From the NCBI GenBank assembly GCA_963924555.1, contig OZ004593.1, forward strand, positions 2,352,480-2,416,479: 64,000 bases of DNA. Reading direction: 5' to 3'. The notes below the pieces were generated by a model. That model worked only from the letters and a program-made list of their open reading frames with translations, was not told where the DNA came from and did no database searches. The position numbers and the translations under genes were made by a program. This DNA comes from Crambe crambe (taxonomy: Eukaryota > Porifera > Demospongiae > Poecilosclerida > Crambeidae). Shown here piece by piece: positions 1 to 64,000 of the stretch. Position 1 is the stretch's first letter, and the number at the start of each line of letters is the position of its first letter.

Positions 1-295
1 AAAAATTTACAACCCCTTTTTTTAAAAGCTTGCTTGGAGTTCAGGAAGAAGCTAGTAAAGTTTCTCACCCTAATTAGAAGCTGGAAAGCTTTCCTTATAG
101 TTTTAAGATTAAGACTCGCATTCTGACAGCATTATAGAGCTTAGACTAGAGTAGAATTGCTAGTTAGCACTTGGACAGTGAAGCCAGCTAGTGGAAACTA
201 AACTCACCCATCTTTGCCAGGACTACAACAGTTACTGCACCCTTTCGAAGTCGAATTTGGCTATGTGCACATCAGAGCATAATCAGAGTTGGATG
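1..295. other. Intergenic, nothing recognised
   Basis: I see no gene, RNA or clear repeat in this stretch. The short open frames crossing its right end belong to the duplicated segment that begins near 296. Confidence 0.5.
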
Positions 296-1426
296 GTGGC
301 TTGGACACGGGTCCAACGTCCATTTTCCGGTTCAGGTTCGCTTTCAGGGGATCCTTCAACGCTTACAGGCAGGAAAAGAACTAGAAGAGGTGAATGTCTT
401 GCCATACGACACAATCTATTATTTTGACGTCCTATACCCATTTTCTGTATAAACGATATTTTAATATTGACGTCCGTTACCCACATTATTAACTATATTC
501 TTTATAACCCCTCCATCATAATCTTGCTTTGGTGCATCAGAAGGCTAGTTAAAATATTCTAATGTACTGTTACTGTTAACTACTGTGTGCACATGGCTAG
601 TTTATAGCTCCCATGCAGGCAAACCACACCACACTCCATGGAATTTCCCTGGCTGATAAAGATGAAAAGGTTGGCTGATAATAGTGTAGTTTGTTCTAGC
701 TGGGAAATTCCATTCAGATTTCCAAGTTTAAGTTTCACTTTCAAAATAACTTCACATTAACTAATTACCGAGTATTATTCTAGTCATATCAATACCATAC
801 TTCCCAGAACCTGCTCTTTATCTTGACTAGCTGCTCGCCATTAGGTAATTAAGTGCAGCATATATTATCGATGTGCAAAGCATGCAGCCATCACAAGCAA
901 TGGCCATAATTCAGAGAAGAGGACTAGCAATGTTACGTAGCTATAGCTAGCTACTGGCTGCATGTACATGTAATTAGCCTACCTGGAACCCCCAGTCACC
1001 CGGACACTTGCATGTTATGATATGACTTGTAGCTAGACTTGTAAAGTTTAATATTAGCTATTTATAGATTCTGTATAGTTATCCTGGAACCCAGACCAAC
1101 TCATGTCTATGATGGTCCTATGATTCCACATGCAGGGACAGTGCAATGACTGGCCAGCAGCTATGCAGTGGCTATAGGTACAGGAACAGAAGTAAGTTAA
1201 TCATTGGTCTGCATACAAAGGCCTGGGCAAGAGGCTACATGCCCTTGCCATGATCTCACAGCCATTATGATTGTCTCTGCCCTATGCATTTTGTGCCCCC
1301 CCCATCCATGTAATATCTGTGTCCCCCTTCAACCATGTCCATGCAATATCTGCCCCCCTATAATCACATGCATATATATGTCTGTGACCCCTCGTGTGAT
1401 GCTTGCATGCATGCCCATGCAATGTA
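296..1426. repeat. Segmental duplication, copy A (partner 19190-20368)
   Basis: This segment and 19190-20368 run in parallel over about 1.1 kb. Both start at GTGGCTTGGACAC and end at CATGCCCATGCAATGTA, and differ by substitutions and small indels. On the minus strand around 330-400 both copies keep the short frame PVSVEGSPESEPEP, so a fragment of coding sequence may have been duplicated. The frame is short and has no visible partner exons, so I do not call a gene. Confidence 0.75.
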
Positions 1427-1470
1427 TACAGTTTCTGAAGTTCATTATGGACTTGAAATATATTTAGGAT

Positions 1471-4400
1471 TTAATGCAGCAATTTTGAAGCAAGCTATGT
1501 AGAACAAAGTGCATATTCAGCTATTGGGTGGCTGTGACCATTCAGAATCAATCTATAGCTACATATCTGAGTCTGGCATTTCTAACCCTTTTGATAGGTC
1601 AATATTCTATTCACCATGTGGGGTGAATAGTGACCACGTTTGAGTAATGAGGTGACCAAGTTTGAATAATGATGGCACATGCATGCATGTCTATATCGTA
1701 TGTCTATATGCATGTCTATATCGTATGTCTATGTAGCTACCCATTCACCTGTTGGATAAGCTAATTAGATAAAACTGAGTCAAACATCACCACTGCTATC
1801 AATCTCTATCCCTCTTTAGCTAACCAATCACTAAACCACATTATCATCCATGACCAATCCTTGACTCAGCTGAAAAGGGGCAGAGATCGATAGCTGCATG
1901 AGAGGGGCCTTCTTTCCTAGTTCCCTAGTTCCCCTCCCCTCTTCTAGTTCCCCTCCCCCCTCTCTTAGTTTCCCTCCCTCTACTAGTTCCTCTGCTGACT
2001 GGCACACCCAAGATTTTGGCCACTGCTGTTAGGATGTTGCTGACCCACTGGGTTTAGCGACTGAATCACATTATCATGGCCAGACTGCATGCTGCTTGAT
2101 TCAGCTGAATAGGGGCAGAGATTGATAGCTGCATGGAAGTTATGGGTTTAGTACTGCTATCATCAATATCCCTTATTATAAGCTAAATCTTGCAAATGCA
2201 GTAGTGTGTCTGTCTCTGTTAGCTACATCCAGTCCTCAGCCAGTAATGAAGTACAGTTATAGCTAGGCCATATCTCCCAACTCAGTGATCTCCAGCTCGA
2301 TGTCTAAAATTGCTCACACACACACACACACCTATACTGATTAGATAACTTGCACTCTTAGTAGCTTTGTGTAGTATGACTCTATAGTGACTTATATGCA
2401 TTTTCTATAGTCAGAGGTATTATTTTTACTCTGTAGCTTCAGTGGTAGCTATTCAGATTTCCAAGTAGCTAATAGCTAGCTACAAAGTTTAAGTTTCAAT
2501 TTCAAATTTGTCTCACATGAAGTAGCTAACCAATTTCCTAGAACTTATCTATCTGCATACTTATCATGGAATGCAACTAATTATCTATACGTATAGGACT
2601 GCTTATTTTCCACTGGAAGTCATTCTGTCTTAAGCAACTTAGCTAGCTATAGCTAAAGTCCAATAGAAAGATTATTCTACTCCATGATACATAATAGATA
2701 TCCCATCACAGTCAGTGGCTCTTATAGTGTCCATGAATGTCCTTATTCATATAACTCCATAAAGGGATAGCACTGGCCACAGTGACATAGCTACAGGAAC
2801 ATTAAGTTTATTCAGTATGTATCAAGCTGGGCAGAATAATTACTGGCGTTGTAAGAAACTCCATGAAATTGTGACTTGCTTTACCTTGCTACTTTGGTGA
2901 ACTAAAATATTTAGAGAAAAGCTATGATTTTGAGTCCATGTGTCAGATTATATGTAGCTAAGTGTTTGCAAAAAAAAATTAATTTGAGTCATGCAATTTT
3001 AATCCTTTACAGGAGTATAGCTAGCTGTGCCAATGAAGGAACTGAGTGACTGCATGTCATGTCATGTCCTGTGCCCCAAACCTGCACCTTGCATTGGCAA
3101 TTAAAGTTCTGTATCCACCACTCCGGTTGGTCCGGTTTTTACCGGACCACTTTTATTATCCACAAATTTACAAAGCACCATGACCCATGCAGATAAAATG
3201 GGCACGTCCATCCAAAATTTTTCCTCACATAAGCTCACCAGAGTCCAGACCACTCAAATTTCTGTGAATACACCCCTGTACTGTACATGCAAAATTAATG
3301 GTAAAAAAAAACAACAACATGCTATAGCTAGTGCTGTCTGTGATCTCTCTGATTTTTTTGCATGCACCCCTGGAATGGTGTAGTTGTTTTGTTCCAGAAT
3401 GTCCACCTGCATGTTCAGATTTGAGGTTTGACAGTCTTGGCAAGCTAATTTACCATTTCACATGAAATCCGATTTAACTTCTATTCACAGTTGGTCACAC
3501 TGATTAGATAAAATTCAGTCACTTATAACTACAGACTGACCAAGTTAATCATGTGGTTCTGTGACTGCATGCCATGGATTATCAATAGTAAGACCGCATA
3601 TTCTATGTCTCTATTCACCTGTTGATTAAGCAGATTAGATATTAAAAACCGAGTCAAGCGCCATGTAGTCTTTTCACGCAGCTGTCAATGTTCCACTTGT
3701 GGGTCATATTTGGCCGAGTCAAGCAGTCTGCATGCCATGAGACCAGGTTCACACAGTCTTTTCATGCAACTATCAATTATCTTCCTTGTGGATCATATTT
3801 GGCCTGAGTCAAGCAGTCTGCAATATTGGGAGAAAACTGTCAACACAACAGTGTCACTGTGGACATGGAACTTTACTTCTTGATTAACAGCCATTATGCA
3901 TTACCAAACCACATGCATCAAATCCAAGCATGCATGCTTAATTTGTGTAAGGGGTGATAGCTAATATATGAAGCTGACACATTACTGATATGATCCCACC
4001 TATGGTGTGTTCCTGTTCATTGATGAGGCTTGATAGAATTGGCCATTTTCATGTTATTACTCAGGTTTTTATTAGCCATGCTCAAATCAAGTCTGACCTA
4101 GTTTGCATACTACAATGTCATGCATGTGGTTCAGTTACTGAACTACAGACATGAAAAGACTGTGTGAACCTTCTTAACCAACAGATGAATAGGGACATGA
4201 AATATGGGTCTCGTGGCATGACTTTTTAATGACTTTTTAATGCAGCAATTATGAAGCAAGCTATGTAGAACAAAGTGCATATTCAGCTATTGGGTGGCTG
4301 TGACCATTCAGAATCTATACATATCTGACTGGTGACCAAGTTTGAATAATGATAGCACATGCATGTCATGGATTATGTAGCTATCTATTTACCTGTTGGG

Positions 4401-4554
4401 TAAGCTTATTAGATAAAACTGAGTCCCGCTGCTATCAATCTCTATCCCTTCTGTTCACCTCTCTTAGAAACTTCTTTAGCTAACCACTAAACCACAGCTG
4501 AAAAGGGGCAGAGTTTGATAGCTGCATGAGAGGGGCCTTCTCTCCTAGTTCCTC

Positions 4555-4586
<32 letters not shown>

Positions 4587-7500
4587 CTAGTTCCCCTCCC
4601 CCTCTTCTGCTGACTGGCACACCCAAGGTTTTGGCCACTGCTGTTAGGATGTTGCTGACCCACTGGGAGCTAGCTAGGTTATGGGTTTAGCGACTGAACC
4701 ACATTATCATGGCCAATCCATAAGACTGCTTGATTCAGCTGAATAGGGGTAGAGATTGATAGCTGCATGGAAGTTATGGGTTTAGGGACTGCTATCATCA
4801 ATATCCCTTATTATAAGCTAAATCTTGCAACTGCAGTGGTTACTCAGTTGTTGTGTGTCTGCCTCTGTTACATCCAGTCCTCAACCAGTAATGAAGTATA
4901 TCAGTTATAGCTAGGCCATCTCCCAACTCAGTGATCTCCAGTTCAATGTCTGAAATTGCTCACCCACACATACACACCTATACTGATTATATAACTTGCA
5001 CTCTTAGTAGCTTTGTGTAATAGCTATGACTATAGTGCCTTATACATGTGCTGAGGATTAGCATTTCGGTACAATTTTAAGCACATGTAGTCAGAGTTAT
5101 TGTTTTTACTCTGTAGCTTCAGTGGTAGCTATTCAGAATTCCAAGCTACAAAGTTTAAGTTTCAATTTCAAATTTGTCTCACATGGAGTAGCTAACCAAT
5201 TGCACCAATTTCCTAGAACTTATCTGCTATTATCTGTGTACTTATCATGGAATGCAACTAATTGTCTACGTATGTGATTCAGAGGGACTGCTTATTTTCC
5301 ACCGGAAGCCATTCTGTCTTTAGGAACTTAGAGGTATAGCTAAAGTCCAATAGAAAGATTATTCTACTCTATGATACATAATAGATATCCCATCACAGTC
5401 AGTGGCTCTTGTAGTGTCCATGAATGTCCTTATTCATATAACTCCATAAAGGGATAGCTTAATTTCATTTCATTTAATTTAATTTCATATTTTTTGAACA
5501 TTAATAAGTTATTGAGTAGCTATGTAGCTACTTATCAAGCTGGGCAGAATCTTTGTAAGAAACTCCATGAAATTGTGACTTGCTTTACCTAGCCACTTTG
5601 GTGTTAGCTAAAATATCCCGAAGAGCTAGAGAAAAGCTATGATTTTGAGTGCATGTGTCAGATTATACGTAGCTACGTAAGTGTTTGCAAAAAATAATTT
5701 GAGTCATGCAATTTTAATCCTTTACTAGCTAGCTATGCCAATGAAGGAACTGGGTGACTGCATGTCATGTCATGTCCTGTGCCCCAAATCTACACCTTGC
5801 ATTGGCAAAGTTCTACTGCAGGGGTGTATCCACCACTCCTGTTGGTCCGGTTTTCACCGGACCACTTTTATTATCCACACACCTACAAAGCACCATGACC
5901 CATGCAGATAAAATGGACATGTCCATCCGAAATTTTTTCTCACATAAGCTCATCAGAGTCAAATTTCTGTGAATACACCCCTGTACTGTACACAGAAAAT
6001 CAGTCTCCACTTCAATACACTTGGCTGGTTCACTTGTCTTGCTCGCACAGTTTCTAAATCTACATAATTATGCATTGAGAGCTTCTCCCCGTGACTAGCT
6101 AGCTTTCCTTGTATTCCATGATAAGTACCCAAAACCATATTCTACAAGCATGAAATAATTATCAATGTTCTATTTCTTGCCAGTTATAGCTAGCTATAGT
6201 TATGGCTAGTGCTGTCTGTGATCTCTCTGATTTTTTGCCAAGAGCAACTATGCACCCCTGGAATGGTGTAGTTGTTTCATTCCAGAATGTCCACCTGTTC
6301 AGAGTTGAGGTTTGACAGTCTTATCTGCATGGCAAGCTAACTTACCATTTCACATGAAATCCACCAGTTGGTCACACTGGTTAGATAAAATTCAGTCACT
6401 TATAGCTACAGACTGACCAAGTTAATCATGTGGTTCAATGACTGCATGCCATGGATTATCAATAGTAAGACCGCATATTCTATGTCCCTATTCACCTGTT
6501 GGTTAAGCAGATTAGATGTTAAAAACCGAGTCAAGTGCCATGCAGAGCTATCAATCTTCATCTTATTCATTTGTGGGTCATATTTGGTCAAGTCAGACAT
6601 GCATGTCATGGATTATATTATCTATATGTATATATAGCTACCCATTCATCTGTTGGTTAAGCTAATTGCTGAGTCAAAGAATTTCCTGAAAGTCTTAATT
6701 GTGCAACTGTAGTTACTCAGTTGTTGTGCGTTCCTGTTTCTGTATCTTTTACTTCCGCTCCTCAGCCAGTAGTGAAGCATAGTAGGCCACCTCCCAACTC
6801 AGTGATGTCCAGCTCAATGTCTGAAATTGCTCTCTCTCTCTCTTACACACACACCTATACTGATACTATAAATTGCACTCTAGTAGCTGTGTATAGTTGC
6901 AGACTTTTGAACTATAGTACTATAGTGCCTTATACATGTGCTGAGGGTTAGCATTTCAGTACAATTTTAAGCACACTGGTATTCAAATTTCCAAGTAAAA
7001 AATCAATGTTGGAATAGCTATAGCTACAAAGTTTAAGTTTCAATTTCAAATTTGTCTCACATGGAGTAGCTAACCAATTGCTTGCACCAATTTCCTAGAA
7101 CTTATCATATCATAGAATGCAACTATAATTATCTACATATGTGGTTCAGAGGGAATGCTACATTGAAAACTATATATTTCCCACCGGAAACCATTCTATC
7201 TTTAGCAACTTAGTAGATCATTCTCACAAGAGGTAGCTAAGCATGATAGCTACATATAGATATCCCATCACAGTCAATCAAGCTGGGCAGAATAATTACA
7301 TGGCTTTGTAAGAAACTCCATGAAATTGTGACTTGCTTTTATTTACCTAGCTAGCTACTTGCAATTGAGCTACTTTGGTAAACAAATATTTAGCTAAAAT
7401 ATCCCAAAGAGCTAGAGCTGAAAAAAAGTATGATTTTTGAGTGCATGTTTGAGTCATGCAGCTAGCTATGCCAATAAAGGAACTGAGTGACTGCATGTCT

Positions 7501-8345
7501 CATGTGCCCCAAACCTGCACCTTGCGTATGGCAAAGTTCTACTAACTGTACACAGAAATCTCCACTACAATACACTTGGCTGGTTCACTTGTCTTGCTTG
7601 CTAACAGTTTCATTATGCATTGAGAGCTCCCTGCAATCTTAGTTTATGAAAGTCAAACTGCATGGAATTGGGAACAGGTAAAAGAAGCATGCTATAACTA
7701 TAGTGCTGTCTGTGATCTCTCAGATTTTTTTTGTAAAGACCCCTGGAATGGTATAGTTGTTTTGTTCACCTGTTCAGAGTTGAGGTTTGACAGTCTTATC
7801 TGCATGGCAAGCTAACTGACCATTTCACATGAAATCTGATTTAACTTCTATTCACCAGTTGGTCACACTGATTAGATAAAATTCAGTCACTTATAGCTAC
7901 AGACTGACCAAGTTATCATGTGGTTCAGTGACTGTATGCCATGGATTATTGACAGTAAGACCTGTATTCTATGTCCCTATTCACCTGTTGGTTGTGTAGA
8001 TTAGATATGAAAAACTGAGTCAAGCACCATGCAGTCTTTTCATGCTGCTGTCAATCTTCATCTTATTCATTTGTGGGTCAAGTCAGATATGCATGTCATG
8101 GATTATATTATCTATGTAGCTACCCATTCACCTGTTGGTTAAGCTAATTAGATAAAACTGAGTCAAATAAGCTAAAGAAATTCCTGAAAGTCTTAATTGT
8201 ACAACTGTATACTCAGTTGTTGTGTGTGTCTATCTTTACATCCACTGCTCAGCCAGTAGTGAAGTAGTTATTACGTAATAGGCCACCTCCCAACTCAGTG
8301 ATCTCCAGCTCAATGTCTGAAATTGCTCTCTCCTGACACTGCATG
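1471..8345. repeat. Three imperfect tandem copies of a ~2.7-kb non-coding unit
   Basis: The same series of landmarks recurs in order. TTAATGCAGCAATT then AAGCAAGCTATGTAG starts at 1471 and 4238. The CATGTCATGTCCTGTGCCCC block is near 3057 and 5764 and is shortened near 7493. The segment reading GTAGTTGTTTTGTTCCAGAA is near 3380 and 6267 and is truncated near 7755. The CCCAACTCAGTGATCTCCAG block is near 2277, 4921 and 8288. Copy 1 is ~2.77 kb, copy 2 ~2.4 kb, and copy 3 (about 6700-8345) is shortened. A further fragment sits at 13355-13650. No long reading frame is conserved between copies, so the unit looks non-coding. Each full copy contains a small inverted repeat, TGGTCCGGT/ACCGGACCA. Confidence 0.75.
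4557..4582. repeat. Poly(C) tract, 26 bp
   Basis: Uninterrupted run of C on the plus strand within copy 2 of the 2.7-kb repeat. The corresponding place in copy 1 (near 1926-1990) has ordinary CT-rich sequence, so the run expanded in this copy. Confidence 0.95.
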
Positions 8346-9814
8346 GCAAGCTAACTGACCATTTCACATTTGATATGTCTATAGACAGCATCCTCAAGAT
8401 CACTGGAATGTGGGGGATCTGATCTTAAGGCTACACCTTTTTTGGGTTCTTTCTCCATGTAACATAATCCTGATTACGTCATTACTAATATAAATGTGCA
8501 TTTATCCAAACCAGGTACTACAGGTTATCAACTCTAATGTTTCTTATCTCTCCAAAAGAGCAAATACTCAACTGAGAAGAGTAGCAATTTCTCTGAAAGA
8601 ATTTCTGAAGGAAATTGATAACCTCAACATTGAAAATGATAGAGGAAAAAAATTAGATTAAGATTCACCCACGGTGTGACACAAGAAAAAAACAATATTT
8701 CAATGTAATTGGGTCAGGAAAAAAAAAAGAACTGACAGGAATAGGGGAATGTAAGGTGCGTGACATGCGTCTGCATCCCTAAGGATGAAATTCCAGAAGG
8801 GTTTTTCCAAATTGTAAGCTATCATTGTTCAATAATGCCACTGATGAAGTTCCCTCAACTAAAATCTGTCAGGTCAGTCAGACTCAGCCAACTCCCATCC
8901 CAAGTCCAGTTCACCCATCGTTGAATCAGCAGGGAGAGGCAGCAATTCAGATGGTACATGATAACAGCTATTATGTGATTATTTGCTAGAGTAATCCCTT
9001 TACAATAGAGGATGACTTATCCATAGTTCTATCACCAGGGAGTATATTGCCTGTTATAATTATGTTCATTATAATCTTAAATAGAGGATAACTTATCCAC
9101 AGTTCAGATGGTAGCTAGTAATAGAGTTAATAGAGTAATTTTTCATAGAGGATGGCTTACCCACAGTTCAATTACCCAGGAGAGAAAGAAATTCTGATTA
9201 CCTGTTGTGTGATTATTTTATTGTAATCCCTTTACAATAAAAGATGACTTACCTACAGCTCATATACCAGGAACAGGTGGCTCTGATAGTGAGCATGATA
9301 CAACTGAAATCACAGTATACAATCCAAAAATGACTTGGGGATAGTAGAGGGTGCCAGTACCCTGATATCACCTGCCAGGTTATTATCATTGTTATGTTGT
9401 CGTCATCATCCTTCATATAATAATTTTAATTATAGTGCAATGCAAGAAGAAAGTACGAAAATTAATTCCCAATTGGGCAAAAGAAGAGCACATAGAGGTA
9501 TAGGAAATCAAAAGCCAACTCATATAGGGTATTTAGGATTAATTATTTTATAGAGAATTCTTGTGCAAGGAAGTTATTTGAAAATACACCTTGTCCACCA
9601 TCTCCCGTACTTGCTAATCTGCCACTTCCAATCAATCTTCCTGCTGCTACAATTCCATTGGCTCCAGCCAGTACTGGGAGTAATAAAATGCAGCTATGAC
9701 ATATGTCTTTATGGAGCTTTATGACATGAAATGAGTCTGGTACATTATATAAATTTGAGAATAGTAGTTTTAACTTAAGTGGAATACTCAAGTAATAGCT
9801 CTCAGGACTCTCAG
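8346..9814. other. Intergenic with a coding-like fragment and degenerate ~90-bp repeats
   Basis: A 48-codon plus-strand frame at 8515-8661 (reads VLQVINSNVSYLSKRAN..., ending at TAA) has a coding look and is preceded by an AG that could be a splice acceptor. I cannot connect it to other exons or name it. From about 8995 to 9270 a motif of the type GAGGATGACTTATCCACAG recurs about four times at ~80-100-bp spacing, in degenerate form. Nothing else is recognised. Confidence 0.35.
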
Positions 9815-9883
9815 TAGCCTCGTACCCAGGCCTGCTTTTTTCGCGGGGCGCCGTGAAAAAAGCAGGCCTGGGTACGAGGCTTA
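9815..9883. mobile_element. Perfect foldback micro-MITE with 9-bp target duplication
   Basis: The element has two perfectly complementary 27-bp arms (9816-9842 and 9855-9881) around a 12-base GC-rich loop. It begins TAGCCTCGTACCCAGGCC and ends with the complement. The 9-mer GACTCTCAG flanks it on both sides (9806-9814 and 9884-9892), the footprint of a transposition. Shorter relatives are at 32265-32316 and 51016-51050. A 9-bp duplication fits Mutator-like enzymes (established for that superfamily); the assignment here is inference. Confidence 0.85.
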
Positions 9884-10040
9884 GACTCTCAGGTGATTCA
9901 GAGCAGCACTCTATACCTACAAAAGATCATAATATGGCTATTATGGTTAATGTATCAGCTCCTTTCAAACAGGGGTGGGAGAATTTACACAGAAAAAGTT
10001 GTTAAGTCAGGTTAATTATGTGTGATAACCACTCATTATA

Positions 10041-10310
10041 GTGAAAAAGATTGATGAGAGCATGTGCCACAAATGTTCAGTTAAAGAAATTTGTAAGAAT
10101 ATGAAGAAGTGGGTTGTGATACATGCCCACAGTGGTAACACTGGGCCTGCCTCAGTTACAAGAAAAGGCCAAGCATTAAGAAGAAGATTCCTTGTGTTTC
10201 TTGTGAGTGACATGACTCAATCACATTTCTTCATACGGTACTCTAAATTAAACCCTGACATTATTAGCCACCTCAGCGATACACTTTTTCAGGAAAACAT
10301 TAGCAAGTAA
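10041..10310 (+). other. Coding-like fragment, unidentified
   Basis: An 89-codon plus-strand open frame with varied composition, including the pair CHKC and the stretch KKWVVIHAHSGNTG. It could be an exon or a relic of a transposon protein. I see no matching neighbouring exons, promoter or family signature. The flanks from 9884 to 10570 otherwise hold nothing I recognise. Confidence 0.25.
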
Positions 10311-10573
10311 GTGCTATATTTATTACCCCTCCCTCCCTCCTATCTTTATTTGCTGGCGTAATTATTGAAACCATGGGTGCAGTGAATAGGAGGATCCCCC
10401 TCCTCACGCACAAATGAATACATATCAAATCGAAGCAGCAGTGGGATAATTCTGAAAGACAGGTTAGCTAGTCTTGTGAATGTTTTCCAGCCTTGTGAAC
10501 GTTTTTAAATCTTTGTTGTGAAGATTTCTACTCTTGTGAACATTTTCCAGTCTTGTGAATTAATAATCGTCTA

Positions 10574-10882
<309 letters not shown>

Positions 10883-11204
10883 ATCATCATCAGTATTATA
10901 AATCTTTTCCTATGAAGTAGGGTTCTTAGTACCCTAATTTTTGGTTGTTAAAATATTTTTGGCTGCATGTTACTATACTGTTGTAGTGTTAAAACTAAAA
11001 GCAAGCTGAAATTGAATATTGTTCTCATGAATTATTTGTAACATGAAAATTACCAAACTACTCCCCTTTAGCTATATCCTGGTCCCCTTTAAAATTATAT
11101 ATGTTCTATAACTGGTTGGTAGCTATTGTTCACATGGTGAAAACCCACACGTACACGGGACAAAAGTCTCCTAGCTGGTGGCGCGGCGCCCGCGCCTGCG
11201 AGAC

Positions 11205-11212
11205 TATAAATT
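11205..11212 (+). promoter_or_regulatory. TATA-like core promoter of the 11337 gene
   Basis: TATAAATT lies about 130 bp upstream of the start codon, directly after a GC-rich imperfect inverted repeat (AGTCTC ... GAGACT, 11165-11204). The spacing suits a transcription start near 11235-11240 and a ~100-base 5' leader. Assignment by position only. Confidence 0.4.
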
Positions 11213-11336
11213 CTATAGCCGTGTTCTCTTCTTTGATAACCTTGTTTTCTGCAAGTAGCTTAACTAGCTAAGCTAGCGGTATTAGTACTGTATCCAGTTT
11301 GATACTCTCTTGTTGCTATTCAAGCCTCTAAATTCC

Positions 11337-13110
11337 ATGGCTACTGAATGTGATGGCAGGTACGTAAGATAATCTACTGAACTTCTGGATTTGGTGAACA
11401 AAATGTTTACCCCCCCCCCCCCCCCCCCCCCCGAAGTATAAGATGGCAGTGAGTATACCCCTAATGTAGGCCTACTAAAAAAAACCTTCCTTAAAGAGCA
11501 GTGTATTCACTCTCTCGCTGTAAAACATGTGGGAAGACCTCATTTTTTTGCTCCTGATTTCTACTAGCTAGCTATATAGAAACTACAAACATAATATAGC
11601 TACCTACACTTTATGCTTAACAGTAGCTCTAGCAAATCTGGCCATAACTTTTGTTATATCAGTGCTTTATGATACGATATTGACCAGACATGATGTCCTC
11701 ACAAAGTATATTTTGTCCTAACATTTAACTGGACATTGCATCAGTGTGCATTTTGACCGGTATTTTTGTCCTGACAGACAAAATTAATCATGACCAGACA
11801 TAATTTATGCCAATATTGGCCGGAAAATGTCAGGTGTCAGGCTGTTATCATAAGCTCTGTATGTTAGTGCCAGCAGTAACTCTAGCAAAATTAGGTAGCT
11901 AATGTTAGTTTCATAAAGCTAATTATTATGAAAACTAATTCACCTTTGAACCTAAGTTACTAACTTCTGCTAGATATGAGGTTTACTAAGTTTACTCTAG
12001 TGAAATTCTATACAAGAAAAATAGCTCTATGAAAAATGTGGGCGGGGCATTGAAATAGGGACAAAACAAATATCTCTGTTCCTGTTGTCTTAACACTCAA
12101 ATGTTGAATTATGACCTTTTTGATACAGTTATTTTGAACATCCTAAAACGAAATCTTACGAAGTCTTTTATCGTTATGAGTTTATATCAGACCATCCACA
12201 CAAGAAAGTCACTTATGAAAGAGAAGAAGATATTGCCATACCTGTGAGAAAAATTTCACACATAACACACAATCATGAAGCACGAAGGATTGAAAGTGAA
12301 GATGGCTACTACAAGTTTAAAGCACAAAAGAAATTTGGCAAAAAGGATAAGTATGGTGCTACTGCTTATGGGGAATCATTCCGATGTCTAATACACAAGG
12401 ACGACTCGATTGACTCACGGTATAAACGTATTAGTCCTAATGATTTAGTATTGCCTGGTTGGTATTCATGGTGGGGTCTTTCCACATCAGGGTGGCTTGA
12501 TAAAGATAAAAAATCCACTATAGAGAACCTCAAGAAGAAGGGTTTTGATCATGATTCCCTTGCACCATACCTTCAAGATCCACCAAAATCACGATATGGT
12601 GGGAATGAGTTCTCAGGTGACCTACATGAAGTGTTATCCTGCTATCAGGACTCTCGTCACCCTGCTCCAGATGAGCCTAAACCTGACATTTATCTATTGC
12701 AAGGTGGAACTTTACGCTACAAATGTGAAATCTGCTGTGTTGTTATTGTGTGCACTGGAGAAGATAAAGAATCAGATGCACTTAAAGACTATAAACCTCT
12801 TCAACAAAAAAAAAGTACACGTACAGACAATCCAATCTTTGATTTGAATGGTCTTGTTGATGATGAAGGAAAGATGAGAGACCAGCCTGATTATAGCAAT
12901 GTGCCCATTTTTTATCCCAGATATCTTTTATGTGATGAAAGTAAAAGTTGGGCTAATTTAGCATTTGCATTCTATTTCAATGAATCTCAAGAAAAACCTT
13001 TTTTTAAATGTTTGAAAGATGTTACAGTATCAAAGGGAAAAATCGAACATGACAACGATATATTATGTGTGAGGTATTGGCAAAATGATCGTTGTTGTCC
13101 TGATCAATGA
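11337..13110 (+). CDS. Two-exon gene, 334-aa protein of unknown family
   Basis: Exon 1 (11337-11359) encodes MATECDG plus two bases and ends at the strong donor GTACGTAAG. Exon 2 (12129-13110) follows acceptor GATACAG and stays open to TGA. The phases join to one 335-codon frame (1005 nt). The protein looks soluble and charged, without signal peptide or membrane helix. Visible blocks are a Trp-rich PGWYSWWGLSTSGW (about residue 117), then YGGNEFSGDLHEVL, GGTLRYKCEICCVVIVC (about residues 185-206), and a Cys/Trp-containing C-terminus RYWQNDRCCPDQ. I cannot name the family. The intron holds a 23-base poly(C) run (11410-11432). Neighbours are repeats on both sides, so context gives no functional clue. 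Intact splice sites and a long open frame argue for a real gene. Confidence 0.8.
11410..11432. repeat. Poly(C) tract, 23 bp, in an intron
   Basis: Uninterrupted C run about 50 bp after the donor site of the two-exon gene starting at 11337. Confidence 0.95.
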
Positions 13111-13314
13111 TTATTGTAATACTTAAGTATTGTAATACTTGAGTATACTTAAGTACTGTAGTACTGTAATACTGTAGTACTCTAGCTGTATTGTATAACT
13201 CTTTTATTATAGTTAATTTTTTTATAATAATAAATCTTTGCTACTTATCCTCTGGCTATGCCCATAGACTTCCCCTAGTATAGCACTTTGTTGAAGGAAC
13301 CAATCCAGTTTACA

Positions 13315-13655
13315 AGACTACGTACACAGGATTGGAAACAGGTCACGTGCACCCACTGGGAGGTTATGGGTTTAGTGACTGAACCACATTTTATCATGGC
13401 CAATCCATAAGACTGCTTGATTCAGCTGAATGGGGCAGAGATTGATAGCTGCACGGAAGTTATGGGTTTAGTGACTGCTATCATCTTTTGATAAGCAACT
13501 GCAGTAGTTATTCAGTTGTTGTGTGTGTCTGTCTCTGTTACATCCAGTCCTCAGCCAGTAATGAAGTACAGTTTATAGGCCATCTCCCAACTCAGTGATC
13601 TCCAGCTCGATGTCTGAAATTGCTCACACACACACACACACACACACACTTTTTT
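13315..13655. repeat. Fragments of two dispersed repeats
   Basis: 13315-13353 matches the terminal sequence of the inverted-repeat element at 20375-21481 (GACTACGTACACAGGATTGG, then AAACAGGTCACGTGC). 13355-13650 is a fragment of the 2.7-kb tandem unit, ending in a (CA)n run at 13625-13649. Confidence 0.7.
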
Positions 13656-13724
13656 TCTTTTTCTTTTTTTGAACTTTGGTTACACTAGACTAGCTAGCAA
13701 CAGTAATAATTGTTAGATAAAGAA

Positions 13725-13950
13725 GTCAGTTAGTCCACCCAGGGAGAGTGAGTTGGAAGGCGATTAAGCCAAAGGGTGGCATTACCCCTCCAGAGGGCCA
13801 CAGATAGTCTTTGGAAAAGATGACGAGTAGTTTCTCCTGGTGGTGAACCAGTTCTCTGCCCCAGGAGGCAGCCAATTCTTGAAGTAGTAAGGGCAGCCTC
13901 CTCACTCCCTCCCAATGGGGACAAATGACACTCCCACCGCCTGGCATACT
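13725..13950 (-). pseudogene. Possible retroelement coding remnant
   Basis: Two overlapping minus-strand frames are open over ~70 codons. One contains RHLFQRLSVALWRGNA, which resembles to me the conserved tail block of some non-LTR or polinton-like reverse transcriptase proteins. No catalytic motif is present and the flanks are unrelated repeats, so this is at most a small decayed fragment. The rest of 13660-14225 holds a CA-rich stretch (14048-14100) and no gene. Confidence 0.3.
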
Positions 13951-15001
13951 TCTTTGTGTGCTGCTATCTTTCTCCCTTCACCAACCCTTAAGGCATAGCC
14001 TTGATCCTTGGCAGCACCAGACAAAATGGAAGTTTGCAGAATGGAGATGACACGCACACACGCACGCACACATGCACGCGCACACACCCACACACGGGCG
14101 TGTATAAACTTCGGACAGGACCGGTGTTACAGTGATATGTGTTTCCCAGTGGCGCGTGTTCCCCGAACGCATAACTCTAGGGATATCTGTTCGCCCACGC
14201 GAAATCAAACGTCCGGTGTCATAGTCAGCGGTGACTCCCCTCGGCGATGACTCCCCGGTCACTCCTGACTAGGGGTGGATGACTCCCGGTCACTCATGCC
14301 TAGGCGTGGATGACTCCCGGTCACTCACGCCTAGGTCTGAGTGACTCCCCGGTCATTTCTGACTAGTCTATAATGACTCCCCCCTGGAAAAAATGACTCC
14401 CCAGTTCCGAGCACTCTTGACTAGGCGTGGATGACTCCCGGTCACTCACGCCTAGGTCTGAGTGACTCCCCAGTCATTTCTGACTTGTCTGCCCCTGGAA
14501 AAAGACTCACCAGTCCCAATTCATTGCATTGCTGCATGCAAAATCATAATAAGTCAAGGATTTATACCATAGTTGCTTGTGAAATTGGAATCTTTTGTGC
14601 CTAGGAAGAAATTACTCCCTGAATCAACTCCCCTAGAGTCATGACAGCCATGGAAGGGGAGTCATTTCATCCTATAGCCAGGCATTAGGCAAGATTTTCA
14701 GGGAGTTATTGGATAGGGAGTCATTCATGCCTGTAGGATGTGTCGATTCCCCTTCCATGGCTATCATGACTGTCCAGTCATCTCAATTCATGGAGTCATT
14801 CATGCCTAGGATGAAATAGCTCCCATTCCATCCATGCATATATAAATCAGATTGGGGGACGAAATGATGTTTGCTTATAAAGGGGCAAATAACTCCCTGT
14901 GAATGCACTAAAGTTCATTCTCACACAGCTGATACAATAACAATAATAACAATAAGAAGATAAGCTAGCTATGATTGCATGAACGGCACAAAAATTTTTC
15001 A

Positions 15002-15256
15002 CTATAATATATTGTCATAATCTACACAGTCCTGGTGAAACCAATTAAAACAATGTTCACATTCAACCATGTTGCCATATGTCTCTGGCATAAGGCAGTC
15101 ACCATATAACTCCAGAATCCGACAGGGGAAGTAATTATCCCTATGCCCCCTTTCCCCCAACTTTGGAAAAGGAGAAAGCTGGAATTCAATCTCTCCCACA
15201 TTTTCTCCTAGTGCTGCATGGACAGCAAAAGCTAACTCCACAATCCACGATACCAC
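15002..15256 (-). pseudogene. PHD-finger C-terminal fragment of a transposon protein
   Basis: An 84-codon minus-strand frame contains WIVELAFAVHAALGENVGE followed by a C-terminal PHD-type finger: CRILELYGDC, then MVECEHCFNWFHQDCV with the cysteines and histidine in typical order. This pairing of an Ulp1-like protease tail with a PHD finger is, to my knowledge, common in transposon-derived proteins of sponges and cnidarians. The frame ends inside the finger and the upstream frame is broken, so it is a remnant. A second, more decayed copy lies at 18786-18975. Confidence 0.6.
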
Positions 15257-15437
15257 TTATGCATAGCATATTCCTGTATTCCATTGTTTCATCATTTTCA
15301 GCATCCACTTCTTCCTGAGAAAAACAAATTATAGCTATAATAGCTACCTATGCATGTATGTACCTACGTATACGTATTGTTTCACCATTCTGAACTGGAA
15401 TCAAGGCATCGTTTTGGCAGAGCAATGGTGACTGAAA

Positions 15438-15701
15438 TCAACCAATATTCGGAAATTGCATCTTCAAGATATGCTGAGCAAGGATGATATGTTCATCACA
15501 GATCCATTTCTCACTGCACCCAGCACTATATTTTTCATCTTCTTTGGATCTTTCTCTACAATAATATATTATGGATTGGTAGCTATTATAGTTGACTATT
15601 GATTTTGAAGCAAACTGTAGCAGATAATCTGTTTTGAGGGGAAGTTGACGAGGACAATTACCAGGTACCTCCTTATTCTGCACAATCTTAGTATGTAGCA
15701 C
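15438..15701 (-). pseudogene. Ulp1-like protease-associated fragment
   Basis: An 87-codon minus-strand frame ends with EKWICDEHIILAQHILKMQF then PNIG. That is the W..D.HI..AQ.LLK.QFP.I pattern that precedes the Ulp1-type cysteine protease core in transposon-derived proteins. It lies upstream, on the same strand, of the PHD fragment at 15002-15256, so the two are probably exons of one old element. The protease core itself is not recognisable. Confidence 0.5.
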
Positions 15702-16437
15702 AATGGTCCATTACAATATCCTGACCTTTTGGAAGGGAATCATTTCATCCTCAGCATGAATGACTCCCTAAATGGAAGAGGAGTCATTTCATCCTATAGG
15801 CATGAATGGCTGCCTGAAAAAAACTATAGCCATGGAAGGAAGTCATTTCCTCCTAGGCATAAATGACTCCCCGAAAAATCAATAGCCATGGAAGGGAATC
15901 ATTTCATCCTCGGCATGAATGAATGATTCCCTAAATTGAAGGGGAGTCATTTCATCCTAGGCATGAATGACACCCTGAAAAATCTATAGCCATGGAAGGG
16001 AATCATTTCATCCTCGGCATGAATGACTCCCTAAATTGAAGGGGAGTCATTTCATCCTAGGCATGAATGACACCCTGAAAAATCTATAGAAGTCATTTCA
16101 TCCTAGGCATGAATGACTCCCCGAAAAATGAATAGCCATGGAAGGGAATCATTTCATCCTCGGCATGAATGATCCCCTAAATTGAAGGGGAGTCATTTCA
16201 TCCTAGGCATGAATGACTCCCTGAAAAATTAATAGCCATGGAAGGGAATCATTTCATCCTCAGCATGAATGACTCCCTAAATGGAAGGGGAGTCATTTCA
16301 TCCTATAGGCATGAATGGCTGCCTGAAAAAAACTATAGCCATGGAAGGAAGTCATTTCATCCAAGGCATAAATGACTCCCCGAGAAATCAATAGCCATGG
16401 AAGGGAATCATTTCATCCTCGGCATGAATGAATGATT

Positions 16438-17373
16438 CCCTAAATTGAAGGGGAGTCATTTCATCCTAGGCATGAATGACTCCCTGAAAAATCTATAGCC
16501 ATGGTGTTATATCTAATCCTGTGTTTATAACCTCCATTAAGACTGTTCTCTTTTCAATCCAGTGTAACCTCTAGTGTGTGTCTTAATTAATGTGTACCTT
16601 TTCAAAAGTATCATCTGCACCAACCTTAATATGTTGTGTATCAAATTAATGTGCTGTTATAACCTTGGTCTCTCTGATCTTCTATTTAACATTAACTGTG
16701 TACTTTATTTCCAATCTTCTATATAACCTCTAACTATAGATTGAGGACACATTTAGAGATTGCCCCTAGATAAAGGATATCCATAATATAGAGGAAGATA
16801 CACTAAATAGAGGAATTAGATCCATATAAGATAGAGGATATTTGACATAAAGCATGAAGAGATAGCGATAAAATAAGAAATGACCGACGACACAAGCGAA
16901 AAAAAGACACAAGCTAGCTATAAATACACACACCATATGGGATAAAGAGAGATAGTTATATATATATTATTTTTTTTGAAGGAGAGAAGAACCATATGTG
17001 ACTCAACTTGTATAAAATATGTCAATTAGCTACCAAATGGATTATTTTCTACACATACTGAAAAGTGAGATTGTTTTGAGTCTGTTGCAGAGCTGACCAT
17101 ATGTGGCCCCTTCCTTGGAGGACCACTTCTTCAGCACGAGGAGGGCTCAGTCTTCCTCTTCTGTCTTCACTTCTTCTATCTCCTCACTGGTCAGGGAGAG
17201 AAGGCAGGCCAGGGACGACCACTTGGATCCTACCACTCCAGCAAACAACTCCAGAAACTCAACATCAGGTGTAATGGGTTGAAGCTTTGGATCAAGCAGC
17301 TTTTTCTGGAGCTGAATGTGGTCACCCGTAAAATGAATTAACCAAGGGAATCATTTCATCGGCATGAATGACT
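16438..17373. repeat. 936-bp tandem duplication, unit 1
   Basis: This unit and the next (17374-18309) match base for base wherever I compared them, offset exactly 936 bp. Each contains minisatellite units at its edges, a unique interior (TGTTATATCTAATCCTGTG...) and a minus-strand death-domain relic. Such identity means a very recent event or an assembly duplication. Confidence 0.9.
17075..17325 (-). pseudogene. Death-domain exon relic, copy 1
   Basis: Read on the minus strand, this holds DVEFLELFAGVVGSKWSSLA and, shortly after, LLSLTSEEIEEVKTEEED. After an in-frame TGA (17149-17147) come ALLVLKKWSSKEGATYGQLC and NRL. The spacing of W, LA, LT.EEI, K.W and ATY matches the six-helix death-domain pattern (inference from family knowledge). 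The stop after helix 3-4 and the lack of flanking exons make it a pseudogene fragment. It shares the 936-bp unit with the identical relic at 18011-18261, including the stop. Confidence 0.6.
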
Positions 17374-18309
17374 CCCTAAATTGAAGGGGAGTCATTTCAT
17401 CCTAGGCATGAATGACTCCCTGAAAAATCTATAGCCATGGTGTTATATCTAATCCTGTGTTTATAACCTCCATTAAGACTGTTCTCTTTTCAATCCAGTG
17501 TAACCTCTAGTGTGTGTCTTAATTAATGTGTACCTTTTCAAAAGTATCATCTGCACCAACCTTAATATGTTGTGTATCAAATTAATGTGCTGTTATAACC
17601 TTGGTCTCTCTGATCTTCTATTTAACATTAACTGTGTACTTTATTTCCAATCTTCTATATAACCTCTAACTATAGATTGAGGACACATTTAGAGATTGCC
17701 CCTAGATAAAGGATATCCATAATATAGAGGAAGATACACTAAATAGAGGAATTAGATCCATATAAGATAGAGGATATTTGACATAAAGCATGAAGAGATA
17801 GCGATAAAATAAGAAATGACCGACGACACAAGCGAAAAAAAGACACAAGCTAGCTATAAATACACACACCATATGGGATAAAGAGAGATAGTTATATATA
17901 TATTATTTTTTTTGAAGGAGAGAAGAACCATATGTGACTCAACTTGTATAAAATATGTCAATTAGCTACCAAATGGATTATTTTCTACACATACTGAAAA
18001 GTGAGATTGTTTTGAGTCTGTTGCAGAGCTGACCATATGTGGCCCCTTCCTTGGAGGACCACTTCTTCAGCACGAGGAGGGCTCAGTCTTCCTCTTCTGT
18101 CTTCACTTCTTCTATCTCCTCACTGGTCAGGGAGAGAAGGCAGGCCAGGGACGACCACTTGGATCCTACCACTCCAGCAAACAACTCCAGAAACTCAACA
18201 TCAGGTGTAATGGGTTGAAGCTTTGGATCAAGCAGCTTTTTCTGGAGCTGAATGTGGTCACCCGTAAAATGAATTAACCAAGGGAATCATTTCATCGGCA
18301 TGAATGACT
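17374..18309. repeat. 936-bp tandem duplication, unit 2
   Basis: Second unit of the pair described for 16438-17373. The junction lies in minisatellite sequence, which offers an obvious path for unequal crossing-over. Confidence 0.9.
18011..18261 (-). pseudogene. Death-domain exon relic, copy 2
   Basis: Identical to the relic at 17075-17325, including the premature TGA. The stop therefore pre-dates the 936-bp tandem duplication. Confidence 0.6.
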
Positions 18310-18785
18310 CCCTAAATTGAAGGGGAGTCATTTCATCCTAGGCATGAATGACTCCCTGAAAAATTAATAGCCATGGAAGGGAATCATTTCATCCTCGGCA
18401 TGATTGAAGGGGAGTCATTTCATCATAGGCATGAATAACTGCCTGAAAAAAAAACTATAGCCATGGAAGGGAGTCATTTCGTCCTAGGCATAAATGACTC
18501 CCTGAAAAATCAATAGCTATGGAAGGGTTGGCATGTATGACTCCCTAAATGGAATGGGAGTCAAGGCATGAATGACTCCCTTAAAAAATCTATAGCCATG
18601 GAAGGAGAGTCATTTCATCCTAGGCACGAATAACTCCCTGAAAAATCTATAGCCATGGAAGGGAATTATTTCATCCTAGGCATGAATCAATCAATAGCCA
18701 TGGAAAGGTAGTCACTTCATCCTTGGCACGAATGACTCCCTAAAGGGAGTCATTTCATCCTAGGAATGACTCCCTCCTATATAGG

Positions 18786-18975
18786 AGCAAATGTCATTGA
18801 CTACCAGAATATGCATGCTTCAAAGGAAGATGCATCATATAGTGCTTGCACAATGGACAGTTATAATAAAATATGCACAGTTTTGGTGAAATCAGTTCAA
18901 GCAATCTTCACATTCCACCATATCTCTGGCATCATAGAGAATCTGACAGGAGCAGTAAATCCATGACACCATTTT
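18786..18975 (-). pseudogene. Second decayed PHD-finger remnant
   Basis: The minus strand reads CRILYDARDMVECEDCLN, an in-frame TGA, then FHQNC, aligning to the PHD fragment at 15002-15256. The downstream CAGCATC...CTTCTTCCTGAGA block (near 15299 and 19027) also occurs next to both copies. Confidence 0.5.
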
Positions 18976-19189
18976 TGTTGCTAGCCAGCTATATAGCTAT
19001 TTGTCCCACAGGTTCATCATCATCTTCAGCATCAACTTCTTCCTGAGACAAATTAGCTAGCTACATGATTTATTGTGATCAGGCGCCAAGGCAGGAATGA
19101 CCGTGTGGGGAGTCATTTATGCCTTAGGCAGGAATGACTGGGGGAGTCATTTTCCGGGGGAGTCATCCGTGACTTTGACATGACGGTTC

Positions 19190-20368
19190 GTGGCTTGGAC
19201 ACTTGGGTCCACCGCCATGCTGCCTACTGATTGACTCATTTGCCGGTTCAGGTTCGCTTTCAGGGGATCCTTCAACGCTTACAGGCAACTTCCATGGTAA
19301 AAGGAAAACCAGGAAAAGAACTAGAAGAGGTATTTTGCCATACGACGCGACACAATCTATTATTTTGACGTCCGTTACCCACATTAATAGATACATTATT
19401 GCTATGCTCTTAAAATCCCTCCATCATAATCTTGCTTTGGTGTATCAGAAAGGCTAGCTAAATGTGACTTCTGGTGTACTGTTAGCTACTGTGTGCACAT
19501 GGCTAGTAGCCTAGTTTATAGCTATGTTTTATCCCCATGCAGGCAAACCACACCACACTCCATGGAATTTCCCTGGCTGATAAAGATGAAAAGGTTGGCT
19601 GATAATACTGTAGTTTGTTCTAGCTGGGAAATTCCATTCAGATTTCCAAGTTTAAGTTTCACTTTCAAAATAACTTCACATTAACTAATTACCGAGTATT
19701 ATTCTAGTCATATCAATACCATACTTCCCAGAACCTGCTCTTTATCTTGACTAGCTGCTCGCCATTAGGTAATTAAGTGCAGCATATATTACCGATGTGC
19801 AAAGCATGCAGCCATCACAAACAGAGGCCATAATTCAGAGAAGAGAACTAGCAATGTTAGCTATAGCTATATAGCTACTGGCTGCATGTACTTATATGTA
19901 ACTAGCCTACCTGGAACCCCCCAGTCACCTGGACACTTGCATGTTATGATATGACTTGTAGTTAGACTTGTAAAGTAGCTACAGCTAGCTATTTATAGAT
20001 TCTGTATAGCTATCCTGGAACCCAGACACAGTCCAACTCATGTCTATGATGGTCCTATGATTCCACATGTATAAGGACAGTGCAATGACTGGCCAGCAGC
20101 TATGCAGTGACTATAGCTACAGGAACAGAAGTAAGTTAATCATTGGTCTGCATGCAAAGGCCTGCATGGGCAAGACGATACATGCCCTTGCCATGATCTC
20201 ACAGCCATTATGATTGTCTCTGCCCTATGCATATTTGTGCCCCCCTGTCCATGTAATATCTGTGTCCCCCTTCAACCATGTCCATGCAATATCTGCCCCC
20301 CTATAATCACATGCATATAATATCTGTGACCCCTCGTGTGATGCTTGCATGCATGCCCATGCAATGTA
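19190..20368. repeat. Segmental duplication, copy B (partner 296-1426)
   Basis: Colinear with 296-1426. It ends exactly where the inverted-repeat element at 20375 begins, so that element marks or disrupted the copy's right edge. No gene is seen in it beyond the short minus-strand PVSVEGSPESEPEP frame shared with copy A. Confidence 0.75.
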
Positions 20369-20374
20369 CCGGTA

Positions 20375-21481
20375 TACTAGACTACGTACACAGGATTGGA
20401 AACAGGGCATGCGCGCGTAGAATTTATAGACCATCCGTGTAGGTACCTGGCGAACAGAGAAATCTTACACAAAATAAGAAAGAGGGTGAAAGGCAAGGTA
20501 TTTAGCGCAGCAATAATTATGATTATAAGTGAAAAGGCTCAATGACCTATAGCTGTAGTAGTTTATCATGTCAGTTTAGTCTATTTACTGTTGCTATGGA
20601 AGAAAAACCTGGAAACAGGTGACTTAAAAATTTTGTGGCACTCCTACTACTAAAATAGAAGTCTAGCTGCCTTACTTTTGGTATAAAATGAAAGATACTA
20701 GTTGACCATATGTACTCAAGTAGTTTTAATTTTGTGCAGGGCTGGAGATGGCATGCCATTTGCCATTGATGGTTTAAGAAGCCATTTCACTATGTTGTTG
20801 TTCTTATATGAGGAGATGAGATACCTTCTTGTATCAGGGGCAGGAAAGGATACACTGGGGCAGCTTTACTCTTCATCTTGATCCCTCAAAACAAGTATAT
20901 CACAACAAATCTCTCGATGAATTGGATGTTCAGCAGTGCACTATCAGTACTTGTTATTATCATTTTTTTATTATAACATGAAAGGAAATATGTGTAAAGT
21001 GACAGTATTAGTTGCTACATTATAGTATCCTTCTTTACTATAGCTTTTCTTGACAGCCAGCCATGGGTAATCTGAAGAAACAGTAACATCGACATGATTT
21101 TTTTACAGGCACCTTTAAAAAGTACATATGTACATATGAATGATCACTACCTAACAGATTAGTGGAAAAAAAGAGACTATACTTTTAATATCCAAGCTCC
21201 AGAGGTCCACAAAGTCGAACTACCATTGTTACTCACAATTATACCCTCTAACACTTGAGAAACCAGCCTTTTTAAGAACTATGCTTGTTTAGCACTATAC
21301 TAGCCTACTCTTTGCATTCTATAAACTTACCAATTGGCTATAGTTTAGCAGAAATTTGGCACACTACTTCTCCTCCCCTGTTTGTTTGGGGCAATTTAGC
21401 ATGAACAGCTGATTGTCAGTATTGTCGTTATGGGCGCACGTGACCTGTTTCCAATCCTGTACTGTGTACGTAGTCTAGTAT
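20375..21481. mobile_element. ~1.1-kb inverted-repeat DNA element, TA-flanked
   Basis: The left end (20375-20416, TACTAGACTACGTACACAGG then ATTGGAAACAGG) recurs inverted at the right end (21432-21481). TA dinucleotides stand at both outer edges. Related single ends lie at 13315-13353 and near 23991-24018. The interior has no transposase frame, so this is a non-autonomous element. From 21482 to 22082 I see no gene. Confidence 0.55.
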
Positions 21482-22082
21482 ATCTATGGTCTAAGCAAAA
21501 ACAACAAATTATATTTTTGCTACTAGTCACCTTGTGTATTGTCCACAGTTTCACACTGAAATGACCTGAATCAAGGCTCATAAGAAGCTCCAGCAGCCCA
21601 AACTTAGCTGCAGCCTTGGGAGGGTTGCCTGGTTACATCTCGCGATTTCTTAGTTACACATTTAACAAGCGCTGCAATAATCGTCTTGAGAAATATCCGT
21701 ATACCATCCGTATTCACGGGCGTTTCATATCCACGGAGTGCTCTATTATTTATCCATGGAGTCATAAATCCTGCACTGTTAATTATATTGACAGTGCAGT
21801 AAATAATCATTGAACTAAACTAAAGACATGTGACCTATGAATATAGGACCTCAGTGGCGAGATATGTACTATGAATATAGGTATCAGTATAGACTCAGTG
21901 TGACCTATAAATATAGGTCCAGTGCTAAGGTGTGACAGGTATGGGTTTGTGGTACATAATGAATCTGTAGAAATAATTATGCATGAGAGTAATCATACTT
22001 ACATACTTATGAAAATAATAAGGGTTCGAAGTTCACAATAAGTCAGACAATATTTATACTATACTAAACCACAATGATCTTT

Positions 22083-23607
22083 TTAACATGTATACTTATT
22101 TTGGATAAAACTAAATACAACAGTAATAAGAGATAATATGAAAGAATAGGTATAAATTGAGCTGTTAATAGGGATACTAACACCAAAAATTTGGGGACAA
22201 AAATCGAAGTCTTTCGTCTTTTTCCACAAGGATCCTGCACGACATTTAGCAGCATATTTACGATCATGACTTTTCAATAATGAAGTCTCTGTGCAATCTT
22301 TTGGTTTAAAACGACAGGAGCACAGACCATCACAACACGTACGTAATTTATCATAGCAACTCTTTTCTTTATATTTCCATTCACCACTTTGATAAAACTC
22401 AAATAATGCTTTATAATAATCATCATGAGCTTTATTGCATGAAGCTGCCATCAAATATGGCACAAGAAATGCCAATAAGTCAAATGATATATACAATGCA
22501 GTATGGACTATATCGTTCATATTCGATTTATGAGTGTATGATGGTCCTATGACATGTATCAAATCAGTTGTCAGTAATACCGAGTACAATATAAATTGCA
22601 GCAGGAACCAAGCTTCAAGAGCATTGTATATCACTCGTACTTGTTCTCCAATACATTGATAATGATATGATAATTTTTCATAGCTCGTTTCCTGCTGGTT
22701 TCCATTATATATCTTGCTTATCTCACTTGATGAGTGACTCCAACATTTTTTTGCATAACCCAACAGCACTAGAACACCTATACGAACTACACCCGGAACA
22801 AAAATGGTAAATGCAGTCACAAAAGCGTGTGCTCTTGCTAATCCTTTATATTTACTAGTGTCATTTGGAAGCTTACAAGAATCTGTAGTATCATATAAAT
22901 CTCTGTCTCGAAGATATCCAAATACTGATGTGACTGCTCCTAATGCAATAATTAATCCCACAAACACGACCAGCAGCATACAATCACAAATGGTTACAAT
23001 CTTAATCTGTTTAGATTGCTCAGTCTCACCAGACTTTTCCTCCATGAGTCTAGATGACTCTGTAGCAGATGCCATAGATGACTCTGTAGCAGATGCCATA
23101 GATGGCTGATCTGGACCTAATTGCCGATGCTGTATAGTACCAGCTGCAGACTGTTTATCCATGAGTCTAGATGACCCAGATAACTGATCTGTAGCAGATG
23201 ATGTAGATGACTGATCTGGACCTAATCGCTGATGAAGAACGGTAGATTGCTTAGGCCATTTAATATATTCCACATATATGGTTTTCCAGTGATAGCCAAC
23301 ACAGGAAATAAAAACTAAAAGCTCAATAATTTGCAGAACATTAATTAAACCATATAATACACCTTCTAATATTTCATTACTTGAATCATCAGACTTCTCG
23401 CATTCACCATGAATTATCCAAATCTGCCATAAAATATCAATGATCAAGTGTCCAATATGTAGCGGGAGTCCAAGTACAGCAATAATCAATAGACTCATCA
23501 TACCACAATTTAAATCTAATGGACATAATTGTAGAGTACATAAAAAATCTGAAGTAGCTGTAGCTAGCTACACACCAAAAAAAAAAAAAAACAAACTTAC
23601 AACACAT
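22083..23607 (-). CDS. Seven-helix membrane protein, unknown family (490 aa)
   Basis: A small first exon (23607-23601, ATGTGTT) has donor GTAAGT. It joins in frame to the main exon (23548-22083) after acceptor CTACTTCAG. The merged frame is 491 codons and starts MCYFLCTLQLCPLDLNCG. I count about seven hydrophobic spans: near residues 20-48, 65-90, 185-215, 240-265, 310-335, 350-375 and 468-487. A long polar loop (about residues 100-185) carries Ser/Asp-rich repeats, including a duplicated SSMASATE block, and the fifth-to-seventh-helix part has a Cys-rich cytosolic or luminal loop (CYDKLRTCCDGLCSCRFKPK). I do not recognise the family; it lacks class A GPCR signatures such as DRY or NPxxY. The alternative start is Met19 within the main exon. 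The main frame itself is certain. Confidence 0.7.
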
Positions 23608-23734
23608 TATGAATATCCTTCAGCAGTTGTTAGCTCAGCTAGCTACCTATCTTTTGAAAGCCTTTTTTCTTCACAAACTATAGTGTTTGCGTAGCTTGAA
23701 GTGGGCGTGGCTACTCCCGTTCTCGACCGTACTG

Positions 23735-23852
23735 CACCGGAGGTCCGACACCCCGGGTACCGCGTACCGGGTGTCAATTCAATTCAATACTCACCACGTG
23801 ATGCTAATTTGCTGATATGCATATTGACACCCGGATGTCGGACCTCCTCTGG
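23735..23852. mobile_element. Small inverted-repeat element
   Basis: GGAGGTCCGACACCC at 23740-23754 recurs inverted as GACACCCGGATGTCGGACC, ending near 23845. The left arm also contains the local palindrome GACACCCCGGGTAC/GTACCGGGTGTC. It lies upstream of the membrane-protein gene start. No coding content. Confidence 0.5.
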
Positions 23853-23865
23853 TAGCTACTAGATA

Positions 23866-23993
23866 CAGAGGATTTCACGATCTTTGCAACTTGCAAAAAG
23901 CCAGTCACATGATCAATATGAGGAATCTGACCAATCAGTAGATTTGAATTAATTCCGCTTTTGGCTTTCCCGTTGCAAAGATCGTGAAATCCT
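23866..23993. mobile_element. Foldback MITE, beta family relative
   Basis: Ends CAGAGGATTTCACGATC and GATCGTGAAATCCTG are complementary over ~24 bp, and TA precedes the left end. Its core (AGCCAGTCACATGATCAATA and GAATCTGACCAATC) also occurs in the MITEs at 51596-51715 and 53509-53610, whose terminal repeats differ. From 23994 to 24498 I see no gene. Confidence 0.65.
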
Positions 23994-25118
23994 GGATTGG
24001 AAACAGCCACGTGCGCCCATTAGGGCTAATACAAATCCTCGGCGGCACATCCGGGTTGCTACGCAATAGACCATTTTTTGTCGGAGGTGTAATTCATAAG
24101 CTCACATGATAGACCCACCCACGCGATTAGCTAGGGCGCGCGCTAGTCGCATGTTGCGTATAGGGCATGCAAGAAACAATGGCAGCTAATAGAAAAGTAA
24201 TACTATTTTCAGACAGCAAGCTATAGATCCTTGTATCAGAGCATTTTACGCGATCCTATTGTACTTCTCTAGAAAGAAGGTATGCTGAAAAGCTCAAGAT
24301 TGACAAAGAAGACTTGCCTGATCCATATGGTACTGTGGTACCTGGATTGATGATGTTTAAGTGGCTAAGCATCCAGTTTGGAGATTTTAATTGATAGGAA
24401 TCTGTCCTTTTTCTTTGCTGTACTGCAGCCTATTGTACAGCAACTAGAAGGCATTCTTCAATACAGCTAGCCAGCTTCGAAGGTTCCGCCCTACGACCTA
24501 TTAAATGGGGTGCAACTACTTTCACGTCGTTTGATGACTAGATAGTCACGAGATAATCACGTGATGTGCTTGTTTACAATAGCGCTTGCTTGCTGTCTTG
24601 CTGATCCCAGCCAAGTTGCGGATGGAGTTAAAACTAGGTAAGCAAGCTAAGACTACTGCTGGGGTGGGGGTGAGTTGGACTACTAGGTCTCTAGCTAGAT
24701 GGTTACAAAATACTGTGGCAAGACATTCAATCATGGTTCATTTTAAAGTGGTTGATATGCTATTGAAAGTCTAACAGTGTGCTTCAAGTATTAATGGTTA
24801 TGTCACAAGTAAACTTTGACAATATAGGGAATTGGAGAGCATTCTGATTTATAGACATGATCAGGTCATAGTGACATCCTTCATAATGAAACAATTCTAA
24901 ATGATACTCTTCAGGTTTGGCCATATGAACTAGCTTCTTCACTGACTCAACATAATCACATAGAATGCTATTCGGAGGTGACAGAGGTAGGTACTGGAGC
25001 CATCGATATGATTTTGAATTTTCAAGTGAAAATGTACATATTTTGTAAGATTGTTGAAGCAGCTAATAATTCGATATCTGTACCCCATATTCCATTGTTG
25101 CTCATTGCTGAGCAATAG

Positions 25119-25505
25119 TCATTGATGCTGGTCATACCTGGGTGTTTCTGTTTTTATGTGAGGCATGAAAATATTCGAGTTCATAGAGATGAAGCCGAAC
25201 AGCACACATCTGATACTATAATGGTATTCTTCTGTTCCCACTAGGCCTTTGGACAGAGAACGATAGAGGCAGTTTCCATCTGCTGTTGTGACATTGACCA
25301 TCCGTCCACTCTTTTCGAGTTCTTTGATGTGAGTTTTATAAAATGAGGGTGTCAGTGGGTCAAAATCCATCTTCCGATGTTCATAGGGTAATGGTTTCTT
25401 ACAAAGTAGGTCAGTAATAGTATTGTATAATTCTGGTGTAGTATCCAAAGTTGGTTCAATGATAGTTGGGAGTGGCTTTGCATTTGGACAACCTAACACA
25501 CACAA
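25119..25505 (-). pseudogene. OTU-type cysteine protease fragment of the transposon
   Basis: A 128-codon minus-strand frame contains KSGRMVNVTTADGNCLYRSL. This includes the D-G-N-C active-site block of OTU proteases (catalytic Cys about residue 79), followed by GTEEYHYSIR. The C-terminal part with the catalytic His is missing. OTU modules are known passengers of several DNA transposon groups. It may be one exon of a longer protein with the CXXC exon upstream, or it may be degraded. Confidence 0.6.
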
Positions 25506-25683
25506 GAAAATGGTTTAACCATAGTGAAAGCACCCAGAAAATGAATGGCCAGCCTAGGGTGTGTATTATTGTGTGTTTGTCTACTTATGAGGTGGAGTTC
25601 ACCCACTATAATCTGAAGGTGGGCAAGTAAAACTTCATCCCAGACCCTTCAACTTCTCCATGAGTATATCATGCAACCTTGGT

Positions 25684-25881
25684 CTATAAAAACATTGGAC
25701 CCATTATTTTAACTGCCATACCTTGGTATGAAACCTTGTGACATCTTTTTGAAGCCTCCTTTTGTGTGCACACCTTATAAACACATCGTTGCTTTTTTCT
25801 TCCTTTGCCTCCAAACTTCACCATGTCTTTGCAGTTGACGCATGAACCACAATCTTCCCTCATGCATGCTGAGCATTTCAT
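25684..25881 (-). pseudogene. CXXC zinc-finger exon of the transposon
   Basis: The minus-strand frame has CSACMREDCGSCVNCKDMVK, then FGGKGRKKQRCVYKVC. These are the eight cysteines and the KFGG spacing of the CXXC finger that binds unmethylated CpG in chromatin proteins (established family knowledge). It lies between the SWIM and OTU pieces on the same strand, so it probably belongs to the same transposon protein. The recognisable finger lies near the start of the frame. Confidence 0.65.
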
Positions 25882-26124
25882 GCACCCTCTCTTTCTAGTC
25901 TTGGGAGCACCACCTGTGATTCACAGGCACCTTAGTCTCTGAGCTGGTTAAATTACCAATACTAGTACCTGAATTTGATTTGCTGCTTTGAAGGGGAATG
26001 GTATCATTGATAAGACCAGTTCTGGGAGATATGTAGTCCTTGACAAGGCCAGATTCGTTGTGAACAGGGCTGGTTCTGGTATCCTTCAAAGTGGTGATAT
26101 TCTCACTGTTCTTTGAGCAGCCTT

Positions 26125-26159
<35 letters not shown>

Positions 26160-26639
26160 TAATATATATATCAAGTACTTGTACATACATGTACCCCTAC
26201 AGTGCATACCTTACGGAGATTCTGTGCCCTTTGTCCAACTCTGTTACAGTAGGTGTGATCTTGTCTTTTCCTTCCCCGTTTTTGTGGTTGGGGTATTGAA
26301 CTGGTTCCTGAATCCTTTGTTTGCAGAGATAACTTTGCAAAAGTAGCCCATCAACTTGAGGAAGTAACACTTTGAATTCAGTCACTATATCCTCTAACTT
26401 GGCACTGAGCTCTGATAAGGCATCAGTATGCTCATCTGTGCAGTTGTAGGTTAGGGAGCCAATAGTTTTGAGGGTGATTCTAACCTCCAGGGCCAGGTCT
26501 TCTGCAGAATTACACTTACGCTAGAAAATGAAATATCACGTCAATGTTGGACCTACTTCACATGTGAACACAGACCCCAAATGCATTTTTGAAATTATGC
26601 TGTGTACTAAACATTGCCATCTTCATTATCACAAGCTTA

Positions 26640-26651
26640 CCCCCCCCCCCC
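26640..26651. repeat. Poly(C) tract, 12 bp
   Basis: C run at the edge of the transposase/SWIM region, inside the 5-kb transposon. Confidence 0.9.
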
Positions 26652-26790
26652 AACACTTGTATTACAAACCTTTCTGGGAATTTCATCAAAATTGCTTTCT
26701 GAATGAGGATCCTGCGAAGTGCTGTCCGAGTCCACATTGTGTGCTGTTGGGATCTGTTGAGTTGAACTGATATACTCGGCAATGGCTTGG

Positions 26791-27293
26791 TTATCTGAAC
26801 TCAAATAGGGAGATGTGAGGTATCTTTTCAGTAGTTTCCCCCAATCCCATTCCAGAAAGTGGTGAAATATGGCAAAAAAATGTTTGCATGGGGTGAAAAG
26901 TAAGCCAGTCTTTACATGTACACTTGGGATCATGGAATTCATCTCCAAAACTAACTTTGTATGATCCTTTCTTCCCTTTGACCTCAAACTTTTGTGTAAC
27001 ATCTTCCTTCATGAATTTGTTGCTAGATGCCTCTCTATGCAGGCAGTGTAGAATGGTTTGCTTTGGCCTTCCCTGTAAATAACTGGGTACCACTGATGGG
27101 TTGTAGGAGCGATACAAATTTGATTGTTTGAAGTTTCGGAGTACATATACTGTAGTGCTGGAAGAAATTGATTGGTGATGTTACTGATGATATGAGACAA
27201 TGTCATATGTTTCTGTTTCGGAAGGTACTTATATTTGAGGAGTCTGTTGAGAGCTTCTGTCCCATTGTTAGTTTCTATTGCTGCATGGTACAC
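26791..27293 (-). pseudogene. MULE transposase C-terminus and SWIM finger, frame-broken
   Basis: After a candidate acceptor near 27326 the minus strand reads RWARAYRDTVYHAAIETNNG, then TEALNRLLKYKYLP, typical of the region after the DDE core in MULE-type transposases. Downstream comes a SWIM-like finger: CTCKDW in one frame, with its PCKH partner one base out of frame. The CxCx(n)CxH motif therefore needs a single-base correction, so the copy is decayed at this point. The DDE catalytic triad is not visible upstream (27300-27690). Confidence 0.6.
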
Positions 27294-27522
27294 CGTATCC
27301 CTGTACGCTCTTGCCCATCTCTATAATTAAAATGATTTGACCAGTAACAATACACTCCAACTGCACTCTGAATAAAGAACAATCCCTCCACAATGGACAC
27401 CATCAGTGTTATTAAGGATTGAAACCTCTCTACGTAATTCAGAACACTTGGGACCCGAGTTAATATCCTGATTATATGAAGACTGAGAAGTTCCACTTAC
27501 TGTAATAAGAAAACTTAGTGAG

Positions 27523-27557
<35 letters not shown>
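27523..27557. repeat. Poly(C) tract, 35 bp, with adjoining (CA)n
   Basis: Longest C run in the window, followed directly by (CA)n at 27557-27579, inside the transposon. Confidence 0.95.
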
Positions 27558-27571
<14 letters not shown>

Positions 27572-27749
27572 ACACACAGCTTTTGGTAAGTATTAAAATT
27601 TGTAGCACTCGTTCCAGATATTTTCCAGTACCGTACTTGCTCCTAATTAGGCACATGTGCTTGTATCTCCACAGGAAGAAAATATGCAAGTATGAGCTTA
27701 ATTAAACAAAAGTGCAGCCGAGTATGTGCTTTATTTGGACAAATAGATC

Positions 27750-28232
27750 ATGGAATTCAAAATACGGAGTATTCGGGAAAATAGCCTCAAAAGTCTCAAG
27801 CAACAGCTCAGCTCCAGCAAAGTACCAGAAGTAATACACAAGTATTACATTAGCCTACCAACTGAAGAAGCACACCACAAATATCATCCCACAAAGGGGG
27901 TTATGGGATTATCACAGCGGGTTCACCCTGAACTCATAGTAAAGATTCAGGAATATGTTTCAATTGGAACTGTTGAACCTGTTGAGGTACAGCGGCTATT
28001 GAAACACCATGTGAACCATTATATGTGTGCAGGAAATTTGCCCAATCCCAATGACAGAGCGTATTATCCTAGTCTTACTGATGTGAAAAACCATATAGCT
28101 AGGGCAAAGAGAGCATTGCAGCTATCAGTAATAGACCAAGAGAATACAACAAAGCTAATTCAACATCATTCCCCAGAATCAAAGTACTTCTTCAGGCCGT
28201 ACAAGTGTAGTCAGGCCAGAGATGAATCTTAA
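27750..28232 (+). pseudogene. CARF-like domain, second half, on the plus strand
   Basis: The 160-codon plus-strand frame contains YYISLPTEEAHHKYHPTKG, LSQRVHPELIVKIQEYVSIG, DRAYYPSLTDVKNHIARAKR and YFFRPY. This is the pattern I associate with the C-terminal half of the CARF/ALS2CR8-type domain, often found in transposon proteins. Its natural N-terminal partner is encoded at 28552-28247 on the opposite strand. The two halves now face each other, implying a local inversion of roughly 27.7-28.24 kb or an unusual two-gene arrangement. Confidence 0.55.
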
Positions 28233-28246
28233 CCATATTTGAACAG

Positions 28247-28552
28247 CTATGAGCAAACCCTGTTATGGGTCCACCAAGAGCCTGCTGATTTAACACTAGA
28301 TTGAGGATAAAGGTTGAATTGGACTATTTCGATATGAGCTAGGCACCCTTTTTTCCTTGTCCCTTGCAAGAATACTCGATTACTGGTATGCGGTTTCAAC
28401 TTATAATAATGGGTGCCATATTGGCAGTGAAGAGTACGCTTCTCTCCTAAACTGAATGGAGTGTTGTCAAACTCAATTACTTGATTGGCAGTAGTGTGCT
28501 TCCAATAAAGTTGTCTAATGTATGAAAGAAAACCAACAATGTCAGGACCCAT
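28247..28552 (-). pseudogene. CARF-like domain, first half, on the minus strand
   Basis: A 101-codon minus-strand frame contains YGTHYYKLKPHTSNRVFLQG, then TRKKGCLAHIEI. This fits the zinc-binding start of the CARF/ALS2CR8-type domain (QGTRK.GC.AHI pattern). It faces its expected continuation at 27750-28232 across about 15 bp. No intact joined gene is possible in this arrangement. Confidence 0.55.
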
Positions 28553-28682
28553 CCCTTTGCCCCTCCCCCTTTTACGACTTCTTAATCATATCCCCTTTAT
28601 TTCTCTCCCTTAGTTTTCCCTCTCTTTCCTTGCCTTACCCCTCTGCTCTCCCCATTCATCCTCTTTGATAGTTGATAGGATT

Positions 28683-28709
28683 CCCCCCCCCCCCCCCCCC
28701 CCCCCCCCC
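28683..28709. repeat. Poly(C) tract, 27 bp
   Basis: C run inside the transposon, followed within 70 bp by an (AAT)n microsatellite (28733-28761). Confidence 0.95.
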
Positions 28710-28782
28710 AAGAAAAAAGAAAGAAATTATTTACAATAATAATAATAATAATAATAATAAAAGTGCAATTCTGTGATTCTAG

Positions 28783-29058
28783 TTTCCTCACCCCTTTTCC
28801 TTTTCTTGTCCTTTCTCCCCCTTATCCCTCCTACCCTCCCCCTCTCTTATCCCTATCCTCATCCTCCTTCATCCCCTCTTCCTTCTTTCTTCCTTCCCTC
28901 CCCTCTTATCCTCCCTCTTCTTCCCCTCATCCCCTCTTCCTTCTTTCCCTCCCCTCTTCCTTCTTTCCCTCCCCTCTTCCTTCTTTCTTCCTTCTTTCCC
29001 TCTCTTCCTCCTCCATCATCCTGGGACCCTTCCCCCCCCTCCTCCCCCCCCCCCCCCC
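28783..29058. repeat. Polypyrimidine tract with terminal poly(C)
   Basis: About 275 bp of almost pure C/T, built on CCTCTTCCTTCTTTC variants and ending in a 15-base C run (29044-29058). Pro/Ser-rich frames on one strand and Gly/Glu/Arg-rich frames on the other are translations of this tract, not genes. Confidence 0.9.
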
Positions 29059-29168
29059 GCAGATGAGAGCACTGTACTGTAACGACCCCTGATGGCTGGC
29101 TGGCCACAAAAGAAAGAAGTCAAGTATTCCAGAATGTTGTTCAGTGTCAACTGGACCAGCTAGCTACC

Positions 29169-29411
29169 TTATACATTATGTTTATGTATCTCTGTCATGT
29201 CACATACCTTAGCTATGTCACTATTTTCATCTTTTCTGGTCACTCTATGACTTGACCGAGTCCCAAAAGTGCTAACTGTGTCTCTCTTGTGAAGTTCTAG
29301 TATATTTTCCAACATATCCCCATCTACTATTCCTTCAAAATTGAGATTATTAGCTGTGAGACCTTGAACCCATTTAGGAGACTGATTAGCCAGTTCGTAT
29401 TTGCCCGCCAA
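29169..29411 (-). pseudogene. N-terminal exon of the transposon protein (putative)
   Basis: The frame begins MAGKYELANQSPKWVQGL about 90 bp inside the right terminal repeat, in the orientation of the other minus-strand pieces. It reaches the donor-like AAG|GTATGTG near 29207. I see no domain. Position just inside the terminus is the main reason to call it the first exon. Confidence 0.4.
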
Positions 29412-29699
29412 ATGAGCGCGTAAAACAGCTGAGCGCTAGTGAACTTTGCACCCCTTTTATCACGTGAGTGGCATCAAACGACGTGAAACTAGTTGCACCC
29501 CTATTAAATGTAGCAAAAACAGTAGAAGGACCCTGTCGAAGGACCTGCTAGAAATGACGTCATAGTGAGGTTCAAGATATTTCGCGAGATCCAAAATCAT
29601 TACAGTACTAACATATTCTATTATACTAGCTGTTTAGCTGTGTAGCTATGCTGCATGCAAGAAGTGATGAAACAAAGAGGACTGAAGGACCAAGAAGGA

Positions 29700-31770
29700 T
29701 GAGTGAAGGACTGGATAAAATGAGTGAAATGATAAATTCTATTTTAAGTACCAGACAAGCCGGACTGCTGTAATTTAGGGAAATCACACTATACTAGCAC
29801 TGAAGCACTCTATGTACTGCATTTAATTAGAATTGATACTCTGTGAAGATTAAAATCATAATGATAATAATTATGATAAAGAAGAACTGAACAAAAAAAG
29901 AGAAGGACTGGGCTCTATTATGGGCACCAGACTGCTCTAATTAGAGAGACCACACTATACCAGCACCAAGACACTCCTGAGAATCTCTGTACTGCATGTA
30001 ATTAGAGTTGACACCCTGTGATGGAATCAAATTAGAATCACAGAGAAGGACTGGATAAAAAAGAGAAGGACCGGGCTCTATTGCAGGCACCAGACTGCCC
30101 TAATTAGAGAGACCACACTATACCAGCATTAAGACACTCTTGAGAGTCTCTGTACTGCATGAGAATCACAGAACTGGGACTGGGCTCTATTGTGGGCACC
30201 AGACTGCTCTAATTAGAGAGACCACACTATACCAGCATTAAGACACTCTTGAGAGTCTCTGTACTTCATGTAATTAGAATTGATGCTCTGTGACAGAATC
30301 AAATTAGAATCACAGAGAAGGACCGGATGAAAAAGAGAAGGACCGGGCTCTATTGTGGGCACCAAACTGCTCTAATTAAAGAAACCACACTATACCAGCA
30401 TTAAGACACTCTTGAGAGTCTCTGTACTGCATGTAATTAGAGTTAACACCCTGTGATGGAATCAAATTAGAATCACAGAGAAGGACCGGATAAAAAGAGA
30501 AGGACCATGCAGGCTCTATCGTGGGCACTAGACTGCTCTAATTAGGAAGACCACACTGTACCAGCACTAAGACACTCTTGAGAGTCTCTGTACAGCATGT
30601 AATTAGAGTTGATGCTCTGTGACAGAATCAAATTAGAATCACAGAGAAGGACCGGATGAAAAGAGAAGGACCAGGCTCTATTGTGGGCACCAGACTGCTC
30701 TAATTAGAGAGACCTCACTATACCAGCATTAAGACACTCTTGAGAGTCTCTGTAATTAGAGTTGACATCCTGTGACGGAATCAAATTAGAATCACAGAGA
30801 AGGACTGGATGAAAAAAAGAAGTTATTGTGGGCACCAGACTGCTCTAATTAGAGAGACCACACTATACCAGCATTACAACACACTTGAGAGTCTCTGTAC
30901 TGCATGTAATTAGAGTGGCAGAATCAAATTACAATCACAGAGAAGGACTGGATGAAAAGAGAAGGGCATAGAAGTCAGGCACTCAGATTACTGAATGCCT
31001 CTTGCAACAATAATTCACCATTCACCTCAACTTGGCCTGCATGCAAGCAATACTTGCACACTCAAGCTATCCAAAGAGGGGTGGAGCTCACATCTGCAGG
31101 GTATTTCGGAGACCTTAAGGGATTAACACACAATAATGTTGTCATGGGTAGATTGGATGAGTAGAAAGGCTGTGACAAAATTTGGTGACCACAGACTTGT
31201 TAATGTCCAAGTAACAGGTAATTTATGTGCCTGTGACAGATTTCATAAAAAGATTATTTATTACATTGTAGTGATTTTTCCTCCACTACGCTCGAAATCA
31301 GATTTTTGCTTGCAGGAAGTATAGTTTTGGTGATAGGAGGGTCAAATTGTGACACTGGGACCTCTATACAGTGCTCTACCACATACTTCATGGAACCCCA
31401 TCTAAGCTTATTACATGGCGTACCAAATATATAATCACAGAGAAGGACCAGGCTCTATTGTGGGCACCAGACTGCTCCAATTAGGGAGACCATACTGGTA
31501 AGTCACTCTTGAGAGTCAATGTACTGAATGTAAAGAGTTGACACCCTGTGACAGAGTTAAATTAGAATTACATAGAAGGACCGGGTGAAAAAAGAAGGAC
31601 CAGGCTCTATTGTGGACACCAGACTGCTCTAATTAGAGAGGCCACACTATCCCGAGACACTCTTGAGAGTCTCTGTACTGCATTAGAGTTGACACCCTGT
31701 GACAGAATCAAATTAGAAGGACCAGATGAAAAAGAGAAGGACCGGGCTCTATTGAAGGCACTAGTAATGG
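29700..31770. repeat. ~161-bp satellite array, about ten copies, with a unique insert
   Basis: The unit contains ACCAGACTGCTCTAATTAGA, CACTATACCAGCATTAAGAC, TCTTGAGAGTCTCTGTACTG and GAGAAGGACCGGGCTCTATT. Anchor positions are near 29928, 30089, 30199, 30360, 30527, 30689, 30834, 31465 and 31618, giving a ~161-bp period with some deletions. A different segment (about 30960-31430) splits the array. It contains a 70-codon plus-strand frame without recognisable features. 29510-29700 holds nothing recognised. Confidence 0.85.
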
Positions 31771-31868
31771 TAACGACAGATTAAATGAAGTAGTGCGTAC
31801 CTATTATTATATAATTCATGCACATTCCTGTTAATTTCATAATGAAGTTGTAAGAGCTATTGAATATT

Positions 31869-31890
31869 AGAGAGTGCTAGCGCACTCTCT
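31869..31890. other. Perfect short hairpin
   Basis: Arms AGAGAGTGC and GCACTCTCT around the loop TAGC, in otherwise featureless DNA downstream of the satellite. Function unknown. From 31891 to 32264 I see nothing else. Confidence 0.6.
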
Positions 31891-32264
31891 GATAAAGAAA
31901 TAGAACAAAAGTCAATTTTAGACATCGTTTTTTTCTTATGTTAGCGAATGAATTCTTGGTTTTTGAACATTCTCTCTTCTTTGTAGATGTAATAATTCAC
32001 TGTAGCCTTCTGAGAACCTGTAGAGTAAGGGTAGAAGAGAAAGAAGAGTTTTTAGTTTATACAGTCTTATGACTTTTGACCCGCCATCCCTACTCTTTGA
32101 TGACAGTATATTTTGCTCGCATGAATTTATCTTGCACATGCGCAAATTCTACTGGTCAAATCAACCTGAAAATGGTTGCGTCAATTCATAAACACTACAC
32201 ACACTGGTTTGTTGGTAAGATGCAAAATTTGAACTTTGACCCTAGTATTTGGGGTGAGAGTCAC

Positions 32265-32316
32265 TTGTCCCCCCAGGCCCACTTTTTAGTAAAAAGGAGG
32301 GCCTGGGGACAGGGCT
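32265..32316. mobile_element. Foldback micro-MITE with 8-bp target duplication
   Basis: The imperfect palindrome (CCCCCAGGCCCACTTTTTA against its complement) is flanked by AGAGTCAC on both sides (32257-32264 and 32317-32324). On the minus strand its end reads AGCCCTGTCCCCAGGCC, close to the 9815-9883 element. It sits about 170 bp downstream of the DNAJ stop codon. Confidence 0.7.
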
Positions 32317-32481
32317 AGAGTCACAGTGTGAACCCGTATGTACACTGGACCCTAGTAACCCCCACCTGTGTAAACAAGCATGCATGTAGCTATACTGCAA
32401 GAATTAATATTAATGTTGATAAGAATCATAAATAGATCACCAAAAGAATATCTTCAGGGGGAAAAGGTGTTTACAGTTATA

Positions 32482-35400
32482 CTATTGTGTTTGACATTGA
32501 ACACCTCCTCCTGATCTAGGTCCATCATCATCAGAATAACCACGCTGTAAGGGAGAAACCAAAATAGAGTAAAAATGTTCACTACTTACTATGGGGAAGT
32601 GAACTTACCGAGTATCTTCTCCTCATTTGCTCTGTTTCAGGATCGAGATCTTCCAGTTCCACCTAGTAAAATGAAATTAAGTAACTAATATCCTGAACAT
32701 GTATCATCAGAATCCAACTTACTTCTTCAGCACCATCAATATCCATGGACTCCTCTTCTGCCCCAATTGAAGGCAAGAGATTAGCCAGATCTTTGAGCTT
32801 CTGTTTAGACAGAAATCCATTTGAAGGAAACTTGACCTACAATGGACATAGGAGGATAATGTTAGCTGGAAGACAGCTGCAAGCTGACAGTAGAGTTCTA
32901 GTCCTCCCTGCCGATACAAGTCGCTGTCTAGGTGAACAAATAACTATGTGACAGTCTCATGTAGAAATCATTTTGAATTGGTTGTCATGTGTTCTATCTC
33001 TACACCAAATTTTCAAATCATGGGCATTAGTAAAGTCTATTTGCATTCACCTTGTCCTCCTGATCATCCACTATAACTGCTATAACTTTCTTGATTCTTA
33101 ACCAAATTTCAAATACCAGCAGAGAGAGTGGATAATCAGCTCTCAGTTGATGCATTAAACTAGAAATTTGGGGTTAAGAATTGAGAAAATTACAGCAGTT
33201 ATAGTGAATGATCAAGGGGCAAGGTGAATGCAAATAGACTTTAGTTAACTTATGGTGATATGCAGTCGCCTTGAGATGCCAGACTCAACTATGACTGTGA
33301 GCTCTTCCCAGCAGAAAATGGACTTACTGAGAATTCTATGATCAGTCTTCCTTTATCAAAGGGGTTCTTATGTTGAGGCATTCCTTCATTCAGCACTACT
33401 TTACAAACTCCATGCTTGATAACATCTCCAGGATGTGATGTGATGAGTAGGTCCCTGTCATCCAGTGTCTTAATCACCCGACGAAAGCCACAAAGAGCCT
33501 CAGATAACTCAATTTCCTTTCAAAAATAAAATATACTACATAAATAAACAGATATGAACAGTCAAAAGTCCAGCACTTGACAATCACACTCACTCATTAT
33601 TAGGGGACTTATATTTCCATAGGAAGAAAACCAGCACTTAACAGTGAGATAAATAATCTCATTCTGGTGGGCATTATTTAGAGTACAACATAATGCTGCA
33701 AAGAAGTAGCAGTTCCATGCACTTTTAAGTAAAGAACTAGTAAGAAAACAAAATAAGCCAAAAGAAGAAATAGGGCACAGCAAGATGAGCGTAGTTAGAG
33801 CAGCAAGAAAACCAGGTGAGGTGTGCCTAATAACGAGTGAGTATGGTACATACTGACTCTATGAAGACAAGAATTATATGCAGGTAAGCAAGCATACCAT
33901 TTTGTATATGAGATCAGAGCCCTTTCTCCTAAATTGTTGATGTTCCTGCTCATCAAGTACGATGATTATGTCTCCTGTTTCATAGCCTGGTATCTGGAAT
34001 GAACAAGAAATCTAACTGCTATGTTTCCATGCATACACTAAAAACTCTGACTAAGGACTACCTTTAAACTTAATCAAGGGACATCTCACCACTATAGACA
34101 AAATGCTAGGTCCTAACTTGTCCATTATTGAGTGGATCAAACCACCATCTCTTGATTGGGAGCATGTGCATGCATTCATGCTTACCTGGTTACTCTCTCC
34201 TCTGAATGTGATCTTTTGTCCTTCCCTCATCCCTTTATCAATGTTCACCTTTATACCAACAACAGCATAAGTTAGTCTTAAATCAACAAGCCTAGAGTTT
34301 TTCTGGTTGTTGGTCACGACTAGTACATTACATATGAAATACTCATAATACACAAACACTTCCGTGAAGTTATTTTCATTGGTTAACTTGACTTTGTTAG
34401 CTATTTTCTATTTTCAGAATTGGGGTACAACTGGACGGCATACAGCCCAACAGACCTTTTCGAGTTGAAAAAAAAAGGGTAGCAAGCTAGCAAAACATTG
34501 TAAGCAACCCCATACCCTTCTATAGAATGCAGTACCACAGATACTGTACATAAAAGTTCCCATCTCTTGGATTGGTAAAGGGTCAATGAAGGATCCCTTG
34601 GATCGGTAAAAGGTCAGCAAACAAGCTAACCTATATGTATAGATGGCATACCTCCAATATTTTTCTGTCTCTCACGACCTTTGCTCCATTACACACTTTA
34701 CAGCGGTTGTCCTCTATCATAAGGGGGGAAAAAATCATTGTTCTAACAAAGAATGGCTCTCATAGCTACTTACCGTCAATGATTTCTCCCTCTCCACTGC
34801 AGGAATCACAGCGTGACTGGAACTGCTGAACAATCCCTGGACCCAACCGTTGAACATGGACCTGAGTAAAGAAAAAGAAGCTTGGAGTCTCCTGCTTTGC
34901 CAAAAACTCTGATGGTCCTTCCATATAGGATGGGAGTTAAAGCCACTTGCCCACACATTAGCCAACAAATGTTTGATGATGTACGTGATAATAGGTACAT
35001 GTGTCACATGAAAGGCTTTGCATAATAGCAAAGTGTTTGGTGTGGATCTTACCTGTACACCATTGCCACCACAAGCCCTACACTTCTTCACCGAACCCTG
35101 AAAATGATCATCAAAATAATCATCACCTACTTCATTATTATATCATCATAATATTTATCATCTAATAATTGTGGAGAGCATAAATTTTACTCACCTGCTT
35201 CCCACCAATTCCTTTACAAGAATCACAAATCAAATTCCGATTGACTGCCAGTTTTGAAACTTTGCCATTGTAAAGATCACGAAGATTAACCTGAGGAAGA
35301 TAAGTATTACCACTTCATTGCAATTCACATAATGAAGTAATCCAACATCAAATTCTTTCCATTATGGGATAGGATTCTTTCACCATTTGAATCATTTTCT

Positions 35401-38337
35401 TACTCTGAGTGGATGTATTATGTCTTTTGTCCTCTTCTCTCTTGAACCATGCCGCCCACCACCAAAGAACATGTCAAATACATCCATAGCAGAGTGGCCG
35501 TCACGCCCTCCTCCTTCCTTCAGTGCCTCCTCTCCTCCCTTGTCATAAATCTTCCTCTTCTTCTCATCACTCAACACTTCATAGGCTTGAGCAATTTGTT
35601 TGAACTGCATACAAAAAGTAAATATTAGCTAACTCCTGAGTGGGGCTGGGGGTATGGCCAAATTTTTAATTACCCTCTAGCATAGTCATAATACAACCCC
35701 CCTGTTCTTTAAGAGTGTTAATTTACCCTCTCCCCTCATTTACAGCATGATAAAGGTGTTTCTACAACACTAACATACACAGGGGTGTTATGATGTACCT
35801 CCAGACACATTCTCACTATAACTAACCTTTTCTTCTGCCTCTGGACCTGGGTTTTTATCAGGGTGGTATCGCAGGGCCATCTTACGATAGCTCTTTTTGA
35901 GTTCACCTTCAGTGCAGTTGGGGTTAACCCCAAGGATATCTAGAGTAAAGGAAAACAGAATATCGATATACAGCTAGCTGATCACAAGTAATTGTAACAC
36001 GAGTACTGTGTGATATTTCTACTCTCTCAATTGTATATCACCAGATAAGAAGGCTATTGCTCACTTCTTGGGACAAATCCTAGTCTTGCACAGACTTTCT
36101 TGGATGGGTGGGGCTTCACAGAGAGGGAGAGGGAAAGTCTGGTAACTGTGGCCAGGTTTCAGTGGACACTGGAATGCACTTGTCACACGCACAAAAGAAT
36201 TTAATAATCTTAAGTGCTGATATGGAGACAGCCAGATACAGACAGACTTGACTGCTGCCTCCTGTTCACACCTTAGTGCATCTCCTTGATAGCTTGTTTG
36301 ATAGTGAGAGATATCCATCTTCATCACATCCTGAATGTGCAATCGTTTATAGCTGATGCATGATATTCATGACCATTTTTTTGGATTTGCGATCTGATTG
36401 GTGCTGCCACAAATTCCTGCAGTGTCCACTGAAACCTGGCCACAGTTACCAGACTTTCCCTCTCCCTCTCCATGAAGCCCCACCCATCCAGGAAAGTCTG
36501 CGCTAGACTAGCTAAAGGGGTGATTTTGATTTAATGTGTGTTTTTTTTTTGTTTTGTTTTTTTGCTTATCTCTTAAGGCCAGACCAACTTGATCTTCTGT
36601 TTCACGGATACGGCGGGTCTAAATTCATGACTTCCAGGAAATAAAAATAATAGTGGGCGGGTACCGCACGCGCGCCGTGGAGCTAGCCAGCTGTCGGTCA
36701 ACAATGGCTACTCCTTCAACTTCGGCTTGGCTATCACTAGTAGTGAAGCGCAGCACGACTATTGTCGTACCTCGAAAGATTGTCAATGTTTCGTGGGCAA
36801 GCAGTTTTGGTGAACTGATGATCGCTGCAGACGGAGGGCTGGAACAGGAGACTGTGGATAAAGTAATCATATCTACAAATGAAAGTTTTTTTTGATCCTT
36901 TTCATGAGGTTGAAATATCAGCACCTGTATCGATCTGTGATGTGTTTAAGTGCCATTTCGTGTGTATCTTCTTGAGAGAACAAACTGCTGCTGCTCCCAT
37001 CACAAATGGATCCTGATTTGGAAGAAATGATTCGTAACAAGTCAACATTAAACAGAACTACGAACTGCAATTGAAAGGTCTCCTACTCTTGCGTCTGGTT
37101 TTGGTGACTGTATGAGTTCTGTGATAGCCCGATTGGCTCAAAGATTCATCCAGATGAAACTCAAGAAAGAGCCAATTCAATGTGCTAATGCTGCTTCCAA
37201 GGAAGAAATTGATGATCATTTTGAAATACTTCACTTTATTGAACCATCACTCTCTCAGGATAATCTGAAAGTTAATACAGCCCCAGCCCTTCAAAAATTT
37301 TTGGATACTCACTGCCATTCAACACATTACGTCTTCCAAATGACCCATCATGTTTACAGCACCCAGTTCAAATGGATCCAGAGAAATACAAAGAACTTCA
37401 TTTGCTTCCACTCCCACTTCTGGACGTTACAAAAGAGCACTATTGCCCAAGTGAAAAAGACCGTCCTTCTCTGAATCAAGCGGGTGACTCAGCTGCTATT
37501 GAAGCAGACACAAAACATAAGGCAATACTCAACAGTAACAAGGTTCGGGCAATCCTACATTGTCAAGAATGCTTTAAGCCAAGATGTGTTTATGCTGCAC
37601 GAAAACTCGGTACAAATGAAAAACTACTTTTATTGAAGACAAGACATACACCTGTGGAGCTCCAGTTTTCCCTCAGGCTTCACCACTAGCAGACACAGTA
37701 GTTGTTCAACAGAACATTGGCTGCACTACTCCTATGGAGACACAATACTACAGTGCAATATTGGTGTCCTTTCCACCAGTGTGCTACTATTGTGGTGGTG
37801 GTGAAGAATCTCTCATTGAAGATGACAATACTATTGAACTCAGGAAAGAGTATGCTGTAGTGCGTCCTCTGTGGTTTTTTTGCAAGTCAGAGGGGAAAGT
37901 GCCCTTTGTTCGGATGCCAAAAAACGCCCTCGACTCAGCTAGCCAGTTTCTTTTTTATTAATATGTTTATGCCGTTTTTAGTTTTTGGCCCATTTGAAGG
38001 TCATTAATAATATTATTTTAATTTTTTTTTTTGCCTGCCTACCTGGTCATTAATTTAGCCAAAAATATCCGTGAAACAGAAGATTAAGTTGGTCTGGCCT
38101 AATCAAGTAAATTTATTGGGAGTCATAAAAACTCACCATAAAATTTGGTTTCCTTCACCATCTTCACAGTTCTCCCACAAGGATTCTATACTGCATATAA
38201 AAAGAAGGGAAGGGATCCATTCTAATTAAAGCACACTCTAATCTTGGGAATGGTACATCACTCCCATCATCCATAGTTTTTGTATAACATAAATACAACA
38301 CATAATCCCTAACAGCTCAGAAATCAACATACTCACC
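32482..38337 (-). CDS. DNAJA1: Type I HSP40 co-chaperone, DNAJA1-like, 13 coding exons, 402 aa
   Basis: Coding exons: 38161-38137, 35939-35827, 35604-35404, 35290-35195, 35097-35053, 34861-34774, 34713-34652, 34248-34186, 33993-33898, 33516-33328, 32836-32723, 32662-32609 and 32544-32482. All have GT-AG sites and matching phases, and total 1209 nt. A non-coding leader exon ends at 38337 (donor GTGAGT), and exon 2 starts at 38190. The N-terminal J domain has HPD at residues 34-36, which stimulates HSP70 ATPase. A Gly/Phe region follows, then four CxxCxGxG-type repeats ([32 protein letters not shown]), then the C-terminal substrate-binding part. The protein ends GVQCQTQ, a CaaX box for farnesylation as in vertebrate DNAJA1. 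Length and MVKET start match that subfamily. Introns carry two MITEs and a Harbinger-like element. Confidence 0.95.
33031..33243. mobile_element. Foldback MITE in a DNAJA1-like intron
   Basis: TAAAGTCTATTTGCATTCAC at 33031 pairs with its complement ending at 33243. The arms are ~72 bp long with some mismatches. It lies in the intron between coding exons 10 and 11. Confidence 0.75.
36090..36515. mobile_element. MITE with ~90-bp terminal inverted repeats in DNAJA1-like intron
   Basis: The left arm starts TAGTCTTGCACAGACTTTC and runs to GTTTCAGTGGACACT (~36172). The right arm (about 36420-36515) is its complement, ending GAAAGTCTGCGCTAGACTA. Terminal TAGTCT resembles the ends of the micro-MITEs elsewhere in the window. 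I find no clear target duplication. Confidence 0.75.
36577..38099. mobile_element. 1.5-kb PIF/Harbinger-like element nested in DNAJA1-like intron
   Basis: Terminal inverted repeats of 34 bp with one mismatch start GGCCAGACCAACTTRATC. TAA is duplicated at both edges (36574-36576 and 38100-38102). GGCC ends with a TWA 3-bp duplication are hallmarks of PIF/Harbinger (established). The interior has plus-strand frames at 36703-36895, 37112-37474, 37372-37689 and 37734-37961. They include [17 protein letters not shown] and CYYCGGG (possible zinc-binding pairs), but no recognisable DDE transposase. The element is likely non-autonomous with transposon-derived or captured coding pieces. Confidence 0.75.
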
Positions 38338-38407
38338 TGGGATATGCTGTATGACTGCACTTGGGATTGAATTGATGAAATTTACTATAAGCTGGCTAGC
38401 TGAATGG

Positions 38408-38420
38408 TATAAAAAATATA
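38408..38420 (-). promoter_or_regulatory. TATA-like element for the DNAJ gene
   Basis: The minus strand reads TATATTTTTTATA about 70-80 bp upstream of the leader-exon donor and ~70 bp downstream of the heat-shock element. The spacing suits a leader exon starting near 38385. Positional inference. Confidence 0.35.
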
Positions 38421-38491
38421 ATGGTACTTCCTACACTCTACTATACTACTGTTATCAGTGCATGCAGCAGGGAAATCACCAGAACTTCCTA

Positions 38492-38523
38492 GAACTTTCT
38501 AGAACCAAAAGTCTAGAACATTC
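38492..38523. promoter_or_regulatory. Heat-shock element between DNAJA1-like and TEN1
   Basis: GAACTTTCTAGAA (38492-38504) is a perfect GAAnnTTCnnGAA trimer of HSF pentamers. A second pair GAACATTC follows at 38516-38523, and an extra half-site AGAACTTCC precedes at 38481. HSF1 binding to such inverted GAA repeats is established. The site serves the DNAJ gene by logic; whether TEN1 also responds is unknown. Confidence 0.8.
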
Positions 38524-38586
38524 CGCAGTTCCAGTAAATTATGCCTAATCAGCAATTATTTACCCGCGCCGCGCGCCTAACTGCGA

Positions 38587-38594
38587 TGACGTCA
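38587..38594. promoter_or_regulatory. Palindromic CRE (TGACGTCA) at the TEN1 start
   Basis: A full 8-bp CREB/ATF consensus sits 9-16 bp upstream of the TEN1 ATG, next to a GC-rich CCGCGCCGCGCGCC stretch. It is close enough to lie at the transcription start. Confidence 0.6.
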
Positions 38595-38602
38595 GGATTG
38601 AA

Positions 38603-38995
38603 ATGGCAGGAGCTGCGAAGTTCATCAGCATTAAAGATTTGCTGGCAATCAGTAATCCATCTCAAACTGGAATGATCAGAATCATTGGAAGGTTGGAGAA
38701 ATATGACATCAAGAATAGCATCATTTGGATACAGGACCACAATACACCTTCTCTGCAAGTGGCGGTCAATTCCTCCAATATAGAACCATTTCCCTCCAAA
38801 GTGGGCGTATTGTATCAGTTCATTGGTGAGGCTGATTACAGAGTTATCCCCAATAGTGATGACTCTGTCAAATGTGTGATGTTAAATGCATTGGTGTATC
38901 GTTGCACTGATGGTTTGGATTTGAACGTTTACTTAAAATCTCACATGGCAAGAATGAGAGACTTGGAACAAGAATCATTTAATGATAACATATAA
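38603..38995 (+). CDS. TEN1: TEN1 homologue, CST complex subunit (130 aa)
   Basis: Single-exon frame. TEN1 is the small OB-fold subunit of the CTC1-STN1-TEN1 complex, which binds single-stranded DNA and aids C-strand fill-in at telomeres and stalled forks (established). What I see fits: about 130 residues, IRIIGRLEKYDIKNSIIWIQ (residues 25-44), LQVAVNSSNIEPFPSKVGVL then YQFIGEAD, and a C-terminal VYRCTDGLDLNVYLKSHMA. This order of GRL..YD, L.V, EPF..VG.LY..GE and C..G.NL/DL is the TEN1 pattern. No other OB-fold subunit of this size shows it. The ATG has good context (GAAATGG). It runs divergently from DNAJA1-like (441 bp between start codons) and converges with SNAPIN (102 bp between stops). 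Confidence 0.8.
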   Translation: MAGAAKFISIKDLLAISNPSQTGMIRIIGRLEKYDIKNSIIWIQDHNTPSLQVAVNSSNIEPFPSKVGVLYQFIGEADYRVIPNSDDSVKCVMLNALVYRCTDGLDLNVYLKSHMARMRDLEQESFNDNI

Positions 38996-39097
38996 ACCAA
39001 TCACACAACATCATGAGAAATCACATGACAACCACAAAGTGACATTGTTGACAGACATGCTTATACATGTGTCCATCCTATTCACCTGTGATTACTG

Positions 39098-39895
39098 TTA
39101 TTGACAAGCTTCAATTGATGCTTTCTGTCTAGCAGTCTCTCTTGTCACTGTTCTGTGGAGTTTTTCTAACCGATCCTGTTTACATAATGGAGGGAAAAGA
39201 CATAAATGAAAGAAGCACTCAAAGAACATGTGATTATTTCCTTGTGTATGAATTGAATCAATGCATGTGGCATGTAATTTTAATTTTAAAAGCAGGGGTG
39301 GAGTTGCTTGCTATAGGGAGAGAGTACAAGTACAAGTGCCATGGTTATTGCATTTTCAACCCTTTACCAACTCAAGGTTTTGTGATATGGAAACCATCAA
39401 GTTGATATAGTCAGATGATTTACTCACTTGTACATTTTGGAGAATGTCATTCACGAGCAATATTCTCTTTCTTGAATTGGCTAACTTTTTAATGTAGATA
39501 TCCAAGTCCACAGGAACCTTCTGTTTTTCAGACAGTGCTCTCAATTCTGAGTGGTAGATGGGTTGTATGATCTCAATATACCTAGCTCTGTGCTAATCCC
39601 TTTCCCTTGGGTTGGTAAAGGGTCTGGCCCATGAGACTAGCCTCAAAGTTTATCTACTACATGATATATGAAATGTACCTACCTTCTGCCAAATAGTCTA
39701 TCTTTTCTCTCAGCTCGGCTTGGCTCTTTCTGTAGTAGAAGTGGGTGCATAAGCTTTAATCGTGTGATCACTCATTGCTTACCTGACGTTCCCTATCTTT
39801 CCATCTACTTGTTCCACGGCAGGAGACAGGATGGCCAAGATACCAGCGGCAAACTGCTCCTCTTTACGACTGTCATCCAAGCTCAACTCAGCCAT
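39098..39895 (-). CDS. SNAPIN: SNAPIN, BLOC-1/BORC subunit (118 aa, four exons)
   Basis: Exons 39895-39783, 39729-39683, 39546-39428 and 39175-39098 join in phase to 119 codons including TAA. SNAPIN is a coiled-coil subunit of BLOC-1 and BORC, acting in lysosome and lysosome-related organelle biogenesis, endosomal transport and SNARE binding (established). Diagnostic blocks are LSPAVEQVDGKIGNVR in the N-terminal helix, LRALSEKQKVPVDLDIYIKK then LANSRKRILLVNDILQNVQ, and the terminal LEKLHRTVTRETARQKAS. The protein is slightly shorter than the vertebrate one (136 aa), mainly at both ends. The start codon lies 113 bp from that of MFSD12-like, in divergent orientation. Confidence 0.9.
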
Positions 39896-40008
39896 GATAC
39901 TATTGATAGATTGGGATAAACCACGCCCACACACAAGCCACGCCCCTTATGCTTTTTAGTACCAGCCACTCCTACAATGTATGTGGTTTTAGCTAGCTAG
40001 CGCTCACC
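39896..40008. promoter_or_regulatory. 113-bp divergent promoter of SNAPIN and MFSD12-like
   Basis: The whole space between the two start codons is 113 bp. It contains two CACGCCC boxes (ACCACGCCCACACA and GCCACGCCCC), which fit Sp/KLF-type binding, and no clear TATA box. Both 5' leaders must be very short or overlap. Confidence 0.65.
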
Positions 40009-42453
40009 ATGGATGAGCAAGAAGTAGTGGATGAGATTGCCTCGCCTCCTCTAAACCCTGGGAATGAGGCTACGAAGGAGATGCAGGTGCCCTTTCCACT
40101 CTATCGCAGAATAGCCTATGGAACAGCCAACTTTCTCAATTTGCTTGCAGTCTCCATGTGGTTCACTTATGGAGTCGGTTTCTACCAAAAGGTTCTCCAG
40201 TTGCCTCCAAAGAGTGCTGGCACAATCATCTTGGTTGCACAAGTTGGAGGAGCAGTCTCAACACCATTCATAGGGATGTGGTCAGATGGTTGTCGGTGTA
40301 GGTTTCCAGGACGGCGAAAAATCTTCCAGTTAGTTGGAGTCATTTTTGTGGCAGTGTCTTTTTTCTTCATCTGGCACAGCTGCCTTGGATGTTCGACAGC
40401 TCCTGTACAATATCAAGTCTTGTACTACTCTTCGTTTGCTATTGTGTTTGAGTTTGGTTGGGCGGCCACTCAGATTGGACAACTATCACTCATTCCTGAA
40501 CTTACATCTGATAAGAATGTGCAGACTGAACTTAATTCCATCAGGTATAGCCTCTAGCTCCAGAAGAACAACAAAAGAGGCAATTCCAGGCCTAACCAGA
40601 GCTACTGCAGAAGAAATCTATATATGAATAATTACCAATTTGAGCAAAACATTTCCCCCACTTTACCTTATTAGCCTATTCGTGTAGGTATGGTTTCAGC
40701 ATCTCTGCAAATTTGCTGATGTTTAGCTGCTTTTGGATCTTACTGGAGAAGATCAACAAAAGTGTTGATGTAGCTGACCTCACTCCAGATGATAAAATTA
40801 TATTCTGGGTGAGTTAAAGAAGTGGAGAAAGTAGTTAATTGCAAGCACTTGAATTTCAATTTTAGATTATGGCAGTGGTAGTTATCTGTGTTGGAGTTCC
40901 TGTGGCATCAATCTTCCAGTTCTGCATTCGTGAGAGATCAATTTTAAGGCCACTGCCTGCACTAAAGTGGTATCGATGGCTGATAAACCCAAAATTCTAC
41001 TTGGTTAGTAACTAACTTCATATTCTTAGGGGGGTGTACTTTTAAAACCAGCCCTTTCCTGACTTGATCTTAACAGGGTGCATGTGGATATGCTGCGGCT
41101 CGGATAATGACCTTAATACCTCAATCCTACATACCTCTGTACTTCATAGACACTCTTGGAATGGATAAGGTGAGTCTCAACCACATCTCAATGAATAGCC
41201 ATCTATCGACTTCAGTCATCTTTTAGACCAGCATTGCTAAAGGTCCCCTTGTCTTGTACATCATTGGATTTGTTTGTACACTCATTGTCAAACGCTTTAG
41301 TAAAATCATTGGAGCTAAGGTATGTTTGTATGAAATAATTAAGACATTAATACATGCAGTATTGCATATACTGCAGATGACGTTCTTTGTTGGAATTGTA
41401 GTGGTCTGGGGGGCACTGTAAGTTTATTGGAACGTGCAAGAGTTTTACCCTATGACTGGCATTGATAATTATTTCATGCTTGTATAGGATATGGTTTTGG
41501 GTAGCAGATCCGGCACCTAAATCCACCTCATCAAGTGTGTTCCAGTGGCCTCGAGATTCTATATACGGTGCCATTGTGTTGCTAGGAGGTGGAGGGGCCA
41601 TCGTGAATGTGATGTCCATGGCAATGATTGCACACAACATTGGCCCTTATGCTGTAAGTGTGATATTTGAGGCGTGGACAGTGGTGGTATAGAAATGAAT
41701 TTTACTATTATACATTCCAGCTCACACTTAGCTATAATCAGCAGGTTAGGCATTTGCCAAACCTTTCTCAACAAAAACTGTTATTGAATAGCTATATATA
41801 CGTAGTAGATATAAGTTGGTTAATGCAAATTGAAAGTCTCTAGATCTAAAGACCTGATATCACCATCATAATAAGAATCGTAGTACTTATTGCCAACGGT
41901 CAGTGGATATTTGGGCCAGAAGATATTCTATATCATGAAGGATACGCTGGGCCACTGTTATCTAATTATTATACACAGGGTAGCAGTGCTTTTGTCTATG
42001 GTTGGGTGGCATTTGCTGATAGAATCACCAATGGTGTGACTGTAAAGATCATACAACAAATGCAACCTGATGAATCTTCATCGTAAGTCCTATAGCTAGC
42101 TACAGCTATCTGCAGCATTTGCAAAACCTTGAATTTATGTAGGTTACCTGATTTTTATCGTCATGTTCTTGTATTTGCTCCATTTGCTGGAAGTGCTCTT
42201 GGTTTGTTTACCATTTCATGCATAAAACTATTTGAGCTCATTGGACAAGATACCAGATGTAGCAGTAGAAAGGTTAGTACCAACTATAGAGATATTGAAT
42301 ATACAAGATATAGCTATAATACAATAGGCTATAGCTAGCTACGATTGCATAATTATTTGGCATAGATTTTATTCTTTCTTTCAGCACCTAGACATTCAAG
42401 ATTCAGAAGTACATGTGAAGTCACAATATGGAGCCATTCAACATACAACCTAG
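40009..42453 (+). CDS. MFSD12: MFSD12-like major facilitator transporter (496 aa, ten exons)
   Basis: Exons 40009-40544, 40688-40808, 40866-41003, 41077-41169, 41227-41319, 41377-41417, 41488-41653, 41979-42082, 42143-42272 and 42385-42453 have good splice sites and phases, totalling 1491 nt. MFSD12 is a 12-helix MFS protein needed for cysteine import into lysosomes and melanosomes (established in mammals). Evidence includes the N-terminal LLAVSMWFTYGVGFYQKVL, TPFIGMWSDG with GRRK, CLGCS, FEFGWAATQIGQLSLIPELT and the late GPYAGSSAFVYG/ADRITNGV block. All these are signature stretches of this family. The seventh to eighth exon join is supported by exact length match in the GPY..SAFVYG region; a small candidate exon at 41721-41744 was left out. 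Its retrotransposon neighbour begins 86 bp after the stop. Confidence 0.88.
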
Positions 42454-42539
42454 CTATTAGATTAATTTTTGTATAGAGGGTGGGTGTGGTCATGCAATAA
42501 CACGACAATGCTCTATGACTAAATTTACATGTACGTAAT

Positions 42540-42711
42540 TGTGGTAACCGAGTCGCACGGCTAGTAATGACTTTTTATTGAACTCAACAATGACACACAA
42601 ACTATAACTACAGCTTATAATTTATACTACAACATAAGGAAGTGACACAAAACCACAAGTGCATGCATGCCTTAATTAGTGATTAAAATAAGTTATTAGT
42701 CAGTTATCACA
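42540..42711 (-). repeat. 3' LTR of the retrotransposon (172 bp)
   Basis: TGTGGTAACC...GTTATCACA, identical by eye to 46760-46931. The outer 5-bp target duplication GTAAT is at 42535-42539. On the minus strand the polypurine tract AGAGGGGGGAAG (42723-42712) directly precedes it. Confidence 0.97.
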
Positions 42712-42742
42712 CTTCCCCCCTCTAAGATTTGTGCATCAATAG

Positions 42743-45700
42743 TTACCATCCAAATCGTTCAGGGGGTCGGCAGTGTCGACTCGACTGTCGAGTGGGAGTG
42801 GCACGACTGTTAACCGAGCATGCCTGCTGTGTATGAGGTTGGTGCAGTGGTGATGCAGGAACAGCTGAATTGTCGGGATCTATTGGTGGTGCTGTGGTTA
42901 CTGTGGCAGGAGGCAAATCAGGAAGGTAGATATCATTTTCAGTGGTAGGTTCACTGGGTGGAACAGGAGCAATATTCCTGCTACGGACAGCATCAATATG
43001 ACGACGTACAGTACGACCAGAGTCTAACTCAACATGGTAGGAGAGTGGACCAGTAATTTTGGTTATTTTACCTGGAAGCCAGGTATTCTTAGTGGTTGAG
43101 AAGTCTTTCACATACACAGTATCACCTGCATGATAACTCCTGAGTGGTTTGTGATTGTCATGGTGCTCAGCTTGCTTTGCTTGCTGCCGCTCAACACGAT
43201 GGGAAATGTCCGGAAACAGTCTGTCCAGGCGTGATCGGGGACGACGGTTCATCAGCAGTTCTGCTGGAGGAATTCCGGTTGTGGTATGAGGAGTAATTCT
43301 ATATTTAAATAGAAATTTAGAAAGTCTTTCTTGAATTGAAGCTCCTGGTGTATGTTTAAGTCCACTTTTGAAGGTCTGGACTGCACGTTCGGCAAGGCCG
43401 TTACTGGATGGGTGGTAGGGAGCTGTGGTTGTATGTGTAATGCCGTTTTTGGATAAGAAAGTGTTAAACTCTTCACTCGTAAATGATGGACCATTGTCCG
43501 TTACAACTTTGTGTGGCAATCCATGGGTGGCAAATACAGAACGGAGTGTTTCAATAGTTTTTGAAGAAGTAATAGAGTTCATCAAGTGCACATCTAACCA
43601 TTTTGAGTGTGCGTCAACAAGCACTAAAAACATGTGCCCAAGAAATGGGCCAGCAAAATCGAGATGAAGCCTGCTCCATGGCTGTTGTGGCCATTCCCAT
43701 GGGTGGAGCGGGGCGGCTGCTGGTGCGGGTCGGGACTCTTGACATACATGACAAGTTTTCACCATTTGTTCAATCGCAGTATCCATGCCAGGCCACCAGA
43801 GATATGACCGTGCTAGAGCTTTCATTTTGCTTGTTCCTGGATGGGTTTCATGGAGTTCATCGAGGACGAGTTGTCTGCCTGGTGGAGGAATGATGATACG
43901 AGATCCCCTAAGAAGGCATCCATCAAGGACACTAAGTTCACTCCTACGTGAGGAGTACGGCCGATACTCCTTGTCCAAGAGCTCGTCAGGCCATCCAGAC
44001 ATTAAAAATCTGAGGACACAAGACATGACTGGGTCTTCAGCTGTCCACTGCTTGATGTTGGCAGCACTGACTGTTGTGGACGAGAGGTGATTGATGACCA
44101 GTACCAGATCCTGCGGCACACAATCACTGGACGTAGTGACTGGGCGAGGCAGGCAGCTAAGTGCGTCTGCATTACAGAGATGTTTCCCTGCCTTGTGGCG
44201 TATTGTATAACGGTATGCAGAAAGTGTAACTGCCCATCGTTGTATCCTGGATGAGGCCATATATGGGACTCTGTTATTCTCACCTAACAATGATTTCAAA
44301 GGTTGATGATCTGATTCGATCATGAAGTGACGTCCCCAGAGGTAATGATGGAATTTTTTCACTGCGAAGACAATGGCTAGTGCCTCCTTCTCCAACTGCG
44401 AGTAGTGTTTTTCGGCAGAAGATAGGGTTCTTGAGGCATACGCAACTGGACGTTCCTGACTGTCATCACCAATATGCGAGAGCACAGCACCTATGCCGTA
44501 ATCGGAAGCATCACATGCCAGAAGTAACGGCTTGGTAGTGTCATAATGGGTGAGGAGGGAATCTGCTTGCAGGGCCTCTTTTGCTGACTGGAAAGCTTCT
44601 TCTTGCTCGCAATTCCACTGCCATTTTTGATCCTTGTTTAGGAGGGAGTAGAGGGGGTTGAGTCGAGCAGAGAGATTAGGCAAAAATTTACCATAATAAT
44701 TAATGAGCCCGAGAAATGATCGAAGTTGGGTAACATTCTTGGGGTGAGGGGCTTCCTTGATTGCACGAACTTTCGATCCTGTGGGACGTAGGCCATCTTT
44801 ATCAATCACATGTCCCAAGTATTCAATGCTAGGACGAAGGAAAAAGCATTTTTCCTTGTTAAGGCGTAGACCTGCATCATCTAGCCGTTTCAAAACTTCT
44901 TTGAGGTTGTGTAAGTGATCTTCCATGGTGGTCCCTGCAACTAGGATGTCATCCAGGTAGACACTGACACCGTTGGCACCCTGCAGGAGCATCTCCATGT
45001 GACGCTGGAAAATTGCTGGGGCAGATGCCACACCATATGGCAAGCGGTTGTATTGGAAGAGACCTTTATGAGTGTTAATTGTCACGTACTGTTTCGATTG
45101 TTCATCCAGGGGAAACTGGAGATATGCATTGGAGAGGTCCAGCTTTGAGAAAAATTTTCCTGCAGAAAGATTAGCAAACAGTTCTTCTGCACGAGGCAGA
45201 GGGTAAGTTTCGGTAGGGGATACTTGGTTAATTGTAAGTTTGTAATCCCCACATAACCTAATTTTGCCATTCCGTTTTAACACAGGGACTACTGGTGCAG
45301 CCCACGAGGAAAACTGAACGGGAGAAATTATTCCTTTTTCCTGCAGTTGATTGAGTTCTTCTTCCACCTTAGGTTTCAGTAGGAAGGGGAGGGGTCGTGG
45401 CCTGTGGAATCTGGGCTTGGCTTGGTCATGCACCACTAACTGTACATTAACACCTTTCAAACAGCCAAGCTCATCTGTGAAAACAGCACTGTAGGTGTCT
45501 AGCAGAGTTTGCAAGGGAGTAAGTGATGTAACCATGTGAATACTTTTGAGGTCTACCTCCAACTGAGAGATCCAATCTCTACCCAATAAATTGGGGCCAC
45601 TCCCTGGTACCACATGTATTGACAATGACAACTCTTTCTTATCATACCTCGCTTTGATCCTGGTAGTGCCCAACACCTGGATGCTTTCTCCTGTGTAAGT

Positions 45701-46714
45701 GCGAAGCCTGCTGTTGGATGGTTCCAAGGCCTGTGATTCTCTCTGAATGGAGTTGTAGGTAGCTTCACTGATTACAGAAACGGCAGCTCCTGTGTCCAAT
45801 TCCATTTGCACAGGAAGGTCATTGAGGGTTACCATTATGTGATAAGGTTCAGTATGATTATCATGGAGGTTGTACAAATCATATTCGGCTTCAGCAGATG
45901 GTGACTCTGCTTCAATGTGGTTTGTTCGTGAGTATTTGGAGTCCTTGTTCTCCTGTGATTGAGAAGGTTGGGTCTGTAACTTCCTAGACCTGCACACCCG
46001 AGCGAAATGTCCTTTTTTCCTGCAGAAATTGCAGATAATCTCTTTGTACTTGCACTTGGGCGCAAGATGAGGTCCGCCACATCGGTAGCAACTGACAGGT
46101 GTACCTTCAGGACGGCGGCTTGAAGTAGTGTAGTGGAGATCAGGGTTGTTGTCCTGGAAGGGTTGCTGCGGTGATCCACCAGTCAGCTTCTTTGCATCTT
46201 GTTCTGAAGCTTCTGCTGCTTGGGCCAGCTTGAGGGCAGTACTGTAGGTAAGATCACTCTCAGAGAGCAGCTTGCGTTGTATTCCCGTATGGTTCACTCC
46301 GCAAACGAGCCTGTCCCTGAGCATCTCTTCAAGTCGTTCTGTCGGACCAAACTTGCAATCGAGAGCCAGATTTCGAAGGACGGCAACGTAGTCAGCAATG
46401 GATTCACCTTGATTCCTTGAACGAGTATTGAAATTGTAGCGATGCACTATAACCGACGTCTTAGGAGCGTAATGGTCTTTAAGTAAGGTAACAAGAGAAG
46501 TGTAAGTGATACCATCAGCGTCTAGCTCGCCATTGGGAACCATACTGCGGAGCAGTTTGTAAGCAGGGTCGCCACAGACCGTGAGCAAAATCGCACGCTT
46601 CTTGGTGTCGTCCACGATGCCATTAGCGGAAAAATAGAACTTCAGTTTGTCCTGGTAAATAGTCCAGTCGTCTACAGACGGTTGAAAGGGCTTGATTTTG
46701 CCGTAGGTAGCCAT
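42743..46714 (-). CDS. Gag-Pol polyprotein of the LTR retrotransposon (1323 aa)
   Basis: A single frame without stop. Gag comes first, with two zinc knuckles at residues ~209-241 (CYRCGGPHLAPKC and CNFCRKKGHFARVC). The aspartic protease follows (LDTGAAVSV, ~306), then reverse transcriptase (YLDDILVAG, ~586) and RNase H (LACDASDYGIGAVL, ~732). Integrase has an HHCC finger (~956-992) and a DDE core (LDFAG ~1019, VTDNG ~1073, SNGLAERA with Glu ~1109). The domain order RT-RNase H-integrase defines Ty3/gypsy. Gag and Pol share one frame without a shift. Length is typical for the compact K02A2.6-like/Mag-type members. All catalytic residues that I can check are present, so the copy could be active. 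Confidence 0.97.
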   Translation of the reverse strand: MATYGKIKPFQPSVDDWTIYQDKLKFYFSANGIVDDTKKRAILLTVCGDPAYKLLRSMVPNGELDADGITYTSLVTLLKDHYAPKTSVIVHRYNFNTRSRNQGESIADYVAVLRNLALDCKFGPTERLEEMLRDRLVCGVNHTGIQRKLLSESDLTYSTALKLAQAAEASEQDAKKLTGGSPQQPFQDNNPDLHYTTSSRRPEGTPVSCYRCGGPHLAPKCKYKEIICNFCRKKGHFARVCRSRKLQTQPSQSQENKDSKYSRTNHIEAESPSAEAEYDLYNLHDNHTEPYHIMVTLNDLPVQMELDTGAAVSVISEATYNSIQRESQALEPSNSRLRTYTGESIQVLGTTRIKARYDKKELSLSIHVVPGSGPNLLGRDWISQLEVDLKSIHMVTSLTPLQTLLDTYSAVFTDELGCLKGVNVQLVVHDQAKPRFHRPRPLPFLLKPKVEEELNQLQEKGIISPVQFSSWAAPVVPVLKRNGKIRLCGDYKLTINQVSPTETYPLPRAEELFANLSAGKFFSKLDLSNAYLQFPLDEQSKQYVTINTHKGLFQYNRLPYGVASAPAIFQRHMEMLLQGANGVSVYLDDILVAGTTMEDHLHNLKEVLKRLDDAGLRLNKEKCFFLRPSIEYLGHVIDKDGLRPTGSKVRAIKEAPHPKNVTQLRSFLGLINYYGKFLPNLSARLNPLYSLLNKDQKWQWNCEQEEAFQSAKEALQADSLLTHYDTTKPLLLACDASDYGIGAVLSHIGDDSQERPVAYASRTLSSAEKHYSQLEKEALAIVFAVKKFHHYLWGRHFMIESDHQPLKSLLGENNRVPYMASSRIQRWAVTLSAYRYTIRHKAGKHLCNADALSCLPRPVTTSSDCVPQDLVLVINHLSSTTVSAANIKQWTAEDPVMSCVLRFLMSGWPDELLDKEYRPYSSRRSELSVLDGCLLRGSRIIIPPPGRQLVLDELHETHPGTSKMKALARSYLWWPGMDTAIEQMVKTCHVCQESRPAPAAAPLHPWEWPQQPWSRLHLDFAGPFLGHMFLVLVDAHSKWLDVHLMNSITSSKTIETLRSVFATHGLPHKVVTDNGPSFTSEEFNTFLSKNGITHTTTAPYHPSSNGLAERAVQTFKSGLKHTPGASIQERLSKFLFKYRITPHTTTGIPPAELLMNRRPRSRLDRLFPDISHRVERQQAKQAEHHDNHKPLRSYHAGDTVYVKDFSTTKNTWLPGKITKITGPLSYHVELDSGRTVRRHIDAVRSRNIAPVPPSEPTTENDIYLPDLPPATVTTAPPIDPDNSAVPASPLHQPHTQQACSVNSRATPTRQSSRHCRPPERFGW

Positions 46715-46759
46715 AGTTCACTGTTGTTGTTTCTTTTTTTTTTTCTCCTCGTCGCCAGA

Positions 46760-46931
46760 TGTGGTAACCGAGTCGCACGGCTAGTAATGACTTTTTATTG
46801 AACTCAACAATGACACACAAACTATAACTACAGCTTATAATTTATACTACAACATAAGGAAGTGACACAAAACCACAAGTGCATGCATGCCTTAATTAGT
46901 GATTAAAATAAGTTATTAGTCAGTTATCACA
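46760..46931 (-). repeat. 5' LTR of the retrotransposon (172 bp)
   Basis: Identical to 42540-42711. The second GTAAT target copy (46932-46936) lies just outside and overlaps the ATG context of the decayed ubiquitin-like gene copy. Confidence 0.97.
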
Positions 46932-49570
46932 GTAATGAATTCAGTCATTGAATATTTCTCCTTGGTCTATATTGGTAGCATTAATATCTCAGTGAAGATT
47001 CAGCTGGAAAAACCATCACATTAATTGAAGTTGAGGCTTCTGATACCATTAATTAAAGATGTTAATTCCAAGATCCAAGAATTACAACGATCCACCTTGG
47101 ATGTTGTGTTATAGCGCATTATGAAAATCTATATGAAAACTCTTACTGGAAAAACAATCACCCCTGAAGTGGAACTTTCTGATACTATCCTAGATGTCAA
47201 GTCCAAGATTGAAATTGAAGAAGGAATTCCACCCGCCCAACAGCAACTAGCAAACTTGAAGATCGTCATACACTGGCTGATTATAATATCCAGGATGATC
47301 GAGTCCACCCTTCATCTTCTTAGAGGTGGCATGCAAATATAATACAAAAACACCTACTGGAAGGTCTATCACCCTTAAGGTAGAAGCTCAGTCTAAAGAA
47401 TGTCAAGTCAAAGATTCGGGAATTCCATCAGAAGAGCAGTTGCTTGTCTTTGCTGGGAAGCAACTGCATGATGGCTCTACAATATACAGAAACAATCCAC
47501 CCTGGGTCTTGTATGGCTAGAGACAATAAAAATCTATGTGAAAACTCATACTGGAAAAACAGGTGGAAAACTTTTGGTCCAATATTGAAATTGAAGAAGG
47601 AATTCCACCTGATCAACAGTGACTCATATTTGTTAGCAAGCAACTTGAACTTCAAGATGGTTGTACAATGGCTGATTAAATATCCAGAATGAGTGTGGCA
47701 TGCAAATATATGCAAAGACCCCTGCTGGAAAGGTCATCACCCTTGAGGTAAAAGCTTCTGACTGTCAAGTCAAAGATTCAGGACAAAGAAGGAATTCAAC
47801 AGTTGCTTGTTTTTGTCGGGAAGCAACTGCATAATGGCTACGCATTGTCAGACTACAAACAATCCACCTTTACTGGAAAACCACTCTTAAGGCCTTGAGG
47901 TGGAGAACTTCAAGTCAAAAATTCAGGACGAAGAAGGAATTCCACCAGACCAACAGCGACCCATCTTTGCTGGCAAGCAACTTGAAGACAGTCATACACT
48001 GGCTGATTGTGATATCCAGAATGAGCTTCATCTTGTATTGCATCTTAGAGGTGGGATGCAAATATGTGTGAAACCGGTCATCCACCCTTGAGGTAGAAGC
48101 TTCTGACAATATTGAGGATGTTAAGTCAAAGATTCAGAACAAAGAAGAAATTCCACCATTTGACTTGTCTTTGCTGGGAAGCAACTGCATGACTGTAATG
48201 AAATTGAAGAAGGAATTCCACCAGACCAACAGTGACTCATCTTTGCTGGCAAGCAACTTCAGGATGATTAATTATAATATCCAGAATGAGTCCACCATTC
48301 ATCTTGTATTGCGTCTTAGAGGTGGCATGCAAATGCAAAAACCTCAACTGGAAAGGTCATCATCCTTGAGGCAGAAGCTGCTGGCACTATTGCAAATATC
48401 AAGTCAAAGATTCAGAGAAGGAATTCCACCTGAAGAACAGTTGCTGGGAAGCACTGCATGATGGCTACACACTGTCAGACTATAATATATACAGAAAAAA
48501 TCCACCCTGGATCTTGTACTGTTAGGCATGAAGAAAATCAATGTGAAAACTCTTACTGGAAAAACCATCACCCTTGAGGTGGAACTTTCCGATACTATCC
48601 TAGATGTCAAGTCCAAGATTGAAATTGAAGAAGGAATTCCACCTGACCAACAGCGACTCATCTCTAATGGCAAGCAACTTGAAGATGGTTATACACTGGC
48701 TGATTATAATATCCAGAATGAGTCCACCATTCATCTTGTATTGCATCTTAGAGGTGGCATGGAAATAGTTATATACAAAAATCCCAACTGGAAAGGTCAT
48801 CACCCTTGAGGCAGATGCTGCTGATGCTATTGTGAATATCAAGTCAAAGATTCCTTCATCAAAAGTTACGTCCACTTGGTGATCTTACTATGAAGACTGT
48901 TACTGGCAGAATTATCACCTATAGGGCTGAGCCTTCAATTCCAAGTCCAAGATTTCAAACAAGGAAGAAATCCCACCTGCTAATCGAATGGTATTGCATG
49001 AGGAAAGAGTTTTATTTGGCCAAAGATACACTCAAAGAGAAGATACTTGCTTTCAAAACTGAAAAAGAAGAAACTCTGACCCTTCTTGTAGAACCATCTT
49101 ACACTATTGATCGTGTAAAATCCAATATTGCAGATAAAATCCAGATCTTACCTGACCAACAACGACTTTTATTTGCTAATGAGGAACTCATGGAAGGTGA
49201 CTAGCTACACTCTTTCTGACTATAGCATCAGAAATGATTCTACTCTTCATTTATATAAGTGTAAGTATAATACAATAATCCAATAATTTGTATTATGTGA
49301 AGAGTGATTGTCCATTAAATTCAATTTTTCAGCTGGTGAATTCGAATCCTATGTTTTCTCCCTTCCTGCTCGGGCCCGCCCCCACTTGTATTGGCAGTTA
49401 GATTGGGACAATGAAGAGACCTCAATTTTATAGCGGAGCACATGTTGGATTGGGAGGAGAAACTCTCAGCTTTATTGGGATTGAGATATGTTGATATTAT
49501 CAAGAAGGAATTTGGAAATAAAAGGCCTATACTTGAACAGTAGGTGAGATCTAACTACTGAGTACTTAAT
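46932..49570 (+). pseudogene. Decayed copy of the tandem ubiquitin-like/death-domain gene
   Basis: It starts TAATGAATTCAGTCATTGAA, as the intact copy does near 53744, and ends at CTACTGAGTACTTAAT (~49570), as the other does near 59070. In between are remnants of about ten ubiquitin-like domains with many deletions and frame breaks; the best are at 47121-47270, 48528-48770 and 49040-49200. The death-domain exon (49333-49539) keeps its acceptor and much of its sequence but has lost codons. It is 2.6 kb against 5.3 kb for the better copy, so domains were lost. The retrotransposon cut it from its upstream DNA. I call it a pseudogene with high confidence. Confidence 0.9.
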
Positions 49571-50077
49571 ACAACTTGCGTGGTACAACCCGTATTGCGG
49601 TGCGTGGTAGAGCTGAAAAGCTTAACGTGGCGGAATCGACCTCTCGAAGTTCAGAAGTAAGTCCATAGCTAGTAACTTCACCACCTTACTCATACAAAAA
49701 GCAAATTTTTTGCTGCTAAGACACCCATACCAGCCTATTTTAGCCTGTTTTGGCTTTGTGTACCTGTATCCTCTTACATGAAAGAATAAATATTCAATTT
49801 ACAGTTTCAGAGTTTAGTATACACTCTACTTCATGCCCTCATACCTAAAATGTAGTGAACTTTGCATGTATTCAAGAGCTTCAGCCAATAGTCACATTTG
49901 CTAGGGGTGTCTTTGCGTACCTTTTTTGGAAAAATGAAGTTGTTTCTAGTGGCCCCAATTTATATTCATAACAAGTAGTTATGCCCTCCACCTATGCTTT
50001 CCAAATGTGTGCATTCCCTTGCCAAGAAAAAGCTCAATCATTAATTTTTAATATTATATTCCTTAGGGATGATTGAC
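49571..50077. other. Intergenic, nothing recognised
   Basis: No long frame, tandem repeat or inverted repeat was seen. Confidence 0.5.
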
Positions 50078-50566
50078 CAGGGGTGGATCCAGGATTTTGA
50101 AAGGAGTAGTTTATATTATGTGTGGAAAAATTTTTGCCTAGCCACGCCCAGTTTTCTTAACCACACCCTTTTGGGCCCACTAATTGATGTTTTGGCTATT
50201 CTTCTGGGGTAAGTATTAGCAAATGTTTGAACAAGAGAGTCAATTTTTGTTGTATTTTCATTATTCATTAGCTATTGCTAATGCAGACAAATCTTGTGGC
50301 ATGCTGTTAGATATAGCTAAATGCCCCAGCCACGCTAAATACAAACCATGCTGTTAAAATTTAATATACAAACATGCCATTGAGTGCTGGCGGTAGTTTA
50401 GCATTGTGCCTGAGGGCCAAACATGCACTAATACTATTGAGTGTGCAACGCTACCGGCGGTAGTTTAGCATTGTGCCTATGCTGTAATAACAAAGTCTAG
50501 ACAAACCAGCTAGTACTGAGGGGTAGTTCGTTCGAATACAATGAGTATTCCCTAGATCTGCCACTG
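50078..50566. mobile_element. Possible hAT-type MITE relic
   Basis: The left end CAGGGGTGGATCCAGG and the right end CCTAGATCTGCCACTG are imperfect inverted repeats of the form CAGNGGYRGATCYAGG, typical of hAT-derived MITEs. The interior has two copies of CGGTAGTTTAGCATTGTGCC and no transposase. I could not confirm an 8-bp target duplication. Confidence 0.5.
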
Positions 50567-50759
50567 TCGACTGAGAGGGAGGCTTCAATATCTTCACTCA
50601 TAGTTTGGGCAGAGAACAAAACAAGAAGATGCAGAGATGAAGAAGAACCTGAAAGAAATCACCAGGATCAATGGATGCACACATAATATTCTTTTTTTCG
50701 TTGATTAATTAATGCGGGCATGCGCAATAAGGAGTGGCCGGCAGTTTATACAGCAGGTA

Positions 50760-50913
50760 CAGTGGATTGCAGGTTGCTTTTGACACTAGTACTTCAGCCA
50801 GCAAGGTCACATGGACCAATCAGATTCATGCTGACATCATTGCCTGCAAATCTGATTGGTCCATGTGACCTCGGTGTCTGAAGTACTAGTGTCAAGCAAC
50901 CTGCAATCCACTG
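50760..50913. mobile_element. Foldback MITE alpha, copy 1 (complete)
   Basis: It begins CAGTGGATTGCAGGTTGC and ends with its complement, with TA at both edges (50758-50759 and 50914-50915). The arms extend over nearly the whole element (GGTCACATGGACCAATCAGA against its complement). TA duplication fits mobilisation by a Tc1/mariner-type enzyme (inference). Confidence 0.85.
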
Positions 50914-51015
50914 TAGTCTCGACTCAGCAGTATTAAAATTGAGTAAACCAATCAGAATAGCACTAACTGTCACATGATTCAATTTAGTGAGATCGAGCTA
51001 TAGCTAGCTTGCCAG

Positions 51016-51050
51016 TAGTCTCGCGGGCCAGGGTCGGGCCCGCGAGACTA
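51016..51050. mobile_element. 35-bp palindromic micro-element with 9-bp target duplication
   Basis: Arms TAGTCTCGCGGGCC and GGCCCGCGAGACTA surround seven bases. GCTTGCCAG stands on both sides (51007-51015 and 51051-51059). It has the same TAG-Y-CTCG start as the 69-bp element at 9815-9883. Confidence 0.8.
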
Positions 51051-51290
51051 GCTTGCCAGCGCCATGGATCGAAGCTTACCCTGCTTGCCACTAGCACTGC
51101 AACGTTAACTAGTCACTAGATCCGCACAAATCGGCTTCCAGTCACCTAGTCCTCTAGCTAGCTAGCGAGCTTGCAGGTGTGGGGGCGGGGCTTGATATTC
51201 GCTGCGCACGTAGCTGAGTCAGCAAAACCAAGATTTATGCCCATAGTCACCAGACCCCTCTCCTTTCCGGGTGGGGCTGGGCCGAGACTA

Positions 51291-51447
51291 GATTGCAGGT
51301 TGCTTGACACCAGGGTTGACACTAGTTAAGTACTTCAGCCAGCAAGGTCACATGGACCAATCAGATTCATGCTGACATCATTGCCTGCAAATCTGACTGG
51401 TCCATGTGACCTCGGTGGCTGAAGTACTAGTGTCAAGCAACCTGTAT
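51291..51447. mobile_element. Foldback MITE alpha, copy 2
   Basis: Same arms as 50760-50913 but with an altered left end and a short insertion (CCAGGGTTGACACTAG), and a changed right tip (CCTGTATTGC). Confidence 0.75.
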
Positions 51448-51462
51448 TGCTTACGTAGTCTA

Positions 51463-51586
51463 CAGTGGATTGCAGGTTGCTTGACACTAGTACTGCAACC
51501 AGCAAGGTCACATGGACAATCAGACTCATGCTGACATCATTGCCTGCAAATTTGATTGGTCCATGTGACCTCGGTGGCTGAAGTAC
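51463..51586. mobile_element. Foldback MITE alpha, copy 3 (right-truncated)
   Basis: It starts with TA then CAGTGGATTGCAGGTTGC and stops at GGCTGAAGTAC, where MITE beta begins 10 bp further on. The missing right end suggests the beta insertion replaced it. Confidence 0.75.
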
Positions 51587-51595
51587 AATCGTGTA

Positions 51596-51715
51596 CAGCG
51601 GTTTTCCAAAACCTTGCAACACAGGAAGTGGAAAGCGGAAGTGATTGGAGCCTACTGGTTGGTCAGATTGCTCATATTGATCATGTGACTGGCTTCTGCA
51701 GTTGGAAAACCGCTG
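51596..51715. mobile_element. Foldback MITE beta, copy 1
   Basis: Ends CAGCGGTTTTCCAA and TTGGAAAACCGCTG, with TA at both edges. The core is shared with 23866-23993 and 53509-53610. Confidence 0.8.
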
Positions 51716-51809
51716 TATACGATCTATGGCGCTAGAGAGGCCCATTCGTTATTTACGCATGCGCGTTGTGTTTGAGTACGGGTGTGGTCAAACAAATATA
51801 GAAGCAAGA

Positions 51810-51835
51810 ATGGGCAATCGTACATCTTCCACAGG
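51810..51835 (+). CDS. Candidate first exon of the ubiquitin-like/death-domain gene
   Basis: ATGGGCAATCGTACATCTTC leads to ACAGG|GTTAGT. The peptide MGNRTSSTG would start with a Gly-2 N-myristoylation-type signal. Its phase (two bases carried over) fits the acceptor CTTTACTGGTAG|C at 53793/53794, giving ...SSTGINISVKT and then the first ubiquitin-like domain. The start context is good (AAGAATGG), and ACGCATGCGCGT (NRF1-like) lies 50 bp upstream. Evidence is splice logic only, and a one-in-three chance of phase match applies. Confidence 0.35.
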
Positions 51836-52233
51836 GTTAGTATCTTTGAGAATAGCTAATATATAAGGGCGGGGGTGGTAAAACCTGCCCCTTTACTTCG
51901 TGATCAGGCACTGAGCATGCTAGCTAAGTACATGACTATGTATGATTGGGGGAGGAAGCATACATAGGCTATTTAATAGCATAAGTACTGTAGCTACAGA
52001 TACAGTATGTGCTGCTGCATATAAAACTGGAATTGGTTCATAGGTGTTGAGTTTGGTTCTGAGTTTACACACCAGTCTTATAATTTAATAGAGTAGTATG
52101 AAGATATCATAAATGCATCTGCCTAAGCATGACTGTTTAACATGATGCACAAGGATCTGGAATCATTTCAAGTGGACCAGACTTTTTTTTTTCATACATG
52201 GCCGTGTAAATAAACTAAAGTGTTTGATAATAG

Positions 52234-52264
<31 letters not shown>
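52234..52264. repeat. Poly(C) tract, 31 bp
   Basis: Uninterrupted C run in the putative first intron of the ubiquitin-like/death-domain gene. Nothing else is seen between 51836 and 52380. Confidence 0.95.
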
Positions 52265-52380
52265 ACATACATAAATTTACATGACACGAACAATTTTAAT
52301 GAACTGAAGGGGTGGCTATGATTTGAACTTTTGAGACTGAAGTCTTTTGATTTACATGCCATATGACCCTGGTATAGCTT

Positions 52381-53725
52381 AGTCTTGCTAGCCAGACTCC
52401 TTTCCCCCTCACTATCTAGTCTGGCGTAGCCGCCCCTTGCGCAAAACTGAAGTGTCTGGTGACTCCAGCATACTGGATCAGTTCTTGTGGAATTCAATTA
52501 TTATGTTGCGCATGTGTATTCCAAGTTACTTGAAGCTTTTCAGTCTTGTATCCCTACCACTTGGCTGCCATAGTTGAAACAGCCATCAATCATATTTCTA
52601 TCCAGATAAGGTCAGATCTAAGTCACTATGCTGATTTTGAAGCTTGTAAGGCATTTAGTCTGTCGTATCCTAACGCTTAGGCCTTAGCCTCCTCTGTGCA
52701 GCATCTCGAATCGCTTGAACGGCCATCATATGATCTTCTATCCAGACATGGTCAGATTTTTGTGGTTAAACATTGTGTGGTTAGTTAATTGGCCAGCTCC
52801 AGATTCTGGCACTAGAACTGATCCAGTATGCTGGAGTCACCAGACCCTTTCCCCTTCCCTTGGGTTGGTAAAGGGTCGGCTACGCCAGACTACTCACTAT
52901 CTTGCTTTGCACATATGCACACACACATACTTACTTGCACGCGAGCGCAGAAGGGAGGAAGAAAGAAAAAGGAGTCTGGTGTAAATAGATAATCCCTGCA
53001 GGAATGTAGGCAGAGCCAATCAGATCCCTTGCTATAAATAAGTCACATGACTGTTGATATCATTACAAACTGTCACATGAAATTCTTCCCCACGAATTTG
53101 GCGTGCTATTTCAATATCAAGAGGCTACGCCTAGCTACGTAGCTACAGAGAAACTAGGTTATCATCTAGTTTTTGGAAGGGTGGGCGCACGAGACTAGTT
53201 TAATATCATCAGCTATCCTCTGCTTGACTTCATCTTGTAAGCATCATTTTGTTATGTCATCCAATTATTTGATTGTCGACGTTACACAAATAATCGCCTA
53301 GCGAAATAAGCTGATCTACTGCCTCCTCACTGAACAAGTGGGCTGTGCACTCACTCGTCTCGTGTAGCAGACCCTCACTACACCAAAGAGATCTGCCTCA
53401 TTGCATGCTACACAAGTTACCATGCGGAAGAGACATACCCCATCCTCGTGATTGTCAGCCCCTTTATCACGTGCATCTCTGACTGCTAACATTCCACCCG
53501 TCTATTTACAGCGGTTTTCCAAAATCTTGCAACTGCAGAAGCCAGTCATATGAGCAATCTGACCAACTCCTTTCCACTTCCTGTGTTGCATGGTTTTTGG
53601 AAAACCACTGTACACCAGACTCCTTTTCTCTTTCTTTCTTCCTCCCTTCCTTCTGCGCACGCATGCAAGTAGGTGTGTGTGCAAAGTATAGTGAGGGGAA
53701 AAGAGTCTGGCTAGCGAGACTAGGT
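52381..53725. mobile_element. Cluster of nested inverted repeats (MITE relics)
   Basis: Two ~97-bp segments face each other (52885-52981 and 53614-53712: CTTTGCACA...TGCGCTCGCGTGCAAG-type arms with GGAGTCTGGTGTA). A second inverted pair is at ~52449-52490 and ~52806-52848 (GATCCAGTATGCTGGAGTCA). MITE beta copy 2 sits inside. The right arm ends about 20 bp before the ATG at 53747, so the local upstream region of that frame is transposon-derived. Confidence 0.65.
53509..53610. mobile_element. Foldback MITE beta, copy 2
   Basis: CAGCGGTTTTCCAAAATC ... GGAAAACCACTG, flanked by TA. Relative to the 51596 copy the core is inverted and shortened. Confidence 0.8.
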
Positions 53726-53746
53726 GTGTACTATTAGATATACATA

Positions 53747-56700
53747 ATGAATTCAGTCATTGAATATTATTACCCCTTGGTCTTTACTGGTAGCATTAAT
53801 ATCTCAGTGAAGACTTCAGCTGGAGAAACCATCACTATAATTGAAGTCAAGGCTTCTGATACTGTCAAAAATGTTAAATCCAAGATCCAAGACAAAGAAG
53901 GAATATCATCTGAATTACAACAACTCAGTTTAGGTGGGAAACAACTGCATGATGACCACATATTGGGAGACTATAATATACAGAAACAATCCACCTTGGA
54001 TGTTGTGTTGTTATACAAAATCAAAATCTATGTGAAAACTCTTACTGGAAAAACCATCACCCTTGAGGTGGAACTTTCTGATACTATCCTAGATGTCAAG
54101 TCCAAGATTGGAATTGAAGAAGGAATTCCACCCGACCAACAGCGACTCATCTTTGCTAGTGAACTTGAAGATGGTCGTACACTGGCTGATTATAATATCC
54201 AGAATGAATCTACCCTTCATCTTCTTAGAGGTCCAGGTGGCATGCAAATATATGCAAAAACCCCTACTGAAAAGGTCATCACCCTTAAGGTAGAACCTTC
54301 TGACATTATTAAGAATGTCAAGTCAAAGATTCAGGACAAAGAAGGAATTCCACCAGACCAACAGCGACTCATCTTTGCTGGCAAGCAACTTGAAGATGGT
54401 CGTACACTGGCTGATTATAATATTCAGAACGAGTCCACCCTTCATCTTCTACTGCGTCTGAGAGGTGGCATGGAAATATATGCAAAAACCTCAACTGGAA
54501 AGGTCATCACCCTTGAGGTAGAAGCTTCTGACACTATTACGAACGTCATGTCAAAGATTCAGGACAAAGAAGGAATTCCACCTGAAGAACAGTTGCTTAT
54601 CTTTTCTGGGAAACAACTGAATTTTGACTACACATTGTCAGACTATAATATACAGAAACAATCCACACTGGATCTCGTATTGTTAGAGACAATGAAAATT
54701 TATGTGAAAACTCTAAGACTTACTGGAAAAACCATCACCCTTGAGGTGGAGAACTTTGATACTATTGAGAATGTCAAATCAAAAATTCAGGACAAAGAAG
54801 GAATTCCACCTGACCACCAGCGACTCATTTTTGCTGGCAAGCAACTTGAAGACAGTCATACACTGGCTGATTATAATATCCAGAACGAGTCCACCATTCG
54901 TCTTGTATTGCATCTTAAAGGTGGCATGCAAATATTTGCAAAAACCTCAACTGGAAAGGTCATCACCCTTGAGGTAGAAGCTTCTGACACTATTAAGATT
55001 GTCAAATCAGAGATTCAGGATAAGGAAGGAATTCCACCAGAAGAACAGTTGTTTGTCTTTGCTGGGAAGCAACTGCATGATGGCTACACATTGTCAGACT
55101 ACGATATACAGAAACAATCCACCCTGGATCTCGTATTGCTAAGGACAATGAAAATCTATGTGAAAACTCTTACTGGAAAAACCATCACCCTTGAGGTGGA
55201 GAACTTTGATAGTATTGAGAATGTCAAGTCAAAAATTCAGGACAAAGAAGGAATTCCACCTGACCAACAGCGACTCATCTTTGCTGGCAAGCAACTTGAA
55301 GACGGTTATACACTGGCTGATTATAATATCCAGAACGAGTCCACCATTCATCTTGTATTGCGTCTTAGAGGTGGTATGCAAATATGTGTGAAAACCCATA
55401 CTGGAAAGGTCATCACCCTTGAGGTAGAAGCTTCTGACACTATTGAGAATGTCAAGTCAAAGTATCAGGACAGAGAAGGAATTCCACCTGAGGAGCAGTT
55501 ACTTGTCTTTGCTGGGAAGCAACTGCATGATGGCTACACATTGTCAGACTATAATATACGGAAACTATCCACCCTGGATCTCATATCATTAGGATTAGGC
55601 ACAAAGAAAATCTATTTGAAAACTCTTACTGGAAAGACCATCACCCTTGAGGTGGAACTTTCTGATACTATCTTGGCTGTCAAGTCCAAGATAGAAATTG
55701 AAGAAGGAATTCCACCTGGCCAACAGCGACTCATCTTTGCTGGCCAACAACTTGAAGATGGTCGTACACTGGCTGATTATAATATCCAGAACAAGACCAC
55801 CCTTCATCTCATATTGTGTCGTTACATGGAAATATATGCAAAGACCCCTGATGGAAAGGTCATCACCCTTGAGGTAGAAGTTTCTGACACTATTAAGATT
55901 GTCAAGTCAAAGATTCAAGACAAAGAAGAAATTCCACCTGAAGAACATTTGCTTGTTTTTGCTGGGAAGCAACTGCATGATGGTTACACATTGTCAGACT
56001 ACGATATACAGAAACAATCCACCCTGGATCTTGTATTGCTAAGGACAATGAAAATCTATGTGAAAACTCTTACTGGAAAAACCATCACCCTTGAGGTGGA
56101 GAACTTTGATACTATTGAGAATGTCAAGTCCAAGATTGAAATTGAAGAAGGAATTCCACCAGACCAACAGCGACTCATCTTTGCTGGCAAGCAACTTGAA
56201 GACGGTCATACACTGGCTGATTATAATATCCAGAACGAGTCCACCATTCATCTTGTATTGCGTCTTAGAGGTGGTATGCAAATATGTGTAAAAACCCCTA
56301 CTGGAAAGGTCATTACCCTTGAGGTAGAAGCTTCTGACACTATTAAGATTGTCAAATCAAAGATTCAGGATAAAGAAGGAATTCCACCAGAAGAGCAGTT
56401 ACTTGTCTTTGCTGGGAAACAACTGCATGACGACTACACATTGTCAGACTATAATATACGGAAACAATCCACCCTGGATCTCGTATTGTTAGAAACAATG
56501 AAAATTTATGTGAAAACTCTTACTGGAAAAACCATCACCCTTGAGGTGGAGAACTTTGATACTATTGAGAATGTCAAGTCCAAGATTGAAATTGAAGAAG
56601 GAATTCCACCAGACCAACAGCGACTCATCTTTGCTGGCAAGCAATTTGAAGACGGTCATACACTGGCTGATTATAATATCCAGAACGAGTCCACCATTCA

Positions 56701-59623
56701 TCTTGTATTGCGTCTTAGAGGTGGTATGCAAATATGTGTAAAAACCCCTACTGGAAAGGTCATCACCCTTGAGGTAGAAGCTTCTGACACTATTAAGATT
56801 GTCAAATCAAAGATTCAGGATAAAGAAGGAATTCCACCAGAAGAGCAGTTGCTTGTCTTTGCTGGGAAACAACTGCATGATGACTACACATTGTCAAACT
56901 ATAATATACGGAAACAATCCACACTGGATCTCGTATTGTTAGAAACAATGAAATTTATGTGAAAACTCTTACTGGAAAAACCATCACCCTTGAGGTGGAG
57001 AACTTTGATAGTATTGAGAATGTCAAGTCAAAAATTCAGGACAAAGAAGGAATTCCACCTGACCACCAGCGACTCATTTTTGCTGGCAAGCAACTTGAAG
57101 ACAGTCATACACTGGCTGATCGTGATATCCAGAATGAGTACACCCTTCATCTTGTATTGCGTCTTAAAGGTGGCATGCAAATATTTGCAAAAACCTCAAC
57201 TGGAAAGATCATCACCCTTGAGGTAGAAGCTTCTGACACTATTAAGATTGTCAAATCAAAGATTCAGGATAAAGAAGGAATTCCACCAGAAGAGCAGTTG
57301 TTCATCTTTGCTGGGAAGCAACTGCATGATGGCTACACATTGTCAGACTACAATGTACAGAAACAATCCACCCTGGATCTCGTATGGTTAGAGACAATGA
57401 AAATGAAAATCTATGTGAAAACTCTTACTGGAACAACCATCACCCTTGAGGTGGAGAACTTTGATACTATCCTAGATATCAAGTCCAAGATTGAAATTGA
57501 AGGAGGAATTCCATCGCCCTTGAGGTGGAACTTTCTGATACTATTGAGAATGTCAAATCCAAGATCAAAGATAAGGAAGGAATTTCACCTAACCAACATC
57601 TCATCTTTACTGGGCAGCAACTTGAAGAAAGTTTTATATTACCAGTACAGAAAGAATCCACTCTTCATCCTGTCTCTGATAGTATCCAAATCTTTGTGAG
57701 GACTTATATTGGAAAAGAAATTACACTTCAGGTACTAGCTTGTGATACAATCAAGGATGTTAAGCACAAGATCCAAGATAGAGAAGGAATTTCACCAGAC
57801 CAACAGATTCTCACCTTCAATAAGAGGATACTTGAAGATGGCTGTACTCTGTCTGATTATAATATAGAAGAAGGATTTACCCTTGCTCTTAACTTATTGC
57901 ATAGCATGGAAATTTATGTGAAGACTCCTTCTGGCATGATCATCTCCCTTGAAGTGGAAGCTTCTGATACAATAGAGAGTATCAAATCAAAGATCCAAGA
58001 GAAGAAAGGTATTCCTTGCAGTGAACAGAAACTCCTCTATGCAAGGGAGCAACTAGAGGATTCATATACTTTAGCTCATTACAACATTCAACAAAGATTC
58101 ATCCTTCAGCTTGTAGTACGATCTGGAGACATGGAAGTCTTTGTGATGACATTAAAAGGAAAGACCATTACCCTAGATGTCAAAGCTTCTAATACTATTC
58201 GAGAGCTCAAATCTAAAATTGAAGGAATTCCACCTGACCAGCAACGACTCATTTTTGCTGACAAGATACTTGAAGATGACCGTTTATTGTCAGATTACAA
58301 TATTCAAGAAGGGTCCACCCTTCATCAAAAGTTACGTCCAATTGGTGATTTTACTATGAAGACTGTTACTGGCAGAATTATCACCTATAGGGCTGAGCCT
58401 TCCATTGCTTATAATTCCAAGTCCAAGATTCCAGAAATCCCACCTGCTAATCAAATGGTATTGCATGAGGAAAGAGTTTTATTTGGCCAAAGATATGCTC
58501 AAAGAGAAGATACTCGCTTTCAAATCTTTATAAAGACTGAAAAAGAAGAAACTCTGACCCTTCTTGTAGAACCATCTTACACTATTGATCGTGTAAAATC
58601 CAATATTGCAGATAAAATCCAGATCTTACCTGACCAACAACGACTTTTATTTGCTAATGAGGAGCTCATGGAAGGTGACCATACTCTTTCCGACTATAGC
58701 ATCAGAAATGAGTCTACTCTTCATTTATATAAGTGTAAGTATAATACAATAATCTGTAATTATGATTGTCCAATAAAATTTAATGTACTTAGCTAATTCA
58801 GTACTTTAATTTTCAGCTGGTGAATTCGAATCCTATGTTTCCTCCCTTCCTGCTCGGGCCCGCCCCCACTTGTATCGGCAGTTAGATTGGGACAATGAAG
58901 GAGTGGAAAGGGACCTCAATTTTATAGCGGAGCACATGTTGGATTGGGAGGAGAAACTCTCAGCTTTATTGGGATTCAGATATGTTGATATACATGACAT
59001 CAAGAAGGAATTTGAAAATAAAAGGCCTATACTTGAACGGTAGGTGGGATCTAACTACTGAGTACTTAATGATGTAGAATCAGCTGAAGGTGGGGGCGAA
59101 AAAGGCTGAAAGTCACATAGTCAACCAGCCCCCACTATTTTGGTGCTTCAGTCGCCACCCCTGATGAACTTAAAAGGACCCTTCTTGAATAGATAATGGA
59201 TAAACTGCTTTTGTGTCCTTATAGTATGTAGCTAATACTATTCTGTACATACAGGAGGGCTGTCTTGAGACTGTGGAAGGAGAAGCAAGGGATTTATGCA
59301 ACCTACAGGAGTCTGCTGAGAATCTGCTGCAAGGGCAAACACACGCGTGCTGCTGCAGCCATTTGTGAGGTGCTAAGGAAGAGGGAGGAAGGTATGTAAA
59401 CCATGCATGAGTGAAGCACCATTGACCTTTATATTAACAGCTAGCTAGCTACCTTGCCAATTATTGACATAAAGGTGTAGGCTAGTTAAGCTAGATATGG
59501 TTATACTAGCTAGCTATAGATCCCTTCCCCACCCAAGCTAGAGGATGTTAGCTGGCTAATTTTGATAACTTTTATTATCAATTTTTGTTATTGTTTATTT
59601 CTGTAGCCATACCACTTCCATGA
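53747..59623 (+). CDS. Tandem ubiquitin-like domain array with C-terminal death domain (frame broken twice)
   Basis: Array exon to 58734 (real start probably the acceptor at 53794), then exons 58817-59039, 59255-59391 and 59607-59623 (ends AIPLP, TGA), with GT-AG sites and matching phases. I count about 23 ubiquitin-like domains of ~75 residues. Type A ([12 protein letters not shown]...[14 protein letters not shown], often ending LRLRGG) alternates with type B ([12 protein letters not shown]...[14 protein letters not shown], ending LVLLET). K48 is kept in both, K63 mainly in B, and L8 and I44 are altered in B. The last six domains are divergent. The spliced tail, starting [11 protein letters not shown], holds [42 protein letters not shown] and AAAAICEVL, a death-domain pattern. 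Two -1-type frame changes (near 56950 and 57510) split the array, so it is a pseudogene, variant or assembly error, or else read differently. Confidence 0.8.
56942..56962 (+). other. First frameshift in the ubiquitin-like array
   Basis: Every other unit here has ATGAAAAT(T/C)TATGTG. This one reads ATGAAATTTATGTG, one A short, and runs into TGA at 56960-56962. The next frame resumes with [12 protein letters not shown] at once. Confidence 0.9.
57505..57530 (+). other. Second frameshift: fusion of two half-domains
   Basis: GGAATTCCATCGCCCTTGAG joins the middle of one unit (GGAATTCCACC...) to the start of another (ACCATCACCCTTGAGG) with loss of about half a domain and a change of frame. Short shared CCATC/ACC sequence at the join fits a microhomology deletion. 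Confidence 0.8.
58817..59391 (+). other. Death-domain coding exons of the ubiquitin-like array gene
   Basis: Two exons (58817-59039 and 59255-59391) encode about 120 residues. The death fold ([16 protein letters not shown] through [10 protein letters not shown]) spans the intron, which interrupts it after PILER. Death domains form homotypic assemblies in apoptosis and innate immune signalling (established). The conserved W, LG, DI.DI, LW and ATY..L positions can be read directly. The same exon survives in the decayed copy at 49333-49539. Confidence 0.8.
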
Positions 59624-59955
59624 AGTTAAAGCCAGTATAATGGAGTGTATCACGTGTGTAGCCATACCCATTTGCAATGTTAGCTTGCCTTTCACAATCA
59701 CATTTATACTTATACAATATTGTGTCAAAATGAATTCTATATACACACATGGACAATACATTATTGTGTCACCTTTTAACCTTTGTACTCTTGGTTTACG
59801 TGATCAAACACCGTCCGCGTTATGCTACGAAGGTGGAGTTAGGAACTGTAGCAATATCTATGGTGGACACAATCGGGTGAGTTCCGAATTTTAATCAGCT
59901 AGACATAAATGAATGAATGTAGCTAGCTATGATTCTTATTTTCGCATACAGTTTT
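59624..59955 (+). other. Leader region of the glycosyltransferase gene
   Basis: A probable non-coding exon ends at 59876-59877 with donor GGTGAGT, and the acceptor CGCATACAG precedes 59952. The 84-codon frame at 59640 ends inside the intron and is probably not translated. Confidence 0.45.
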
Positions 59956-61038
59956 ATGTCCTATACGAGGTGGAATAAGAGATTGATCGTCAGGCTTTTG
60001 GTGGTCATTGCCATCTTGGTTTTCCTGTACCATGGTGGGTACTACTTCCTAAAGTTCATAGGCTTCAAAGGTCGTATCGTCAATTCAGATGCCCTAAAGG
60101 GCTTTACTTACTGCTCTGTGACTGATACCTCAATGTCAAACTTTTCTAAAATGTATCCTTGCCATTTCAAGCCAGCACCCAAGCCAAATGACGTCTTGAT
60201 AGTGACATTTGTGAATTCTGGATGGATACCGCTAGCTCGTAACTGGATTTGTTCTGCAGAGAAAGTCGGATTGAAGGGTAACTTGTATGTGGTATCATTT
60301 GAGAGAGGAGTGTGCTCAAAGTTGCCGGGAGTGCCTTGCTATGAACACCCTACTGTCCACATCAAACAAGCAGCATTTTCTCAACCACAATATCAGAAAT
60401 TAGTCATTGAGAGGACAAGAATTATTCTCAAGTTATTATCCTGTTGGCCGAAAATATTCTTAGTTGATGCTGATATAACTTTCCTTAAAAATCCGCTCAG
60501 CTACTTGAAGGATGTTATGATAGATAAAGACATAGTGTTCCAAGCTGATAGTTCTGAAAGTGAATTTGTAGAAGGTGTTCTATCGAGATTTTTTCATTAC
60601 ATCTGTGGTGGTTTTATATACATGAAATCAAATTATGCCACGAAGCAATTGTGGCTATCAGTTCTACAATACCAGGAAAAATTTCTCTGGAATGACCAAG
60701 CTGGACTGAATGTTTGCATTCGTTACCACTCCCAGTCTGTACAGTGGACCACTCTAGATTCTGAGTATTTTCCGAATGGACAGCAATTCTTTTTCAATGG
60801 TATGAAAAGCAGTAAGAACATAATTGTCCATTCCAACCATTTGAAAAATTACACCAAGATAGCTCACATGATTGGCTCTGATGTTTGGTGTTACAAGGAA
60901 TTTGCACTTGAAATGTGTGGAGGAAGGACTTATAAGAAGCATTGTACCCCAAGATCCAGTGGTGTTGCCACACCCAAATGGTGTCACCATGAGCAATTTA
61001 TCAGGGCATGCAGGACTAAGTACAACATGACCTCATAA
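59956..61038 (+). CDS. Type II membrane glycosyltransferase, GT77-like (about 360 aa)
   Basis: The coding part is one exon. I prefer the ATG at 59956, just after an acceptor (TTCGCATACAG), over 59929, which lies in the intron. The protein begins MSYTRWNKRLIVRLLVV, a short cytosolic tail and one signal-anchor helix (about residues 9-32), so it should face the Golgi lumen. The donor-sugar site is IFLVDADITFLKNP (DxD about residues 171-173), typical of nucleotide-diphospho-sugar transferases of the GT77/PF03407 type. NWICSAEKVGL and WNDQAGLNVC fit the same fold. Several cysteines near the C-terminus (WCYKEF, EMCGG, WCHHEQF, ACRTKY) suggest disulfides. The donor sugar and acceptor cannot be read from sequence. 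It follows the death-domain gene by ~330 bp on the same strand. Confidence 0.8.
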   Translation: MSYTRWNKRLIVRLLVVIAILVFLYHGGYYFLKFIGFKGRIVNSDALKGFTYCSVTDTSMSNFSKMYPCHFKPAPKPNDVLIVTFVNSGWIPLARNWICSAEKVGLKGNLYVVSFERGVCSKLPGVPCYEHPTVHIKQAAFSQPQYQKLVIERTRIILKLLSCWPKIFLVDADITFLKNPLSYLKDVMIDKDIVFQADSSESEFVEGVLSRFFHYICGGFIYMKSNYATKQLWLSVLQYQEKFLWNDQAGLNVCIRYHSQSVQWTTLDSEYFPNGQQFFFNGMKSSKNIIVHSNHLKNYTKIAHMIGSDVWCYKEFALEMCGGRTYKKHCTPRSSGVATPKWCHHEQFIRACRTKYNMTS

Positions 61039-61330
61039 TTGAATCACTTTCATTAACATGGAGATTTTTTAAAATGCTTTTTTACAGGAATGATACCCCG
61101 CGAGATTTTTAGATACTTAAAAATTACGATGGGTGTGGCCTTGCATGCAGCGCGCGCAGTGCGCTTTAAAAGGAAGTGCCTAATTCGCTTTAAAAGAAAC
61201 TGCAGAATTGTCGAGTGCAGAAATTGCTACTGGACCCTAAAGCTATCGAAAGAGTTTATAAATTGAATGCAGAAGCCTCTTTCGGGGCTTCATAACGTAA
61301 GTCTATCGCTAAGGTGCCATTTTTCGGGCA
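61039..61330. other. Intergenic, nothing recognised
   Basis: No gene; a GCGCGCGCAGTGCGC-like stretch at 61146-61162 only. Confidence 0.5.
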
Positions 61331-61334
61331 CCAA

Positions 61335-62930
61335 GTTTAAGTTCAAAGTTCAAAGTTCATTGTAAAGCCCCAGTGGGCATATAGAGTACAGAATTAAAAG
61401 TAAGAGTTCAGAATAGGTTAGCTAAAGAACACAGGTAGCTAATTGAACAGAGTTCAGTCAGAGTCAGTGACTACTGTATAGTATAACAAAACTAAAGTTA
61501 AAATAATTTAGCAAAGTGACACAGGTAGTCAAATAGGACAGAGTCAGAGTCTGAAACTGATGACAGTTCTTGCAAAAGTTCATCCGAGGTGAAGTTGGCA
61601 TCTACATGTGTAGTGATGACATGAGCGAGCAGGTTGTCCCTTTGAACACTGACATTTTCACACACCAGGCACGCAGATGTAGCATGGGAGGGGAAAGCGA
61701 TCACACGTACCAAGTTCTTCAGCCCATCAACACATCTCTCACCACCATCCAGTGCAAGGTCCCATAGCCTCGGCCATCTCACCTCATTTTCGATCTTCAC
61801 CACGATGGCCATGTCCACCCTACCAGCATGCTTGGTCAGCATCAGGCTGCGGTCCTTCTTCTCGATTACCTCTTTAACTTCCCTAGGGCATGGACGAGGG
61901 CCAGCATCCTGGGTTAGCAAAGCTGATACGACTGTGCCAAAGTACTGCTCGAGTTCCCTGCACTCACGAACCAGGCAGATGGAGCTGATATCGTCAGAGA
62001 GAGAGAATAAGGTCTGGGCACTCAGAGTGTCACTATTCTCCAGGGCAGTAATTTTGCCAAGGAACTTCAGTTTTCTCACCAGACACAGCAGTTCTCAGTC
62101 CGACCACGATAGAGGCTGGTGTGTTACAGTACCACTGTAGGAGTTTGAAGAGCCTCTTTGAGAGTTCCCCAAGGAAGGAGTTCAACATTTGGATGGAGTT
62201 TGGTGTCAGACACCAGTTCTCTGCACCATATAAGAGCACAGGTAGGATGCAGGTGTCCACAACAGACTTCCCAACACAGGTGAGAGTTGCCCCTGGAAGA
62301 GACCCATGCTACCATAGGCAAAGAAAGACTTCCTGGCCTTCAAGATGTTGTAAACGATTGATGGTTTGGCCGAAAGGTCGTGGTGCCATTTGAAACCGAG
62401 GCATTTGGCAGAGCCGCTGGATGGCAGGGTTGTGTTTTCGATCTCACAGACAGGGTGTGGGACGTTATTCTTCTGGGCAAAGGAGACAATCTCACATTTA
62501 CTAGGATTTAGCTGGAGGAAGTTGTTCTTGCAAAATGCATGGACTTCAGTAATCTGCTCTTGAAGAGTGGTGGCTGATGTGGACAGGGTTCTGATATCAT
62601 CAGCATGCAAGTAGGCACCACCGTACAACCTGTTCACACAGAGGCCCAAATCCGACGACTCCAAAGATGTCAGCAGCGGGTCCATCACAATATTAAAAAG
62701 AGTCGGGGAGAGGACTGAACCCTAGTGCACACCTCTTTCAATAGGGAACTCACGAGATGAGACTCCATCGACACACACACAGCAAGTCCCATCTGCATAC
62801 CAGTCCTTGATAAGTCTCCATGTTTTACCATTGATGCCAATTTGGAAAAGCCGATTTAGCAGCACTGGGAACTCAACGCTGTCGAATGCTTTCTGGAGAT
62901 CGAGGATTTCTGGAGATTTACCCCTTGCTG
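61335..62930 (-). mobile_element. 5'-truncated, decayed non-LTR (LINE) retrotransposon
   Basis: Minus-strand pieces run in order. A reverse-transcriptase stretch comes first (QKAFDSVEFPVLLNRLF from ~62900; GSVLSPTLFNIVMDPLL; YLHADDIRTL with the catalytic ADD near 62610), then FLQLNPSKCEIVSF and CLGFKWHH. A C-terminal part follows, with a zinc-knuckle-like CLVCENVSVQRDNLLAHVITTH (~61690-61620). It ends in a short tail of repeated GAACTTT (61337-61360), usual for such elements. At least one stop (TAG near 62722) and frame changes break it. Its truncated 5' end lies ~130 bp from the CARD start codon. Confidence 0.8.
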
Positions 62931-63009
62931 CGCATGCGCGCGTGGTAAGCGAACGATGATGTCATAGTAATTCCCTGGTGTTTCCCCCTGGCGACTATCG
63001 TCTTATATA
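62929..63009 (+). promoter_or_regulatory. Promoter elements of the CARD gene
   Basis: TGCGCATGCGCG (62929-62940) matches the palindromic NRF1 consensus. TGATGTCAT (about 62957) resembles a CRE, and TATATA is at 63004-63009, 55 bp before the ATG. They begin where the LINE fragment stops. Confidence 0.5.
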
Positions 63010-63063
63010 CACAAAGATGAGTGTTAGATGCTCATACACCTGTAGCTAGCATAGCCTATACTT

Positions 63064-63388
63064 ATGGCTGCCGTGGATCGTTCGCAACTTAAGCTGAAAG
63101 CTGCGGTTCTCCTGGAAGAACTGGACTTCATTCAGAATCACATCGAGAATCCTGGGAAGTATTTCCACCCTCTCACCAACAAGCGAATCTTGTGCAAAGA
63201 CCAGTGGTCTAAGATCAGGTCAGAGCCCAGTGTGGAACGCCAGATGCGCAAGCTCATCGAGCTGATCTGCCTCAAGGAAGGTGGCTATGATGCATTCTTG
63301 CAAGCCCTGAGGAATCAAAAGGTCCATGCTAATGTGGCCAGGCGCTTGAAGGATAAGTTGTCAGAAGTGGAGAAGCTTAATATACAAG
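63064..63388 (+). CDS. CARD-domain protein, first coding exon (partial gene)
   Basis: The exon runs from ATG to CAAG|GTAAATTG and encodes about 108 residues; the rest lies beyond the window or in later exons I could not place. The sequence reads as a caspase recruitment domain: LEELDFIQNHIENPGKYFHP (helix 1-2 region), KDQWSKIRSEPSVERQMRKL then IELICLKEGGYDAFLQALRN (helices 3-5) and a final amphipathic helix. The MRKLIELI...YDAFLQAL pattern is typical of CARDs that recruit caspases or NLR/RIG-type partners. The exon ends after a charged helix, so another domain is expected downstream. Confidence 0.75.
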
Positions 63389-63551
63389 GTAAATTGCAGA
63401 ACTAGTACAAAAACTGGGAGAGTGGAGGGAAGAAGGAAGAGAGAGAGAGAGAGATCTGCAGTATATTTAATAATTAACCACTGAAATGACCAGTATTCTT
63501 TCCCTTTGTAATGAATATGATTAGGTATGAACCCAATCATATTTGAACCCT

Positions 63552-63759
63552 ATAAGGCAAAGCGGGGCTATTCCGAACGGCAGGTAATTTCGAATTGTTC
63601 AAATATTTCTGAAACTACTGAGACTTCTGAGCTCAATGTCTGGGGATTATAATAGTACAATATATCTTTCAAAATAGAGCTCATAAGCTCGAGGAGTTTT
63701 GAAAATATTTGACTGTTCAGAATAGCCCTGTCGTTCGGAATAGCCCTACTTTGCCTTAT
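63552..63759. mobile_element. TA-flanked foldback MITE in the CARD gene intron
   Basis: ATAAGGCAAAGCGGGGCTAT then TCCGAACG at the left pairs with the complement ending CTTTGCCTTAT at 63759. A second GAATAGCCCTG copy lies in the right arm. From 63760 to the window end I see no exon. Confidence 0.75.
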
Positions 63760-64000
63760 TCCCGTGAGACTGAAGCTCTTTATTTACTTTAGGTGGGATC
63801 CTAGATTAAGCACACACAGACCTGAGACTTCTGTAATGACGTCTCAATGCAGACACTCTTAGACTATAGCTAAAAATACCCAGATCAGAGAAATACAATT
63901 TTTAATCAGGAATTGTAATTAAGTGTCCTTATCAATAAGCACTATAACATCATTTATTAAGTCCAAATGAGCCCTCTTGGCCTCCTGGGACTACGTTCTG

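Follow-up and report, generated by a model that had tools for sequence, protein, structure and literature searches.

Assembly of linear ubiquitin chains normally takes place after translation, and proteases take the chains off again. The tandem arrays of Crambe crambe described here resemble polyubiquitin genes of the UBB/UBC type in that ubiquitin units are encoded head to tail. Where such genes have near-identical, GG-ended units and lack an unrelated C-terminal domain, however, the arrays are diverged, have few GG ends and are spliced to Death, ZU5 or Roc-COR-like exons. Death and ZU5 domains are found together in proteins of the PIDD, UNC5 and ankyrin type, and ZU5 of the PIDD type cleaves itself at HFS. 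Some sister genes of the locus also possess Death and ZU5 parts, but with a ubiquitin array in front of them (order Ub-Death-ZU5), and the copy in the window (the whole stretch of 64,000 nucleotides that was analysed) has no ZU5. Other sister genes resemble ROCO proteins in having a Roc-COR-like region, though the Roc and COR-A scores in these sisters stay below the Pfam cut-offs and the region is absent from the window.

Fused ubiquitin-like domains have also been described for OASL. OASL has two such domains; those of mammals are without LRLRGG and are regarded as poly-ubiquitin mimics that bind the CARDs of RIG-I (PMC8764230). The likeness to the arrays lies in the fusion of ubiquitin-like domains into one protein, which in the case of OASL is an immune protein whose CARD partners have a death fold; in addition, the tandem domain of chicken OASL (7sbi) is among the fold matches of a dimer model of the window units (ranks 35 and 36). 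OASL differs in carrying two units on a nucleotidyltransferase, whereas up to 21 units are joined to a death domain here. As for the non-conjugable tandem domains of an OASL-like mimic, loss of GG is seen in the arrays, and an immune role is suggested by the domains to which they are joined. TRADD-N-polyubiquitin fusions of animals are named in one sentence of another paper, and UPA-ZU5 and FIIND fusions in the next (PMC8195603). As named there, polyubiquitin is likewise joined to an adaptor of apoptosis and immunity, but this adaptor is TRADD-N rather than a death domain with a Roc-COR-like or ZU5 part. The abbreviations in a figure legend of a paper on the NLRs of Dysidea avara include UBQ and COR (PMC12909245). 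Among the papers listed from open-licence full texts, none was found, by title and start of abstract, that deals with ubiquitin array-death-ZU5 or ubiquitin array-death-Roc-COR proteins. The statement of a first-pass annotation that no family with this architecture is described is too strong, given the precedents which OASL (PMC8764230) and the TRADD-N-polyubiquitin fusions (PMC8195603) provide.

Tandem diverged ubiquitin units span positions 53747-58734 of the window (Table 1). Searches with phmmer gave 23 ubiquitin matches, several of them partial or weak, which are distributed over ORFs at 53738-56962 (14 matches), 56905-57699 (3) and 57501-58796 (6) in three different frames. The Pfam ubiquitin scores of these ORFs are 1073.7, 189.6 and 282.8 bits, respectively, far above chance. 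The earlier description of the units as diverged, as opposed to the identical units of polyubiquitin genes, is confirmed. The first-pass annotation had also described about 23 ubiquitin-like domains followed by a spliced death domain; the number of units and the spliced death domain stand, but one continuous reading frame does not. At the first break the window reads ATGAAATTTATG where neighbouring units read ATGAAAATTTATG. ORF2 reads into the 74-bp repeat, and only ORF3 shares its frame with the death exons. As assembled, translation from the first ATG yields a 1071-aa protein of 14 units without the death domain. A motif scan for an intron that bypasses both breaks (donors at 56300-57560, acceptors at 56900-57700) gave two donor-like and three acceptor-like sites and no convincing intron. 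The long chain product proposed for this locus is an architecture that is real in sister genes (see below) but frame-broken in the window copy.

Table 1. Features of the array-death locus and its duplicate (positions in the window).
Feature	Position	Strand	Remark
Decayed duplicate of the array-death gene	46937..49540	+	Retains the array, death exon 1 and the same donor/acceptor pair; numerous stops and indels
Ubiquitin array ORF1, 14 units	53747..56962	+	ATG 53747, stop 56962
Frame break 1, single A missing relative to neighbouring units	56945..56960 (near 56950)	+	
Ubiquitin array, ORF2 frame	56950..57515	+	2 units and first half of a third
Frame break 2	57437..57584	+	74-bp out-of-frame tandem repeat within one unit
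Ubiquitin array, ORF3 frame	57501..58734	+	6 more diverged units, the first truncated; in frame with death exons
Intron GTAAGT...TTTTCAG	58735..58816	+	Junction alike at all six loci read
Death-domain exon 1	58817..59039	+	
Intron GTAGGT...CATACAG	59040..59254	+	
Death-domain exon 2	59255..59391	+	
Putative short last exon, AIPLP-stop	59607..59623	+	Weak; acceptor and stop its sole support

From unit 3 on, the window units are mostly of two alternating types, A and B, and this alternation accounts for the 450-bp period of the array. The A units mostly keep L8, I44, V70 and H68, have N63 and mostly end in RLRGG, RLKGG or HLKGG. In the B units, residue 8 is P, S or H; most of them have V44, D68 and K63, and LLET or LLRT is the usual ending. 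Structure prediction for an A-B dimer from the window gave two ubiquitin folds (mean pLDDT 91.4, pTM 0.54). The best fold matches of this model in the PDB are linear di-ubiquitin, and the tandem ubiquitin-like domains of ISG15 and OASL are matched from rank 34 onward.

The GTAAGT donor that follows the last unit of ORF3 joins the array to the two death-domain exons. The joined 124-aa product is assigned to Death (PF00531) by Pfam with 26.0 bits (cut-off 22.6, E 1e-5), such that the HMM scan of the spliced product which had been proposed as a check on the death domain recognises it rather than rejecting it. Death exon 1 by itself has no Pfam match, indicating that splicing is required for the death domain to show. 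The domain also matches ankyrin-2 weakly (E 0.0057). No ZU5, Roc-COR or second C-terminal death-like domain was found in the window by tblastn, and the 1.5 kb past the window end (L060) were inspected as ORFs. The next ORF downstream of the locus (59923-61038, + strand, 371 aa) is nucleotide-sugar transferase-like by eye.

The genome (143 Mb, 119 contigs) contains at least 119 matches to the window ubiquitin dimer (best 150 of 178 candidates scored) and at least 159 matches to the death sequence (best 150 of 311 candidates scored). On contig C17, arrays are followed by a death exon of the same type in the same orientation at 1296k, 1325k, 1808k, 1817k, 1821k, 2524k, 2533k and 4245k, the death exon at C17:4245k being called by eye from an ORF and absent among the death-sequence matches listed. 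Together with the window copy this makes nine array-death neighbours, to which the decayed copy is additional. Six loci, the window among them, were read across the array-death junction, and all of them have a GTAAGT or GTGAGT donor and an acceptor AG followed by CTGG. The sister arrays have 3 to 21 matched units each. Array units are identical to ubiquitin at 23 to 71 of 76 positions, and the genome has two true polyubiquitin genes with units identical at 73-74 of 76, all ending in GG. The 1296k model (Ub15-Death-acidic linker-Roc/COR-like) is open for 1985 residues from the first ubiquitin unit, and the 1821k model (Ub9-Death-ZU5) is open to the end of the ZU5 exon; the exon after death exon 2 in two sister models thus encodes either ZU5 or an acidic linker and a Roc-COR-like part. 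At 1310k, 18 units share one frame of 2093 aa with a Roc-COR-like region, no death exon lying between the two, and the order of ORFs at 4245k, read by eye, is Ub6, Death-like, Roc-like, COR-like and ZU5-like. The L033 and L035 loci contain masked stretches. The sister genes, with their arrays, death domain, common splice junction and near-absent GG ends, establish that diverged and mostly GG-less ubiquitin chains encoded in the genome do occur joined to a death domain. This architecture belongs to a multigene family with Roc-COR-like and ZU5 parts, which had been absent from the first-pass annotation. Arrays of nine very diverged ubiquitin-like units each were also seen at C20:2090k (L037) and C15:7145k (L038), in single frames of 982 and 710 aa; none of these 18 units ends in GG, and no death exon was noticed among the nearby ORFs read.

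All five sister death domains that were scanned as spliced sequence exceed the Pfam Death cut-off (25.4-36.1 bits versus 22.6), and the death part of L033, read through its intron, scores 18.1 bits, below that cut-off. COR-A scores 31.2 and 34.2 bits in sister genes (cut-off 35.3) and Roc 18.1 bits (cut-off 27), all below the thresholds; the Roc-COR-like region of L030 (701 aa) aligns over 98% of its length, at 49% identity, with a protein for which Roc and COR-A domains are precomputed. ZU5 of L034 is over the cut-off of 21 with 22.6 bits, that of L033 is below it with 20.9 bits, and Pfam gave no match to ZU5 in L032 and L042. The C-terminal death-like parts of sister genes score 17.0 and 12.8 bits, below the Pfam cut-off. 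The ZU5 parts of L034, L032 and L042 end in LKHFC or LKHFY, and the Cys variant (LKHFC) may or may not allow self-cleavage.

The same death subtype is strongly expanded on contigs C6 and C3, where it forms dense clusters at C6:8.39-8.67 Mb and C3:7.45-7.82 Mb and represents a large gene family. Six of the C6 and C3 death loci were read as ORFs, and several have Roc-COR-like or ZU5-like ORFs alongside, as judged by eye. An unrooted tree of 16 death sequences has a branch (92/92, found in 93% of 200 bootstrap trees) with the nine array-linked sequences all to the same side, which is compatible with a single origin of the fusion. Counting against a firm reading of this tree, 7 of its 13 inner branches are open and L042 has a long branch. 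By path, the nearest row to the window death domain is L045, which is not array-linked. Elsewhere in the genome, at L043:2543-4613, a Death-like ORF is followed by an ORF with two ubiquitin-like parts and RING/IBR-like cysteines that by eye is similar to an RBR ligase.

When the 3' stretches of the main copy and its decayed duplicate are aligned, the duplicate has several frame-breaking indels while the frame of the main copy is open. The main copy has therefore probably remained under constraint for longer, with two breaks that either arose recently or stem from the assembly. The window locus is a damaged member of the multigene array-death family and, as assembled, is no source of the full protein. 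Constraint on it probably lasted until recently; barring assembly errors at the breaks, it is by now either a young pseudogene or a gene truncated to 14 units. That the window copy is merely a pseudogene, a duplicated array-death gene which lost its frame beside an older dead copy, is slightly favoured. It would account for the two frame breaks, for the decayed tandem duplicate and for the lack of ZU5, Roc or a C-terminal death-like exon among tblastn matches in the window. The array pieces and death exons, on the other hand, are otherwise open across about 5 kb, and break 1 amounts to one base in a short A run, which could be an assembly error. A dN/dS of 0.26 among the units of ORF1 likewise speaks against it (compared to 0.33 at 1296k, 0.65 at 1310k, 0.52 at 1325k, 0.43 at 1808k and 0.32 at 1821k), with all of these within-array values being influenced by duplication and conversion. 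Pseudogene status of the window copy does not explain the sister genes away, and it is compatible with a role of the family either as a scaffold or as a decoy. Upstream of the duplicate, a 1324-aa ORF on the minus strand (42743-46717) has gag, reverse transcriptase and integrase-like parts and by eye is a Gypsy-type retroelement. This ORF ends just ahead of the start of the decayed array copy, and the retroelement may mark how the duplicate was placed.

In four arrays, amino-acid changes per site amount to 0.50-1.86 in the core versus 1.45-3.25 at other surface sites, with the core lower in all four; the core and Ile44-face positions are those commonly assigned to ubiquitin rather than calculated ones. 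The ubiquitin fold is kept in the arrays, and the standard recognition face is not specially kept. L8, I44 and V70 are the residues normally used in reading ubiquitin. For the surface ranking, 88 units were used (117 minus 2 with fewer than 28 identities and 27 near-duplicates), in which L8, V70 and I44 rank 43, 48 and 50 by identity among 56 surface positions and are hydrophobic in 64%, 82% and 87% of units, respectively. A conserved L8/I44/V70 face, as expected of a linear (M1) chain read by UBAN, was not found in these units, since most other surface residues are better conserved than these three. Mimicry of such a chain, or reading of the array as a ubiquitin chain, is therefore unproven, and canonical ubiquitin reading may have been lost in the arrays. 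In the recently duplicated 1310k array, pN (0.076) is close to pS (0.079), so that constraint is weak in that array.

Possible partners of the arrays were also found in the genome. A match to the NEMO/optineurin-type CC2-LZ (UBAN) domain scores 34.1 bits, just below the Pfam cut-off of 35.3. The ORF concerned carries IYHEDFDRERNARE, and a 66-aa piece of it has matches among the NEMO chains of the PDB, the best of them at E 7e-4 and with IYKADFQAERQARE as the aligned sequence. A partial HOIP-UBA match (positions 57-104 of 152) is over its cut-off with 26.3 bits versus 22.4. Together these two matches suggest that linear-ubiquitin machinery is present. A search of the genome for OTULIN gave no match, but it is uninformative since the control was equally silent. 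The earlier idea that the array acts as a signalling platform gains plausibility from the UBAN and HOIP-UBA matches, and loses some from the broken frame of the window copy and the lack of conservation of L8, I44 and V70.

The chances are about even that the array would provide a cell-death or innate-immune pathway with a multivalent scaffold that is fixed and encoded in the genome. The ubiquitin-fold units exposed by the array would bind partners, which could be host readers such as the UBAN protein or ubiquitin-aimed factors of an invader. The death domain would then nucleate homotypic assembly with related death domains, of which the genome has many; in some of the sisters assembly would be gated by the Roc-COR-like GTPase.

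The main functional rival of the scaffold is a decoy or sensor, in which the units would bait invader proteins that attack ubiquitin, and binding or cutting of the units would release death-domain signalling. The first steps are common to both, and what differs is the binder of the units. Integrated decoys occur in plant immune receptors, and by analogy with these a decoy is conceivable here, though rather unlikely. Repeated expansion and mosaic partners would fit it, as would the surface sites R54, K63, A46, R42 and I44, at which pN is above mean pS in the recently duplicated arrays at 1310k and 1325k (without their first and last units). These per-site pN values are noisy, however, coming from few changes, and no effector is known. 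Moreover, changes on the Ile44 face are not in significant excess over those at other surface sites (permutation, pooled p 0.19; 0.11-0.57 by array), so that positive selection on this face, hinted at by raw pN, is unconfirmed by the permutation test.

Many units were said by the first-pass annotation to lack the terminal GG, and GG ends are indeed found in just 7 of the 23 window units. The ten sister arrays have them in 3 of 94 units (two in the 2525k array and one in the 2521k array), and the two true polyubiquitin genes in 10 of 10. With GG ends nearly absent from the sister arrays, most of their junctions should resist ubiquitin proteases, judging from the known specificity of these enzymes. 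Alternatively, the product could be a polyprotein precursor from which ubiquitin proteases, by cutting GG junctions, free monomers or B-A dimers as modifiers. Several window A units do keep RLRGG followed by M, and the GG ends of the window, 2525k and 2521k units would likewise permit such cutting. Many units of the three large sister arrays, however, lack an initial Met (the linkers being shortened), and a precursor is quite improbable and, since the sister arrays have hardly any GG ends, was discarded as the leading idea.

That a polyubiquitin array lies by chance beside an unrelated death-domain gene can practically be dismissed, for although the frame breaks divide most of the window array from the death exons, there are nine array-death neighbours of the same orientation in one genome, splicing is alike at all six loci read and the parts are joined in frame at all three loci modelled.

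A protein search with the 1325k array gave 1146 proteins. Unit number and non-ubiquitin stretches were determined for the 120 best, one of which (P0068) seems to be window ORF1 itself. A non-ubiquitin stretch of more than 80 aa is present in 24 of the best 120, and 17 stretches from 15 of them were compared with the Roc-COR-like region. Six ENA proteins with 14-19 units (P0060, P0091, P0093, P0103, P0112 and P0120) match this region with best E values of 3e-13 to 5e-20 and 21-23% identity. In P0060, P0091 and P0103, neither Roc nor COR was recognised by Pfam at E 0.001, and COR-A of P0120 scores 21.2 bits, below the cut-off of 35.3. In the brittle star Amphiura filiformis, P0052 combines 16 units (8 counted as GG-ended) with NACHT and ZU5 domains, each over its cut-off, and P0116 joins 15 units to a kinase domain that is likewise over cut-off. 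The occurrence of similar arrays on NACHT-ZU5 and kinase proteins suggests that fusions of this sort may have more than one origin. The precomputed lists for the best 120 of 1146, inspected by eye, showed no protein that combines ubiquitin with Death (PF00531) at the Pfam level; the one death-like tail found, that of P0014 (31 units), scores 16.1 bits, below the cut-off. When the Roc-COR-like and Death-ZU5 regions were used as queries, 3 and 4 proteins, respectively, were returned, with ubiquitin listed in none.

It is possible, if doubtful, that these proteins represent a class of animal innate-immune or cell-death receptors in which a pre-made and largely uncuttable N-terminal ubiquitin chain is combined with a death domain and a GTPase, and which has spread by domain shuffling (Ub-Death-Roc/COR, Ub-Death-ZU5, Ub-NACHT-ZU5 and Ub-kinase) over several animal lineages. 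If so, the chain would be expressed ready-made instead of being built by LUBAC, and death-domain assembly and chain-dependent recruitment would be united in one molecule. Such a hard-wired version of the linear-chain signal would allow a direct test of whether a fixed chain suffices for death-domain signalling, and the family would tie ubiquitin arrays to the Roc-COR, ZU5 and death repertoire. Also among the proteins found, P0016 of Hydra vulgaris (2320 aa) has, with no other stretch of more than 80 aa, a diverged array of thirty ubiquitin units, five of which were counted as GG-ended.
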